This document shows positions 1 to 50,215 of a stretch of 50,215 bases of DNA, one piece after another. The translations under genes were made by a program, and so were the position numbers. The stretch comes from Bacteroidota bacterium (GTDB lineage: Bacteria; Bacteroidota; Bacteroidia; Flavobacteriales_D; Sanyastnellaceae), in assembly GCA_027593035.1 (NCBI GenBank), contig JAQCJQ010000003.1:1-50215 (forward strand), given 5' to 3'. The notes beneath the pieces were generated by a model that saw nothing but the letters and a program-made list of their open reading frames with translations, was not told the origin of the DNA and made no database searches. Each line of letters starts with the position of its first letter. The stretch's first letter is position 1.

Positions 1-668
1 AAATGAAAAACAACAACCCTCGAATCGTTTTGTCTCGAACGGCTCCAGAATTTTTGGAGCGGTTGTTTGAGCAGGAGGTGCCAGAGATTTTTGATGGACT
101 GATTACCATCAAGCGTGTGGTGCGAGCTCCAGGTGAGCGGGCCAAGGTTGCGGTGGAGTCTTACGACGAGCGTGTGGATCCTGTCGGCGCTTGCGTCGGC
201 ATGAAGGGATCGCGCATTCACAGCATTGTGCGGGAGCTGAAAAACGAGAACATTGACGTCATTAACTTCACTGAGAACGAGCAATTGCTGGTGACGCGTG
301 CGTTGAGTCCAGCGAAGATTTCTTCGATGGAATTGAACACGGAAACTCGCGAGGCCAAAGTTTATCTCAAGCCAGATCAAGTGAGTTTGGCCATTGGTAA
401 AGGCGGCAACAACATCAAATTGGCTGGTTTGCTCACCAATTATGAAATCGATGTTTACAGAGAGGATGAAGATGCCGTTGATGACGTAGCATTGACTGAA
501 TTCTCTGATGAAATCGATGCGTGGATTTTGGAAGAATTCGTTAAAATTGGCCTCGAAACCGCTCGTTCCGTCTTGAATCTGGACGAAGATTTCTTGGTCA
601 ATCGCACCGACCTCGAGTTAGAAACCATCAGGGAAGTATTGAAAATCCTCAAGGACGAATTGTCCTGA
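1..668 (+). CDS. nusA: Transcription termination/antitermination factor NusA, C-terminal part (5' truncated by window edge)
   Basis: The reading frame is open from the first base, and the visible 221 residues begin just after where the S1 domain of NusA would end, so roughly the first half of a ~410-residue protein lies upstream of the window. Two KH RNA-binding domains are visible: KH1 around the GACVGMKGSRI motif (residues 62-72 of the visible part) and KH2 around LAIGKGGNNIKLA (about 129-141), each with its GxxG loop. An acidic C-terminal tail follows. NusA binds RNA polymerase and nascent RNA, controlling pausing and termination. infB follows 61 bases downstream, the classic nusA-infB order. 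The ATG at base 3 is probably internal, not the true start. Confidence 0.95.
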   Translation, partial: MKNNNPRIVLSRTAPEFLERLFEQEVPEIFDGLITIKRVVRAPGERAKVAVESYDERVDPVGACVGMKGSRIHSIVRELKNENIDVINFTENEQLLVTRALSPAKISSMELNTETREAKVYLKPDQVSLAIGKGGNNIKLAGLLTNYEIDVYREDEDAVDDVALTEFSDEIDAWILEEFVKIGLETARSVLNLDEDFLVNRTDLELETIREVLKILKDELS

Positions 669-729
669 GCCGGCTCTTGAATCTTACCTTTCGCATATCA
701 TTCCCATATTTTAGCCCTTCAAATCGCTA

Positions 730-3627
730 ATGGCCGACGTTAACAAACCCGTACGACTTAACCTAATCGCTCGAGAATTCAATCTTGGGGTTCAGACGAT
801 TGCTGATTTTTTGGCAAGCAACGGCATCGAAGTGGATGCCAAGCCGAACACCAAAATTGAAGCCTCTGCTTATGCACTCGTGCGGGCCAATTTTCAGGAC
901 GAGAAGGAAGCCAAAGAAAAGGCTGTCAGCTCCTCTTCGCGCGCTATTGTTGAGCGTGAAAGTGTGACGTTGGCTTCAGCGAGGAAACGAACTGCGCCTG
1001 TTGAAGAAGTTGAAGTGGAAATTGACCTTTCTGTTTTCCAGAAAAGCCAGCAGCAGCCTGTTGTTGAACGCGTAAAGCCTGGGCCAGTTCCGAAACCGGA
1101 AGTCGTATTGGAACCCGTTCAAAACGAGGCTCCCGTTGAGGTTCAGAAAGCGGAAGTTGTCGTTCCAGTGGAGGTAGAAAAGGCCCCTGAAGTGGCAGAA
1201 GCCATTCTTGAACAGGAAGCGCCGGTCGCGGAGAAGAAAGAAATTGTTGAAGAGGTGGTTCTAGATAGCCCTGTGAAGATTCTAGGCAAGTTGGATTTGG
1301 ACGCCATGTCCAATAAGCGGAAGCCGAAGACGAGAGCCGAAAAGGAAGAAGAGCGGGCATTGATTGCGAAGAAATCAGCTGAAATTTCTAAGAAGGAAGG
1401 GGCGGCCATGGCTCAAGCCAAATTGGAACAAGCAGCGGCGGAGAAGACGGAAAAAGAAGCCAAAAAGCAAGCCGCAGACGCTCCGCGAGTGGTGGAGAAG
1501 ATGGTAACCCGGGTTGAAAAACTAACGGGACCAACGGTGATCGGTAAGATTGTATTGCCCGTAGAAAAGAAACGGACGTCTTCTAAGGTTGAGGACAACA
1601 AGCGGAAGCGGAAGCGGATCACCAAGGTCGATGTCGAGAAGACGGCCCGTACGGCTAGTGCAGCACCACGACCAGCCGATAGTCGCGCAAGAGGCAAGAA
1701 GAATGAGCCGAAGCGAGAGGTGAGCCAAGCGGACATTCAGAAAGAAATTAAAGACACGCTGGCCCGATTGAGTGGAGGACGGAAGTCCAATTCTGCCAAG
1801 TTGCGTCGTGCCAAGCGAAGCGCGGTTCAGGAGCGTCAAGAGCAGGAAGTGGCGCGTCAGAAGGAAGCAGCGAGTACGCTCCAGTTGACAGAGTTTGTTA
1901 CGGTAGCTGAATTGGCGAGCATGATGGATGTCAATGTCAACGAGGTCATTTCGGCCTGTATGACTTTGGGCATTATGGTGTCGATCAACCAACGATTGGA
2001 CTCGGAGACCATCACCATCATCGCGGAAGAGTTTGGATTTGATGCCGACTTTGTCAGTGCAGAAGTCCAAGAAGCCATTGAGATTGAATTGGATAATGAG
2101 GAAGACTTGGTGGATCGTCCGCCGATTGTGACGGTCATGGGACACGTTGACCACGGAAAAACGTCCTTGCTCGATTTCATCCGAAGTGCCAATGTCATTG
2201 CCGGTGAGGCTGGTGGCATTACCCAGCACATCGGAGCATACAATGTGACCTTGCCGAAAGGGGGGAACATGACGTTCTTGGATACACCAGGACACGAGGC
2301 CTTTACGGCGATGCGTGCGAGGGGTGCCCAAGTCACGGACATTGCGATCATTGTGGTTGCTGCAGATGACGCGGTGATGCCTCAGACCAAAGAGGCCATT
2401 AACCACGCTCAGGCAGCGGGAATCCCAATGATCATTGCGTTGAACAAGATGGACCGGCCTGAAGCCAATCCCGATCGCATTCGACAAGAATTATCCGAAT
2501 TGAACGTAGTGGTGGAAGAATGGGGCGGGAAATACCAAAGCCAAGAAATCTCTGCCAAAATGGGAGAGAACATTGAGTTATTGCTGGAGAAGGTGCTGTT
2601 GGAAGCTGAAATGCTCAACCTCAAAGCCAATCCAAACAAGCGTGCTCTCGGCACGGTCATTGAAAGTTCATTGGATAAAGGCCGCGGTTATGTGACCAAC
2701 TTGCTGGTTGTGGGGGGAACCCTTCGCATCGGGGATCCAATTTTGGCCGGACAGTACTCGGGCAAAGTCAAGGCGATGTTCAACGAACGCGGTACACGCG
2801 TCGAAGAGGCTGGGCCATCTGTTCCGGTATCGATTTTGGGATTTGACGGCGCTCCGAGTGCCGGAGACAAATTCCACGTCTTCGATGACGAAAGAGAATC
2901 TCGAAACATTGCGACCAAGCGTCAGCAACTCCAGCGTGAGCAGGGTGTCCGTTCGCAGCGTTCGGTCACTTTGGAGGAGTTGGGAAGACGAATTGCAGTT
3001 GGAGAATTCAAGGAATTGAACTTGATTGTCAAGGGTGACGTGGACGGATCGATTGAAGCGTTGAGCGACTCCTTGGAGAAGCTTTCGACTGAAAAAGTGC
3101 AGGTCAACATCATCCACAAGGCTGTGGGTCAGGTGTCTGAATCCGATATCTTGTTGGCATCGGCATCCTCGGCCATTATCATTGGTTTCCAGGTTCGTCC
3201 TAGTGGTGCAGCGAGAAAATTGGCTGAAAGGGAGGAGGTGCAAATCAAATTGTACTCCATCATTTACAAGGCCATCGAGGAAATGAAGGACGCCATGGAG
3301 GGCTTGCTTTCTGTTCGTATCGAGGAGAAAGTCGTGGGCTCTGCAGAAATTCGGGAGACGTTCAAAATCTCGAAAGTGGGCACAATTGCCGGTTGCTTCG
3401 TGACAGAAGGAATCATCAAGCGCAACAACAAGATTCGATTGATTCGAGAAGGTGTTGTGGCGTACACAGGCACATTGGGATCGCTGAAACGTTTCAAGGA
3501 GGACGCGAAGGAAGTGGGCAGAGGCTTTGAATGCGGCTTGAACGTTGAGCGTTACAATGACATCAAAGTAGGTGATGTGATTGAAGCGTTTGAAGAGGTC
3601 GAAGTGAAGCAGACGTTGGAAGATTGA
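730..3627 (+). CDS. infB: Translation initiation factor IF-2
   Basis: 965-residue GTPase that delivers initiator tRNA to the 30S subunit and promotes 50S joining. An IF2_N-like segment opens the protein (about 5-58). A long Lys/Glu/Ala-rich, probably disordered region (about 60-385) follows, then a second IF2_N domain (about 388-450). The G domain shows G1 GHVDHGKT near 471-478, G3 DTPGHE near 518, G4 NKMD near 572 and G5 SAK near 608, followed by the beta-barrel and C-terminal domains, ending intact. The long charged N-terminal region is normal for Bacteroidota IF-2. The ATG at 730 has no Shine-Dalgarno sequence. A weak TAnnTTTG-like element (TACCTTTC, 685-692) lies upstream, but co-transcription with nusA is likelier. 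Confidence 0.97.
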
Positions 3628-3669
3628 TGATAGGGTCGTTCAAGGCGACCACAAACAAACCCTCGGAAC

Positions 3670-4299
3670 TTACTCGGAAGCGATGGAAATTTCCATCGGA
3701 ATCACGATGGTCATAGGGAATTGATTGCTCCACCGTTTGCGTTCTTTTTCGGCAGCCCATTTGTCATGGAAGTCGCCCAAACACACCCGGTAACTTGGTG
3801 CCAATGAAGTCAGGTAAATGGGCAATCCCGTTTGTGATCTCAATTGTGAGCGAACTTTCCGTGCTTCTTGAAGCGGGCCCAAGTACAATTGCACTCGATA
3901 GCCTTGGACGGGGTGTGGCACGGTCTTCCATGCGGAGTCTAAGGATGCAATGCGGGCGTCGCCTTGAAGTTCATAACTTCCGGGCTCTCTTTTTACCGGG
4001 GGCGTGATGGTTTTGTCAAGAGACGTTTGAACCCCGTGTTGGTCGAAATTTGCTGGTGCATTGTCCGGTTGGAGATTCCCATCGTAGGCGTCCAGGCCGA
4101 TGGTGGAATCGTTCATTTGAGAGGCCGGGTTTGCAGGCTTTTCCATGGGGGTGCTTTTCCCTTGAAAAAGGGATTTCCACCACGAAGCATCCTCTTGAGC
4201 CGATCCAATCGTGAAGCATCCCGTGAATAAAACGAGCAGTAAAGATGCCCGAAGTACCCGTTTGGGGCCAACAACTGAAGTTTGTTTTGTCTTATTCAC
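3670..4299 (-). CDS. Secreted SPOR-domain protein
   Basis: 209 residues. A hydrophobic stretch (about 18-34, ending GSAQ) looks like a signal peptide, followed by a low-complexity Pro/Asn/Asp-rich linker (about 40-125) and a C-terminal SPOR-like domain (about 133-205; GYRVQLYLGP, then ARKVRSQL, then YRVCLGDF). SPOR domains bind denuded peptidoglycan, so a role at the cell wall or septum is the natural inference; the partner is unknown. Only a GTG start is available (4297-4299). A perfect TAnnTTTG element ends 7 bases upstream, so the message may be nearly leaderless. The gene is convergent with infB (42-base gap) and divergent from the act operon. Confidence 0.75.
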   Translation of the reverse strand: MNKTKQTSVVGPKRVLRASLLLVLFTGCFTIGSAQEDASWWKSLFQGKSTPMEKPANPASQMNDSTIGLDAYDGNLQPDNAPANFDQHGVQTSLDKTITPPVKREPGSYELQGDARIASLDSAWKTVPHPVQGYRVQLYLGPLQEARKVRSQLRSQTGLPIYLTSLAPSYRVCLGDFHDKWAAEKERKRWSNQFPMTIVIPMEISIASE

Positions 4300-4306
4300 C
4301 GTGTGT

Positions 4307-4314
4307 CAAAATTA
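4307..4314 (-). promoter_or_regulatory. -7 element (TAATTTTG) for the SPOR-domain gene
   Basis: Perfect match on the minus strand to the Bacteroidota -7 consensus TAnnTTTG, 7 bases before the GTG start at 4299. No clear -33 TTTG at the usual spacing. The closeness to the start codon implies a very short or absent leader. Confidence 0.45.
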
Positions 4315-4486
4315 ATCATGTCGAGCGAAGGGGGCATGAGTTGAACGTGATTTGTGTGGAAAGAATTTCTTCGTCAGCGGTTTATCTCGTATTTGCAAGT
4401 GCTCACGCTTATGTAGATTCATTATGAATTAGGTGTGCAAAGCAGATTGACTCGAATAGACCTGAAATTTTGTGAGCTTCATTGCT

Positions 4487-4494
4487 TAATTTTG
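4487..4494 (+). promoter_or_regulatory. -7 element (TAATTTTG) for the act-cox operon
   Basis: Perfect TAnnTTTG match 28 bases before the actA ATG, in the 223-base region between the divergent SPOR gene and actA. A TTTG (4469-4472) lies upstream, with a 14-base gap that is short for a -33 partner. No other promoter-like element sits closer to actA. Confidence 0.45.
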
Positions 4495-4522
4495 CGCGCG
4501 AAATGAGCGATTTTTCATCGTA

Positions 4523-5947
4523 ATGCGAAAAGCGACATCCATGGGAGCGTACACGGGAATCCGGGCCACACGAAACATGCTTGCAGCTTGTCTTCTGCTT
4601 ACCGCAGGAGTAGCTACAGCAGGAATATGGGACGAAGGTGACATCGAAGCAGGGCAAGCCCTCTTCAACGCCAATTGTGCATCTTGCCACAAGGTGACCA
4701 ATGAGGTTTTGGCTGCGCCAGGTTTGGCCGGCATTGCTGACCGCTGGGGTGCCAGCGATGAATTGTTGGTGAACTGGATTCAGAATCCGCAGGGAGCGGC
4801 TGAATCTGGAGACGCTTACATCAGGTCCATCGTGGCGCGTTATGTGCCAACGTATGGCTGGATGACGGCGCAGGCTGTTTCCCCAGACGACATCAAAAAC
4901 ATCATGGCCTATGTGCAGAATCCGCCGGATGTGGTCGCTACAGCGGATTCCGGTTCAGATTGCATTACGGTGGATGAGATTGAAACCATCCAAGAAACGA
5001 ACGATAGCGGAGTGTGGTTCTTGATTTTGCTTGTCCTCTTCTTGATCATTGCGCTTTCTGCAGCAGGAGTGAATCGTTCGCTGACCAATGCAGTCAATCA
5101 AAATGCCGGCGAAGAACCGCTTGAGGAGTTGCCGTACGAGAATCGGGTGCGCAACTGGGCATGGAACAACCGATTGGTGGTTTCCCTGATTGGTTTGTTT
5201 TTCGTGGCTTATGGGGCAGTTCTCGGCTACCAGGGACTGATGAGAGTGGGTGTAGTGGAGGGGTACAAGCCCAGCCAGCCGATTCAATTCATCCACAGTG
5301 TGCACGTTTGTGAAAATGAGGTGGATTGCAAATATTGTCACCACAGCGCCTACGAGTCCAAGCACGCGGGCATTCCTTCAACGAATGTTTGCATGAACTG
5401 CCACAAGGCGGTGAAAAAAGGACGTCGCTATGGCGAAACAGAGATCGCTAAAATTTATGATGCCATTGGTTTTGATTCCGAATCAGGCACGTATCTAGAT
5501 GGCGAGGGCAAGAATGGATTTATCTCTCCTCAAGATTCATACGAGGGCGATCCGATCCGATGGAATAAAGTCCACAACCTTCCTGATCACGTTTTCTTCA
5601 GCCACCAACAACACGTTGTGGTAGGAGGCTTGCAATGTCAGAATTGCCATGGTGATGTAGAAACCTACACCGTGGGTCGGGTAGCTAAAGTGGATGACAT
5701 CAATCAGCTGGTCGACAAGTACCCTGGTTTGATTGAATTGTCCAAACCAACCTTGACCATGGGCTGGTGCATTGAATGCCATAACAAGGCTGAAATTGAC
5801 TTGGCCAGCAGTGGCTACTACGAAGAAATTCATCATCGACTCAAGGACAACCTGCGAGGGAATGAAGAACTCAGGAAATACCTGGAAGACGACAAAATCA
5901 CAGTGAAGGAACTCGGCGGCTGGGAATGCTCCAAGTGTCATTACTAA
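4523..5947 (+). CDS. actA: Alternative complex III subunit ActA, multiheme cytochrome c (six CxxCH motifs)
   Basis: 474 residues. ActA is the periplasmic multiheme cytochrome of alternative complex III, carrying electrons from the quinol-oxidising core towards cytochrome oxidase. A signal segment (about 18-34) leads into a monoheme cytochrome c-like domain (CASCH at 52). A membrane segment (about 167-185) and a second one (about 227-248) follow, then five more CxxCH motifs at about 269, 290, 372, 416 and 469, the last four residues from the C terminus. Six motifs is one more than the pentaheme ActA I recall from Rhodothermus; the extra one is in the N-terminal domain. It is the first gene of an eight-gene operon, with actB 33 bases downstream. 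An internal ATG six codons in is an alternative start. Confidence 0.92.
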   Translation: MRKATSMGAYTGIRATRNMLAACLLLTAGVATAGIWDEGDIEAGQALFNANCASCHKVTNEVLAAPGLAGIADRWGASDELLVNWIQNPQGAAESGDAYIRSIVARYVPTYGWMTAQAVSPDDIKNIMAYVQNPPDVVATADSGSDCITVDEIETIQETNDSGVWFLILLVLFLIIALSAAGVNRSLTNAVNQNAGEEPLEELPYENRVRNWAWNNRLVVSLIGLFFVAYGAVLGYQGLMRVGVVEGYKPSQPIQFIHSVHVCENEVDCKYCHHSAYESKHAGIPSTNVCMNCHKAVKKGRRYGETEIAKIYDAIGFDSESGTYLDGEGKNGFISPQDSYEGDPIRWNKVHNLPDHVFFSHQQHVVVGGLQCQNCHGDVETYTVGRVAKVDDINQLVDKYPGLIELSKPTLTMGWCIECHNKAEIDLASSGYYEEIHHRLKDNLRGNEELRKYLEDDKITVKELGGWECSKCHY

Positions 5948-5980
5948 GACTAGCAATCGCGAACCCCTTATCGCAGCCTC

Positions 5981-8900
5981 ATGGCAAATACAAAGCGTTA
6001 TTGGTCCGGACTGGACGAACTCCACGAGACGGAAGCATTCAAAACCATTCAGGAACACGAGTTCCCTGAATCGAAATCTGTCGATGAATTCCTGAGCGAT
6101 GAGCGCTTGGAATCCACCCATACGGGACGTCGAGATTTTTTGAAATTCATGGGATTCAGCCTAACGGCAGCTACGCTGGCGGCCTGTGAAACCCCGGTGG
6201 TCAAGAGCATCCCTTACACCAACAAGCCTGGAGAGGTGACCCCAGGAGTCGCGAATCATTATGCGAGTACGTATTATGATGGGCAGGACTTTATGAATGT
6301 ATTGGTGAAGACCCGTGAAGGACGCCCCATTTTTGTCAAGTCGAATGCCACAACGGGCATTGGTCGGGTCAACGCTCGAGTCAATGCGTCCGTCATGTCG
6401 TTGTACGATAGCGCAAGATTACCAGGCCCAACACGCGGCGGTGAAGCGTCTAGTTGGGAGAGCATTGATGCAGCCGTTCAGCAGGGATTGTCAGGAGCAG
6501 GCCGCAAGGTGTTGTTGACCAACACGGTGTTGAGTCCCTCCCTTTTGCGTTCCATTGAGACGTTGAAAGCCAACGCAGGCGTGGAGCACGTGGCATACGA
6601 TGCCGTTGATTATGGCGCTTTCAGAACTGCAGCGAAGTTGGATTTCGGGATCAATAGTTTCCCCTCCTACCAATTCGATATGGCTGAGACGGTTGTGACC
6701 ATTGGGGCAGATTTCCTCGGGACTTTTGGCGACTCCATCTTCTATGGAGAGCGATGGGCCAAGACACGTCGACCGGAGAACGGTTGGATGTCGAGATTGC
6801 ATGCATTCGAAACCAACATGAGTTTGACGGGTTCGAATTCGGACTACCGCACCATGGTGAAGCCTTCTGAGCAAGGCAAGGTGGCCGCGGCTTTATTGGC
6901 GGCTATTTCAGGAAAGACAGCATCCAACGGATTGTCCGATGTTACCAATGCGGCCATTGCCAAAGCGGCGGCTGATTTGAAGAAGTCCGGAGCGAAAGCA
7001 ATGGTCTTAGCGGGCGCGAATGATTTGCCGACTCAACGGGTGGTCAATGCCATCAACGCGGCTCTTGGTTCGATAGGAACTACGGTTCGATTCGACAATG
7101 AGAAGAGCCTTTTCCAAGGCAACCAGGCGGCATTCGAACAATTGGTCGTTGACATGAACGCGGGCCAGGTCAGCACCTTGATCGTGAGTGATTGCAACCC
7201 AGCGTATGACGCAGCGAATGCGGATGCGTTCATTGCAGGATTGACCAAGGTCGGTACCAGCGTGAGCACAGCGATGGTTGCAGATGAAACAGCAAGCCGC
7301 TGTGGAATGATTGCACCGAATCATCACTGGTTGGAATCTTGGGGTGATTTGCAGATTGAGAGCAATCGCATTGACTTGGTTCAGCCAACCATTGCGCCCA
7401 TGTTCAACACCCGAGCTGCTGGACAAAGCTTTTTGACTTGGAGCAACAGCGATGGCGGCATGGATTGGTACACCTATTTGCGCTCAACTTACAACGGCAG
7501 CTATTCGGCTGACGCGATGTATACAGACGGGGCGTGGAATGAAGCCGTTCACAATGGTCACATGACCCTGGGTGATGGTGTCGCGGATGTGCCGGCCTAT
7601 ATCGGTGGAGATTTATCCGTCGAAATGAAAGCGTTGAATGGCCGCACAGGCGGTGCATTTGAATTGGCGCTTTATCAAAAGACGACGATGGGAGTGGGGC
7701 AGCATGCTGCCAATCCAATTTTGCAGGAGACGCCAGATCCCATTACGAAAGTGACCTGGGACAACTACGTCACCATGTCGCATTCCGATGTGGACGCGAT
7801 GGGCCTCAATGGATTCATTGGACAAGAAGCCCCCGCAAGCTTGGTGAAGGTATACGTCGGCGACACTTCCATGGAATTACCAGTTTTCCCGACACCAGGA
7901 CAAGCACCTGGAACGATTGGGATTGCCCTTGGTTATGGACGAGGAGCGAACGGTGAAAACATTGGCAAGGCGGCGTTCCAATCCGGTGAAAGCGGATCAT
8001 TTGACACCGATTTGGAAGGAAACTTGATTCCAGTTGGGGCCAACGCTTTCGGTTGGGCTCAATCCAACGGAACGCATGTGAACTATGCGCAATACGATGT
8101 GCGCGTTGAGGCAACGGGAGGAACGTATCCTTTGGCCTGCACCCAAATTCAGAATACGTTTATGGGTCGGGAAAGCATTGTGAAGGAAACAGACTTCACG
8201 AGTTATTTCTCTGAGCGCGATACCAAGAAGGGTTTGGCGTCTTGGAACAAGTTGATCACGTTGGGCGTTCACGAGGACGTCAACGCTGATGGCACTATTG
8301 ATGCCTTAGACAACAAGCCAACGGCTGCGTTTGACTTGTGGCATGAGCATGCGGTAGAGGAAGTGGGACACCGATGGGGCATGACCATTGACTTGACCAC
8401 GTGCACGGGCTGCAGTGGTTGCGTGACGGCTTGCCACATTGAAAACAACGTTCCGGTTGTTGGAAAGGATGAGGTGCGTCGTCACCGGGATATGCACTGG
8501 ATGCGCATTGACCGATTCTTCGCTTCAGACTACAGTTTGAAGAAAGGAGAAGAGGAAGGCACTGGCGTGATTGAGTCATACCGACGTATGGAGGATCCGG
8601 CGTTGAACCCGCAAACGGTTCACATGCCGATGATGTGCCAGCACTGCAACCACGCTCCATGTGAGACGGTTTGTCCAGTAGCGGCTACAACTCACTCGAA
8701 CGAAGGCCTGAACCAGATGACTTACAACCGGTGCATCGGAACCCGATATTGCGCAAACAACTGCCCATACAAGGTTCGACGCTTCAACTGGTTCAACTAC
8801 CCTGGCTACAAGAAGTTTGGCAACTTCAACCCCGCTCAAGACAGCTTGATGCGCATGGTGTTGAATCCAGACGTGACCGTGAGAAGCCGAGGTGTTATGG

Positions 8901-9172
8901 AGAAGTGTAGCATGTGTGTGCAGCGGATCCAGTCGGGCAAACTTGAAGCCAAGAAGGATGGGACTCCAGTACAAGATGGAAGCATCGTGACTGCTTGCGC
9001 TGAGGCTTGCCCAACCAATGCCATTTCATTTGGGGATTTGAACGACAAGGGCTCCAATGTCCAGTCCATTTCTCAAAACAATCGAGCGTACCACGCTTTG
9101 GAGGAAATCGGGGTGAAACCCAACATTTTCTACATGACGAAAGTGCGCAACGTAGAACCAACCCAAGCCTGA
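5981..9172 (+). CDS. actB: Alternative complex III subunit ActB (molybdopterin-oxidoreductase-like plus Fe-S domain)
   Basis: 1063 residues. The N terminus has a Tat-like GRRDFLK motif (49-55) followed by a hydrophobic stretch ending LAAC (Cys69), a possible lipidation site. The large first part resembles molybdopterin oxidoreductases, but in this family the cofactor is known to be absent. The C-terminal part is ferredoxin-like, with Cys groups C808/811/814/818, C886/889/894/898, C918/924/928 and C976/979 with C1006/1010. These should form the [3Fe-4S] and [4Fe-4S] clusters that pass electrons from quinol to the heme subunits. Both parts are fused in one polypeptide, as is usual for ActB. A 7-base gap separates it from actC. 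Confidence 0.94.
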   Translation: MANTKRYWSGLDELHETEAFKTIQEHEFPESKSVDEFLSDERLESTHTGRRDFLKFMGFSLTAATLAACETPVVKSIPYTNKPGEVTPGVANHYASTYYDGQDFMNVLVKTREGRPIFVKSNATTGIGRVNARVNASVMSLYDSARLPGPTRGGEASSWESIDAAVQQGLSGAGRKVLLTNTVLSPSLLRSIETLKANAGVEHVAYDAVDYGAFRTAAKLDFGINSFPSYQFDMAETVVTIGADFLGTFGDSIFYGERWAKTRRPENGWMSRLHAFETNMSLTGSNSDYRTMVKPSEQGKVAAALLAAISGKTASNGLSDVTNAAIAKAAADLKKSGAKAMVLAGANDLPTQRVVNAINAALGSIGTTVRFDNEKSLFQGNQAAFEQLVVDMNAGQVSTLIVSDCNPAYDAANADAFIAGLTKVGTSVSTAMVADETASRCGMIAPNHHWLESWGDLQIESNRIDLVQPTIAPMFNTRAAGQSFLTWSNSDGGMDWYTYLRSTYNGSYSADAMYTDGAWNEAVHNGHMTLGDGVADVPAYIGGDLSVEMKALNGRTGGAFELALYQKTTMGVGQHAANPILQETPDPITKVTWDNYVTMSHSDVDAMGLNGFIGQEAPASLVKVYVGDTSMELPVFPTPGQAPGTIGIALGYGRGANGENIGKAAFQSGESGSFDTDLEGNLIPVGANAFGWAQSNGTHVNYAQYDVRVEATGGTYPLACTQIQNTFMGRESIVKETDFTSYFSERDTKKGLASWNKLITLGVHEDVNADGTIDALDNKPTAAFDLWHEHAVEEVGHRWGMTIDLTTCTGCSGCVTACHIENNVPVVGKDEVRRHRDMHWMRIDRFFASDYSLKKGEEEGTGVIESYRRMEDPALNPQTVHMPMMCQHCNHAPCETVCPVAATTHSNEGLNQMTYNRCIGTRYCANNCPYKVRRFNWFNYPGYKKFGNFNPAQDSLMRMVLNPDVTVRSRGVMEKCSMCVQRIQSGKLEAKKDGTPVQDGSIVTACAEACPTNAISFGDLNDKGSNVQSISQNNRAYHALEEIGVKPNIFYMTKVRNVEPTQA

Positions 9173-9179
9173 TCGGAAG

Positions 9180-10559
9180 ATGCAAAGAGAAGCAGCCATT
9201 CGGGAGCCCTTAATCTTAGGGAACAAGTCTTACAAAGACATCACCGACGACGTGGTCGGACCGATTCAAGGTCCCGCACCCATTGGATGGAAAATCATGA
9301 TCACCATCTCCAGCATCATCGCCGTATACGGTGTTGGTTGCATCCTGTACCTGATAGGGACGGGGATTGGAGTGTGGGGATTGAATAAAACGGTCGGATG
9401 GGCCTGGGACATCACCAACTTCGTTTGGTGGGTTGGGATTGGTCACGCCGGAACGTTGATTTCAGCGGTATTGCTGTTGTTCCGTCAGAAATGGCGAATG
9501 GCCATCAACCGTTCAGCGGAGGCGATGACCATTTTTGCGGTCATCATGGCGGCGATTTTCCCGGGCATCCACATGGGGCGCATCTGGGTGAGCTACTGGG
9601 TGTTGCCATTGCCGAACCAATTTGGTTCTCTTTGGGTCAACTTCAATTCTCCGCTGCTTTGGGACGTTTTTGCCATCTCCACGTACTTCTCTGTATCGTT
9701 GGTGTTTTGGTACATCGGTCTCATTCCAGACTTCGCGACCATTCGGGACCGTATGACCAAGCCATTCGCCAAGAAGGTCTATGGTTTGTTGAGCTTTGGT
9801 TGGAGCGGAAGAGCCAAGCACTGGACACGGTTTGAGGAGGTTTCATTGGTGTTGGCAGGGATTGCAACCCCGTTGGTTTTCTCGGTACACTCGATCGTAT
9901 CCATGGACTTTGCAACGTCCATCGTCCCGGGATGGCACACGACGATTTTCCCTCCTTATTTCGTGTCAGGAGCAGTTTTCTCTGGTTTCGCGATGGTACA
10001 GACCTTGCTTCTCGTTTTGCGAAAGGGCATGAAGTTGGAGAGTTACATTCACGTGAAGCATGTGGAGTACATGAATATTGTCATCATCGTAACCGGCTCG
10101 ATTGTCGGAGTCGCCTATTTGACGGAGTTGTTCATCTCCTGGTACTCCGGAGTTGAATATGAGAGCTATGCCTTCATCAACCGTTTCAGTGGCCCATATA
10201 GCTGGGCGTATTGGATCATGATGACGTGCAATGTCATTAGCCCACAATTGTTTTGGTTCAAGAAGATTCGTCGAAGCCTGACGGCTACGTTTGCCTTATC
10301 CATCGTCGTGAACATTGGGATGTGGTTTGAGCGTTATGTCATCATCGTGACCTCGATTCATAGAGATTATGATCCATCGAGCTGGGGTGAATTCTATCCT
10401 ACGAGCATTGATATCGGTGTTTTCGTTGGAACCTTGGGGATTTTCCTCACCCTGTTCTTAGGCTTTGCTCGGTTCTTCCCAGTATTGGCCTTGAATGAGT
10501 TGAAGACCATCCTCAAGTCAAGCGGCGAGAACTATAAGAAAATTCAAGACAAGCATTGA
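9180..10559 (+). CDS. actC: Alternative complex III subunit ActC, NrfD/PsrC-like quinol-binding membrane protein
   Basis: 459 residues with about ten hydrophobic helices from residue 38 to 445. It belongs to the NrfD/PsrC family; ActC forms the membrane core with the main quinol-oxidising site next to the Fe-S clusters of ActB. Recognisable stretches include a helix-rich N-terminal third with WWVGIGHAGTLISA and the GIHMGRIW segment. The ATG at 9180 has a rare Shine-Dalgarno-like GGAAG a few bases before it. It lies between actB and actD in an uninterrupted operon. Confidence 0.94.
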   Translation: MQREAAIREPLILGNKSYKDITDDVVGPIQGPAPIGWKIMITISSIIAVYGVGCILYLIGTGIGVWGLNKTVGWAWDITNFVWWVGIGHAGTLISAVLLLFRQKWRMAINRSAEAMTIFAVIMAAIFPGIHMGRIWVSYWVLPLPNQFGSLWVNFNSPLLWDVFAISTYFSVSLVFWYIGLIPDFATIRDRMTKPFAKKVYGLLSFGWSGRAKHWTRFEEVSLVLAGIATPLVFSVHSIVSMDFATSIVPGWHTTIFPPYFVSGAVFSGFAMVQTLLLVLRKGMKLESYIHVKHVEYMNIVIIVTGSIVGVAYLTELFISWYSGVEYESYAFINRFSGPYSWAYWIMMTCNVISPQLFWFKKIRRSLTATFALSIVVNIGMWFERYVIIVTSIHRDYDPSSWGEFYPTSIDIGVFVGTLGIFLTLFLGFARFFPVLALNELKTILKSSGENYKKIQDKH

Positions 10560-10570
10560 CCCCTGTAGCC

Positions 10571-11101
10571 ATGAACAAGGTATTCCATGTGATGTATGAC
10601 GACGACGATACGCTGAAAACAGCGGCGTCGCAGCTGGTTGCCAAAGGCATCCGGGTCAAGGAAGTATTTTCGCCGTTTCCCATTCACGGCATTGACCCCA
10701 TCATTGGGGTGAAGCGCACGCGATTGGGCATTGCGGCGTTCATGTATGCCTCTACCGGAACGGCTTTGGCCCTTTTTGGAATGTGGTACTTCATGATTTC
10801 AGATTGGCCGATGAACATTGGAGGGAAGCCGAGTTTTTCGTTGATCGAAAACCTCCCCGCTTTCATCCCGGTAACCTTTGAGTTTTCGGTTTTATGCGGC
10901 GCGCATGGTATGGCGATTACCTACTTGCTTCGCAACGGAACGCTACCAGGAATGCCTGCGACGAACCCCGACCCGCGAACAACGGACAACATGTTCGTGA
11001 TGGAAATCACGACCGAGCAAAACAGTCTTTCAGCGGAAGCGTTGGAGGCTGCAATCAAGGAAACACAGCTCTTCGAGTTGAGCATCAAAGATTACAAGTG
11101 A
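10571..11101 (+). CDS. actD: Alternative complex III subunit ActD (DUF3341)
   Basis: 176 residues. It has a cytosolic ferredoxin-like N-terminal part (VFHVMYDDDDTL..., about 4-45; HGIDPIIGVKRTRLG) followed by two membrane helices (about 60-80 and 100-118), the DUF3341 layout of ActD, a small subunit that packs beside the membrane core. I chose the ATG at 10571: an upstream in-frame TTG at 10556 would overlap the actC stop and adds only MTPVA. The stop codon shares one base with the actE start (TGATG), indicating translational coupling. Confidence 0.92.
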   Translation: MNKVFHVMYDDDDTLKTAASQLVAKGIRVKEVFSPFPIHGIDPIIGVKRTRLGIAAFMYASTGTALALFGMWYFMISDWPMNIGGKPSFSLIENLPAFIPVTFEFSVLCGAHGMAITYLLRNGTLPGMPATNPDPRTTDNMFVMEITTEQNSLSAEALEAAIKETQLFELSIKDYK

Positions 11102-11796
11102 TGAACATCCGCTGGAAAGACCTATTGCCCATGGTGGCAGTGACGTTGATTGCTCTTACGGGATGCGTCAACAATCCGGATAGTTCCGGACTGGAATACA
11201 TGCCTGACATGTACCGATCTCCTGCCATCGAGGCTTATGTCGACTATGGTCAGGATCCCTACCAAGTCGGAGAGGAAACGGCCGCAGCGCAAAGGATGGT
11301 GCAATCTGCGCGGAAGCCTGTGGCAGGAACCATCGCATTTGCTCCAGATCAAATGGAGTTTGCCATGCCATACGCCTACCCGAACACGGTAGAAGGATAC
11401 GAAGCCGCTGGTTTGGGTCTGAATTCACCACTCGCTTCCATTGGTCAAACGGAACTGGAAGCAGGCCAAGAGATTTATACGCTGATGTGCACGCAATGCC
11501 ATGGGGAGTTAGGGAAAGGTGACGGCGCGTTGAGCCGAAATGGTCACATCCTGGGCATTCCTAGTTACAGCGACAAACTGAAGGATTTACCGGAAGGAAA
11601 AATGTACCACACCTTGACCTATGGTAAGGGACTGATGGGATCGCATGCATCCCAACTGTCGCAAAAGGACAGGTGGTTGGTCATCGAATACATCAAAGTA
11701 CTCCAGAACGGGGGGGATATGCCGGAGTTTGATGAGAACGGCAACGTGAAACCGGCGTCTTCTGAGACTGAAGAAGCCACGGCAATGAACAGTTGA
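11101..11796 (+). CDS. actE: Alternative complex III subunit ActE, monoheme cytochrome c lipoprotein
   Basis: 231 residues. A lipoprotein signal with lipobox LTGC (Cys22) is followed by a cytochrome c domain with one CxxCH motif (CTQCH, 130-134). In ACIII, ActE accepts electrons from ActA and is close to the electron exit toward the oxidase. The start at 11101 overlaps the last base of actD; the frame continues open upstream within actD, but the lipobox fixes this ATG. The C terminus is acidic (ETEEATAMNS). A run of seven G lies at about 11710-11716, with the frame intact across it. Confidence 0.92.
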   Translation: MNIRWKDLLPMVAVTLIALTGCVNNPDSSGLEYMPDMYRSPAIEAYVDYGQDPYQVGEETAAAQRMVQSARKPVAGTIAFAPDQMEFAMPYAYPNTVEGYEAAGLGLNSPLASIGQTELEAGQEIYTLMCTQCHGELGKGDGALSRNGHILGIPSYSDKLKDLPEGKMYHTLTYGKGLMGSHASQLSQKDRWLVIEYIKVLQNGGDMPEFDENGNVKPASSETEEATAMNS

Positions 11797-11798
11797 TC

Positions 11799-13058
11799 AT
11801 GGAATTCAAATTCGAAGGACGCGCCAAAATCGTTTCCCAGGTGCTCATGGGCATCGGGATCATTGCATTGATCGCCGGTTTTCTAACCGATGGATCAGAT
11901 CATCACCAACGTTGGTGGGCCAACTTGCTCGTCAATGGTTTTTTCTGGTTCTCCATTTCATTGGCGGCACTTTTCTTTTACGCATTGAACTATGCTGTTG
12001 AAGCGGCGTGGTCTGCTGTAATCAAGCGAATGTTTGAGGCCATGTGGCATTTCTTGCCCATTGGTGCTGGAGTAATCGTTGTGGTACTGGTTGCGGGAAA
12101 TTTCTTCCACGCGCACCATTTGTACCATTGGATGGACCACACGTTGTATCATGAATTCGTCATTGGTGAAGGTGATCAAGCGACGTATGTGGACGTGATG
12201 GAGGAGGGCGCTGTTGCCAACCCCAATTACGATCACATCATCGCACACAAAGGAGCGTATTTCGCAAGCTGGTTCTTCTGGTTGCGCACGCTTGTGTACA
12301 TCGGAACGTTCATGCTATTCGCTCACCTATTTCGAAAGTGGTCGTTGCTTGAGGACGAAAAACCGAGTCTGGATTTGCACTACAAGCAATTCAAACGCAG
12401 TGCGGTGTTCTTGGTTTTCTTCGCGGTATTCAGCTCGATGTTAGCTTGGGACTGGATCATGTCCATTGACGTGCACTGGTTCTCGACGCTCTTTGGCTGG
12501 TACTTGTTTGCAGGGATGTGGGTCGGATTCATGATTTTCTTGAATGTGGCGCTGATCTGGCTCCGAAGCAAAGGATATTATCAAGAGGTTACGGAGAGCC
12601 ACATGCACGACATCTCGAAGTGGATGTTTGCCATTTCCATGTTGTGGAGCTATCTGTGGGTCAGCCAATTCTTGTTGATTTGGTACGCCAACATCCCAGA
12701 GGAGGTGACGTATTACACCCAGCGATTCTTCTCGGATTATCAAGTGCCGTTTATGGTCATGTTCTGTGTGAATTTTGCTGTTCCTTTTTACACCCTGCTT
12801 CCTCGGGACACGAAAAGAAACCCAAACTTCATCATCCCTGTAGGCTTGCTCATCTTCGTTGGTCACTTTGCGGATGTCTATTTGCTTGTCATACCAGGAA
12901 CGATGTTTGACCACAATGAATTCGGTATTTTTGAAATAGGGTTGTTCTTAGGATTCCTTGGGCTATACATGAATCGCACGTTGAGTGCGCTGAGTAAGGC
13001 TCCTTTGATCCCCGTGAATCATCCGATGTTGCAAGAGTCGAAGGATCTACATTATTGA
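11799..13058 (+). CDS. actF: Alternative complex III subunit ActF, NrfD-like membrane protein
   Basis: 419 residues with about ten hydrophobic segments; the second NrfD/PsrC-like membrane subunit of ACIII, often labelled quinone-binding subunit 2. The segment HAHHLYHWMDHTLYHE (about 105-120) is unusually rich in His. Start chosen at the ATG at 11799, two bases after the actE stop; a TTG two codons earlier is less likely. coxB follows after 24 bases. ActC and ActF are thought to have arisen by duplication and form two half-channels in the complex. Confidence 0.92.
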   Translation: MEFKFEGRAKIVSQVLMGIGIIALIAGFLTDGSDHHQRWWANLLVNGFFWFSISLAALFFYALNYAVEAAWSAVIKRMFEAMWHFLPIGAGVIVVVLVAGNFFHAHHLYHWMDHTLYHEFVIGEGDQATYVDVMEEGAVANPNYDHIIAHKGAYFASWFFWLRTLVYIGTFMLFAHLFRKWSLLEDEKPSLDLHYKQFKRSAVFLVFFAVFSSMLAWDWIMSIDVHWFSTLFGWYLFAGMWVGFMIFLNVALIWLRSKGYYQEVTESHMHDISKWMFAISMLWSYLWVSQFLLIWYANIPEEVTYYTQRFFSDYQVPFMVMFCVNFAVPFYTLLPRDTKRNPNFIIPVGLLIFVGHFADVYLLVIPGTMFDHNEFGIFEIGLFLGFLGLYMNRTLSALSKAPLIPVNHPMLQESKDLHY

Positions 13059-13082
13059 TTTGATAGACACATTTTTGAGATC

Positions 13083-14546
13083 ATGAAATTGCTCATTCTA
13101 CTGGTCGTCGTATTGGGTTTGGTGGCTGCGGTGCAGCTGTCAAAAGTTTATCAGCTCTCCATCTCATTGCGTGGAAGGAGAGAGGAGGAGATTTCGGAAG
13201 CAGATAACCGGATGAACGGAGGGCTGTGGCTCGTGTTCATGGTGTTGTTCTATGCTTCGTTCATCTGGTTGTTGATTCGGTATGGCGATTACTTGCCGCC
13301 ATCGGCTTCCGAGCATGGCTTGGCGGTAGATCAGCTCATGAATTTCAACATGGCGATTATTTTTGCCGTGTTCTTTTTGGTGAATACGCTGTTGTTTTGG
13401 TTCTCAGCGAAGTATTACTACCGAGCCGACCGAAAGGCTACGTTTTATGCGCATGACAACAAATTGGAACTTATATGGACCGTGATTCCATCCGTTGTAT
13501 TGGCGGTCATCATTGCTTTTGGATTGAAGACATGGAATGAAATGACCGGAGAAGCGGCGGACGACGCGATTCGGGTGGAGTTGTATTCGAAGCAATTTGA
13601 CTGGACAGCGCGATATCCTGGAAACGACGGAGAGTTTGGTTTGGTGAATTACAACCTCATCACTCCCATGAATGCCATGGGCATCGTAACGGAGGAAGGT
13701 GTTGAAGGCGCATTGGCAGAGATCGAGGTGAAAATCTTAGCGCTCGAAGATGAAATCAACTTTGAGAAAGGCCATTTGTTGGCCGAGCGCGAGGAGTTGG
13801 TAGAGAAGTTGCACGAAGAGGAGCATGGCCACGATCACGGAGCCCACGGAGCGCATGCCGATCATCACGATGGAGCGGATGCTCACGGAGATGACCACGC
13901 AGACCACGCAGACCATGACAACCACGCTCAGGGCGGTGAAGGGATGAAGGCGCTGATGGAGTCGCGGATTGCAGAGATTGACCACATGCTGGAATCGAAT
14001 AAGGTGACCATTTTGACTGAGGCAGCTTTTGAGGCGAAAGAAGATAAATTGTATCGTTTGCAGCGGCACCGTCAACGCATCCTAGAAATTGGTGAATTCA
14101 ATTTCGATGGAGAACTCAGTGCATGGGACGCAGGCATGGATGATCAGTTGGTGAAGGGAGAATTCCATTTGCCAATTGGACGAGAAGTGGAGTTTGTATT
14201 CCGTTCGCGGGATGTCATTCACTCAGCGTACATGCCTCACTTCCGAACGCAGATGAATTCAGTTCCTGGCGTGCCAACCCGGTTCAAAATGACGCCGATC
14301 ATTTCCACGGATTCGATGCGGATGATTTTGGATGATCCGGACTTCAACTACATTTTACTTTGCAATAAGGTTTGTGGTGCTGCGCACTTCAACATGCAAA
14401 TGAAAATTGTCATTGAGTCGCAAGAGGCTTATGATGCCTGGTTGAACGAGCAAGACGCGTTCTTGGTCAAGGAAGGAGAAGAAGGTTCTGAAACAGAGAA
14501 GGCAACGAATGATGTTGCTAGTGAAAACATAACGGCATCCCTTTAA
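13083..14546 (+). CDS. coxB: Cytochrome c oxidase subunit II with a coiled-coil/His-rich insertion
   Basis: 487 residues. An N-terminal hydrophobic segment (1-18) and two membrane helices (about 45-65 and 90-112) are followed by the periplasmic cupredoxin domain. The CuA ligands are visible: His380, Cys427, Cys431, His435 and Met438, in the Bacteroidota-type CNKVCGAAHFNM motif with Lys where many homologues have Glu. Between the first cupredoxin strand and the rest lies an insertion of about 150 residues (about 195-345). It holds two heptad-like charged helices (about 205-247 and 288-338) flanking a loop with 12 His and 9 Asp between 248 and 281. Typical family members are about 350 residues. 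The loop might bind copper or other metals (inference). The gene is co-transcribed with coxA (2-base gap). Confidence 0.94.
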   Translation: MKLLILLVVVLGLVAAVQLSKVYQLSISLRGRREEEISEADNRMNGGLWLVFMVLFYASFIWLLIRYGDYLPPSASEHGLAVDQLMNFNMAIIFAVFFLVNTLLFWFSAKYYYRADRKATFYAHDNKLELIWTVIPSVVLAVIIAFGLKTWNEMTGEAADDAIRVELYSKQFDWTARYPGNDGEFGLVNYNLITPMNAMGIVTEEGVEGALAEIEVKILALEDEINFEKGHLLAEREELVEKLHEEEHGHDHGAHGAHADHHDGADAHGDDHADHADHDNHAQGGEGMKALMESRIAEIDHMLESNKVTILTEAAFEAKEDKLYRLQRHRQRILEIGEFNFDGELSAWDAGMDDQLVKGEFHLPIGREVEFVFRSRDVIHSAYMPHFRTQMNSVPGVPTRFKMTPIISTDSMRMILDDPDFNYILLCNKVCGAAHFNMQMKIVIESQEAYDAWLNEQDAFLVKEGEEGSETEKATNDVASENITASL

Positions 14547-14548
14547 TC

Positions 14549-16306
14549 ATGGGCGATCACGCACACCAACACGAAGAGAGCTTCATCTCGAAGTACGTTT
14601 TTTCGCAAGATCACAAGATGATCTCCAAACAATTCTTGGTCACAGCCATTGTGATGGGAGTTGTTGCGGTTTTGCTATCGGTTTTCTTTCGACTTCAATT
14701 GGGATGGCCTGGCGAAAGCTTTTCCATTTTGGAAACATTCTTGGGTAAATGGGCTCCAGATGGAGTTCTAGACCGGAATGCTTACTTAGCGCTTGTCACG
14801 ATTCACGGGACCATCATGGTCTTCTTTGTCTTGACCGGTGGTTTGTCGGGGACCTTTTCCAACTTGCTCATTCCACTGCAAATTGGAGCGCGCGACATGG
14901 CGTCCGGTTTCCTGAACATGCTGAGCTATTGGTTCTTCTTCTTCTCGAGCGTGATTATGATCTTCTCGCTCTTTGTTGAGGGAGGAGCCGCCTCAGGGGG
15001 ATGGACGGTTTATCCACCGTTGAGCGCATTGCCGCAAGCCATGCCAGGTTCTGGTACCGGTATGACCTTGTGGTTGATTTCCATGGTGTTGTTTGTTGTA
15101 AGCTCGCTGTTGGGGGGACTGAACTACGTCGTGACCATCATCAACCTGCGTACGAAAGGCATGTCCATGACACGTCTTCCGTTGACCATCTGGGCCTTTA
15201 TGGTCACAGCAATTCTCGGTGTACTGAGTTTCCCGGTCTTGGTTTCAGCAGTTGTTTTATTGTTGATGGACCGGTCCATGGGAACGGCGTTCTACCTGTC
15301 TGATATCTTCATTGGAGGAGAAGCGTTGGATGTGACGGGCGGAAGTCCAATCTTGTACCAGCACTTGTTCTGGTTCTTGGGTCACCCTGAGGTTTACATT
15401 GTTTTGTTGCCAGCTTTGGGCATCAGCTCGGAGGTCATTGCAACGAATGCACGCAAGCCAATCTTTGGGTACAAGGCGATGGTCGGTTCCCTATTGGGCA
15501 TCGGTTTCCTCAGCTTCATTGTTTGGGGACACCACATGTTTGTCACGGGGATGAATCCTTTCATCGGTTCTGTATTCGTGTTTACGACGCTGCTGATTGC
15601 CATTCCTTCAGCGGTCAAGGCATTCAACTACATCACGACCCTGTACAAAGGAAACATCCGTTTCTCTCCAGCGATGCTCTTTAGCATCGGCTTGGTCAGC
15701 ACATTTGTGACGGGTGGTTTGACCGGCATCATTTTAGCGGATTCGGCTTTGGATGTGAACGTTCACGACACCTATTTCGTCGTCGCTCACTTCCACATCG
15801 TGATGGGCATGTCGGCCATCTTTGGAATGCTTGCGGGCGTTTACCATTGGTTCCCGAAGATGTTTGGACGGATGATGAACAACAAGTTGGGCTTCGTGCA
15901 CTTCTGGATCACCATCGTCGCTGGTTACGGCGTGTTCTTCCCGATGCACTTTGTGGGCATCGCTGGCGCTCCACGGAGATACTATGAATATTCCAATTTC
16001 GAATTCTTGAATGGAGTACAGGACCTTCAGCCGATCATTTCGACGTTTGCCATCATTGGAGCCATTGGGCAATTGTTCTTCTTGTTCAACTTCTTCTATA
16101 GCATCCGCTACGGTCAAAAGGCTGTGCAAAATCCGTGGAAGTCGAACACACTGGAATGGACCACGCCAGTGAAGCACTTGCACGGTAACTGGGACGGCCC
16201 GCTTCCGATCGTTCACCGCTGGGCTTACGATTACTCGAACCCCGTGCACGAAGAAGACTTTGTATTGCAGACGACACCGCCTTTGGACGGTGAGGTGATG
16301 CATTGA
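14549..16306 (+). CDS. coxA: Cytochrome c oxidase subunit I (aa3 type)
   Basis: 585 residues with about twelve membrane helices, the catalytic subunit that reduces O2 to water and pumps protons. Heme and copper ligands are all present: His86 (low-spin heme), the HPEVY motif 279-283 with the His-Tyr pair and its Glu, His328-His329 (CuB), His414 (heme a3) and His416 (low-spin heme). Glu in HPEVY and the K-channel-like GYKAMVG segment indicate an A-type heme-copper oxidase. It is the last gene of the act-cox operon, followed by a strong terminator. Subunits III and IV are not in this window. Confidence 0.96.
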   Translation: MGDHAHQHEESFISKYVFSQDHKMISKQFLVTAIVMGVVAVLLSVFFRLQLGWPGESFSILETFLGKWAPDGVLDRNAYLALVTIHGTIMVFFVLTGGLSGTFSNLLIPLQIGARDMASGFLNMLSYWFFFFSSVIMIFSLFVEGGAASGGWTVYPPLSALPQAMPGSGTGMTLWLISMVLFVVSSLLGGLNYVVTIINLRTKGMSMTRLPLTIWAFMVTAILGVLSFPVLVSAVVLLLMDRSMGTAFYLSDIFIGGEALDVTGGSPILYQHLFWFLGHPEVYIVLLPALGISSEVIATNARKPIFGYKAMVGSLLGIGFLSFIVWGHHMFVTGMNPFIGSVFVFTTLLIAIPSAVKAFNYITTLYKGNIRFSPAMLFSIGLVSTFVTGGLTGIILADSALDVNVHDTYFVVAHFHIVMGMSAIFGMLAGVYHWFPKMFGRMMNNKLGFVHFWITIVAGYGVFFPMHFVGIAGAPRRYYEYSNFEFLNGVQDLQPIISTFAIIGAIGQLFFLFNFFYSIRYGQKAVQNPWKSNTLEWTTPVKHLHGNWDGPLPIVHRWAYDYSNPVHEEDFVLQTTPPLDGEVMH

Positions 16307-16325
16307 TCGCAAACTGAATTGTGAG

Positions 16326-16362
16326 AAAAGCCCTGATTGGAACATCCGATCAGGGCTTTTTT
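16326..16362 (+). terminator. Intrinsic terminator after the act-cox operon
   Basis: A 15-bp stem (AAAAGCCCTGATTGG at 16326-16340 with CCGATCAGGGCTTTT at 16346-16360, one G-U pair) closes an AACAT loop and runs into six T. It lies 20 bases after the coxA stop and is symmetrical enough to act in both directions. Confidence 0.9.
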
Positions 16363-16377
16363 GTGCTCGGACCGAAT

Positions 16378-16384
16378 TACCTTG
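16378..16384 (+). promoter_or_regulatory. Possible -7 element (TACCTTG) for ruvB
   Basis: TAnnTTG variant one base short of the consensus, ending 5 bases before the ruvB ATG, just past the upstream terminator. Since ruvB lies behind a strong terminator it needs its own promoter, and this is the only candidate I see. Confidence 0.3.
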
Positions 16385-16389
16385 CGACC

Positions 16390-17418
16390 ATGACCGAGGA
16401 CTTTGATTTACGGGAAGAAGCTGAGCAGCCATCAGACGGTGATTTAGATCGCGTCCTAAGGCCGGCGCGCTTTGACGATTTCACGGGCCAAAAGGCGGCG
16501 ATGGAAAACTTGGAAGTGTTTGTTCAAGCGGCGGTGAAGCGAGGAGAGGCGTTGGACCACATGTTGCTGCACGGACCTCCTGGATTGGGGAAGACCACGC
16601 TGGCCAACATTGTGGCCAATGAGTTGAATGTGGCCATTCGGACGACTTCAGGACCCGTCTTGGATAAGCCAGGTGATCTGGCGGGTTTGCTGACCAACCT
16701 CGAGCCCAATGACGTGCTTTTCATTGACGAAATCCATCGTTTGTCGCCCGTGGTTGAGGAATACCTCTACAGTGCCATGGAGGATTACCGGATCGATCTT
16801 GTCATTGACTCAGGGCCCAATGCGCGAACGGTCCAAATCGAATTGCATCCCTTCACCATGATTGGTGCGACGACGCGCTCAGGCTTGCTAACGGCCCCGT
16901 TGCGCGCCCGTTTTGGCATCAACCTGCGTCTTCAGTATTACGACGCGAAGACATTGACCGACATCGTGCAACGAAGCTCCGGCATTCTCAACATTCCGAT
17001 CGAACATTCGGCGGCGTATGAGATTGCATCGCGAAGCCGGGGCACGCCTCGGATTGCCAACGCCTTGTTGCGCCGAGTGCGTGACTTTGCGGAAATCAAA
17101 GGGGATGGCGTCATCGACCAGAAGATCACGGAGTACGCGCTGGATGCTTTGCACGTGGACCGCAAGGGGTTGGACGAGATGGACAATCGCATCTTGTTGG
17201 CCATCATCGACAAGTTTAGAGGCGGACCCGTTGGAGCGACCACCATTGCGACGGCCATTGGAGAAAACCCTGGGACCTTGGAGGAGGTATACGAACCGTA
17301 CTTGATCCAAGAAGGACTTTTGGTGCGCACCCCAAGAGGTCGGCAAGCGACGGCGGCAGCATACGAGCACCTTGGGCGGAGTCCACAGTCCAGTTCTGGA
17401 TCGCTGTTTGTAGAATAG
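16390..17418 (+). CDS. ruvB: Holliday junction branch migration helicase RuvB
   Basis: 342 residues, the usual RuvB length. Hexameric AAA+ motor that drives branch migration together with RuvA (also in this window, about 30 kb away). Walker [10 protein letters not shown] starts at residue 62 (Lys68) and Walker B is DEIH at 113-116; the C-terminal winged helix ends in the conserved [10 protein letters not shown]...RTPRGR region. I chose the ATG at 16390: a GTG 23 codons upstream lies inside the coxA terminator and adds a non-homologous peptide. queG follows after two bases. Confidence 0.97.
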
Positions 17419-17420
17419 CC

Positions 17421-18368
17421 ATGAGCAGAACGGCTCATGTGGCATCGTCCAGGAAACAGTGGTTGGTCCAAGCAGCCCAGTCCCTGGGATTTGCGCAAGT
17501 CGGCGTATCCCGTGCAGCATTTTTGGATGAAGAAGCTGATCGGCTTGAAACGTGGTTGAAACGCGGGTATGCGGGAGAAATGGCCTATTTGGAGCGAAAC
17601 ATGGATTTGCGGTTGGATCCGCGAAAGTTGGTTCCAGGCGCGAAAACAGTGGTGAGCTTGCTCTTCAATTACCACAATCCTGATCGACCGGAGAGTTCCG
17701 ATGTGCCCCGAATTGCAAGCTATGCCCTTGGGGAAGATTACCACTTCGTCCTGAAACGAAAGTTGAAGGATTTGATGCAAGCCATGCAGCAAGAATGGGG
17801 AGCCGTGGAAGGCCGCGTGTTTGTTGATTCCGCGCCCGTGCATGAGCGCGCTTGGGCGGCCAAAAGCGGATTGGGTTGGGTCGGTAAAAACAGCTTGTTG
17901 CTCAACCAATCCATGGGGAGTTATTTCTTCATTGCCGAGCTGATCATCGACGTGGAGTTGGAGCCGGACGCGCTGACCACGGATCACTGCGGCACCTGCA
18001 CGCGCTGCTTGGACGCTTGCCCTACGGGAGCCATCATTCAGCCGGAAGTCGTGGACGGATCCAAGTGCATCAGCTATTACACCATCGAATTGCGTGGCGC
18101 CATTCCGGAGCCGGTCGCGAAGCAATTGGGAGATTGGATGTTTGGTTGTGATATCTGCCAGGAAGTCTGTCCTTGGAATCGGCATGCCACCAAGCACAAT
18201 GAGCCCGCCTTTGATCCCCATGAGGGATTGCTAGAAATGAAGCGTACAGATTGGCTCGACCTCACCGAAGAGGTTTTCAAAGAGGTTTTCAAGAAGAGTC
18301 CGGTCAAACGGACCGGTTATGAAGGCTTGCTGCGAAACATCCAAGCTTGGAATTCGGGCAGTGCATGA
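17421..18368 (+). CDS. queG: Epoxyqueuosine reductase QueG
   Basis: 315 residues. Cobalamin- and Fe-S-dependent enzyme that reduces epoxyqueuosine to queuosine in the wobble position of certain tRNAs. The N-terminal part contains the family segment DSAPVHERAWAAKSGLGW (about 137-154). Two [4Fe-4S] sites follow: C190/193/196 with C200, and C243/246 with C250 (CDICQEVCPWN). The shorter C-terminal region matches versions lacking the HEAT-repeat tail. It starts two bases after ruvB and is presumably co-transcribed. Confidence 0.95.
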   Translation: MSRTAHVASSRKQWLVQAAQSLGFAQVGVSRAAFLDEEADRLETWLKRGYAGEMAYLERNMDLRLDPRKLVPGAKTVVSLLFNYHNPDRPESSDVPRIASYALGEDYHFVLKRKLKDLMQAMQQEWGAVEGRVFVDSAPVHERAWAAKSGLGWVGKNSLLLNQSMGSYFFIAELIIDVELEPDALTTDHCGTCTRCLDACPTGAIIQPEVVDGSKCISYYTIELRGAIPEPVAKQLGDWMFGCDICQEVCPWNRHATKHNEPAFDPHEGLLEMKRTDWLDLTEEVFKEVFKKSPVKRTGYEGLLRNIQAWNSGSA

Positions 18369-18378
18369 ACCCTCTGTG

Positions 18379-18573
18379 TCAGGCTACGCCGACTTGAAGA
18401 AAGGTCTGATCGATCAATTCACGGTAACGACGACTGAACTGTTTCAAGCACCAATTGTGCAACTGTTTGAGTTCATCCCCTTTCAAATAGCGGACGCTTT
18501 TCGCCAGTTCTCGCGCAAACAATTTGCGATCGAAACAGACTCGGGACAACACATTTTTGCAGAGTTCTAGCAT
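18379..18573 (-). CDS. Small conserved-looking protein, 64 residues
   Basis: I believe this is a real gene although it is short. The product begins MLELCKNVLSRVCFDRKLF and continues KSVRYLKGDELKQLHNWC, which resembles a family of ~60-residue Bacteroidota proteins of unknown function that I remember only as a pattern (no name). It is soluble, basic and probably helical. A perfect TAnnTTTG element lies 33 bases upstream on the minus strand, and it fills an otherwise empty gap between queG and trhO. Convergent with queG (10-base gap). Function unknown. Confidence 0.65.
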   Translation of the reverse strand: MLELCKNVLSRVCFDRKLFARELAKSVRYLKGDELKQLHNWCLKQFSRRYRELIDQTFLQVGVA

Positions 18574-18605
18574 GGCGATCGATGGGCGATTGAGGCTTCC
18601 ATTAC

Positions 18606-18613
18606 CAAACGTA
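18606..18613 (-). promoter_or_regulatory. -7 element (TACGTTTG) for the small minus-strand gene
   Basis: Perfect TAnnTTTG on the minus strand, 32 bases before the ATG at 18573. No convincing -33 element. It supports the reality of that small gene. Confidence 0.4.
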
Positions 18614-18659
18614 AGGTGACGCTTTTTGGTATGCCGGAAGCCACTTCTTTTGCCTGCGT

Positions 18660-18667
18660 TATCTTTG
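18660..18667 (+). promoter_or_regulatory. -7 element (TATCTTTG) for trhO
   Basis: Perfect TAnnTTTG on the plus strand, 55 bases before the trhO ATG, back to back with the element of the small minus-strand gene. The leader contains GAGACCCTCC and GGAGAGGCCCC, which could form a weak hairpin. Confidence 0.45.
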
Positions 18668-18722
18668 TGTTTCTAATCGAGAGACCCTCCGCGCTGGAGA
18701 GGCCCCTGTGACTTGTAATCGC

Positions 18723-19814
18723 ATGAAGCAAGAACTGCGCAATTTGGTCGATCGGAAAGTGCTGCTTGAACGGATGCAATCGGGAGAGGAGGAACGGACG
18801 ACCGTTTCTTTTTACTGCTATGCGCGCATTCTCAATCCAGTATTTTTCCGCGACTACCTATTTATCCATTGGGAAGCCACGGGCGTCCTGGGTCGAATCT
18901 ATCTCGCCCATGAAGGCATCAACGCGCAGGTCTCTGTGCCTACCGCCCAATTCGAAGCCTTCAAATCCCATCTCTACAGCATCTCATTCCTGGAGGGCAT
19001 TCGCTTGAATGAAGCCGTCGATGACGGCCAATCGTTTTTCCGTTTGACCATCAAGGTGCGGGAAAAAATCGTAGCTGACGGGTTAGAAGACGAGTCGTTC
19101 GACGTCCGGGATTCGGGCGTGCATTTGGACGCTAAGGCTTTCAACGAGTTGACTTCCAAAGAGGACACGATCCTCATTGACATGCGCAATCATTACGAGA
19201 GTGAGGTGGGTAAATTCAAAGGGGCGATTACCCCAGATTCGGACACCTTCCGAGATGAGATTTCCATGGTTGAGGAGATGCTTGAAGGAAAGCAGGAGGA
19301 AAACATTGTGATGTATTGCACGGGAGGGATTCGCTGTGAGAAGGCCTCAGCTTGGCTGAAGCACAAAGGTTTCCCCAATGTGCATCAGCTGGAGGGGGGT
19401 ATCATTGAATACACCCGTCAAGTGCGCCAACAAGGCTTGGAAAACCGTTTCATCGGCAAAAACTTCGTGTTCGATGAACGACGAGCAGAACGGATTTCCC
19501 CCGATGTCATCGCCCAATGCCATCAATGTGGCGAGCCCTCCGATGACCACACGAACTGCCTCAATGTCGGTTGCAACTTGTTGTTCATTCAATGTGTAAC
19601 CTGCGCGAAGACGTACGAGGGCACATGCGGAACAGCCTGCTGTGACATCATCCATTTGCCGGAGGAGGAACAAAAGGAGTTGCGACGCGGGCAGAAAAAG
19701 GTCAACCGCATATTCAATAAAGCCCGATTGCGGGATTGGATGCATGAAGACAACGACCAGTCGGGGCGCGCTCGGGTCATTGGCGTTCAGGGACGGAAAA
19801 GAGCTGATAACTAG
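18723..19814 (+). CDS. trhO: tRNA uridine(34) hydroxylase TrhO (rhodanese-like, YceA family)
   Basis: 363 residues. TrhO performs oxygen-dependent hydroxylation of U34 in tRNAs. An N-terminal acylphosphatase-like domain (about 25-115; LGRIYLAHEGINAQVS) is followed by a rhodanese domain with the active-site loop YCTGGIRCEK (Cys199). A Cys-rich C-terminal region (about 260-305; CHQC, NC, GC, QC, CGTACC) probably binds zinc. The ATG at 18723 is preferred; an in-frame GTG at 18708 would add only MTCNR. It stands alone on its strand behind its own -7 element. Confidence 0.92.
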   Translation: MKQELRNLVDRKVLLERMQSGEEERTTVSFYCYARILNPVFFRDYLFIHWEATGVLGRIYLAHEGINAQVSVPTAQFEAFKSHLYSISFLEGIRLNEAVDDGQSFFRLTIKVREKIVADGLEDESFDVRDSGVHLDAKAFNELTSKEDTILIDMRNHYESEVGKFKGAITPDSDTFRDEISMVEEMLEGKQEENIVMYCTGGIRCEKASAWLKHKGFPNVHQLEGGIIEYTRQVRQQGLENRFIGKNFVFDERRAERISPDVIAQCHQCGEPSDDHTNCLNVGCNLLFIQCVTCAKTYEGTCGTACCDIIHLPEEEQKELRRGQKKVNRIFNKARLRDWMHEDNDQSGRARVIGVQGRKRADN

Positions 19815-19929
19815 TCTTCTGGCTCAGCTTTTGGAAACGGAAGAATGGTCTTTACCTATGAGCAATTTGTCAGGAAGGGGAGAAAAATTACTGTCTTTAT
19901 ACTTTAAGTAATTTTAACAAACAATCACT

Positions 19930-20151
19930 ATGAACTCGAGTAACCCCAATGACGTCCCATCCACAGGACTCAATGTCATTTCGTTTTTGATCCCTTTAGT
20001 GGGTTTGATCGTTTATCTAACCCAGAAAGACGAGTCACCCAACAAGGCCAGAGCAGCCGGAAAAGCGGCCTTATGGAGCGTCGGTATATCCATGGTCTTC
20101 GGTATAATCTCGGTCATGATCAGCCTGGCTGCTGTCGGCTCCATGATGTAA
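19930..20151 (+). CDS. Small membrane protein, 73 residues
   Basis: Two hydrophobic segments (about 15-31 and 48-70) are joined by a short charged loop with QKDESPNKARAAGKAA. This pattern recalls small Bacteroidota membrane proteins sometimes found as the C-terminal half of zinc-ribbon proteins; I cannot name the family. It sits alone between trhO and a hairpin-rich region. Its TAA stop lies inside a perfect 11-bp inverted repeat (20148-20172). Function unknown. Confidence 0.65.
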   Translation: MNSSNPNDVPSTGLNVISFLIPLVGLIVYLTQKDESPNKARAAGKAALWSVGISMVFGIISVMISLAAVGSMM

Positions 20152-20172
20152 TTGACTCAAAGAGTCAATTAC
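20148..20172 (+). repeat. Perfect inverted repeat spanning the stop of the small membrane protein
   Basis: GTAATTGACTC, AAA, GAGTCAATTAC: an 11-bp perfect stem with a 3-base centre that contains the TAA stop codon of the preceding gene. No T run follows, so it is not a canonical terminator; it may stabilise the 3' end of the message. Confidence 0.75.
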
Positions 20173-20202
20173 TTAAAGGTGTATTTTGAACTTTTGGGCA
20201 GT

Positions 20203-20248
20203 TGAGATTGTAGAAAATTGAATGTTTAGAATCTCAGGCAGCTGAGAT
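20203..20248 (+). repeat. Three-part repeat that can form two alternative hairpins
   Basis: TGAGATT (20203-20209) is complementary to AATCTCA (20230-20236). The overlapping ATCTCAG (20231-20237) is complementary to CTGAGAT (20242-20248). The middle segment can pair with only one partner at a time, as in attenuators. The outer copies are also direct repeats (GGCAGTTGAGAT and GGCAGCTGAGAT). Confidence 0.5.
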
Positions 20249-20279
20249 ACGAGCCTAAAGATTGAAGAAACACTGCCGC

Positions 20280-20298
20280 ATTGAGTTCAGAACTCAAT
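20280..20298 (+). repeat. Perfect 9-1-9 palindrome
   Basis: ATTGAGTTC, A, GAACTCAAT, immediately before the terminator at 20301. It could be a hairpin in RNA or a protein-binding palindrome in DNA; nothing in the sequence decides between them. Confidence 0.5.
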
Positions 20299-20300
20299 TG

Positions 20301-20333
20301 AAAAGGGGAAGCTTGAAAAAACTTCCCCTTTTT
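20301..20333 (+). terminator. Intrinsic terminator between the small membrane protein gene and tag
   Basis: 11-bp stem AAAAGGGGAAG (20301-20311) with CTTCCCCTTTT (20322-20332), a 10-base loop and a run of five T. It ends the transcript that contains the upstream hairpins and separates it from tag. Confidence 0.8.
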
Positions 20334-20341
20334 GCTGCTCG

Positions 20342-20349
20342 TATTTTTG
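20342..20349 (+). promoter_or_regulatory. -7 element (TATTTTTG) for tag
   Basis: Perfect TAnnTTTG, 36 bases before the tag ATG and just past the terminator that isolates tag from upstream transcription. Confidence 0.4.
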
Positions 20350-20385
20350 TCTTTTAACCGGATCGCTAATAGCCGCCTCAGCAGC

Positions 20386-20940
20386 ATGGAAAAACCAACC
20401 TCATATTGCCAGTTTGTTGATTCCTTGGAGGAGGACCATGTGCACCGCATCTACCATGATCAGCACTATGGTTTTCCGATTGACTCGGATGATGAGTTGT
20501 TCTGCCGCTTGGTTTTGGAGATCAACCAAGCGGGCTTGTCTTGGACAACCATTTTGAACAAGCAGGACAACTTCCGAAAGGCCTATTCCAATTTTAGCAT
20601 TCAAGAAGTTGCTCAATACGGCGACGCGGATGTGGAACGTCTATTGCAAGACGCGGGCATCATTCGCAACAAGCTCAAGGTCCACGCCGCCATTTACAAT
20701 GCCAATCAAATTTGCGCGCTGCAGGAATCGTTTGGATCGTTTCAGCACTGGTTGGCACACCACCATCCCTTGCCATTGCAGGACTGGGTGAAGCTGTTCA
20801 AGAAGACCTTCAAGTTTACAGGAGGAGAAATCACCAACGAGTTTTTGATGAGCACCGGCTACCTGCCTGGCGCGCACATAGCCACGTGTTCAATCTATCC
20901 GAAAGTGCTCAAAGCATGTCCGAAGTGGAATGAGGTGTGA
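20386..20940 (+). CDS. tag: DNA-3-methyladenine glycosylase I
   Basis: 184 residues, standard for TAG, which excises 3-methyladenine from alkylated DNA in base-excision repair. Matches to the family: Cys8 and His24 (in YHDQHYG, where many homologues have YHDxEWG) as zinc-ligand candidates; Glu45 in LEINQAGLSW, the conserved base-recognition region; QDAGIIRNKLKV (about 87-98), a DNA-binding motif; and the C-terminal HIATC with the remaining His/Cys zinc ligands. The ATG at 20386 is used; an upstream TTG overlaps the terminator tail. Convergent with the esterase gene (9-base gap). Confidence 0.93.
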   Translation: MEKPTSYCQFVDSLEEDHVHRIYHDQHYGFPIDSDDELFCRLVLEINQAGLSWTTILNKQDNFRKAYSNFSIQEVAQYGDADVERLLQDAGIIRNKLKVHAAIYNANQICALQESFGSFQHWLAHHHPLPLQDWVKLFKKTFKFTGGEITNEFLMSTGYLPGAHIATCSIYPKVLKACPKWNEV

Positions 20941-20949
20941 GGTGATGAA

Positions 20950-22089
20950 TCAATGGAAAACCAATTGGACGGATTCGATGGGTTTTCCTTGTTGCGTTAA
21001 GTTCAGCACGTAAACACCCGGTTCCAATTCCAACACATGCGATTCGCTCGCTCCACCAAGAACCCACGTTTGGTGAACCCGCCCCAACAAATCAACGACC
21101 TGTGCCTCCGCTTTTTGGCCGGAAGCCACCCAGCGCAAGGTCATGGAGTTGGAGGTGGGGTTGGGATAGACCTGAAGGTTCAAGGGTGTTTGCGGACGGA
21201 TGCTCAGTGCGCAATCCAATTCCAAAATCACGTCGTCTGAAGCAACGGCAGCGGCTTCGAATTCTCCCCAAGCCAGTGGGTCATCCCGTAAGAAGGCATC
21301 CAGCCAGGGCACCACCAATCCCAAGCTGAGTTGCAATTGTTCCGCGTGCGTGAGTCCCGAAAATCCAAGTTCACCGATATCGCAGAGGGTGCCTTGGTCT
21401 GCGAAACCGCAATGACCGCCATCGAGAAGGGAAGCGAAAGCCCGGCAAGGAGCTCCGGTTGTGGAATTGTAGAGCGGGAAGTGCTGGGTGTCCGGAGGTG
21501 TAACGCCATCGGCTGATCCCGACACGACCAACACGGGAACTTGGATGTTCTCGCCCACGGCGACTGCGGATGGATTGGTTTCAGCGGGCGCAAAGACAAC
21601 AACCGCATCGATCATGGGGTTGGTTGCGGCGGCCAACCAGGTGGCTCCACCGCCCATGCTGTGGCCTGCAATGGCTGCATGCGGTTGCAGCCATCCTTCA
21701 AGAATTCCGGAAGCACCATTTTGCACCATTTCATTGGCCACAAAAGCCAGGTCCAATCCGAAATTTTGATGAGATGGCGCAAAGGTTTGTTCTGTGGCCA
21801 CCAAAGCGACGACATACCCCGCATGGACCAGTCCCGCCGCTAGATCATCATAATCTTGAGGTCCCATCAAAAACCCATGACCAAAAACAACCAAGGGAAA
21901 GGGACCGTTATCGGGAGTGGCTTCAGAAGTGGCAGAAACCCCAGGATACCTCACGTCGCACGCGATTTCTCGTCCTCCTCGTGTGTCATCAATGAGCAAC
22001 CAATTGGTCGTGCCAACCGGTTGTTGCGCCTGCAGAACAGTCCAACAACACATCGCGATCAGACCGAAAAATACGTGGCTTCTTTTCAT
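20950..22089 (-). CDS. Secreted alpha/beta hydrolase (cutinase/PETase-like esterase) with T9SS sorting domain
   Basis: 379 residues. A signal peptide (about 1-22, ending LQAQ) is followed by an alpha/beta hydrolase: oxyanion region VVFGHGF (67-73), nucleophile GHSMGG with Ser144, Asp194 in SGSADG and His226 in DGGHCGF. The arrangement, including GHSMGGGATWLAA and PDTQHFPLYNS, resembles bacterial cutinases and PET hydrolases as well as chlorophyllase-like esterases. The substrate is unknown. The C-terminal ~80 residues (from VYPNPTSNS) form a T9SS type A sorting domain, so the enzyme should be exported to the cell surface. Start at the ATG at 22089; an upstream one at 22119 would add a poor N terminus. 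It lies 56 bases after the DUF3299 gene and may belong to that operon. Confidence 0.82.
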   Translation of the reverse strand: MKRSHVFFGLIAMCCWTVLQAQQPVGTTNWLLIDDTRGGREIACDVRYPGVSATSEATPDNGPFPLVVFGHGFLMGPQDYDDLAAGLVHAGYVVALVATEQTFAPSHQNFGLDLAFVANEMVQNGASGILEGWLQPHAAIAGHSMGGGATWLAAATNPMIDAVVVFAPAETNPSAVAVGENIQVPVLVVSGSADGVTPPDTQHFPLYNSTTGAPCRAFASLLDGGHCGFADQGTLCDIGELGFSGLTHAEQLQLSLGLVVPWLDAFLRDDPLAWGEFEAAAVASDDVILELDCALSIRPQTPLNLQVYPNPTSNSMTLRWVASGQKAEAQVVDLLGRVHQTWVLGGASESHVLELEPGVYVLNLTQQGKPIESVQLVFH

Positions 22090-22112
22090 GGCGAAAAGAT
22101 AAGAAGTATCAA

Positions 22113-22125
22113 AGTGCATTGCACT
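22113..22125. repeat. 6-1-6 palindrome upstream of the esterase gene
   Basis: AGTGCA, T, TGCACT, 24 bases before the esterase start codon. It is of the size of a small operator, but could be coincidence; nothing identifies the binding protein. Confidence 0.3.
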
Positions 22126-22139
22126 GCGATAGGATGATT

Positions 22140-22155
22140 CACGCCTTAAGGCGTG
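22140..22155 (-). repeat. Palindrome spanning the stop codon of the DUF3299-like gene
   Basis: CACGCCTTAAGGCGTG is a perfect 16-base palindrome centred on the TAA stop; as RNA it forms a 6-bp GC-rich stem with a TTAA loop. There is no T run on the minus strand after it, so readthrough into the esterase gene is plausible. Confidence 0.6.
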
Positions 22156-22727
22156 TACTCAACGGCGCCGTCCAGAATGTAATTCATCTGGTAGACGTCA
22201 TCTGAGTTGAGTCGGAATTTGCCAGCAAACGTGAGGCGTTCATCCGTTTGGTACACCCGGGGAGATTTGCCCGTGAAGCGCAAATCCACAACGGATTCCG
22301 GCCCCGCGCCACCGCAGAAAAAGCAATTCGCAAACGGATAGCGACTCAACACATAAAAGTCTTCATCGAGGTCAACCGGAATCATGTAGCCCGTGATATA
22401 CACGTCTTGACCTTCGAGGTCTTCGATGCTCTGGCCAAAGGTGGGTTTCCAGTAATAGGCATCGAGTTCTTCGACATAAACGTCTTTGAATTCAACATCC
22501 TCCAAACTGCGCCACGTCAATTCTTCCCAGCCCGTCGCAGGAACTGTTGCAGCCATGGGGACAGCTTCACGATCCTGACTGGCGTTGCGCAGGGTGGTGG
22601 TCAGCTGCACAGTTTCATCGCTCGGATGACAGAAGGAACTGAAATCGACAACACACAAGGCGGATAAGGCGATGAGTCCCGCCATCCAAGACGAGCGGAG
22701 TATAGAATTCGGTTTTGAGTGCATCAT
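22146..22727 (-). CDS. DUF3299-like exported protein, third gene of an ABC transporter operon
   Basis: 193 residues. A hydrophobic N-terminal segment (about 12-28) suggests export or a membrane anchor. The C-terminal half carries the family pattern: GQDVYITGYMIP, then a Cys-rich ANCFFCGGAGPESVV motif (about 135-149). This is typical of DUF3299-like proteins, which are often encoded beside MacB/LolD-like ABC transporters; the three cysteines could bind metal or be redox active (inference). Its ATG overlaps the permease stop (ATGA). It may act as the extracytoplasmic partner of the transporter. In Vibrio a comparable zinc-related operon (zrg) is known to me, but the link here is only by analogy. 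Confidence 0.75.
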   Translation of the reverse strand: MMHSKPNSILRSSWMAGLIALSALCVVDFSSFCHPSDETVQLTTTLRNASQDREAVPMAATVPATGWEELTWRSLEDVEFKDVYVEELDAYYWKPTFGQSIEDLEGQDVYITGYMIPVDLDEDFYVLSRYPFANCFFCGGAGPESVVDLRFTGKSPRVYQTDERLTFAGKFRLNSDDVYQMNYILDGAVEYTP

Positions 22728-23905
22728 GGAGAATCAGAAAGAGTGCGGGAGATGTCCATCCTGAGGGCCGAAATGCCCGGAATTGCGGCAGCAACCAGCC
22801 CGACAAAGATAGCCAAGCCGACGAGAGCACCTTCAGCGGTGAGCAAGCCCAGCGACTCCCAGTCGTACCGGAACTTATCGGCCACCAATTGGGCCAAGAG
22901 CACCATGCCTCCACGACTCAATAATAGGCCCAAGATGGCGCCTCCCAAACTGAGTAGCCCGCCTTCCAAAAGCAAGGAAACGTACAATCCACGTGGCGAA
23001 GCGCCCATGGTGCGCATCAGGGCCAATTCGTAACGACGCGCCAGTAAGCTGTCGTAGACGGAGATGAAAATGCTGGCAAAACTCAAGAGCATGATCAGCC
23101 CAGCAATCATGCGCAAGGTGTTCATGCCGATGCCGAAATTTTGGGTGAGGCGATTGATTTCGATGGAAGGCAAGGCCACTTGCATGTTCGTTTCTCGGAT
23201 GACATTGGGGATGGTCAGCACGGCCAAAGGATTGCGCTTTTTGAGCAATACAGCGGTGATTTCACGGTCGGCATCGAGGACATCACCGTCGTCACCATGG
23301 ACCTGCCAGATGGTTTCAATGTTGCACAAAATCAACTGGTCCATGACGGAACGACTTTCCTCCATGATTCCGACCACCACAAACGTTTTGTCCGTGTGCA
23401 CGTCCGTTTCGTCTTGCAATCCGTGCGCGCTGAAGAAGGTGTCTCCGACTTGAAGACCGTCCGTAGCAGCGACCTTGGATCCCACGACGACCTCAAAGGG
23501 CAGTTCCCACCACTCGCCGGATTGTAGGGTGGCATCATAATGCTGGGGGTAGGCCAGAGTGCTTCCCACAATCCGGAATCCGCGGTAATTGTCTCCGTAT
23601 GCGAGCGGAATGCCCTCAGCGATGTACGGGTGGCGGATCACTTTTTCCGCGTCCGCTAGACGGATATTACCGGTGGGGGCGTCGACGTGGTAGACGTTGG
23701 CCAAGATCAATTGCAGCGGACTGCCTTTGGCGCCAAGCACCAAGTCAATGTCTTGAATGTTGCGCTCGAACGTGTCACGCAATTGCTTTTCGGACAGCAT
23801 CAAAAGGCTCACCATGCCCACTCCGAAAGCCAGAAGAATCAAACTCAAAGCGGTTTGGAGCTTCTTCGCTCCCAAATTCTTCCAGGCGATGTAGAGCCAA
23901 TTCAT
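22724..23905 (-). CDS. ABC transporter permease, FtsX/MacB-like
   Basis: 393 residues. An N-terminal membrane helix (about 15-37), a long extracytoplasmic domain (about 40-265) and three C-terminal helices (about 270-292, 320-345, 360-380) give the four-helix MacB/LolCE/FtsX layout. The segment ARRYELALMRTMGASPRGLY (about 302-321) is the conserved coupling motif of these permeases. Such transporters act mechanically on the envelope side. Start and stop overlap the neighbouring genes by four bases each (ATGA), so the ATPase, permease and DUF3299-like proteins are probably made in fixed ratio. Confidence 0.88.
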   Translation of the reverse strand: MNWLYIAWKNLGAKKLQTALSLILLAFGVGMVSLLMLSEKQLRDTFERNIQDIDLVLGAKGSPLQLILANVYHVDAPTGNIRLADAEKVIRHPYIAEGIPLAYGDNYRGFRIVGSTLAYPQHYDATLQSGEWWELPFEVVVGSKVAATDGLQVGDTFFSAHGLQDETDVHTDKTFVVVGIMEESRSVMDQLILCNIETIWQVHGDDGDVLDADREITAVLLKKRNPLAVLTIPNVIRETNMQVALPSIEINRLTQNFGIGMNTLRMIAGLIMLLSFASIFISVYDSLLARRYELALMRTMGASPRGLYVSLLLEGGLLSLGGAILGLLLSRGGMVLLAQLVADKFRYDWESLGLLTAEGALVGLAIFVGLVAAAIPGISALRMDISRTLSDSP

Positions 23906-24555
23906 GATGCAAGAATGGCTAAAGATTCCAACTCAACCTTGCGGTCATAGCGGTCTTTGAGCCGCTGGTCGTGGGTGACGATGATCAGGGTCGCTCCCGC
24001 TTGAGCAGCTTGTTCTTCCAATAAATTCAACACGGCTTGCGTAGACCGATCGTCCAGCGCGCTCGTGGGTTCATCCGCCAAGAGCACTGCGGGGCGGTGC
24101 ACCAATGCCCGCGCGATACTGGCTCGTTGTTGCTCACCTACGCTCAAATCTTGAGGTCGGCTTTTGGCTTTGTGTCCGACACCCAAGGTGTCGAGCAATG
24201 ATTGGGCGTGATCGAGATCAGCGGTTTGGCCGGTGAGGAAATACGGCAGCGCCAAGTTTTCCAAAACGGACAGGCTTTGAACGAAATGCGAACGCTGAAA
24301 GACCAGACCTACGTGAGTTCCTCGAAAACGATCCAAGTTCTTTCCTGTGAGCAATCCCAGGTCTTGTCCGTTGATGAGGACCTTTCCTTGGGCGGGCTTT
24401 AAAATGCCACAAAGCAGATGAAGGAGCGTCGTCTTGCCACATCCAGAATCACCCAACAAGAGCAGTTGTTCGCCTGTTGGACAGGACAAATCAGGGAACG
24501 TCAATTCCGGCGAATCAGCGCTGTAGCGAAAGGACAGGTTGGAAGTCTCAATCAT
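23902..24555 (-). CDS. ABC transporter ATP-binding protein, LolD/MacB-like
   Basis: 217 residues. Walker A GDSGCGKTT (about 38-46), ABC signature LSVGEQQRASIARAL (about 137-151), Walker B VLLADEPTSALDD (about 157-169) and the switch His in VTHDQ are all present. It is the first gene of the three-gene operon with the permease and the DUF3299-like protein. The ATG at 24555 is used because it precedes the typical NLSFRYS opening; the frame stays open further upstream without homology. A near-consensus -7 (TAAATTCG on the minus strand, 24563-24570) lies just before it. Confidence 0.92.
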   Translation of the reverse strand: MIETSNLSFRYSADSPELTFPDLSCPTGEQLLLLGDSGCGKTTLLHLLCGILKPAQGKVLINGQDLGLLTGKNLDRFRGTHVGLVFQRSHFVQSLSVLENLALPYFLTGQTADLDHAQSLLDTLGVGHKAKSRPQDLSVGEQQRASIARALVHRPAVLLADEPTSALDDRSTQAVLNLLEEQAAQAGATLIIVTHDQRLKDRYDRKVELESLAILAS

Positions 24556-24600
24556 GATTCCCGAATTTACAACGTCGGACGGGATGATGGGATACCCGAT

Positions 24601-24608
24601 TAACTTTG
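24601..24608 (+). promoter_or_regulatory. -7 element (TAACTTTG) for the split small gene
   Basis: Perfect TAnnTTTG ending 4 bases before the GTG at 24613. If functional, transcription would begin at about the start codon, giving a leaderless message or moving the true start to the ATG at 24670. Confidence 0.4.
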
Positions 24609-24612
24609 ACGT

Positions 24613-25038
24613 GTGAATTTTAAACAACGTTTGCTTCGATACGGTGCAGGAGTCATTATTGGCGTGCTGATGAGTGTCGTCATTTTTAGCGGAAGAGGAT
24701 GCAGTGATTGGTTGCCAGAAAAACGCATCAAATCCCGCATTCAATTGGATGGTATCGAGCTGGATGCGGTCGTTTCCTGTGCCATTCGGTGTTGGTAAGA
24801 AGACGAACAAGGAAAACCCTCTCCTTTGGAAGGTTGGTTGCTCGATGCGGAAATTGACTGGTCGGTCAGCGGACCGAGGGAGACTCCACAACGATACGTT
24901 TTCAACCTGCCTGCTGAAGCTCCATTGCAATCGGTGGAATGTCGATTCTCACAGAGCAGTGGCTTGATCACGAAGGCCGTTTTTCGAATCGACGCCGATC
25001 GTTGTCAGTGCGCTGATTCAGCGCACTCCGCCGAGTAG
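24613..25038 (+). pseudogene. Small membrane-anchored protein gene interrupted by one in-frame TAA
   Basis: One frame runs from a GTG at 24613 to a TAG at 25036-25038 with a single internal TAA (24796-24798). The first 61 codons encode a basic N terminus, a membrane segment (GAGVIIGVLMSVVIF) and CSDWLPEKRIKSRI. After the stop, the same frame continues EDEQGKPSPLEGWLLDAEID and then TPQRYVF, without any frameshift. The two halves together (about 141 residues) resemble a short Bacteroidota protein family with a similar N-terminal anchor and a KxxPxRY-type motif; I cannot name it. Nonsense mutation, sequencing error or two separate peptides are all possible. It is divergent from the ABC operon and convergent with the sugar dehydrogenase. 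Confidence 0.6.
25007..25027. repeat. Perfect 10-1-10 palindrome between convergent genes
   Basis: AGTGCGCTGA, T, TCAGCGCACT, GC-rich, just inside the 3' end of the split gene and 17 bases past the end of the sugar dehydrogenase gene. It would form a strong hairpin in either transcript and could act as a bidirectional 3' end signal, though neither side has a T run. Confidence 0.65.
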
Positions 25039-25043
25039 CCCAA

Positions 25044-26627
25044 TTATTGCCGGACGACGGCCAATCGACCGCGCAACGGAGCTTCCGATCCAACCGTCCA
25101 CGCCTCCACAATATAGGTTCCAGGAACCATCCCGGTCGTGAACCAGGAGTAAGGTGATGAGGCAAAATTCAAGGAGGCATCGTGCACGACCCGCCCACTT
25201 GAATCAACAATGCGCAACCGTTCCAGCACCGCATTGTCGCCCAAATTCAGGAACACCTCTGCGCCGACCTCAACGGGGTTGGGTGAGAACAACAGGGATT
25301 CAGGTCTGGGCTCATTGTCCGTGACATCGTCCGGATCGTATTGCATGCGATACACGTGCTGCAAGGTGCACAAGTACAATTCACCCGCATTGTCTTCACT
25401 CATCGCGAAGCGGTATTCATATGAGCCTTGTTCCCACGATGCAAACCCTCCGGGGACTTGGATATTCAATGGAGCCTCGAGCCAAGTGCCATCGGCTTGC
25501 TCGGTCAGCGTCCAGAAACGGACATTCTCAAAACCGCAATAGTCCGTGAACACATAGCTTCCATACAACGTTGGGATGGGACCACGGTAACGATACCCTC
25601 CAATCACGGAGCACCAGCCTTGATCATGCGGGTACGAGAAAATGGGCAGTTCCAAGGTCACGCCTTCCGGAATGCAATCCACGGTTGGCTCATAACACAT
25701 CAGTCCTTCCATCAGGCGCCAACCGAAGTTCAACCCTCCCGCGGAGCTGGCAGGTTCGAAGTTGATTTCTTCCCAATCCACCTCACCGACATCGCCAATG
25801 AATTTGTCGCCCGTCAACCGATCGAAACTCCACCGCCAAGGGTTGCGAAATCCCACCGCCCAAATTTCATTGAGCGCTTCGGGATTCCCCACAAACGGAT
25901 TGTCCTCCGGAATGGTGTAAGGAGCCAATCCGTGCACCTCGATGCGCAACATTTTGCCCAACAACGTTTCTAGATTCTGTCCATTGCCGATGGGGCCATG
26001 ATCGTCTCCGCCACTTCCTCCGCCGGTTTCACCCGTACCCGTTCCACCACCATCTCCCGTGGACAAATACAACAGGCCATCCAAGGGGCCGAAATGCAGC
26101 TGTCCACCGTTGTGACCTCGTGCGGGCTGCTCCAACTCCAACACTTCAAACCATTGGTCAACATCTGCCACAGTATGCGCTGGATTGGTTCCGAAACAGA
26201 GCAAGCGCTCATCGATGATGCTTCCTGTGCCATCGGGGCGGTAGCCATTGTACATCACATAGAAGAGTCCGTTTTCTTCAAAATTGGGATCCAGGATGAG
26301 GTCATTGAGACCTTGCTCACTGCTGATTCCGTAATCCACAAGGTCCAAACCCGAGTCACTCAAATCGAGAAACGGTTCTTCACGCACTTCGCCTGTCGAT
26401 TCATCGAACCACATCACCAAGCCATTGTGACACAAGATGAGCAAATTCGTTTCGTCGATGGCATGCGAAGCGGGCCGTACCCCAACCGGAGACTCGGCCG
26501 CCACCAATCGCTCGGCGACAATGGTTTCAGGAGTGACTTGAGATGCAAGGGGACGAGCGATCACCAGCGCCAAAACGAATGGGATCCATGCACGACTGGA
26601 TGAAATCAGGGAATGAATGAATCGCAT
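25044..26627 (-). CDS. Secreted PQQ-type glucose/sorbosone dehydrogenase-like protein with T9SS sorting domain
   Basis: 527 residues. A signal peptide (about 12-30, ending ASQ) is followed by a six-bladed propeller of the glucose/sorbosone dehydrogenase family. Visible motifs: EQGLNDLILDP; RGHNGGQLHFGP with the likely catalytic His172; STGDGGG (about 189-195); a Gly-rich loop (194-211); LLGKMLRIEVHG; GFRNPWRWSFD with Arg261-Asn262; DVGEVDWEEIN; and GGLNFGWRLMEG. The C-terminal ~80 residues (from FSPNPVEVG) are a T9SS type A sorting domain. It likely oxidises a sugar at the cell surface with PQQ; whether every PQQ ligand is kept cannot be decided by eye. The start at 26627 precedes the signal peptide. 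It is divergent from the pentaheme cytochrome gene. Confidence 0.85.
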   Translation of the reverse strand: MRFIHSLISSSRAWIPFVLALVIARPLASQVTPETIVAERLVAAESPVGVRPASHAIDETNLLILCHNGLVMWFDESTGEVREEPFLDLSDSGLDLVDYGISSEQGLNDLILDPNFEENGLFYVMYNGYRPDGTGSIIDERLLCFGTNPAHTVADVDQWFEVLELEQPARGHNGGQLHFGPLDGLLYLSTGDGGGTGTGETGGGSGGDDHGPIGNGQNLETLLGKMLRIEVHGLAPYTIPEDNPFVGNPEALNEIWAVGFRNPWRWSFDRLTGDKFIGDVGEVDWEEINFEPASSAGGLNFGWRLMEGLMCYEPTVDCIPEGVTLELPIFSYPHDQGWCSVIGGYRYRGPIPTLYGSYVFTDYCGFENVRFWTLTEQADGTWLEAPLNIQVPGGFASWEQGSYEYRFAMSEDNAGELYLCTLQHVYRMQYDPDDVTDNEPRPESLLFSPNPVEVGAEVFLNLGDNAVLERLRIVDSSGRVVHDASLNFASSPYSWFTTGMVPGTYIVEAWTVGSEAPLRGRLAVVRQ

Positions 26628-26644
26628 GAGAAGAGGTTGCAGAC

Positions 26645-26652
26645 TAACTTTG
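26645..26652 (+). promoter_or_regulatory. -7 element (TAACTTTG) for the pentaheme cytochrome
   Basis: Perfect TAnnTTTG on the plus strand, 55 bases before the cytochrome ATG. It faces the minus-strand element at 26658-26665 across 5 bases, so the two promoters overlap. Confidence 0.4.
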
Positions 26653-26657
26653 ATGGA

Positions 26658-26665
26658 CAAAGATA
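26658..26665 (-). promoter_or_regulatory. -7 element (TATCTTTG) for the sugar dehydrogenase
   Basis: Perfect TAnnTTTG on the minus strand, 30 bases before the ATG at 26627. Together with the plus-strand element it forms an inverted CTTTG/CAAAG pair. Confidence 0.45.
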
Positions 26666-26707
26666 TTGAGTCCGCACCTGAACCCCTTAGCAACAGTTGT
26701 TAAGTCC

Positions 26708-28666
26708 ATGAATCGTCAAACTACTTTCGCCTTGCTTATGCCCCTTATGGGCATTGGATTGGTGCTTCTGATTTCAGGAGCGGCAGATCCGGAGGTGGCT
26801 TTTCATGGAGACGATGCCGCTGAAATGCGCTGGAGGATGGGAGAGCTTTGTACGGAACAAGGCGTGTTCTTCACGGGTTCGGGGAATTGCGTGAACTGCC
26901 ACGCTCCCGATCCAGAGGGAGAAGCCCTAGTGGATGCCGATGGGCACACGGTGAGTCCGGTGGTAGACTGGCAAGCTACCATGATGGCCAACAGCGCCAA
27001 AGATCCTTTTTGGCGTGCCAAAGTGTCCCATGAAGGGTTGGTCAATCCCAATCACCGCGAGTCCATAGAGAACCTATGCACCGCGTGCCACGCCCCGCAG
27101 GGCTTTCATGAAGCGCATTTGACGGGCAAAGTCGGTCCCAATGGCTACACCATGGACCAGTTGCTCGAAGATGAATTGGGCTTGGATGGCATCGGATGCA
27201 CCGCTTGCCATGGGATTGACGACGATGCGTTGGCGGGTCGCTCCAATGGAGACTTGCCGATCAACCCGGACAATGTCGCATGGGGTGGGTTTGAGAATCC
27301 ATGGGATGGATTGATGAGCGGACAAACGGGATTCAATCCGGTCTACGGGGAGCACATGCGCAACAGTGAAGTGTGCGCCAGTTGCCACTCGCTCTATAAC
27401 CACACACAAGACTTGTCAGGCGAAGAGACCGGGCAGGTTTTCTTCGAACAAACGACGTATTTGGAATGGGTGAATTCCGCTTACAATGCGGAAAATGTCC
27501 AATGCCAATCGTGCCACATGCCGCTTGTTGAAGGCGGTGCGATTGCAGCAACTCAACCCAATTGGTTGTTCAACCAGCGATTTGGAAAACACCACTTGGT
27601 CGGGGGCAATGCCTTCATGCTCAAGTTGATGCGAGACCAGTCGGTGGCGCTGGAGTTGAGTGCGACGACCGTCCAATTCGATAGCACCATTGCGCGCACA
27701 GAGCGCCTGCTTCAAACGCAAACGGCCGAATTGGAAGTGCGTCAATTGGCCTCTGAATTGGGCGAATGGGAGTTTGAGGTGGAGCTGCGGAACTTGGCCG
27801 GCCACAAGTTTCCAAGTGGTTATCCTTCGCGCATCGCATTCGTTGAATTTGAACTTCAGGACGCAGAAGGGATCACCTTATTCCACAGTGGAAAATGGAC
27901 GCCAGAAACGGGTGTAATGGGAAGGGATGAAACGTGGGAACCGCACTGGGAAACCATCGACTCGGAAGACCAGGTCCAGGTGTATGAAATGGTCATTGGG
28001 GATGTGACTGGAGCGCCAACCCAGGTGCTTGAACGTGCCTCCGTATTGCTCAAGGACAACCGCCTTCCTCCCCGTGGTTTTTTCACGAACCATGCGGCCT
28101 ATGATACGGTGCAATTTGGACCGATGGCAGCGCTCGATGCGAACTTCAATCGCGCCGAATCCTCCAATGATGAGGGTTCAGGGTCCGACCGCTTGACCTA
28201 CCGGATTCCCAATGATCTGAATTCTGCAACGGTGCAAGCCCACGTCACTTTGCATTATCTCTCAGTCCCCGCGCGCTGGGTCCAGGACATGTTTGAATGG
28301 GCAGAGGATTCCGAAGAAATTACGGCCTTCCAGTCCATGTTCGAATCAGCAGACCGAACTCCGGTGGTGGTGGCTTCATCCTCGGCATGGGGCTATCGCG
28401 GATTTGACCAGGAGGAATTGGACTGGCGTTTAGCACCAAGTGCCATCGGGTCGAACCAGCTCCTTCGTCTCATCCCCCCGGGAGAGTCCAATCCGCTCGA
28501 GGTCGTTTTGGTGGATGCCCGTGGACGAACCGTCCGCTCTGTGACGCCCTATGCGGCGCTTCAAGGGTTTGATGTGTCTGACTTGGCGAGCGGTGCCTTC
28601 TTCGTCCGGGTGCGGACAGAAACGGGATGGAAGGTGCTCAAAGGAATGAAGTTGAACGGACAGTAA
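26708..28666 (+). CDS. Pentaheme cytochrome c with T9SS-like C-terminal domain
   Basis: 652 residues. A signal anchor or peptide (about 5-25) is followed by a cytochrome domain with five CxxCH motifs: CVNCH (61), CTACH (124), CTACH (164), CASCH (223) and CQSCH (266). Additional His residues (for example KHH near 293) could be distal ligands. A beta-rich domain (about 345-560) follows, and the last ~75 residues (LRLIPPGESNP, VVLVDARGR, GAFFVRV, VLKGMKLNG) have the shape of a T9SS type A sorting domain. I do not recognise the exact family; it recalls cytochrome c554-like proteins. It is divergent from a secreted sugar dehydrogenase with which it may exchange electrons (inference). Confidence 0.82.
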   Translation: MNRQTTFALLMPLMGIGLVLLISGAADPEVAFHGDDAAEMRWRMGELCTEQGVFFTGSGNCVNCHAPDPEGEALVDADGHTVSPVVDWQATMMANSAKDPFWRAKVSHEGLVNPNHRESIENLCTACHAPQGFHEAHLTGKVGPNGYTMDQLLEDELGLDGIGCTACHGIDDDALAGRSNGDLPINPDNVAWGGFENPWDGLMSGQTGFNPVYGEHMRNSEVCASCHSLYNHTQDLSGEETGQVFFEQTTYLEWVNSAYNAENVQCQSCHMPLVEGGAIAATQPNWLFNQRFGKHHLVGGNAFMLKLMRDQSVALELSATTVQFDSTIARTERLLQTQTAELEVRQLASELGEWEFEVELRNLAGHKFPSGYPSRIAFVEFELQDAEGITLFHSGKWTPETGVMGRDETWEPHWETIDSEDQVQVYEMVIGDVTGAPTQVLERASVLLKDNRLPPRGFFTNHAAYDTVQFGPMAALDANFNRAESSNDEGSGSDRLTYRIPNDLNSATVQAHVTLHYLSVPARWVQDMFEWAEDSEEITAFQSMFESADRTPVVVASSSAWGYRGFDQEELDWRLAPSAIGSNQLLRLIPPGESNPLEVVLVDARGRTVRSVTPYAALQGFDVSDLASGAFFVRVRTETGWKVLKGMKLNGQ

Positions 28667-28692
28667 GCTGCGATCGGAGGGCCCAACTCTTT

Positions 28693-28709
28693 TTTAGAAT
28701 GATTCTAAA
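28693..28709. promoter_or_regulatory. Fur-box-like 8-1-8 palindrome upstream of the TonB receptor
   Basis: TTTAGAAT, G, ATTCTAAA, a perfect inverted repeat whose core TTAGAAT-G-ATTCTAA has the 7-1-7 spacing of Fur sites (compare TGATAAT-n-ATTATCA). It lies 107 bases before the FecA-like receptor start and directly abuts TACCTTG (28711-28717), a possible -7 element, so a bound repressor would block the promoter. Confidence 0.6.
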
Positions 28710-28815
28710 TTACCTTGTTTGGGGGATTGTACGGCAGGCCTTCTGAGCGCCAAATTTGCCATCCTTTTTGGTGCTAGATTCATTCCTTTTTTCGAAGAAA
28801 ATTCGATTCATTCGT

Positions 28816-31110
28816 ATGCTGCGATTCCCTTGTTCATTGTCCTCTTTTGTTTGGGTTGTCATGGCATTTTCATGCCTGAGCCAAAGCGCTGTGGGGCAAA
28901 TGATGCAGGAGGAGGACATGCTGCCTGACAGCTTACGTAGCATCATACAAGATTGGCATCACCTTCCGGAAGCCACCATTTCAGCGGTCGGTTTGGCCGC
29001 AGGTGCGGAAGGAGTCGATGAGGTTCCCGGTGCTTTGCACGTGATCCGCCCAGAGGTGCTGCAGCGTTTTTCCTACAGCGACCCCTTGCGCGCCCTGCAA
29101 ACCGTCAGCGGAGTGAACATCCAAGAAGAAGATGGATTCGGCTTACGGCCGAACATTGGGCTGCGCGGTTCGGGTTCGGAGCGCTCGGCGAGAATCACAT
29201 TGATGGAAGACGGGGTGCTGATTGCCCCTGCTCCATACACCGCGCCAGCCGCCTACTATTTCCCTTCCATTGCCCGCATGGAATCCATTGAGATTTTGAA
29301 AGGGAGTAGTCAAATCGCTTTTGGTCCACAGACGTCAGGCGGTGCGATCAACATGGTGACGCCCGATATCCCCGATTCCAGTTTAGCGGGATTGTTTCGA
29401 ACTGAGATGAGCGCTTTCGGTGGCCGGGTAGACCATGCTCGTGTGGGGTCTTCTTGGAATCACCGATGGGGAACATTTGGTGTGATGGCGGAATATTTGC
29501 AATTGGGGAGTGATGGTTTTAAGGAACTAGCTTCGGGTGACCCGACTGGTTTTTCAAAAACGGATCGCCTCATGAAATTCAGGTGGACTTCACCCCTTGA
29601 ATCCAAATTGCAGCAATCGGTTGAATGGAAAACGGGCCAGGTCAACGAGGACGCCCAGGAGACGTATGTTGGTCTGACGGATGCGGATTATCAACTCAAC
29701 CCCTTTCAACGCTACGCGGCAACGGCTCAGGACCGAATGCTCGCCAAGCAGCGACAAAATGTACTCAAGCACCGGGCTGAATTGGGGGCACGCTGGTCCA
29801 TCGAAACGGACATCTACCGCACCGAATTTGAGCGCAATTGGTACAAATTGGATCGGGTGATCGACTCCACGGGGGTGGCTCATGGCTTGGCTGATTTGTT
29901 TCAGCAAGGAGCCGATGTTGATGCTCTGAATTTGCTGAAATCGGTCGACACGCCCGATGGGGCCGGTTTGGATTTGAAGGCCAACAACCGCTCATACTAT
30001 GCTGAGGGAGTTCAACACCGGGGCGTGATCAAGTTGAGAAGTCAAAATGGTGCTGCCCACCAAGTCGTATACGGGATGCGGATCCATCGGGATGGCGTGG
30101 ATCGATTGCAATGGCGGGATCGTTATCAACTTCAAGCAGGCGCCATGACCATGACGGAACCGGGTGCGTTGGGCTCAGCTGGAAACCGAGAAGAGATGGC
30201 CACCGCTGTGGCGTCGTTTGTTCGAGGAACTATGCGTACAGGAATGCTGACGTGGACGCCGGGCGTGCGGATGGAAACCATGGCGTTTGAACGATGGAAT
30301 TACGACGCTTCGGATCCGGACCGCCAAGGCGATGCCGATTACCAGCGCAATGCATTGTCTGTGTGGCTTCCGGGGTTGGGTTTGCACGCGAACCTTTCTC
30401 CAGTGTGGACGGCCTTCACGGGTCTTCACAGAGGATTCATTCCTCCAGGATCTTCACCGGAAGCCAAGGCGGAAACCAGTGCCAATTGGGAGTTGGGGGT
30501 GCGATGGAACAGCAACGGATTCAGTGGTCAATTGGTGGCATTCCGAAATGCCTACAAGGATCTTCTGGGAGCGGATTTGGCGGCAAGTGGTGGAACAGGA
30601 TCAGGGGATCTGTTCAATGGGGGAAGCGCGTTGACCAAAGGGGTGGAAGTCGAAGCCGCCTGCAATGCACTGCAACATCGTTGGGAGAAGTGGTCCCTGC
30701 CGATTCAGGTCTCCTACACATGGACAGACGCCCGTTTCTCCTCGTTTTTTGAAAGCGAATTCGATGCGTGGGGAACGGTGGAAACAGGGGACGCCTTGCC
30801 TTATTTGGCCCCGCATCAGGGGAGTATCATGGCCTCATTGGTTGGTCCTAAAATCGCCCTGAACACGTCTTTTCGGTGTGTTGGAGCGATGCGAACGATT
30901 GCTGGACAGGGAGGGCTGATTGCATCGGAAAGTACCGATGTCGTCAAGGTCTTGGACGCGGCCTTCAGTTGGTCGGTTAACCAGCGTGTTCAGTTCGAAC
31001 TTGGAGTGAACAACGTGCTGGACGCCACATACATCGTCGCACGTCGGCCCGCGGGAATCCGCCCGGGCATGCCGCGATTGGTGAGGACGGGATTGCGTCT
31101 GACGTTTTAA
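28816..31110 (+). CDS. TonB-dependent outer-membrane receptor, FecA-like
   Basis: 764 residues. A signal peptide (about 8-28) is followed by a plug domain (about 45-170) and a 22-strand barrel ending in LRLTF with the terminal Phe. The plug contains RPNIGLRGSGSERSARIT and LMEDGVLIAPAPYTAP, typical of the ferric-citrate receptor (FecA) branch, and NNVLDATYIVARRP near the C terminus. There is no N-terminal carboxypeptidase-like domain and no evident FecR-signalling domain. The substrate is probably a ferric siderophore or citrate complex, supported by the Fur-like palindrome upstream. The ATG at 28816 gives a proper signal peptide; an upstream TTG does not. Convergent with the proline dehydrogenase gene (1-base gap). 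Confidence 0.9.
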   Translation: MLRFPCSLSSFVWVVMAFSCLSQSAVGQMMQEEDMLPDSLRSIIQDWHHLPEATISAVGLAAGAEGVDEVPGALHVIRPEVLQRFSYSDPLRALQTVSGVNIQEEDGFGLRPNIGLRGSGSERSARITLMEDGVLIAPAPYTAPAAYYFPSIARMESIEILKGSSQIAFGPQTSGGAINMVTPDIPDSSLAGLFRTEMSAFGGRVDHARVGSSWNHRWGTFGVMAEYLQLGSDGFKELASGDPTGFSKTDRLMKFRWTSPLESKLQQSVEWKTGQVNEDAQETYVGLTDADYQLNPFQRYAATAQDRMLAKQRQNVLKHRAELGARWSIETDIYRTEFERNWYKLDRVIDSTGVAHGLADLFQQGADVDALNLLKSVDTPDGAGLDLKANNRSYYAEGVQHRGVIKLRSQNGAAHQVVYGMRIHRDGVDRLQWRDRYQLQAGAMTMTEPGALGSAGNREEMATAVASFVRGTMRTGMLTWTPGVRMETMAFERWNYDASDPDRQGDADYQRNALSVWLPGLGLHANLSPVWTAFTGLHRGFIPPGSSPEAKAETSANWELGVRWNSNGFSGQLVAFRNAYKDLLGADLAASGGTGSGDLFNGGSALTKGVEVEAACNALQHRWEKWSLPIQVSYTWTDARFSSFFESEFDAWGTVETGDALPYLAPHQGSIMASLVGPKIALNTSFRCVGAMRTIAGQGGLIASESTDVVKVLDAAFSWSVNQRVQFELGVNNVLDATYIVARRPAGIRPGMPRLVRTGLRLTF

Positions 31111-31111
31111 C

Positions 31112-32344
31112 TCAGCGCCCGGCCTTGATGGCGGCACGGCGCTTGAACTCGCTGCGAATCAACTCCAGTTCTCGGGAAGATTGACCAGCAACGGAGGTGT
31201 TTTCTTCCGCCCGTCGAATGAGGTATGGAATCGTATCGCGAATGGGGCCATAAGGGACATACTTCGCGACGTTATAGCCCGCCGCAGCCAGGTTGAAACT
31301 GATGGGATCGCTCATGCCGAGCAATTGCGCAAACCAGACGCGCTCATCGTTGACGGCCAGTCCGGCGTCCCTCATTTTTGAACACAACAACAAGCTGCTG
31401 GCTTCGTTGTGACTACCGGCACACAGGGAAACCGAATCCAAATGCTGAACGCACCAATCGAGTGCCGCATCGTAGTCTCGATCGGTTGCCGCCTTGTCCG
31501 GTTGAATGGGGGAAGGAATTCCGAGTTTGGTTGCTCGCAGACGTTCTTTTTCCATGTAAGCGCCGCGAACGAGTTTTACCCCCATCCGAAAACCTCCAGC
31601 CTGAGCTTTTTCTGTCAGTGCTTTCAAATAAGCCAGCCGATCGTGTCGGTACAATTGCACCGTGTTGAAGATCAACGCCTGGCCTTGATTGTGCCGCTGC
31701 ATTTGTTCTTCTGCCAACTGGTCAATGGCTGGTTGAAGCCAGCTTTCTTCTGCATCAATGAACACTGGCGTTCCGATCCGGGCTGATTCCGCACACAAAG
31801 TAGCGACCCGGTTGCGCACACGTTGCCACGCCTCCTCTTGCGGGCTTGTCAGGGATTTTCCAGCGGAGACCATCTCCAAAATGGCGGTTGGTGCGATGCC
31901 GCTCACCTTGAAAACGCCAAAGGCGTGACGCGGGTCTTGATTGGTGGATTTGATGGAATCTCTAATCGCGTCAAACGTTGCGTCCAATTCGTCTTCCATT
32001 TCCTTCCCCTCCGCGCTGTAATCCAAAATGGTGCGCACGCCGGAAGCGTGCAATTTAGCCACCTGGGTTTCGGAGCCTTCAATGGTTTCCCCTCCACAGA
32101 AATGCCGATAAATGGTGGGGCGAATGGCCCAGCCAATGGGAATGTGCAAGGCCATAGCCCACTGCATCAGCACTTTGCCCAAACCGACGAGCCGTGCATT
32201 TCCAACGGTATGAAACAACCACAATGCCCTGCGCAACTCAGCTGAACTGAGGTGGGCGTAAGCCTGCTCCATGTTGTTGAAGTCCGGTAATTCGGATGGA
32301 GGAGTTTTTGAGAATGGGGCTGGCATGGGTCCTTTCCAGATCAT
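31112..32344 (-). CDS. Proline dehydrogenase
   Basis: 410 residues. FAD-dependent enzyme that oxidises proline to pyrroline-5-carboxylate and passes electrons to quinone. It is the stand-alone PRODH type with a TIM barrel and no aldehyde dehydrogenase domain. Family motifs: the VKLVRGAYMEKER segment (about 275-287), CAGSHNEAS (about 327-335), and the substrate-binding YLIRRAEENTSV (about 384-395). The exact start is uncertain: ATGs exist at 32344, 32326 and after about 24 codons; the alignable part begins around MEQAYAHLS. It is divergent from the M20 peptidase, so peptide and proline degradation may be linked physiologically. Confidence 0.92.
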   Translation of the reverse strand: MIWKGPMPAPFSKTPPSELPDFNNMEQAYAHLSSAELRRALWLFHTVGNARLVGLGKVLMQWAMALHIPIGWAIRPTIYRHFCGGETIEGSETQVAKLHASGVRTILDYSAEGKEMEDELDATFDAIRDSIKSTNQDPRHAFGVFKVSGIAPTAILEMVSAGKSLTSPQEEAWQRVRNRVATLCAESARIGTPVFIDAEESWLQPAIDQLAEEQMQRHNQGQALIFNTVQLYRHDRLAYLKALTEKAQAGGFRMGVKLVRGAYMEKERLRATKLGIPSPIQPDKAATDRDYDAALDWCVQHLDSVSLCAGSHNEASSLLLCSKMRDAGLAVNDERVWFAQLLGMSDPISFNLAAAGYNVAKYVPYGPIRDTIPYLIRRAEENTSVAGQSSRELELIRSEFKRRAAIKAGR

Positions 32345-32424
32345 TTCGTGGGTAGCTAAGATACGTCGGTGGACCCCTTTGTACGATCGGGTTGACTAGA
32401 GTTTCGCAGCGGTCAGACAGGGTG

Positions 32425-32432
32425 TATATTCG
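32425..32432 (+). promoter_or_regulatory. Possible -7 element (TATATTCG) for the M20 peptidase
   Basis: One mismatch to TAnnTTTG (C for T at position 7), 19 bases before the ATG. A TTTC at 32402-32405 sits 19 bases upstream, the right distance for a degenerate -33 TTTG. Confidence 0.3.
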
Positions 32433-32451
32433 TGCTTCAAACGACACAAAT

Positions 32452-33843
32452 ATGAGTGACTGCAACGCCTACATCGACGCCAACCGGGATCGATTTCTTG
32501 AAGAATTGTTTGATTTACTTCGTATCCCATCGGTATCCGCAGATCCCAAATTCGCTCCTGACGTTCTGCGTTGTGCGGAAAATGTCGCCATGAATTTGAA
32601 AGCCGCAGGGGCGGATAATGTCGAAATCATTGCAACGGAAGGCTATCCGGTGGTCTTCGGTGAGCGGCACGTTTCTCCAGATTTACCGACGGTATTGGTT
32701 TACGGACATTATGATGTGCAACCAGCGGATCCATTGGAGCTTTGGGATAGCCCCGCGTTTGAGCCCATCATAAAAAAGACAGACTTGCATCCGGAAGGCG
32801 CCATTTTCGCTCGCGGTGCATGCGATGACAAAGGCCAATTCTTCATGCACGTGAAAGCGTTTGAGGCCATGGTTCAATCCAATGCATTGGCTTGCAATGT
32901 CAAGTTCATGATTGAAGGGGAAGAGGAAGTGGGCTCCGCTCACCTCGAGCCATTTTTGGAATTGCACAAAGAGAAGCTTGCGGCGGACATCGTTTTGGTC
33001 AGTGATACTGGAATCATCGCCAATGACATCCCTTCCATCACAGTTGGTTTGCGTGGATTGAGTTACGTTGAGGTGGAAATCACTGGTCCCAACCGGGATT
33101 TGCACAGTGGTTTGTACGGAGGTGCGGCCCCGAATCCCATCAACATTTTGTGCGAGATGATTGCCTCACTCAAGGACGAAGACCAACGCATTACAGTGGA
33201 TGGCTTCTACGACGACGTCGTTGAATTGTCGGAAGCTGAACGCACCGCCATGGCAGAAGCCCCGTTTAGTGAAGAGGAATACAAGAAGAGCATTGACATA
33301 TCTGCCATTGAAGGGGAAGCGGGCTATTCTGCGCCTGAGCGCATGAGCATTCGACCAACCCTGGATGTGAACGGCATGTGGGGTGGGTACACGGGTGACG
33401 GAGCCAAAACGGTGATTGCTAGCAAGGCAATGGCTAAAATCTCGATGCGCCTTGTACCCAATCAGGATCCGGATCAAATCACGGAATTGTTTACCCGGCA
33501 CTTTGAAGCCATCGCGCCTCCATCGGTTAAAGTAAAGGTCACGCCGCATCACGGTGGACAACCGGCCGTTACGCCAACGGACTCGATCGCCTACATGGCG
33601 GCCTCCATGGCAATGGAAGCGTCATTTGGCCGGACACCCGTTCCTTTTCGAGGCGGCGGTTCCATTCCCATCGTAGCTAGTTTTGAGAACATATTGGGAT
33701 TGAAAACAGTCTTGATGGGCTTTGGTTTGGATAGCGATGCCATCCATTCACCCAACGAACATTACGGCGTTTTCAATTACTTCAAAGGCATCGAGACCAT
33801 TCCGCTTTTCTTCAAACACTTCGCTAACCTCAGCCGCTCGTGA
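32452..33843 (+). CDS. M20 family metallopeptidase (dipeptidase-like)
   Basis: 463 residues, cytosolic (no signal peptide). Di-zinc peptidase of the M20 carnosinase-like branch. Metal and catalytic motifs in order: YGHYDVQPADP with His86 and Asp88; GACDDKGQ with Asp125; the Glu-rich IEGEEEVGS (154-162) with the catalytic base; SDTG; and the C-terminal HSPNEH His. The dimerisation domain lies in the middle (about 205-370; DLHSGLYGG). It likely releases amino acids from di- or tripeptides. The GTG of the following lipoprotein gene overlaps its stop (GTGA). Confidence 0.92.
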   Translation: MSDCNAYIDANRDRFLEELFDLLRIPSVSADPKFAPDVLRCAENVAMNLKAAGADNVEIIATEGYPVVFGERHVSPDLPTVLVYGHYDVQPADPLELWDSPAFEPIIKKTDLHPEGAIFARGACDDKGQFFMHVKAFEAMVQSNALACNVKFMIEGEEEVGSAHLEPFLELHKEKLAADIVLVSDTGIIANDIPSITVGLRGLSYVEVEITGPNRDLHSGLYGGAAPNPINILCEMIASLKDEDQRITVDGFYDDVVELSEAERTAMAEAPFSEEEYKKSIDISAIEGEAGYSAPERMSIRPTLDVNGMWGGYTGDGAKTVIASKAMAKISMRLVPNQDPDQITELFTRHFEAIAPPSVKVKVTPHHGGQPAVTPTDSIAYMAASMAMEASFGRTPVPFRGGGSIPIVASFENILGLKTVLMGFGLDSDAIHSPNEHYGVFNYFKGIETIPLFFKHFANLSRS

Positions 33844-34286
33844 ATCGATACTTAACCCTATTCCTCGTCGTTTTTCTCAGCAGTTGCCAGTGGTGGCAGG
33901 ACATTGAGGTATTGCGGGTTGAAGGACTGTCGGATGTCGCCCTTTCATTGGATGGAATGGAAGGTGAGGTACAGGTCGTTCTTCGGAACCCGAATGGATT
34001 TGACATCCAAGCACACGGTGTTGATGTCGCCATATACGCGGGCGAGGACCGAATAGGATCGGTGTCCTTGCCCGGAAGACAGGTGCTCTCTGCCCGTTCA
34101 GAATCTACGCTCATCCTCAATTTGCAATCGGATCCAGGGGCGTTGAAGAGTCTGCTGCAAAACCAGTTGCTGCAATTCATTGGAGGCAGCCCCGTTGAAA
34201 TTCGAGCTGAAGGCACCGTGCGCGGTCGCGCATTTGGGCTGAATGTTACTTTCCCCATAGAATCCTCTGAAGAGATCAAACTATAG
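33840..34286 (+). CDS. LEA14-like (WHy-type) lipoprotein
   Basis: 148 residues. A short hydrophobic signal ends in a lipobox LSSC (Cys16), so the mature protein is a lipoprotein of the envelope. The remainder is a single beta-sandwich with alternating patterns (VQVVLRNPNGFDIQAHGVDV, TLILNLQS, NVTFPIES) like late-embryogenesis-abundant type 2 domains found in many Bacteroidota. The GTG start overlaps the stop of the M20 gene by four bases. Role unknown. Confidence 0.75.
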   Translation: MNRYLTLFLVVFLSSCQWWQDIEVLRVEGLSDVALSLDGMEGEVQVVLRNPNGFDIQAHGVDVAIYAGEDRIGSVSLPGRQVLSARSESTLILNLQSDPGALKSLLQNQLLQFIGGSPVEIRAEGTVRGRAFGLNVTFPIESSEEIKL

Positions 34287-34291
34287 ACCGC

Positions 34292-37200
34292 ATGCCATCA
34301 TTCAGTCGCTTTTTCAGTTTTTGTTTCGTGATGCTGTTTGCAGGCCTATTTGGTGCCATGCAAGCTCAAGATTTGGATGCCTTTCTCGAAGGCATGAATG
34401 TCCGCCACATTGGTCCAGGCGCCATGAGTGGAAGGGTCACGACCATTGATGTGCAACGCAATCGTCCAGAAGTCATTTACATCGGAACGGCGAGTGGAGG
34501 ATTGTGGCGTAGCGAAACAGCGGGAGTCACGTGGGAGCCATTGTTTGACGACCAGCCTACACAGAGCATTGGCGCCGTGGCATTGGCCCCTTCCAATCCG
34601 GATGTGATTTGGGTGGGAACCGGAGAAGGCAATCCGCGCAACTCGCACTCCAGCGGACGCGGTGTATTTCGAAGCATCGATGGAGGTTACTCCTGGGAAA
34701 TGATGGGGCTGGAGAAGACCCACAACATCCACCGGATCATCATCCATCCGACCGATCACCGTACGGTGTGGGTCGGCGTAACCGGAACAGCTTGGGGGGA
34801 TAGTCCCGATCGTGGTGTCTACAAAACAACTGACAGCGGCAAGACTTGGGAGCATGTGTTGTACACAGATGAGAGAACAGGCGTTGCGGATATGATCATC
34901 GACCCTTCCAATCCGGACAAGTTGTTGGTGGCCATGTGGTCTCACCGCCGTCAGCCTTGGTTTTTCACCAGTGGTGGAGAAGGCAGTGCGCTGCACATCA
35001 CCCACGACGGCGGTTCAACGTGGAAGGAATTGACCGACGAAGAAGGATTGCCTGCGGGAGAATTGGGGCGCATCGGATTGGCCGTCAGTGCGGCGAATCC
35101 AGATGTGATTTACGCTTTGGTGGAATCCTCTAGTACGGGGTTGTACCATTCCCAAGACGGGGGCGTTTCCTGGAGCTTGATTCAGGGAGACAACATTGGA
35201 AACCGTCCGTTTTACTATGCGGACATTTATGCCGACCCCTCGGATGAACGGCGATTGTTCAATTTGTACAGCATGGTCGATCTCAGTGAGGATGGAGGAA
35301 AGACTTTCCGTACCATTCTGCCTTATAGCGGAGTCCATCCGGATCACCACGCCTTTTACATTCACCCGGACGACCCGAATTTCCTCATTGACGGAAATGA
35401 TGGGGGTTTGAATATCAGTCGGGACGGCGGCAAGTCTTGGACCTTCGTGAACAACTTGCCCTTGGGTCAATTTTACCACATTGCCGTCGACATGGCAGTG
35501 CCCTATCGCATCTATGGTGGGATGCAGGACAACGGGTCGTGGGTCGGACCCAGTGAGGTGTGGCATTCAGGAGGGATTCGCAACGAAGACTGGCAGGAGG
35601 TCATGTTTGGAGATGGATTTGATGTGTTGCCCGCTCCAGGTGATTTGAATACAGCATACGCCATGTACCAGGGCGGTGCGTTGGCGCGCATCGACTTGCG
35701 CAACGGCGATCAAAGCTCCATCCAGCCCGTGCAGCCAGACACAGTGCCTTTGCGCTTTGCGTGGAACGCGGCGATCGCAGCGGATCCCACAGACCCCAAG
35801 GGGTTGTATTTCGGATCTCAAATGGTACACCACAGCGCGGATCGCGGAGGTACTTGGATCACGTTGAGCGGGGACCTGACCACCAATGACCCGGAGAAAT
35901 TGAAGCAAGCGGAGTCGGGCGGTCTGACGATCGATGCGACCCAAGCGGAGAACCACTGCACCATCTTGTGCATTGCACCGAATCCACTTCGACCCGAGGA
36001 ATTGTGGGTGGGGACAGATGATGGGCGGATTCAACATTCAACCGATGGAGGAGCCACGTGGACGGACCACGCACCGGGCATTAAGCGCTTCCCTGTAGGA
36101 GCATGGATTCCCCAAATTCATGTGAGCCCTCATGATGCCAATGAAGTATACGTGGTCGTCAACGACTACAGACGCAACAATTGGAATCCGTACCTCTATC
36201 GCACCACAGATGCGGGAGCGACTTGGGTGCGACTGGTTATGGAAGGAGGTGAAGTCACAGGACATGCACTTTCGGTTGTCCAAGATCCTGTAGAGCCATC
36301 GCTGTTGTTCTTGGGGACTGAAGAGGGACTCTTTGTGAGTTTTGATCGCGGGGCGAATTGGAAGCGCTGGACACACGATGTGCCGTCCGTTCCCGTGAGG
36401 GACATGATCATCCATCCACGAGATGGGGACTTGGTGCTGGGAACGTTTGGTCGGGCGGCGTATGTCATTGACGACATGGCTCCGCTAAGGGCCATTGCGG
36501 CAGAGGGCAATGGGGTGATGGCCGATCCGCTGCGGGTGTTCCCGGTGGCCGATGCGTATATGGTGAATTACCGTCGACCTGTCGGAGCCCGATTTGGGGC
36601 GGACCACCAATGGGTTGGAGAAAATCACGATCGAGGCGCATTGATCCAAGTGTACATCCAAGCGGACTCGGCTGAAGCGGCAGGAAAAGATGCGGTGCAT
36701 TGGGCCATTTTGGATGCGCAAGGCGATACCCTGCGTCAAGGGGAACGCGATGCCGAGGCGGGGATCCACTCCATTGGTTGGCGCATGGACACCCATGGAG
36801 TGGACTGGCCGCGACGGGGGTTACCGGAAGCTTCCAAGATGCCTCCGGGTGGAGGTCCACAGGTATTGCCGGGAACCTATCAGGTGATCGTTTCGTTTGG
36901 GGATTATCGAGACTCTTCAGAGGTCACGGTGCATCCGGACCCACGAGTTCCGTATAACCGAGTAGCCCAAGAGGCCCGCATAGCCTTTCAGCGCAATGTG
37001 ATGTCCGAGGTAGACCAAATCGCCGCGGCCATGGCTTCCATTCAACGGGGATTGGAGACCATGAAGGTGGTCAAGCAAGAATTGAAACACCTGCCTGATT
37101 CCTTGACGGAGGATCTGACGCAATTGTCGGATTCACTGAAGAAGGCCTTCTTGGACGTAGAAGCGATGTATACGGAACCAGAGGATTTTAAAGGAATCGA

Positions 37201-37432
37201 AAGTGTAACGGAACGTTTGAGTTCTGTGATGTGGAATGCATTTTCAGTCAATGGCGGAGATGAAGCACCGGCTGGAAATTCGGAACGAGCATTGGAGCGA
37301 CTGCGTGAAGAAGGCGCTGAATTTGCAGAAGCGGTTGAAGTAGTTATGAGCGGACTTTGGGTCAGTTGGTTGGACGCAGTGGATGCGGTCGATCGATCGC
37401 CTCGTCGGATTTTCGAAGCCACGGATCAATAA
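34292..37432 (+). CDS. Large secreted sortilin/VPS10-like BNR-repeat protein
   Basis: 1046 residues. A signal peptide (about 5-25, ending MQAQ) is followed by repeated beta-propeller blades with Asp-box motifs of the SxDGGxTW type (for example SIDGGYSW, THDGGSTW, SQDGGVSW, SRDGGKSW, STDGGATW, SFDRGANW) from about 60 to 730. A linker with Met/Pro/Gly-rich loops comes next, then a helical region (about 895-985, probable coiled coil). The family is common in Bacteroidota as glycosyl-hydrolase/WD40-like secreted proteins and its activity is uncertain. I see no T9SS sorting domain. It starts five bases after the lipoprotein gene. It could bind carbohydrates or peptides; no catalytic residue can be assigned. 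Confidence 0.85.
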   Translation: MPSFSRFFSFCFVMLFAGLFGAMQAQDLDAFLEGMNVRHIGPGAMSGRVTTIDVQRNRPEVIYIGTASGGLWRSETAGVTWEPLFDDQPTQSIGAVALAPSNPDVIWVGTGEGNPRNSHSSGRGVFRSIDGGYSWEMMGLEKTHNIHRIIIHPTDHRTVWVGVTGTAWGDSPDRGVYKTTDSGKTWEHVLYTDERTGVADMIIDPSNPDKLLVAMWSHRRQPWFFTSGGEGSALHITHDGGSTWKELTDEEGLPAGELGRIGLAVSAANPDVIYALVESSSTGLYHSQDGGVSWSLIQGDNIGNRPFYYADIYADPSDERRLFNLYSMVDLSEDGGKTFRTILPYSGVHPDHHAFYIHPDDPNFLIDGNDGGLNISRDGGKSWTFVNNLPLGQFYHIAVDMAVPYRIYGGMQDNGSWVGPSEVWHSGGIRNEDWQEVMFGDGFDVLPAPGDLNTAYAMYQGGALARIDLRNGDQSSIQPVQPDTVPLRFAWNAAIAADPTDPKGLYFGSQMVHHSADRGGTWITLSGDLTTNDPEKLKQAESGGLTIDATQAENHCTILCIAPNPLRPEELWVGTDDGRIQHSTDGGATWTDHAPGIKRFPVGAWIPQIHVSPHDANEVYVVVNDYRRNNWNPYLYRTTDAGATWVRLVMEGGEVTGHALSVVQDPVEPSLLFLGTEEGLFVSFDRGANWKRWTHDVPSVPVRDMIIHPRDGDLVLGTFGRAAYVIDDMAPLRAIAAEGNGVMADPLRVFPVADAYMVNYRRPVGARFGADHQWVGENHDRGALIQVYIQADSAEAAGKDAVHWAILDAQGDTLRQGERDAEAGIHSIGWRMDTHGVDWPRRGLPEASKMPPGGGPQVLPGTYQVIVSFGDYRDSSEVTVHPDPRVPYNRVAQEARIAFQRNVMSEVDQIAAAMASIQRGLETMKVVKQELKHLPDSLTEDLTQLSDSLKKAFLDVEAMYTEPEDFKGIESVTERLSSVMWNAFSVNGGDEAPAGNSERALERLREEGAEFAEAVEVVMSGLWVSWLDAVDAVDRSPRRIFEATDQ

Positions 37433-37454
37433 ATAGGGGAGCAGTTTGAGTGGT

Positions 37455-37473
37455 ATTGCGATCACTACGCAAT
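37455..37473. repeat. Hairpin between convergent genes
   Basis: ATTGCG (37455-37460) and CGCAAT (37468-37473) with a 7-base loop, between the ends of the BNR-repeat gene and the barrel gene. Possibly a weak bidirectional transcript end; no T run. Confidence 0.35.
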
Positions 37474-37475
37474 CA

Positions 37476-38114
37476 TCAGATCCGCCAAGCGACCATCCAT
37501 TGGATGGCCATGTTCATCATGTAATTGTTCCAACCAGGAACGGTTTGTTCCGGGCGTGGGCTGATGGGCAATAGACTTTGTGCCAAACGAACTTCGACAT
37601 CCACTCGATCGGAGGCGTGAAATCCGGCGACACCGATGGCGCCGAGATCGATGGGATTCAGGACAAAGGAGCTGATGTCACTGAGTCCGTTGCCGTAAAA
37701 ATCTTCTTGGCCTTTTCCCAATAGAATGCTGGGTTGAAGTCCGATTCCAAACCACCAGGTGTCCGCGCCGGGATGCCATAAGCGAAGCAAGGGCACATCG
37801 ATGTAGGTGAACCGGTATTGCCATGTGGTGTAATCGCCATTTTTGGTATCGGGCGGCTTTCGACTTCCTTTTTGTGTCCAAACGATGCCCAATTCAGAAC
37901 TGCGTGAAGATGTCCGCCTCATGTTCAAGGTCGCTCCAAACGTTCCGCCAAACTGATTGAATCCGGAAATTTGATCTCCCTGCACCTGCGTAGTGACGAA
38001 CCCAAGAGCGAGCTTCGCACTGAAGGCGATGGGGCGCTCCTCGGACTGCCCAACCACAGCGGAATGAGCGACAACGAATCCCACCAGCATGAAGAGGGCA
38101 ACACACCGACTCAT
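37476..38114 (-). CDS. Small outer-membrane beta-barrel protein
   Basis: 212 residues. A signal peptide (about 5-22) is followed by amphipathic beta strands with many Gly/aromatic alternations (AKLALGFVTT, GGTFGATLNM, WWFGIGLQPSILLG, VDVEVRLAQSLL), as in porin-family/OmpA-type barrels of Bacteroidota. The start is the ATG at 38114, because the frame upstream lacks a signal peptide. It follows the Omp28-like gene by 5 bases, suggesting an operon with the redoxin and Omp28-like proteins. Function unknown. Confidence 0.72.
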   Translation of the reverse strand: MSRCVALFMLVGFVVAHSAVVGQSEERPIAFSAKLALGFVTTQVQGDQISGFNQFGGTFGATLNMRRTSSRSSELGIVWTQKGSRKPPDTKNGDYTTWQYRFTYIDVPLLRLWHPGADTWWFGIGLQPSILLGKGQEDFYGNGLSDISSFVLNPIDLGAIGVAGFHASDRVDVEVRLAQSLLPISPRPEQTVPGWNNYMMNMAIQWMVAWRI

Positions 38115-38119
38115 CGCAA

Positions 38120-38998
38120 TTAATCGGCTGGGTGGAATTCGAACGAATTCAATACAAGGCCATTGCCATCTGAAACCACCACGAGGACTGTGGCATTCTC
38201 CACTACCCATGCGTTGTCCCATGTGTAGGTAACCGAATGCGAAGCCACGTCACCGGCTCCGGCGCCTGTGGCGACATCTCCGAAACCGAGGCCAAAGGCG
38301 CCATGGACGGAGCTGCGCAAAACGTGATCGAACTCATAATCTGGCACCAACTCCGGGTCACTGGCATAATCCAATTGGTAGTCGTATACATCCGATTCCA
38401 AAATGAGCAGTGCCACTTGAATGGGGCCGTCCGCATCGGCGTAGAAGGTTCCGTGAACGTGCACATTCAGATGGTCGTTTTCGGGGACCCAATCATGGAT
38501 GACTTGGAGGCCGACTGAGAGTTCGGTGTTGAGCTGTTCTGCAGTTTGGTCTGACCATTGTGCAGGCGCCCAGAAATTACCAGGTCCGCCAATGCGGTTG
38601 ATGCGCCCTAGCGGATTGGCCTGAAAATCCAGCTGATCCCAGAATAAATTACCTTCTTCCGTTGTCCAGTCGGTATCGAAGTGATCATCGTCGGTGTTGG
38701 CCAAATTGCCCGCGTGAATGGCCATGACAGAGACAGCGTCTCCGGTATCTTCTGCAATCTGTGCGGCGATGATAGCCGCAGCAGGACAATTGCCACATTG
38801 ATGGGCCGTAAAGTCCTCGATGAGGACCCGTTGCGTAGCCTCAGCAATGGACAACGCGGAAAAAGCCGGTGCCGGACCGTAGGCCGTCGCTTGGTATGCC
38901 GTTGTAATCTCTACAATGGGGTTTTCAAGCTCATCACAGCCAGAGAAAACCAGAACCAGAGCCATCGGAATGATGGTCAATGCAGAAAGTCGTGTCAT
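38120..38998 (-). CDS. Omp28-like lipoprotein with a thioredoxin-type CxxC
   Basis: 292 residues. Lipobox FSGC (Cys21), then a thioredoxin-like domain starting VLIEDFTAHQCGNCPAA with Cys68 and Cys71, followed by an Omp28-type region rich in beta strands (HVHGTFYADADGPIQVALLI). Omp28 proteins are outer-membrane surface proteins of Bacteroidota; the CxxC here could be redox active. There is no T9SS domain. It lies 17 bases after the T9SS redoxin gene and 5 before the barrel gene, so the three are probably co-transcribed. Confidence 0.82.
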   Translation of the reverse strand: MTRLSALTIIPMALVLVFSGCDELENPIVEITTAYQATAYGPAPAFSALSIAEATQRVLIEDFTAHQCGNCPAAAIIAAQIAEDTGDAVSVMAIHAGNLANTDDDHFDTDWTTEEGNLFWDQLDFQANPLGRINRIGGPGNFWAPAQWSDQTAEQLNTELSVGLQVIHDWVPENDHLNVHVHGTFYADADGPIQVALLILESDVYDYQLDYASDPELVPDYEFDHVLRSSVHGAFGLGFGDVATGAGAGDVASHSVTYTWDNAWVVENATVLVVVSDGNGLVLNSFEFHPAD

Positions 38999-39015
38999 GG
39001 TCTGATCAAAGGGCG

Positions 39016-40473
39016 TTAGCGAACGATTAAACGAGCACTTTGCTTGCTTGTTTTGGAATGACCTGAAACCACATAGATGCCGGGCGCCAAATCTTGAATA
39101 TCGATGTTCAAGCTACCCGAGACCGGGAGGGAAGGACTCACCCACTCTTTAGCCAATGCTCCGCTCATGTGATGAATCTGTAGTAAATGGCATGCCGGGT
39201 TGAGGGCATTCAAAACCACGCTGTTTGTCGCGGGGTTTGGATGGAGGAGGATGGGCTCGGAAGAACCATCAAACTCCATGACATCGGTGTTGACACTGTT
39301 GACCAAAAAGCCCTTGTTCAAGTTGGACCAAGCGCCGCTATTGGAAGCCGTGAAAATGGTGTTGATGTTTTGCAAATCGTCATTGAACGTGCTCAGGTCA
39401 CACGCGATGTTTCCACCATTGCCAGAAAGGTCATACAGATCGAAGCCATAGCAGCCTGTGGCGGGCAACGAAACCCACCAGGTGTACTCCGAGTTGGCCT
39501 CGGTCATGTCACCAAAGGCAACACCTTCCACTTCCACTCCTGAAGCATCGGTGATGGACCAACTGTTATCGCCTGGAGTCTCATCCGTGGTCAGCTGCAC
39601 GCGGATCAAACTGGTGGCCGTTTGTGAGCTGAGGTTCATGGTGGCAGAAACACTGTTGTTCTCAGTATTGCCATCTTCCGAGATGATGTCGACAAAGAAA
39701 ATGGAAGTGGTTGCGAAGATGGCGTCACCCAATTGAACTTCTTCGATTTCATACGTGTCCAAGTTTCCAGTCCACTCGTAAGTGAGCAACTCGGCACCGA
39801 AAAGGGTCGTCGCTTCGAAGGTGCACGATGTCATGGGCTCTGTGCCGTTGTTCATGAGGCGCACGCTCAAAGGTGAAGGTTCACCGGGACAGCTTCGGGT
39901 AGATCCGGTATAGCTTATGATGCTCGCATCCGATGGCATCGAAGCCGCCGCACAATCCAAAGATTGGAGGTAATTCACGTGGATGTCATAGCTGGCTTGA
40001 CCGATTTGATTTAGCAATCGATTGGGACAAATCGTGTAAATCGTGGGATAATACGTGTTTTGGTAATCACTGAAAATGAATCCACCGTTGTCAATGATGG
40101 GGTATTCAACCCCCTCAGTCCAATCGCCCCACGTGCTTGCCCCGATGCCATGCAGGTCATCATCCGTCGTATTGTCATCCGATTCGATGAAGAAGATCCG
40201 GACTTCGTTGGTTCCGTTCGGTCCGTAGTTGTTGTAGATTTCTTCGAAAATACCACTGTTGTGGTAAGTCCAGCAGGGTCCGCACCATGTGGCGGTGAAA
40301 TCCAAGATCACGGCATAACCCGAGTCGAGGTAACTGTATAAGTTATGCTCTACTCCTTCGATGTCTGTAGCCGTCCAGTCAGGAGCGAGGGCGCCATCAG
40401 GAAGTTGGGCTTGGACTTGGAAAGAGAGGAACGAGGCAAAGACACAAGTGATGACTGTTTTGAAAAGCTTCAT
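39016..40473 (-). CDS. T9SS-sorted secreted redoxin (thioredoxin fold), paralogue 1
   Basis: 485 residues. A signal peptide (about 4-22) is followed by a redoxin domain with the active-site motif TATWCGPCW (Cys64, Cys67), then long beta-rich regions (LNQIGQASYDIHV, NNGTEPMTS, SGNGGNIACDLS) and a T9SS type A sorting domain from LHPNPATNS. It is about 50% alike by eye to the next gene upstream. A disulfide-exchange role outside the cell is the obvious guess. The ATG at 40473 is used, since the frame upstream runs into a terminator. A TAnnTTG variant (minus strand, 40504-40510) could be its promoter. Confidence 0.84.
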   Translation of the reverse strand: MKLFKTVITCVFASFLSFQVQAQLPDGALAPDWTATDIEGVEHNLYSYLDSGYAVILDFTATWCGPCWTYHNSGIFEEIYNNYGPNGTNEVRIFFIESDDNTTDDDLHGIGASTWGDWTEGVEYPIIDNGGFIFSDYQNTYYPTIYTICPNRLLNQIGQASYDIHVNYLQSLDCAAASMPSDASIISYTGSTRSCPGEPSPLSVRLMNNGTEPMTSCTFEATTLFGAELLTYEWTGNLDTYEIEEVQLGDAIFATTSIFFVDIISEDGNTENNSVSATMNLSSQTATSLIRVQLTTDETPGDNSWSITDASGVEVEGVAFGDMTEANSEYTWWVSLPATGCYGFDLYDLSGNGGNIACDLSTFNDDLQNINTIFTASNSGAWSNLNKGFLVNSVNTDVMEFDGSSEPILLHPNPATNSVVLNALNPACHLLQIHHMSGALAKEWVSPSLPVSGSLNIDIQDLAPGIYVVSGHSKTSKQSARLIVR

Positions 40474-40514
40474 GGTGTACAAGATTGGGGCTAAAGTCTT
40501 TGCCAATTTATGGA

Positions 40515-40553
40515 ATAAAAAATCCGCACCATCGTTTTCGATGATGCGGATTT
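40515..40553 (-). terminator. Intrinsic terminator between the two tandem redoxin genes
   Basis: On the minus strand AAATCCGCATCATCG, loop AAAA, CGATGGTGCGGATTT forms a 15-bp stem with one G-U pair and is followed by further T. It ends transcription of paralogue 2 before paralogue 1. Confidence 0.85.
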
Positions 40554-40580
40554 CCAATTGTGTTTGATTTCAGCTCTGAA

Positions 40581-42056
40581 TTACTTCAAAGTCACACGCA
40601 TGGTCGTCGTCTCTTCCCCAGCATTGAGGGAGATCAGATACACACCAGCGGTAATTCCGGAGAAGTCCAATACGCGATTGTGCTCACCAGCCTGCAATGT
40701 GCCGAAGTCGAGGTTCATGATCTGCTGACCAATGAGGTTGCGAACTGCCATGCTGGCATTCGATGCTTGGTTCAACGAGAACTGCAATGTCGTTTGATCT
40801 GAGAAAGGGTTCGGGAACACCTTCGTCACCTCGTTCAAAGACAATTCCTGCACGCCCGTGTTGACCGAAGTCACTGCCATGCCGCCTGATTCTGCATCGA
40901 AGCTATAGGATCCGTCGTAGTCGTAAATGGACGAAACAAACGTGAGGTTGTCGTCATACGTCTTTACGGTGCAGTAGCCATCGACAGAACCCCAAATGGA
41001 ACCATTGATACCATCACCATATGAATCGCTGATTGTGAATGCGTAGCAGCCTTCAGAAGGAGCACTGACCCACCATTCTAACACGTCACCTTCAGCACCA
41101 GCCATTTCACCTGTAACCACTTCATCAACGACATTGCCAGCAGCATCGACGATCGACCAGCCAATTTCTTGTGGCCAGTTGTCGACCATGATCTCAATGT
41201 GAATCAAGGACGTTCCTGAAGTAGCGAGCGCTACAGATCCAGAAGAACTGTTGTTTGCTGTATTGTCATCTCCAGAAGTGATTTCAATGGTGAAGTTGGT
41301 ATCACTGTCAAACGTAGCCGTACCCAACTCAACGTTGGCAATGCCATACGTATCCAAATCACCAGACCAATCATAGCTCAACAATTCTGTTGCCCCATCC
41401 ATGACGGCAATGGTGCAGTACTGCAAGTTGGTTACGCCGAGGTTCATCAAATCAACGCTCATATTCACAGGCTCGCCTGGGCAAGCGGTTACGCCACCCG
41501 TGTAGCTCAACAAAGCAGGATCATTGACCAACGATGCAGCAGCGCAATCATTGGCTTGGAACACGCCTGCGTGGACGGCAGCAGAGGCCTGACCTGACTC
41601 AGTCAATTGACGGTTAGGGCAAATGGTATAAATCGTTGGGTAATACGTGCATTCGTAAGCATTGAAAATGCTCGCTGCATCGTCAATAATCGGGAAGTTG
41701 ATGACCGAAGTCCAGTCTCCCTGTGTCGCTGTGCCAGTTCCGAGCAGATCATCCATTGTTGTGGAATCGTCAGACTCAATGTGAAAAACGCGAACCTCAT
41801 CGGTTCCGTCAGGACCATACATTTCATATACTTCCTCTAAGGCGCCTCCGACCGCGTAGCTCCAGCAAGGGCCACACCAAGTCGCAGAAAAGTCTACGAT
41901 GACCTTCTTGCCCTCATCGAGGAGTTCATACAAGTTATGCTCCACACCATCAATATCGGTGGCCGTAAAATCAGGGGCGATGCTGCCATTTGGCAACTGC
42001 GCGAAAGATGCGAATCCAATAAGGAGCGCCGCAATCAAAGAGTAAATGTGCTTCAT
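40581..42056 (-). CDS. T9SS-sorted secreted redoxin (thioredoxin fold), paralogue 2
   Basis: 491 residues, the same layout as its downstream neighbour: signal peptide (about 3-19), redoxin domain with SATWCGPCW (Cys61, Cys64), a shared segment (NRQLTESGQAS, DCAAAS, SYTGG, CPGEP), an extracellular beta-rich region with YAFTISDSYGDGINGS, and a T9SS type A sorting domain from VFPNPFSDQ. Its closeness to paralogue 1 in sequence and position indicates tandem duplication. It has a perfect TAnnTTTG on the minus strand 74 bases upstream and a terminator behind it, so it forms its own transcription unit. Confidence 0.86.
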   Translation of the reverse strand: MKHIYSLIAALLIGFASFAQLPNGSIAPDFTATDIDGVEHNLYELLDEGKKVIVDFSATWCGPCWSYAVGGALEEVYEMYGPDGTDEVRVFHIESDDSTTMDDLLGTGTATQGDWTSVINFPIIDDAASIFNAYECTYYPTIYTICPNRQLTESGQASAAVHAGVFQANDCAAASLVNDPALLSYTGGVTACPGEPVNMSVDLMNLGVTNLQYCTIAVMDGATELLSYDWSGDLDTYGIANVELGTATFDSDTNFTIEITSGDDNTANNSSSGSVALATSGTSLIHIEIMVDNWPQEIGWSIVDAAGNVVDEVVTGEMAGAEGDVLEWWVSAPSEGCYAFTISDSYGDGINGSIWGSVDGYCTVKTYDDNLTFVSSIYDYDGSYSFDAESGGMAVTSVNTGVQELSLNEVTKVFPNPFSDQTTLQFSLNQASNASMAVRNLIGQQIMNLDFGTLQAGEHNRVLDFSGITAGVYLISLNAGEETTTMRVTLK

Positions 42057-42129
42057 TTAGTACAGTTTTTGAGGTTTCAATTCTTGTTACGTGCAATTTA
42101 ACGCATTACATCGCCGTTAACTTTGCTTT

Positions 42130-42137
42130 CAAATGTA
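42130..42137 (-). promoter_or_regulatory. -7 element (TACATTTG) for redoxin paralogue 2
   Basis: Perfect TAnnTTTG on the minus strand, 73 bases before the ATG at 42056. A perfect plus-strand match (TAACTTTG, 42118-42125) faces it across 4 bases, but no plus-strand gene follows, so that copy is probably part of an inverted repeat or chance. The 202-base gap (42057-42258) otherwise holds only AT-rich sequence. Confidence 0.4.
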
Positions 42138-42258
42138 ATCAAGAGTCGCGTCCAATTGTGATAAAAGGCACATAAAATTGTGCGGTATTGTGGTTTTAAG
42201 AGGATATTGTGGGAAAGGACTCGAAGCTTGGATGTAAGACCCATCCTGCTTTCAAAAC

Positions 42259-43959
42259 TTAGAAGCTAGAAGAGAAGTTGACTTCGAATCCATTCGAGGC
42301 TGGTACCGCTCGGCACACCCCGCCGATACAAAAGATACCTTCTCGTCGTTTGCCGTAGCCAATGGACAGGCGATGGGGCCCTTCAATTCGACCTATTGCA
42401 GCGTATAAATAATGCACCCGGTCGGCTTCGTTGGGGTTGCTATAGTTGTATTGGTCCAAAACGCTTGCAAACCAATGAGGACTCCAAGTGTATTCCGCGA
42501 GGACCGTTCCCCAATCCCGTTTGTCCTGGTCGGTCAACAACAATTGGAATTCCGTTCGAAGACTCTCCCGTTTGGCCGTTTTCCATTGCGTTTCCAACAC
42601 GTGGATATCGGCATAAACCATGCCCTTGAAGGTTGTGGTGACAGGGGTGGTCAGGGTGTTGAATTCCAAGTTGTAAAAGGTGTATTTCCACTTGAAGGTC
42701 TTCGAGACTTTGCGGCTAATCTGCACGTTGAAATCCCGAACAAACTTCGTGGGCCCAAAGCCCCAAGATTGTCTTTCATAGCCGTCGATGATGCCTGCTG
42801 ATCCGCTCAAGTGCGTTGTGTCGAGTCCATTCGCCGCGGCAAAGTTTATGCTGACATTCGTGCCGTACTCCCCTCCCAAGGAACTGCCCTTTTTGATGTT
42901 GTAAAACACCTCTCCACTCAGGCTGGACTCTCCCGCTATGACCGTGGCATAGGGATACAGGGTCGCGGCTAGGTTGTATGTGTGTTGCTGGGTAATGGCG
43001 GGAATGTAATTGATCGGTGAATCGAAAAGCAGAACATCTCGGTCCGATCGAAAACTCATGTTGTCCACCGTTTTGGCGTGCAGACTGACCCCCAATCCAC
43101 GTTTGGTAAAGCCGAGGTGCGCCATGAGCGCTTCTCCTCTACGATAGGTGTATCCGTTATCCGCACTGGGGTCGTTGATTTTGGTAGCGTATTCTGCTCC
43201 TGCCGACCAACCCTTGCGCATAAAGTCCAACCGATACGACCACGCGCCCACATTTTCAGGTAGTGTCAATATGAGTGTGTTACTTGCGATGGTTCCACCG
43301 GCTTGGAACTTGCTGACGAAGTTGGCTCCGAGATTCACTTTGGTTTTCCAATCTTGTCCTCCCTTCTCAGCCAGGAGAGCGTTCAGATCCAAGTTGCCAT
43401 CAATGCCACGCACAATGCCGTCTCCATTGATCAAGCCATCGTCAAAATCAAAGCGTTGTTTGCCATAAATCGTTTTGATTTGCAGCCCTTCAAGCGGCCT
43501 TAAGATGATGCGAACTCCATCCAGAGCATTGTCAATTCCTAGAGCTCTTTCTTCATATGACCGCAATACGATGCCGCTCCCGAATTGCTCGTAAAAGTTA
43601 CCGATGGTCACATCGACATTCTGGGAAGGGGAAGCGTACCGAGCAAATCGATACCCAATGCCACTTCCTTTAAAACGACCTGGGAACCCCAACACGGCGT
43701 TGAGATACGATTCATAGCGAAAACCAGCGCTGAATCCACCTTGATTGTAACGCAAATTGCCGTAGGCGTTGTAGCCTGTTTTTTCCGGCGGAACAATAGC
43801 GCCGATGCGCTCGTCCTCGCTGTAGGATTGCCAGAGGACCTGGAAATTACCGGAAACGGGACCGGTATCACTGGAGTTGTTCCCAGATTCATCCCCCTGG
43901 GCCTTGAGGCTGCTGAGACCAAATCCGAAAGCACAAAGGAGCAATAGAGTCGTTCTCAT
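42259..43959 (-). CDS. DUF6029-like outer-membrane barrel protein
   Basis: 566 residues. A signal peptide (about 1-20, ending LKAQ) is followed by a mature protein of alternating beta strands with aromatic girdles (FSAGFRYESYLNA, GIGYRFARYAS, IGNFYEQFGSGIVLRSYEE, YTFYNLEFN), ending with the aromatic terminus NFSSSF. This is the pattern I associate with DUF6029 proteins, a Bacteroidota family of unknown function with porin-like barrels. Its ATG overlaps the stop of the TlpA-like gene by four bases, so the two are translationally coupled, which suggests a joint function. Confidence 0.78.
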   Translation of the reverse strand: MRTTLLLLCAFGFGLSSLKAQGDESGNNSSDTGPVSGNFQVLWQSYSEDERIGAIVPPEKTGYNAYGNLRYNQGGFSAGFRYESYLNAVLGFPGRFKGSGIGYRFARYASPSQNVDVTIGNFYEQFGSGIVLRSYEERALGIDNALDGVRIILRPLEGLQIKTIYGKQRFDFDDGLINGDGIVRGIDGNLDLNALLAEKGGQDWKTKVNLGANFVSKFQAGGTIASNTLILTLPENVGAWSYRLDFMRKGWSAGAEYATKINDPSADNGYTYRRGEALMAHLGFTKRGLGVSLHAKTVDNMSFRSDRDVLLFDSPINYIPAITQQHTYNLAATLYPYATVIAGESSLSGEVFYNIKKGSSLGGEYGTNVSINFAAANGLDTTHLSGSAGIIDGYERQSWGFGPTKFVRDFNVQISRKVSKTFKWKYTFYNLEFNTLTTPVTTTFKGMVYADIHVLETQWKTAKRESLRTEFQLLLTDQDKRDWGTVLAEYTWSPHWFASVLDQYNYSNPNEADRVHYLYAAIGRIEGPHRLSIGYGKRREGIFCIGGVCRAVPASNGFEVNFSSSF

Positions 43960-44483
43960 GGGGCCAATTTCAGCAGCTGTTCGTACACCTCTTCTTCATC
44001 CCCATCTGAATAATTGTTGTGCTGCCAAACAACTTGACCGTCGCCATTGACTAGAAACGTATGCGGAACATTGACCACTTGCATGGCACGGGCAAAGTCT
44101 TTGTTGGGGTCCAGTAAAACGGTATAGTCCCACATAACACTATTGACATAAGGCGCTACACGGTGAACGCTTCTCGAGTCATCAATGCTGACAGCGACGA
44201 TTTGCACGCCGGTTTCGTCTTGCCAATCTTCGTAGAGCTCGGCATAGTTGTTCAATTCGCGTTTGCACGGACTACACCAGGTGGCCCAAAAACAAATCAA
44301 GGCGGGCGAGCCAGACGCGTACAAACTCGAAATGGGCACCATGCCGCCCTCCATGTCCTTCAATTCCATTTCCGGCAATTGATTGGCTGTTCGAGCCGTG
44401 TCTTGCGCGAAAACGAGGTTGGGGGCGATGCACCCAATAGCGACCATGGTGAGCAATCCGACAAGCCTTGACATGTTGTTCAT
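43956..44483 (-). CDS. TlpA-like extracytoplasmic thioredoxin
   Basis: 175 residues. An N-terminal hydrophobic segment (about 7-26) exports or anchors the protein. The thioredoxin fold contains FWATWCSPCKRE (Cys70, Cys73), then the cis-Pro motif VPHTFLV (about 141-147). It belongs to the TlpA/ResA group that reduces disulfides in the periplasm. Start either ATG 44483 or, three codons later, 44474. A TAnnTTG variant (44516-44522, minus strand) lies 33 bases upstream. The next gene, DUF6029-like, is coupled through an ATGA overlap. Confidence 0.88.
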   Translation of the reverse strand: MNNMSRLVGLLTMVAIGCIAPNLVFAQDTARTANQLPEMELKDMEGGMVPISSLYASGSPALICFWATWCSPCKRELNNYAELYEDWQDETGVQIVAVSIDDSRSVHRVAPYVNSVMWDYTVLLDPNKDFARAMQVVNVPHTFLVNGDGQVVWQHNNYSDGDEEEVYEQLLKLAP

Positions 44484-44578
44484 TGTTATGACGTCTTTAG
44501 AAAAGAAGGGTTCGGCAAGATAAGTGATTCAATTTCAAACTGCAGTTGACCGGGTTACAAAATCCGCGCGATGATAGG

Positions 44579-44586
44579 TATCTTCG
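44579..44586 (+). promoter_or_regulatory. Possible -7 element (TATCTTCG) for the T9SS-sorted protein
   Basis: One mismatch to TAnnTTTG, ending 4 bases before the ATG at 44591. The spacing would give a leaderless or near-leaderless message, as for several other genes in the window. Confidence 0.35.
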
Positions 44587-44590
44587 CCCA

Positions 44591-45370
44591 ATGAAACGCA
44601 TTCATATGATTGCCGCGCTGCTCGGCTTTGTGACGTTGATGGGCCAACAAATGGTCTGTGGTCAAGCGACATTAATTGACCCTATCGAAGTGTTTGAGGG
44701 CTCTTTGGCCGATCCAGAGAACGATGAAATCGCGGTGCATTGGGATGTCGCTAATCTCACGGACGATACATTGAAATTGATGGTAACGCGAAGCATTGTC
44801 CAAGCCGTGGACCCCTACAATGTTCCTTATACAGAAGACGACCCGGGTGCGTATGATCGCTTTTGTTGGGGTCCTTTGTGTTACCCCTTTGGCGCCGTTT
44901 CCAGCAACACGAACCCCAACTTGCTTGTCACTATTTTGCCTGGGGGAACGGACTCCACTTTCGTGGCTGACTACTATCCTGCAGGTGTTGCAGGTGTGAC
45001 CGCTTTGGAATATTGTTTTGTTCCGATTGCAGATTTCAATGCGGCTGTATGCCACACCGTTTTGTTTTGCTTGGATGCCGATAATTGTGCTTTGGGTACT
45101 TCGGATGAGGACGCCGAAATTGCATGGGGAAACATTTCGCCGCAACCGGTGAAGGGGCTTTCTACATTGTCTTATGAATTGAAAGCGGGCCAATCGGGTC
45201 AGGTTTCCATCTTCAATGCTTCCGGACAGGAAGTCTGGACCAAGTCAGTGCGTCAATCGCGCGGCCTCCTTTACATTGATGGCAATGACTTCGCTCAAGG
45301 ATTGTATTTCTTGACGCTCGACGTCAACAACGGTCGTCCACAAACGCAGAAATTTATCGTCCAGCATTGA
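44591..45370 (+). CDS. Secreted protein with T9SS sorting domain, function unknown
   Basis: 259 residues. A signal peptide (about 4-24, CGQA end) is followed by a beta-sandwich-like domain with paired cysteines (CWGPLCYP; CFVP; CHTVLFC; CALG) and a C-terminal T9SS type A sorting domain (from about 185: SPQPVKGLSTLSYEL ... ASGQEVW ... GLYFLTLDVNNG). I do not recognise a catalytic family. The Cys pairs suggest disulfides, which would fit next to a cluster of extracytoplasmic thioredoxins. It is divergent from the TlpA-like gene (107-base gap). Confidence 0.75.
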   Translation: MKRIHMIAALLGFVTLMGQQMVCGQATLIDPIEVFEGSLADPENDEIAVHWDVANLTDDTLKLMVTRSIVQAVDPYNVPYTEDDPGAYDRFCWGPLCYPFGAVSSNTNPNLLVTILPGGTDSTFVADYYPAGVAGVTALEYCFVPIADFNAAVCHTVLFCLDADNCALGTSDEDAEIAWGNISPQPVKGLSTLSYELKAGQSGQVSIFNASGQEVWTKSVRQSRGLLYIDGNDFAQGLYFLTLDVNNGRPQTQKFIVQH

Positions 45371-45438
45371 ACCAGCAACGGGTTGTCGTTTTTTGAAGGA
45401 ATTGCGGACTGAAGACAAGAATCATTAGGAAACGAACC

Positions 45439-47712
45439 ATGAGTTCATCGACGAAGCAGGAGGCACTAGATTATCATAGTCGGGCCCGAAAAGGGAAAAT
45501 TGAGGTGATTCCAACGAAACCTCACAGCTCTCAAAAGGACCTCTCATTGGCCTACAGTCCGGGCGTTGCCGAGCCTTGTATGGCGATTGCTCGGAACCCG
45601 GCAGACGTTTACAAATACACGGCCAAGGGCAATTTAGTCGCGGTCATCACGAACGGAACAGCCGTTCTTGGGTTGGGGGACATTGGTCCGGAAGCGAGCA
45701 AGCCGGTGATGGAAGGCAAGGCGGTACTCTTCAAGATTTTCGCAGACATTGATGTGTTTGATATTGAGGTTGATGCATCGGATGTGGATCTGTTTGTGGC
45801 AACGGTCAAAGCGATTGCACCCACGTTTGGAGGCATCAACTTGGAAGACATCAAAGCGCCCGAGGCGTTTGAAATTGAGCGTCGACTGAAAGCGGAATTG
45901 GACATTCCCATCATGCACGATGACCAGCATGGCACGGCCATCATTTCCGCAGCAGCCCTTCTGAACGCATTGGAATTGGCCGGAAAGACGATGGACGCGA
46001 TTCGTCTGGTTGTCAGTGGAGCAGGGGCAGCAGCCATGAGCTGCATTGAGCTGTATGAGCAGTTGGGTATGAAGTTGGATCAGGTGGACGTCTTTGATAG
46101 CAAAGGCCACATCCATGCAGGAAGAGTGGGTTTAGACCCGACGAAGCAACGGTACGCCGGAGAACGCCGGTTTGACAGCCTCGAAGTGGCGATGCAAGGC
46201 GCAGATGTTTTCTTGGGATTGAGCAAAGGAGGCGTGGTCAATGGTTCGATGATCAAAGGGATGGCGGAAAACCCCATCGTTTTTGCGTTGGCCAATCCCG
46301 ATCCTGAAATCCCGTATGATGAAGCCATGGCGGTTCGAGACGACATCATCATGGCGACGGGTCGATCGGATCATCCCAACCAAGTCAACAATGTCTTGGG
46401 GTTCCCTTTCATCTTTAGGGGAGCTTTGGACGTTCGTGCAACAGGAATCAATGACGCCATGAAATTGGCGGCTGTTCGAGCCATCGCCGAGTTGGCCAAA
46501 GAGAATGTTCCTGATGAGGTGGCGGAAGCTTATGGACACCAATCCTTTGTGTTCGGAAGAGAATTGATCATTCCAAAACCCTTGGATCCTCGATTGATTT
46601 CTTACATCGCACCTGCTGTGGCCAAAGCGGCCATGGATTCGGGCATTGCCAAGGCTCCCATCCATGATTGGGAGGCGTACAATCAGGAATTGCTCGAGCG
46701 ACTGGGTCATGATAGCGGCTTTTCACGGACCATTGCGGAGCGCGCTAAGAAGTCGCCGAAACGTGTTGTGTTCGCAGAGGCCGACCACTACCGGGTTCTA
46801 AAAGCCGCAGAACAAACGGCCGAAGAAGGCATTGCTCTGCCCATTTTATTGGGCCGCCGGTCGGTGATCGAGGGATTGATCGAAGAGCATTCGCTGGAGC
46901 TGCCCGATGTTGAAATTATCAACCCGCGATCGGACGACGAGTTTGATCGCCGCCAAGAATTTGGCGCGGCGTTCTTCCAACGAAGAAAGCGTCACGGACT
47001 GACCGCGCGTGAAGGAGAGCGCTTGATGCGGCAGCGCAATTATTTTGGCGCCATGTTGGTGCAAACGGGCTATGCGGATGCGCTCATTTCCGGATTGACG
47101 CGAACCTACCCAAGCGTGATCCGACCGGCATTGCAGGTCATCGGCAAAGCTGATGGCGTGGACAAAGTGGCCGGGATGTACATTCTGGAAACCAAACGAG
47201 GCCCGATGTTTTTTGCGGACACCACGGTCAACGTCAATCCAACAGCGGAAGAAATTGTTTCCATTGCGGTTTTGACGGCCGATGCTGTGCGCAAGCTTCG
47301 GATCGTTCCACGGATCGCCTTATTGAGTTATTCCAACTTTGGTTCAGCAGGCGGCGTCGATGCCGAAAAGATGGCCGAAGCGGCAGTGATCTTAAAAGAG
47401 CGCCACCCCGACTTGATTGTGGATGGAGAAATCCAGGCGAATTTCGCTTTGAACGGAGACCTGCTCTCGGAGTCTTTTCCGTTTTCTTCATTGCACAATA
47501 AGCGGGTCAACACCTTGATTTTCCCCAACTTATCTGCGGGAAACATCGCATACAAGCTCTTGCAAGAAATGGCAGGGATTGAAGTTCAGGGACCCGTACT
47601 TTTGGGCATGCGGAAATCATTCCACATTTTGCAAATGGGTTCCTCAGTTCGTGAAATTCATGATATGGTGCGACTCGCCGTGGTGGATGCTCAAATTAAA
47701 AATCCAGCATGA
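45439..47712 (+). CDS. maeB: NADP-dependent malic enzyme with C-terminal phosphotransacetylase-like domain
   Basis: 757 residues, the standard length of MaeB hybrids. The N-terminal malic enzyme part (1-~425) has the SPGVAEPC substrate region, GTAVLGLGDIG, the metal-binding EDIKAPEAF and PIMHDDQHGTA, and the NADP-binding VVSGAGAAAMSC. The C-terminal ~320 residues are phosphotransacetylase-like (ANPTAEEI-like VNPTAEEIVSIAVLTAD, NFGSAGGVDAEKMAEAA), usually regulatory rather than catalytic. It converts malate to pyruvate and CO2, making NADPH. ruvA starts inside its last codon (ATGA overlap). A weak hairpin with a T run lies at about 45380-45400. Confidence 0.96.
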   Translation: MSSSTKQEALDYHSRARKGKIEVIPTKPHSSQKDLSLAYSPGVAEPCMAIARNPADVYKYTAKGNLVAVITNGTAVLGLGDIGPEASKPVMEGKAVLFKIFADIDVFDIEVDASDVDLFVATVKAIAPTFGGINLEDIKAPEAFEIERRLKAELDIPIMHDDQHGTAIISAAALLNALELAGKTMDAIRLVVSGAGAAAMSCIELYEQLGMKLDQVDVFDSKGHIHAGRVGLDPTKQRYAGERRFDSLEVAMQGADVFLGLSKGGVVNGSMIKGMAENPIVFALANPDPEIPYDEAMAVRDDIIMATGRSDHPNQVNNVLGFPFIFRGALDVRATGINDAMKLAAVRAIAELAKENVPDEVAEAYGHQSFVFGRELIIPKPLDPRLISYIAPAVAKAAMDSGIAKAPIHDWEAYNQELLERLGHDSGFSRTIAERAKKSPKRVVFAEADHYRVLKAAEQTAEEGIALPILLGRRSVIEGLIEEHSLELPDVEIINPRSDDEFDRRQEFGAAFFQRRKRHGLTAREGERLMRQRNYFGAMLVQTGYADALISGLTRTYPSVIRPALQVIGKADGVDKVAGMYILETKRGPMFFADTTVNVNPTAEEIVSIAVLTADAVRKLRIVPRIALLSYSNFGSAGGVDAEKMAEAAVILKERHPDLIVDGEIQANFALNGDLLSESFPFSSLHNKRVNTLIFPNLSAGNIAYKLLQEMAGIEVQGPVLLGMRKSFHILQMGSSVREIHDMVRLAVVDAQIKNPA

Positions 47713-48305
47713 TTCACCACTTGAATGGGCGAATGGTAGAGAAAACGCCAACCTACGCAGTCATTGAATGCGGTGGAGTGGGGTATCAAGTGCACATCAG
47801 TTTGACCACGTTTGAGCGCATTGGATCAGAGGAGCATGTGCTGTTGCACACGCACCTCGTCGTTCGAGAGGATGCCCAGCTCCTATACGGGTTCTCGCAT
47901 CCGGAAGAACGTGAGCTGTTTTTATTGTTGATTGGAGTCAGTGGCGTTGGAGCGAATACGGCACGCTTGATTTTGAGTGCCATGGATCCCGACACAGCCC
48001 GGCAATCGATTCAGATGGGCGATGTCGATGCGATGAAGGCCGTCAAGGGAATTGGTGCGAAAACAGCCCAGCGCATCATCATTGATTTGCAGGACAAAGT
48101 CGGCGCATCGAATGGAGTCGATCCATCCGGAAAGTCACCATCACTGAATGTACACAATAATGTTCGGCAGGATGCGTTAATTGCCCTCACCACATTGGGC
48201 TTTGATCGTTCGCGATGTGAAAAAACCCTGGACCAGATTTTGAGTGAATCCAATGAAACAATGGCTGTAGAATCCCTCATAAAAAGTGCGTTGAAGCGAT
48301 TGTGA
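47709..48305 (+). CDS. ruvA: Holliday junction branch migration protein RuvA
   Basis: 198 residues. The protein binds Holliday junctions as a tetramer and loads RuvB. It has the N-terminal OB fold (MIHHLNGRMVEK..., about 1-62), the helix-hairpin-helix region (about 70-140; GVSGVGANTARLIL, VKGIGAKTAQRIIIDL with the two GxGxxTA motifs) and domain III at the C terminus (about 150-198) that contacts RuvB. The ATG overlaps the maeB stop by four bases. sprA begins one base after its stop. Confidence 0.97.
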   Translation: MIHHLNGRMVEKTPTYAVIECGGVGYQVHISLTTFERIGSEEHVLLHTHLVVREDAQLLYGFSHPEERELFLLLIGVSGVGANTARLILSAMDPDTARQSIQMGDVDAMKAVKGIGAKTAQRIIIDLQDKVGASNGVDPSGKSPSLNVHNNVRQDALIALTTLGFDRSRCEKTLDQILSESNETMAVESLIKSALKRL

Positions 48306-48306
48306 T

Positions 48307-50215
48307 ATGGGGAATATGCGTGCCATAAGGTTGGGAAAAATTCAAGGCACGCTGTTGTGGGTCGCATTGGTTTTTTGCCATTCGACGTTGTGGTCTCAAG
48401 GCAATGGAGGCGCGTCCGCGGGTGGAGACTCACTGGCCATTGATTTGCCTTTCCCTTTTGGAGGGGAAGATGCCTTCAACCCAACAGAAAGCCCATCGGG
48501 TTTTGACTTCGCTTGGCCAAGCAACATCCAATATGAGATGGTGTACGATGAGGCAACCGGGCTTTATAGCATCCGGCAGCTCATCGGGGATACTTTGGAG
48601 TTTCGCCCAACGACTTTTCTGACCCTGGATGAATTTCTGGAATACGATATGGAGGGAAACCTCACAGAGTACTGGAATGATCTGCAATTAGAAGATGATG
48701 AAGCCGATCGGGCCTTCGCCCCGAAATTGACGGTGGACAGCAAGTTGTTTGAGTCCATTTTTGGCAGCAATGAAATTGAAATCAAACCTCAAGGTTCAGC
48801 GGAACTGACTTTTGGTTTGAACGTGTCCAAAACGGAAAACCCGCGCATTCCAGAGCGCCAGCGGCAAATCACCACCTTTGATTTCGACCAGCGAATCCAG
48901 CTGAATATTGGCGGGAAAATCGGTGACAAGATCGAACTGGGAACCAATTACAATACCGAGGCCCTGTTCGATTTTGAGAACCAAATGAACATTGGGTTTC
49001 AAGGAGACGAGGACGATATCCTGAAGAATTTCGAAGCGGGTCACATCTCCATGCCGCTGGCGGGCACCTTGATCACAGGCAGCCAGAGTTTGTTTGGTGT
49101 GAAACTGGAAACGCAGTGGGGACGGCTCTACAACACCACCGTTTTATCGCAGCAAAAGGGTGAGCGGAAGGAAATTGAAGTGGAGGGGGGGGCACAAACT
49201 CAAGAGTTTGACATTCGAGCAGACGATTACGAAGCCAACCGGCACTATTTCCTGTCCCAGTTCTTCCTCAATCAATACGATGCGGCGATGCGGAGCCTTC
49301 CCGTTCCGAATTCGGGAGTCAACATTACTCGAATTGAAGTGTGGGTGGTCAATACCCAAGCCAACACGCAAGACGTGAGGAACGTGATTGGATTCACGGA
49401 CATGGGGGAGCACCCGAATTACATGTCTTCCAACTTGCCGGTAGCCGATTTGACGGACGACCCCGACTTGGTCATTACCGAACAATTGAACCCGAGCAAC
49501 CAGAACAATGAGCTGTACGACCTCATGATTGAGGATCCGAATGTTTTGGGATTCACCGGTGCCAACGCGGCCATTGCTTCGTTGAATGCCGGCATGACGC
49601 AAGGGATTCACTATGAACGCGTGGGGAATGCACGAAAGCTGGCACCGACGGAATACTCCTTCAATTCGAGGTTGGGATTCATCTCCTTGCGCCAGGCGTT
49701 GAACAATGCCGAAGTCTTGGCTGTCGCCTATGAGTATACCTTGAACGGAGAATCTTACCAGGTCGGCACGTTGTCCCAAGATGGTTTCAGCGCACCGGAT
49801 GCCCTCATGCTCAAAATGTTGAAATCCAGCATTACGCAATTGCGATTGAGCAATGGGGACCAAGCGCCACTTTGGAAAATCATGATGAAGAACGTGTACT
49901 CGATGCAAGCGTTCGGATTGAGTCAAGAGAATTTCAGGCTAAGCATTTGGTACAATGACCCGGCCACCGGGGTGGATTTGAATTACATCCCAAGAAATCC
50001 ATTGGACGGAACGTTGCTGCTCCAATTGCTAGGATTGGACCGCCTGGACATCAACGGCATGAGCCAGCCGGATGGGGTTTTTGATTTTGTCGACAATGCT
50101 GCGACGTCGGGGGGAACCATTCACAGCCAAAACGGCCGCATTTTCTTCCCTTCTGTGGAGCCATTTGGATCCAATCTGAGAAATGAAATCGAAGCGCGGG
50201 TGGACGATGCGAATT
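48307..50215 (+). CDS. sprA: T9SS outer-membrane translocon protein SprA (Sov), N-terminal part (3' truncated by window edge)
   Basis: The frame stays open from the ATG at 48307 to the end of the window (636 codons visible; SprA proteins are usually about 2300-2400 residues). A signal peptide (about 15-31, ending LWSQG) leads into SprA-typical segments: PQGSAELTFGLNVSKTENP, then RQRQITTFDFDQRIQLNIGG, KIELGTNYNTEALFDFENQM, and AGHISMPLAGTLITGSQSLFG. SprA forms the very large outer-membrane channel of the type IX secretion system, which exports the several CTD-tagged proteins of this window. An ATG nine bases further (48316), preceded by GGGGAA, is an equally possible start. maeB-ruvA-sprA is a familiar Bacteroidota gene order. 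Confidence 0.95.
   Translation, partial: MGNMRAIRLGKIQGTLLWVALVFCHSTLWSQGNGGASAGGDSLAIDLPFPFGGEDAFNPTESPSGFDFAWPSNIQYEMVYDEATGLYSIRQLIGDTLEFRPTTFLTLDEFLEYDMEGNLTEYWNDLQLEDDEADRAFAPKLTVDSKLFESIFGSNEIEIKPQGSAELTFGLNVSKTENPRIPERQRQITTFDFDQRIQLNIGGKIGDKIELGTNYNTEALFDFENQMNIGFQGDEDDILKNFEAGHISMPLAGTLITGSQSLFGVKLETQWGRLYNTTVLSQQKGERKEIEVEGGAQTQEFDIRADDYEANRHYFLSQFFLNQYDAAMRSLPVPNSGVNITRIEVWVVNTQANTQDVRNVIGFTDMGEHPNYMSSNLPVADLTDDPDLVITEQLNPSNQNNELYDLMIEDPNVLGFTGANAAIASLNAGMTQGIHYERVGNARKLAPTEYSFNSRLGFISLRQALNNAEVLAVAYEYTLNGESYQVGTLSQDGFSAPDALMLKMLKSSITQLRLSNGDQAPLWKIMMKNVYSMQAFGLSQENFRLSIWYNDPATGVDLNYIPRNPLDGTLLLQLLGLDRLDINGMSQPDGVFDFVDNAATSGGTIHSQNGRIFFPSVEPFGSNLRNEIEARVDDAN

Follow-up and report, generated by a model that had tools for sequence, protein, structure and literature searches.

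A divergent gene pair encoding a GSDH-family propeller and a pentaheme cytochrome c in a Bacteroidota genome: a possible two-gene redox module of the cell surface

Layout of the locus

The window, that is, the whole stretch of 50,215 nucleotides that was analysed, contains two adjacent, divergent genes at the positions given by the original prediction. The TTG starts of the open reading frame list would make the two frames overlap; the more probable starts are the ATG codons at 26627 on the minus strand and 26708 on the plus strand, which leave a gap of 80 bp. The host group consists of flavobacteria known mainly from metagenomes. The main features are as follows:

25044 to 26627, minus strand: GSDH-family six-blade propeller with a C-terminal T9SS-type domain, 527 amino acids from the ATG; PF07995 match of 90 bits (cut-off 25)
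26645 to 26665, no strand assigned: facing promoter-like boxes TAACTTTG and CAAAGATA, TAnnTTTG on each strand
26708 to 28666, plus strand: pentaheme c-type cytochrome with a C-terminal T9SS domain, 652 amino acids from the ATG; five CxxCH motifs
28756 to 31110, plus strand: TonB-dependent receptor (Pfam) adjoining the cytochrome, an optional neighbour outside the core pair

The facing boxes, which are -7-like, occur in the gap in 17 of the 19 loci of the genus and in four of nine other loci that carry the pair. When 294,658 bases of 18 syntenic loci were searched for them, 16 matches were obtained, one in each of 16 loci, and all were located in the gap between the GSDH and the cytochrome. Judging from this arrangement, the pair looks like one placed behind a shared promoter.

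Conservation of the pair

Of the 22 genomes of the genus, 19 carry both genes and the other three carry neither. For G007 and G020 (95% and 88% complete, respectively), assembly gaps are possible; in G015, a single deletion of approx. 3.3 kb removed most of both genes and spared the flanks and the TonB receptor. The original prediction would have been undermined by homologues that are not neighbours. The genes proved to be side by side in all 28 loci examined outside genus g28 (six genera, one family), the divergent orientation being kept in 19/19 loci of the genus and 9/9 loci of five other genera. This holds even where the neighbours on the cytochrome side differ (a different gene set in L208, an insertion of one gene in L205, and a TonB receptor that is present or absent within the genus).

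The cytochrome tree points in the same direction. Every cytochrome that adjoins a window-type GSDH, together with two tandem copies, falls into one clade of 29 tips with support of 1.0. The tree comprises 135 tips, i.e., 132 distinct sequences and three repeats, all of the latter lacking a GSDH; it leaves out loci that duplicate genomes already represented (L001-L030, L087-L102, L172-L201, and L242) and cytochromes below 560 amino acids or 500 bits, by which L068 (G004) was dropped. L095, L099, L101, and L102 were taken as the same records as G073, G140, G058, and G204 and were counted once. Among the 102 distinct cytochromes without an adjoining GSDH, at least 1 kb of 5' DNA is available for 96 and that much on both sides for 78, and a neighbour could be hidden in the rest. 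It can thus be said that the two genes belong together, which is supported by their co-presence and co-absence, clade-specific adjacency, and shared promoter-like element.

A strict pair is contradicted by genus g28, all 11 loci of which retain the GSDH without this cytochrome. The neighbours on the GSDH side (a small ORF and ABC genes) are approximately as conserved in synteny as the link to the cytochrome. It might be assumed that the two genes are neighbours owing to slow rearrangement alone, with no common function, given that a block consisting of the small ORF, the ABC genes, the GSDH, Pro_dh, and a peptidase is largely syntenic across the family and that in g28 the cytochrome was lost from, or never gained, its place beside the GSDH. 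However, slow rearrangement does not readily accommodate the co-absence in three genomes, the G015 deletion, boxes specific to the gap, or a pair that outlasts changes of its cytochrome-side neighbours, and we regard this explanation as unlikely.

The TonB receptor was considered as a third core part of the locus and rejected: it immediately adjoins the cytochrome in 11 of the 19 genus loci (the window included), is absent from seven (a contig end precludes a statement on one), and is retained in G015 without the pair. A rival role for the locus would be surface metal acquisition, in which the cytochrome, with the GSDH as its electron source, would reduce or release a metal for TonB receptors and the ABC operon would belong to the same pathway. 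In g28 locus L216, Pfam recognises a TonB receptor, a DUF4249 protein, and a second TonB receptor at the corresponding site; genes similar in size and position are found at the other g28 loci. On the GSDH side, the ABC ATPase, the permease, and a third gene are laid out much like the Zur-controlled zrgBCE genes in an excerpt of PMC9817125. That third gene (22146-22727), however, found no match in the Pfam search, and its likeness to DUF3299 is thus a resemblance by eye only. With the receptor also missing from seven genus loci and retained in G015 without the pair, metal acquisition appears distinctly improbable.

A GSDH of another lineage in G034 (L071) lies in tandem with a related cytochrome. 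This was rejected as an independent second case: the cytochrome accompanies that GSDH type in only one of 18 genomes (at most 1.5 kb of flank searched), which makes it a private case or a coincidence. Of 20 regions chosen from among the listed matches to lower-scoring GSDHs resembling hedgehog-interacting protein (HHIP), none contains the cytochrome in the flanks retrieved, which vary in length and are short at some contig ends.

The GSDH propeller

Two sites of the propeller correspond to catalytic-site positions of sGDH:

26112 to 26114, minus strand: His172, counterpart of sGDH His144, in 27/27 GSDHs of the pair and 11/11 of g28
25842 to 25847, minus strand: Arg261-Asn262, counterpart of sGDH Arg228-Asn229, in 27/27 and 11/11, respectively

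These residues are also invariant in a 10-row alignment of orthologues; together with the PF07995 match, this bears out the expected GSDH-family propeller with a His and an RN pair. Because every other GSDH compared likewise keeps them, their presence is not diagnostic of PQQ enzymes. The comparison omitted GSDHs below 350 amino acids and repeat loci, and its 24 L071-like sequences include fragments of one gene.

Of the PQQ carboxylate ligands of sGDH (Lys377, Arg406, and Arg408), only the Arg408 position is kept, with Arg in 24/27 GSDHs of the pair and Lys in 10/11 of g28, so that the ligand set of sGDH and Asd is incomplete. Arg406 has no counterpart, its position being occupied by Glu in 26/27, and the alignment of pair GSDHs shows no Lys at 362-365 to correspond to Lys377. 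The Ca loop reads DVGE in all 38 sequences (27 of the pair and 11 of g28) vs. (E)HGP in sGDH. By score, the protein is not a member of subfamily TIGR03606 (29.5 bits vs. a cut-off of 434.55).

The nearest solved structure is that of HHIP, both by profile (2.2e-33 vs. 3.9e-9 for sGDH 1c9u) and by fold: Foldseek gives 3.7e-16 for HHIP, and in VIA the model, itself of low confidence, reaches Z 28.4 (rmsd 3.7, 318 aligned residues) with HHIP 7pgm vs. Z of about 20-23 with the PQQ sugar dehydrogenases sGDH and Asd. The model was built from 10 sequences and has a mean pLDDT of 63, falling below 50 for the residues that surround the PQQ site (168-172, 236-264, and 278-342).

Alternatively, the propeller might be a non-redox, HHIP-like surface protein, i.e., a binder of glycans or other ligands or a hydrolase-like protein, with the cytochrome serving other partners and the two genes merely co-regulated. 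The ranking of HHIP by profile, Foldseek, and VIA, the altered carboxylate ligands and Ca loop, and the retention of the GSDH without the cytochrome in g28 are all consistent with such a protein. On the other hand, HHIP has His-Asp at the place of the Arg-Asn pair, whereas His, Arg, and Asn are found in 38/38 members of the window family, and AA12 enzymes, according to an excerpt of PMC6881789, bind PQQ without Lys377, using another Arg and another Ca loop. On balance, a non-redox role is somewhat doubtful, yet it keeps appreciable weight.

PqqC was matched in none of 40 relatives, and none of 295 genomes of the class passed the cut-off; no control genome was matched in either search, and absence is thus not proven. 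In the window's own genome, PqqE reaches 49.5 bits vs. a cut-off of 381.35. PqqB-like matches below the cut-off were rejected as evidence of PQQ synthesis: in the three loci read, the gene has a signal-peptide-like start, and its neighbours showed no further gene for PQQ synthesis. In two of these loci, it adjoins a gene that resembles a cytochrome peroxidase by eye.

For the proposal of a PQQ sugar dehydrogenase, to which lack of the PQQ ligands had been named as fatal, the picture is mixed. The invariant His and Arg-Asn and the Arg408 position stand in its favour; Lys377 and Arg406 are lost, the Ca loop is changed, HHIP is nearest, and PqqC was not found. A function of the propeller as a PQQ-using sugar oxidiser is not established.

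The pentaheme cytochrome

The cytochrome contains exactly five CxxCH motifs, as does each listed relative not cut by a contig end:

26888 to 26902, plus strand: heme motif 1, CVNCH, invariant CxxCH
27077 to 27091, plus strand: heme motif 2, CTACH, invariant CxxCH
27197 to 27211, plus strand: heme motif 3, CTACH, invariant CxxCH
27374 to 27388, plus strand: heme motif 4, CASCH, invariant CxxCH
27503 to 27517, plus strand: heme motif 5, CQSCH, invariant CxxCH

All five motifs, as originally read, are confirmed and do not vary over 15 aligned rows. His residues outside CxxCH are conserved at 108, 216, 295, 366, 413, and 462 (90-100% of 135 tips), which is enough for bis-His ligation; the hemes are probably bis-His. 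The protein is closest to the pentaheme T. tepidum c552/ExtKL (PHC) family, sharing its five hemes and the c552 fold: the match to 5ze8 has values of 5.3e-7 by profile, 2.4e-11 in Foldseek, and Z 19.6 over 310 residues in VIA, with a low-confidence model (15 sequences, mean pLDDT 67). The ExtKL equivalog NF040886 gives 24.2 bits vs. a cut-off of 250 and matches weakly in 15/15 sequences, and PF22113 is barely over its cut-off (31.7 vs. 30).

Signal peptides and sorting domains

The features relevant to export are the following:

26541 to 26627, minus strand: GSDH signal peptide, presumed to be cleaved before the invariant Gln30
25047 to 25286, minus strand: GSDH sorting-domain-like region, residues 448-527, TIGR04183 below cut-off
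28469 to 28642, plus strand: cytochrome T9SS type A sorting domain, TIGR04183 at 23.5 bits (cut-off 23)

Signal peptides had been proposed for both proteins, and both indeed have hydrophobic N-termini, judged by eye. In the GSDH, Gln follows the presumed cleavage site in 10/10 aligned members, as would be predicted by the Bacteroidetes Q-rule (excerpt of PMC5837995). The proposed type A tails are less evenly matched. That of the cytochrome, whose failure to match TIGR04183 would have told against export, passes the cut-off by 0.5 to 4.8 bits (23.5 on the protein and 27.8 in a genome-wide search) and resembles the T9SS cargo domain 8glk_D (VIA Z 8.4). The GSDH itself remains below the cut-off (16.7-16.8 bits vs. 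23, residues 448-508), although eight of its 10 orthologues reach E<=0.01, with a best value of 3.5e-7. The genome encodes the T9SS translocon SprA (three pieces, best 1231 bits) and holds 63 TIGR04183 matches. From these sequence features, both proteins look T9SS-exported.

A possible surface redox module

We consider it possible, with a probability of roughly 0.4, that the two genes form a surface redox module. The T9SS would carry the propeller and the cytochrome across the outer membrane. Outside the cell, the propeller would acquire a quinone cofactor, whether environmental PQQ or a different quinone, and oxidise a carbohydrate-like substrate; electrons would then pass through the five hemes of the cytochrome and on to a membrane-bound or extracellular acceptor.

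This proposal draws on co-inheritance, the single clade of the pair's cytochromes, the facing boxes, the conserved His, Arg, and Asn, the Arg kept at the Arg408 position, a cytochrome capable of bis-His ligation, the sorting domains, SprA, and cases in which a GSDH and heme are joined in a single protein. One such case is the C55 GSDH of the same genome, which has an N-terminal CxxCH stretch; the PQQ enzyme CcPDH, as presented in an excerpt of PMC6881789, carries a heme b domain. Against it we count the g28 loci, the synteny on the GSDH side, the altered PQQ ligands and Ca loop, HHIP as the nearest structure, the PqqC result, the GSDH tail below the cut-off, and the low confidence of the models.

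A bolder form of the redox proposal would be an extracellular cytochrome conduit built by the T9SS, in which the pentaheme protein is displayed or assembled outside and fed by a dedicated exported dehydrogenase that takes up environmental quinone. With its cofactor coming straight from the surroundings, such a conduit would need neither PQQ synthesis nor import, and the T. tepidum c552/PHC proteins are related in fold to AvECN, an archaeal extracellular cytochrome nanowire (excerpt of PMC11976967). No nanowire structure is among the Foldseek and VIA matches listed for the cytochrome model, which excludes nothing. We regard this form as very unlikely.

Taken as a two-gene module, the locus hints at an undescribed route of oxidising something outside the cell. 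If this is true, extracellular electron transfer in these Bacteroidota would follow an enzyme-driven route built on the T9SS, and HHIP-like, GSDH-type propellers would gain a testable electron acceptor.

Comparison with known systems

Coupling of a dehydrogenase to a cytochrome is known, and so is T9SS export, each separately. In a literature search, no paper was found on a GSDH with T9SS or a multiheme protein with T9SS, and none of the related titles listed describes such a pair.

The window GSDH shares the PF07995 propeller, the His and Arg-Asn, and a VIA Z of about 20-23 with A. calcoaceticus sGDH (1c9u) and E. coli YliI/Asd (2g8s), but it differs from them in lacking counterparts of Lys377 and Arg406, in having DVGE for EHGP, and in its Gly-rich insertion and T9SS-type tail. 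The HHIP propeller is closer by profile and fold, whereas its His-Asp aligns to the Arg-Asn of the window GSDH. In the AA12 pyranose dehydrogenases CcPDH and TrAA12 (excerpts of PMC6881789 and PMC6881810), the PQQ propeller likewise lacks Lys377 and, in CcPDH, is joined to a heme domain; however, the AA12 proteins are fungal, the fold match is weaker (Z 17-18), and the heme of CcPDH is of type b, not c.

The cytochrome has five hemes, as do T. tepidum c552 (5ze8), Geobacter ExtKL, Gsu2801, and cable-bacteria PHC, and its GHKxPSGYP region aligns to 5ze8. Unlike these pentahemes, it has a T9SS tail, forms its own clade beside the GSDH, and is far below the NF040886 cut-off. With surface cytochromes of the MtrC/OmcA type, it shares a PF22113 score just over the cut-off and the idea of electron transfer at the surface, but it has five hemes rather than ten, and its route to the surface would be the T9SS.

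Locus layout and setting

The window, contig C25, comes from a 2.2-Mb genome (172 contigs, 93.6% complete), and its closest named loci are, going by their titles, mostly Flavobacteriales metagenome bins. One metagenome bin that carries the pair (L099) is titled Chryseobacterium gleum, a title that looks wrong. The start codons of the divergent GSDH-family and cytochrome genes lie 80 bp apart (ATG to ATG). The features discussed are as follows.

22146-24555, minus strand: ABC ATPase, FtsX-like permease and a third protein with no Pfam hit
24613-25038, plus strand: conserved small gene, an ORF of about 125-165 aa with a single hydrophobic stretch near the N-terminus; most relatives have it, placed between GSDH and ABC genes
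25044-26627, minus strand: GSDH-family propeller
26708-28666, plus strand: pentaheme cytochrome
48505-50193, plus strand: T9SS translocon SprA (N-terminal portion), at the window end; the remainder matches contig C67

The window copy of the small gene has an in-frame stop codon that is absent from relatives such as L051. The layout of the ABC gene set is like that of zinc-regulated zrgBCE, with a third protein that resembles DUF3299 by eye only.

Conservation of the pair

The expectation that the two families are neighbours was borne out: the cytochrome divergently adjoins the GSDH in 19/19 loci of the window's genus (L052, L059 and L068 each have one of the two genes interrupted by a contig end or gap) and in 9/9 loci of five other genera (g18, g19, g21, g29 and g30), genus g28 being the exception. 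Two of these nine loci (L202 and L203, g21) have tandem cytochromes, i.e., two pair-type copies by one GSDH. Within the genus, a cytochrome orthologue (at least 66% identical) is present in 19 of 22 genomes, counting G004, where it consists of two fragments 80 and 58% identical; window-type GSDH is likewise found in 19, and the same three genomes (G007, G015 and G020) lack both. The empty site looked at, that of G015, has intact flanks and a deletion from approx. 25190 to 28521 (window numbering), with most of both genes gone. At this scar (L086, contig C9, approx. 7994-8417), about 3.3 kb is lost, and the two remaining 3' ends, some 145 bp apiece, lie side by side.

Window-type GSDH, defined as scoring above 540 bits (the next class begins at 305), occurs in 39 of 299 genomes of the order, all of one family, and the two matches at E<=1e-120 among 395 genomes of the phylum belong to the same family. 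In the cytochrome tree (135 tips, 132 distinct sequences), the 27 cytochromes beside a window-type GSDH and two tandem copies form one clade with support of 1.0. Among the remaining 106 tips, one (L071) has an adjoining GSDH, of another type; of the 102 distinct cytochromes without GSDH, 78 are flanked by 1 kb or more of DNA on each side, and 96 by that much on the 5' side.

The ABC genes flanking the GSDH are retained about as regularly as the cytochrome, and in g28 too, and the same mostly holds for the small ORF; simple synteny of the block thus accounts for part of the pair's conservation. Beyond the cytochrome, gene content differs in some loci that still have the pair (L208, L205, an optional TonB receptor). 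None of the 11 g28 loci (L209-L218 and L221) has the pair cytochrome beside the GSDH. In its place, L216 has a TonB receptor of the CarboxypepD_reg type and a gene for a DUF4249 protein (Pfam), and the other ten loci have genes of similar size and position. A wider-family cytochrome is encoded elsewhere in 10/11 g28 genomes, with none at E<=1e-20 in G288 (61% complete), and the four placed in the tree (L262-L265) fall outside the pair clade. A relative of the window's TonB receptor at 28756 comes next in 8/11 g28 loci.

The gap between the pair genes contains TAACTTTG...CAAAGATA, that is, TAnnTTTG, which we take to be the Bacteroidota -7 box, on each strand and facing, in 17/19 genus loci; in the exceptions, L058 and L066, the plus-strand box is altered and the minus-strand box intact. 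Across 18 genus loci (294,658 bases) the facing pattern occurs 16 times, once per locus in 16 loci and always in the pair gap. The whole window has two occurrences, the one in the gap and a second at 42118, compared with an average of 0.03 per sequence in 100 first-order Markov sequences of window length. It is present in 4/9 of the other pair loci and 0/11 g28 loci. The facing boxes form a shared promoter-like element.

Export

The original prediction gave both proteins C-terminal regions resembling T9SS type A sorting domains. For the cytochrome this held narrowly (TIGR04183, 23.5 bits, cut-off 23), with 15/15 members of the 15-row cytochrome alignment matching at E<=0.01, whereas the window GSDH falls under the cut-off (16.8 bits), with 8/10 orthologue members matching at E<=0.01. 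Complete GSDH tails share, by eye, a PNP...G...G.Y pattern. With SprA encoded in the genome, both are probable surface proteins, judging from sequence.

The pentaheme cytochrome

The five predicted CxxCH motifs are each invariant across the 15-row alignment, and all five are also found in those listed relatives that no contig end truncates. Multiheme families in Pfam are matched weakly. Both the profile search (E 5.3e-7; MccSep next among cytochromes, 5e-4) and the predicted model (Foldseek 2.4e-11; structure-comparison score VIA Z 19.6, rmsd 3.6, 310 aligned) point to Thermochromatium tepidum pentaheme c552 (5ze8) as the closest protein of solved structure. The tail is matched by T9SS cargo domains in the profile search, and modelled residues 572-649 resemble cargo domain 8glk_D (VIA Z 8.4). 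Six histidines outside the motifs (108, 216, 295, 366, 413 and 462) are retained in 90 to 100% of the 135 tips, enough for bis-His heme ligation, in which they would be the candidate ligands. After two other family cytochromes, a protein of about 910-955 aa stands in place of the GSDH (L035 9484-12222; L041 9074-11941), its N-terminus FG-GAP-like and its tail T9SS-like, both by eye.

The propeller and PQQ

A GSDH-family propeller with His172 and an Arg-Asn pair was confirmed (PF07995, 90 bits). In profile searches, HHIP (2.2e-33) is followed by 3a9g (4.9e-16), YliI 2g8s (3.1e-12) and sGDH (5min 2.3e-9, 1c9u 3.9e-9); the predicted model gives VIA Z 28.4 for HHIP, approx. 20-23 for sugar dehydrogenases and 17-18 for AA12. 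His172 and Arg261-Asn262, aligned to E. coli YliI, are present in 27/27 pair and 11/11 g28 GSDHs and likewise in the 21 HHIP-like and 24 L071-like sequences compared; these residues are thus a feature of the broader family and do not indicate PQQ binding. The expected PQQ ligands are retained in part: Arg occupies the sGDH Arg408 position in 24/27 pair GSDHs (Lys in 10/11 g28), whereas the Arg406 position is Glu in 26/27, the Lys377 region reads D-x-C-G, and the Ca loop is DVGE (EHGP in sGDH). AA12 enzymes, as described in two reports (PMC6881789, PMC6881810), bind PQQ without Lys377 and with another Arg and another Ca loop; the lost ligands are thus still compatible with PQQ.

PqqC matched in 0/40 relatives, and 295 genomes of the class gave weak sub-cut-off matches in three and none over it; because control genomes gave no match in either search, this result is no more than suggestive. 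If exported, the enzyme could acquire PQQ from its surroundings. L168 (8013-8978), L169 (3888-4856) and L171 (1-630) encode a PqqB-like protein that scores at most 106 bits against TIGR02108 (cut-off 245) and, in complete copies, begins with a signal-peptide-like stretch; in L169 and L171 its gene adjoins a cytochrome-peroxidase-like gene, named by eye.

Comparison with known systems

The pair is real and lineage-restricted; its products are probably surface proteins, one contributing a GSDH-type catalytic centre and the other a pentaheme chain, and they are most economically read as a two-part redox module. The GSDH and pentaheme cytochrome families are each already known; no description of their T9SS-exported combination was found in the literature searched. 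HHIP is the nearest solved relative of the propeller by both profile and VIA. The propeller shares His and Arg-Asn with sGDH and YliI, but Lys377, Arg406 and EHGP of sGDH are replaced, and AA12 is a weaker VIA match than the sugar dehydrogenases. Concerning the cytochrome, a cable-bacteria study groups ExtKL and Gsu2801 with cable-bacteria pentaheme cytochromes and notes that the small ones are structurally homologous to T. tepidum c552, for which it also cites a proposed link to the archaeal nanowire AvECN (PMC11976967). With c552, the window cytochrome shares five hemes and, as modelled, the nearest fold.
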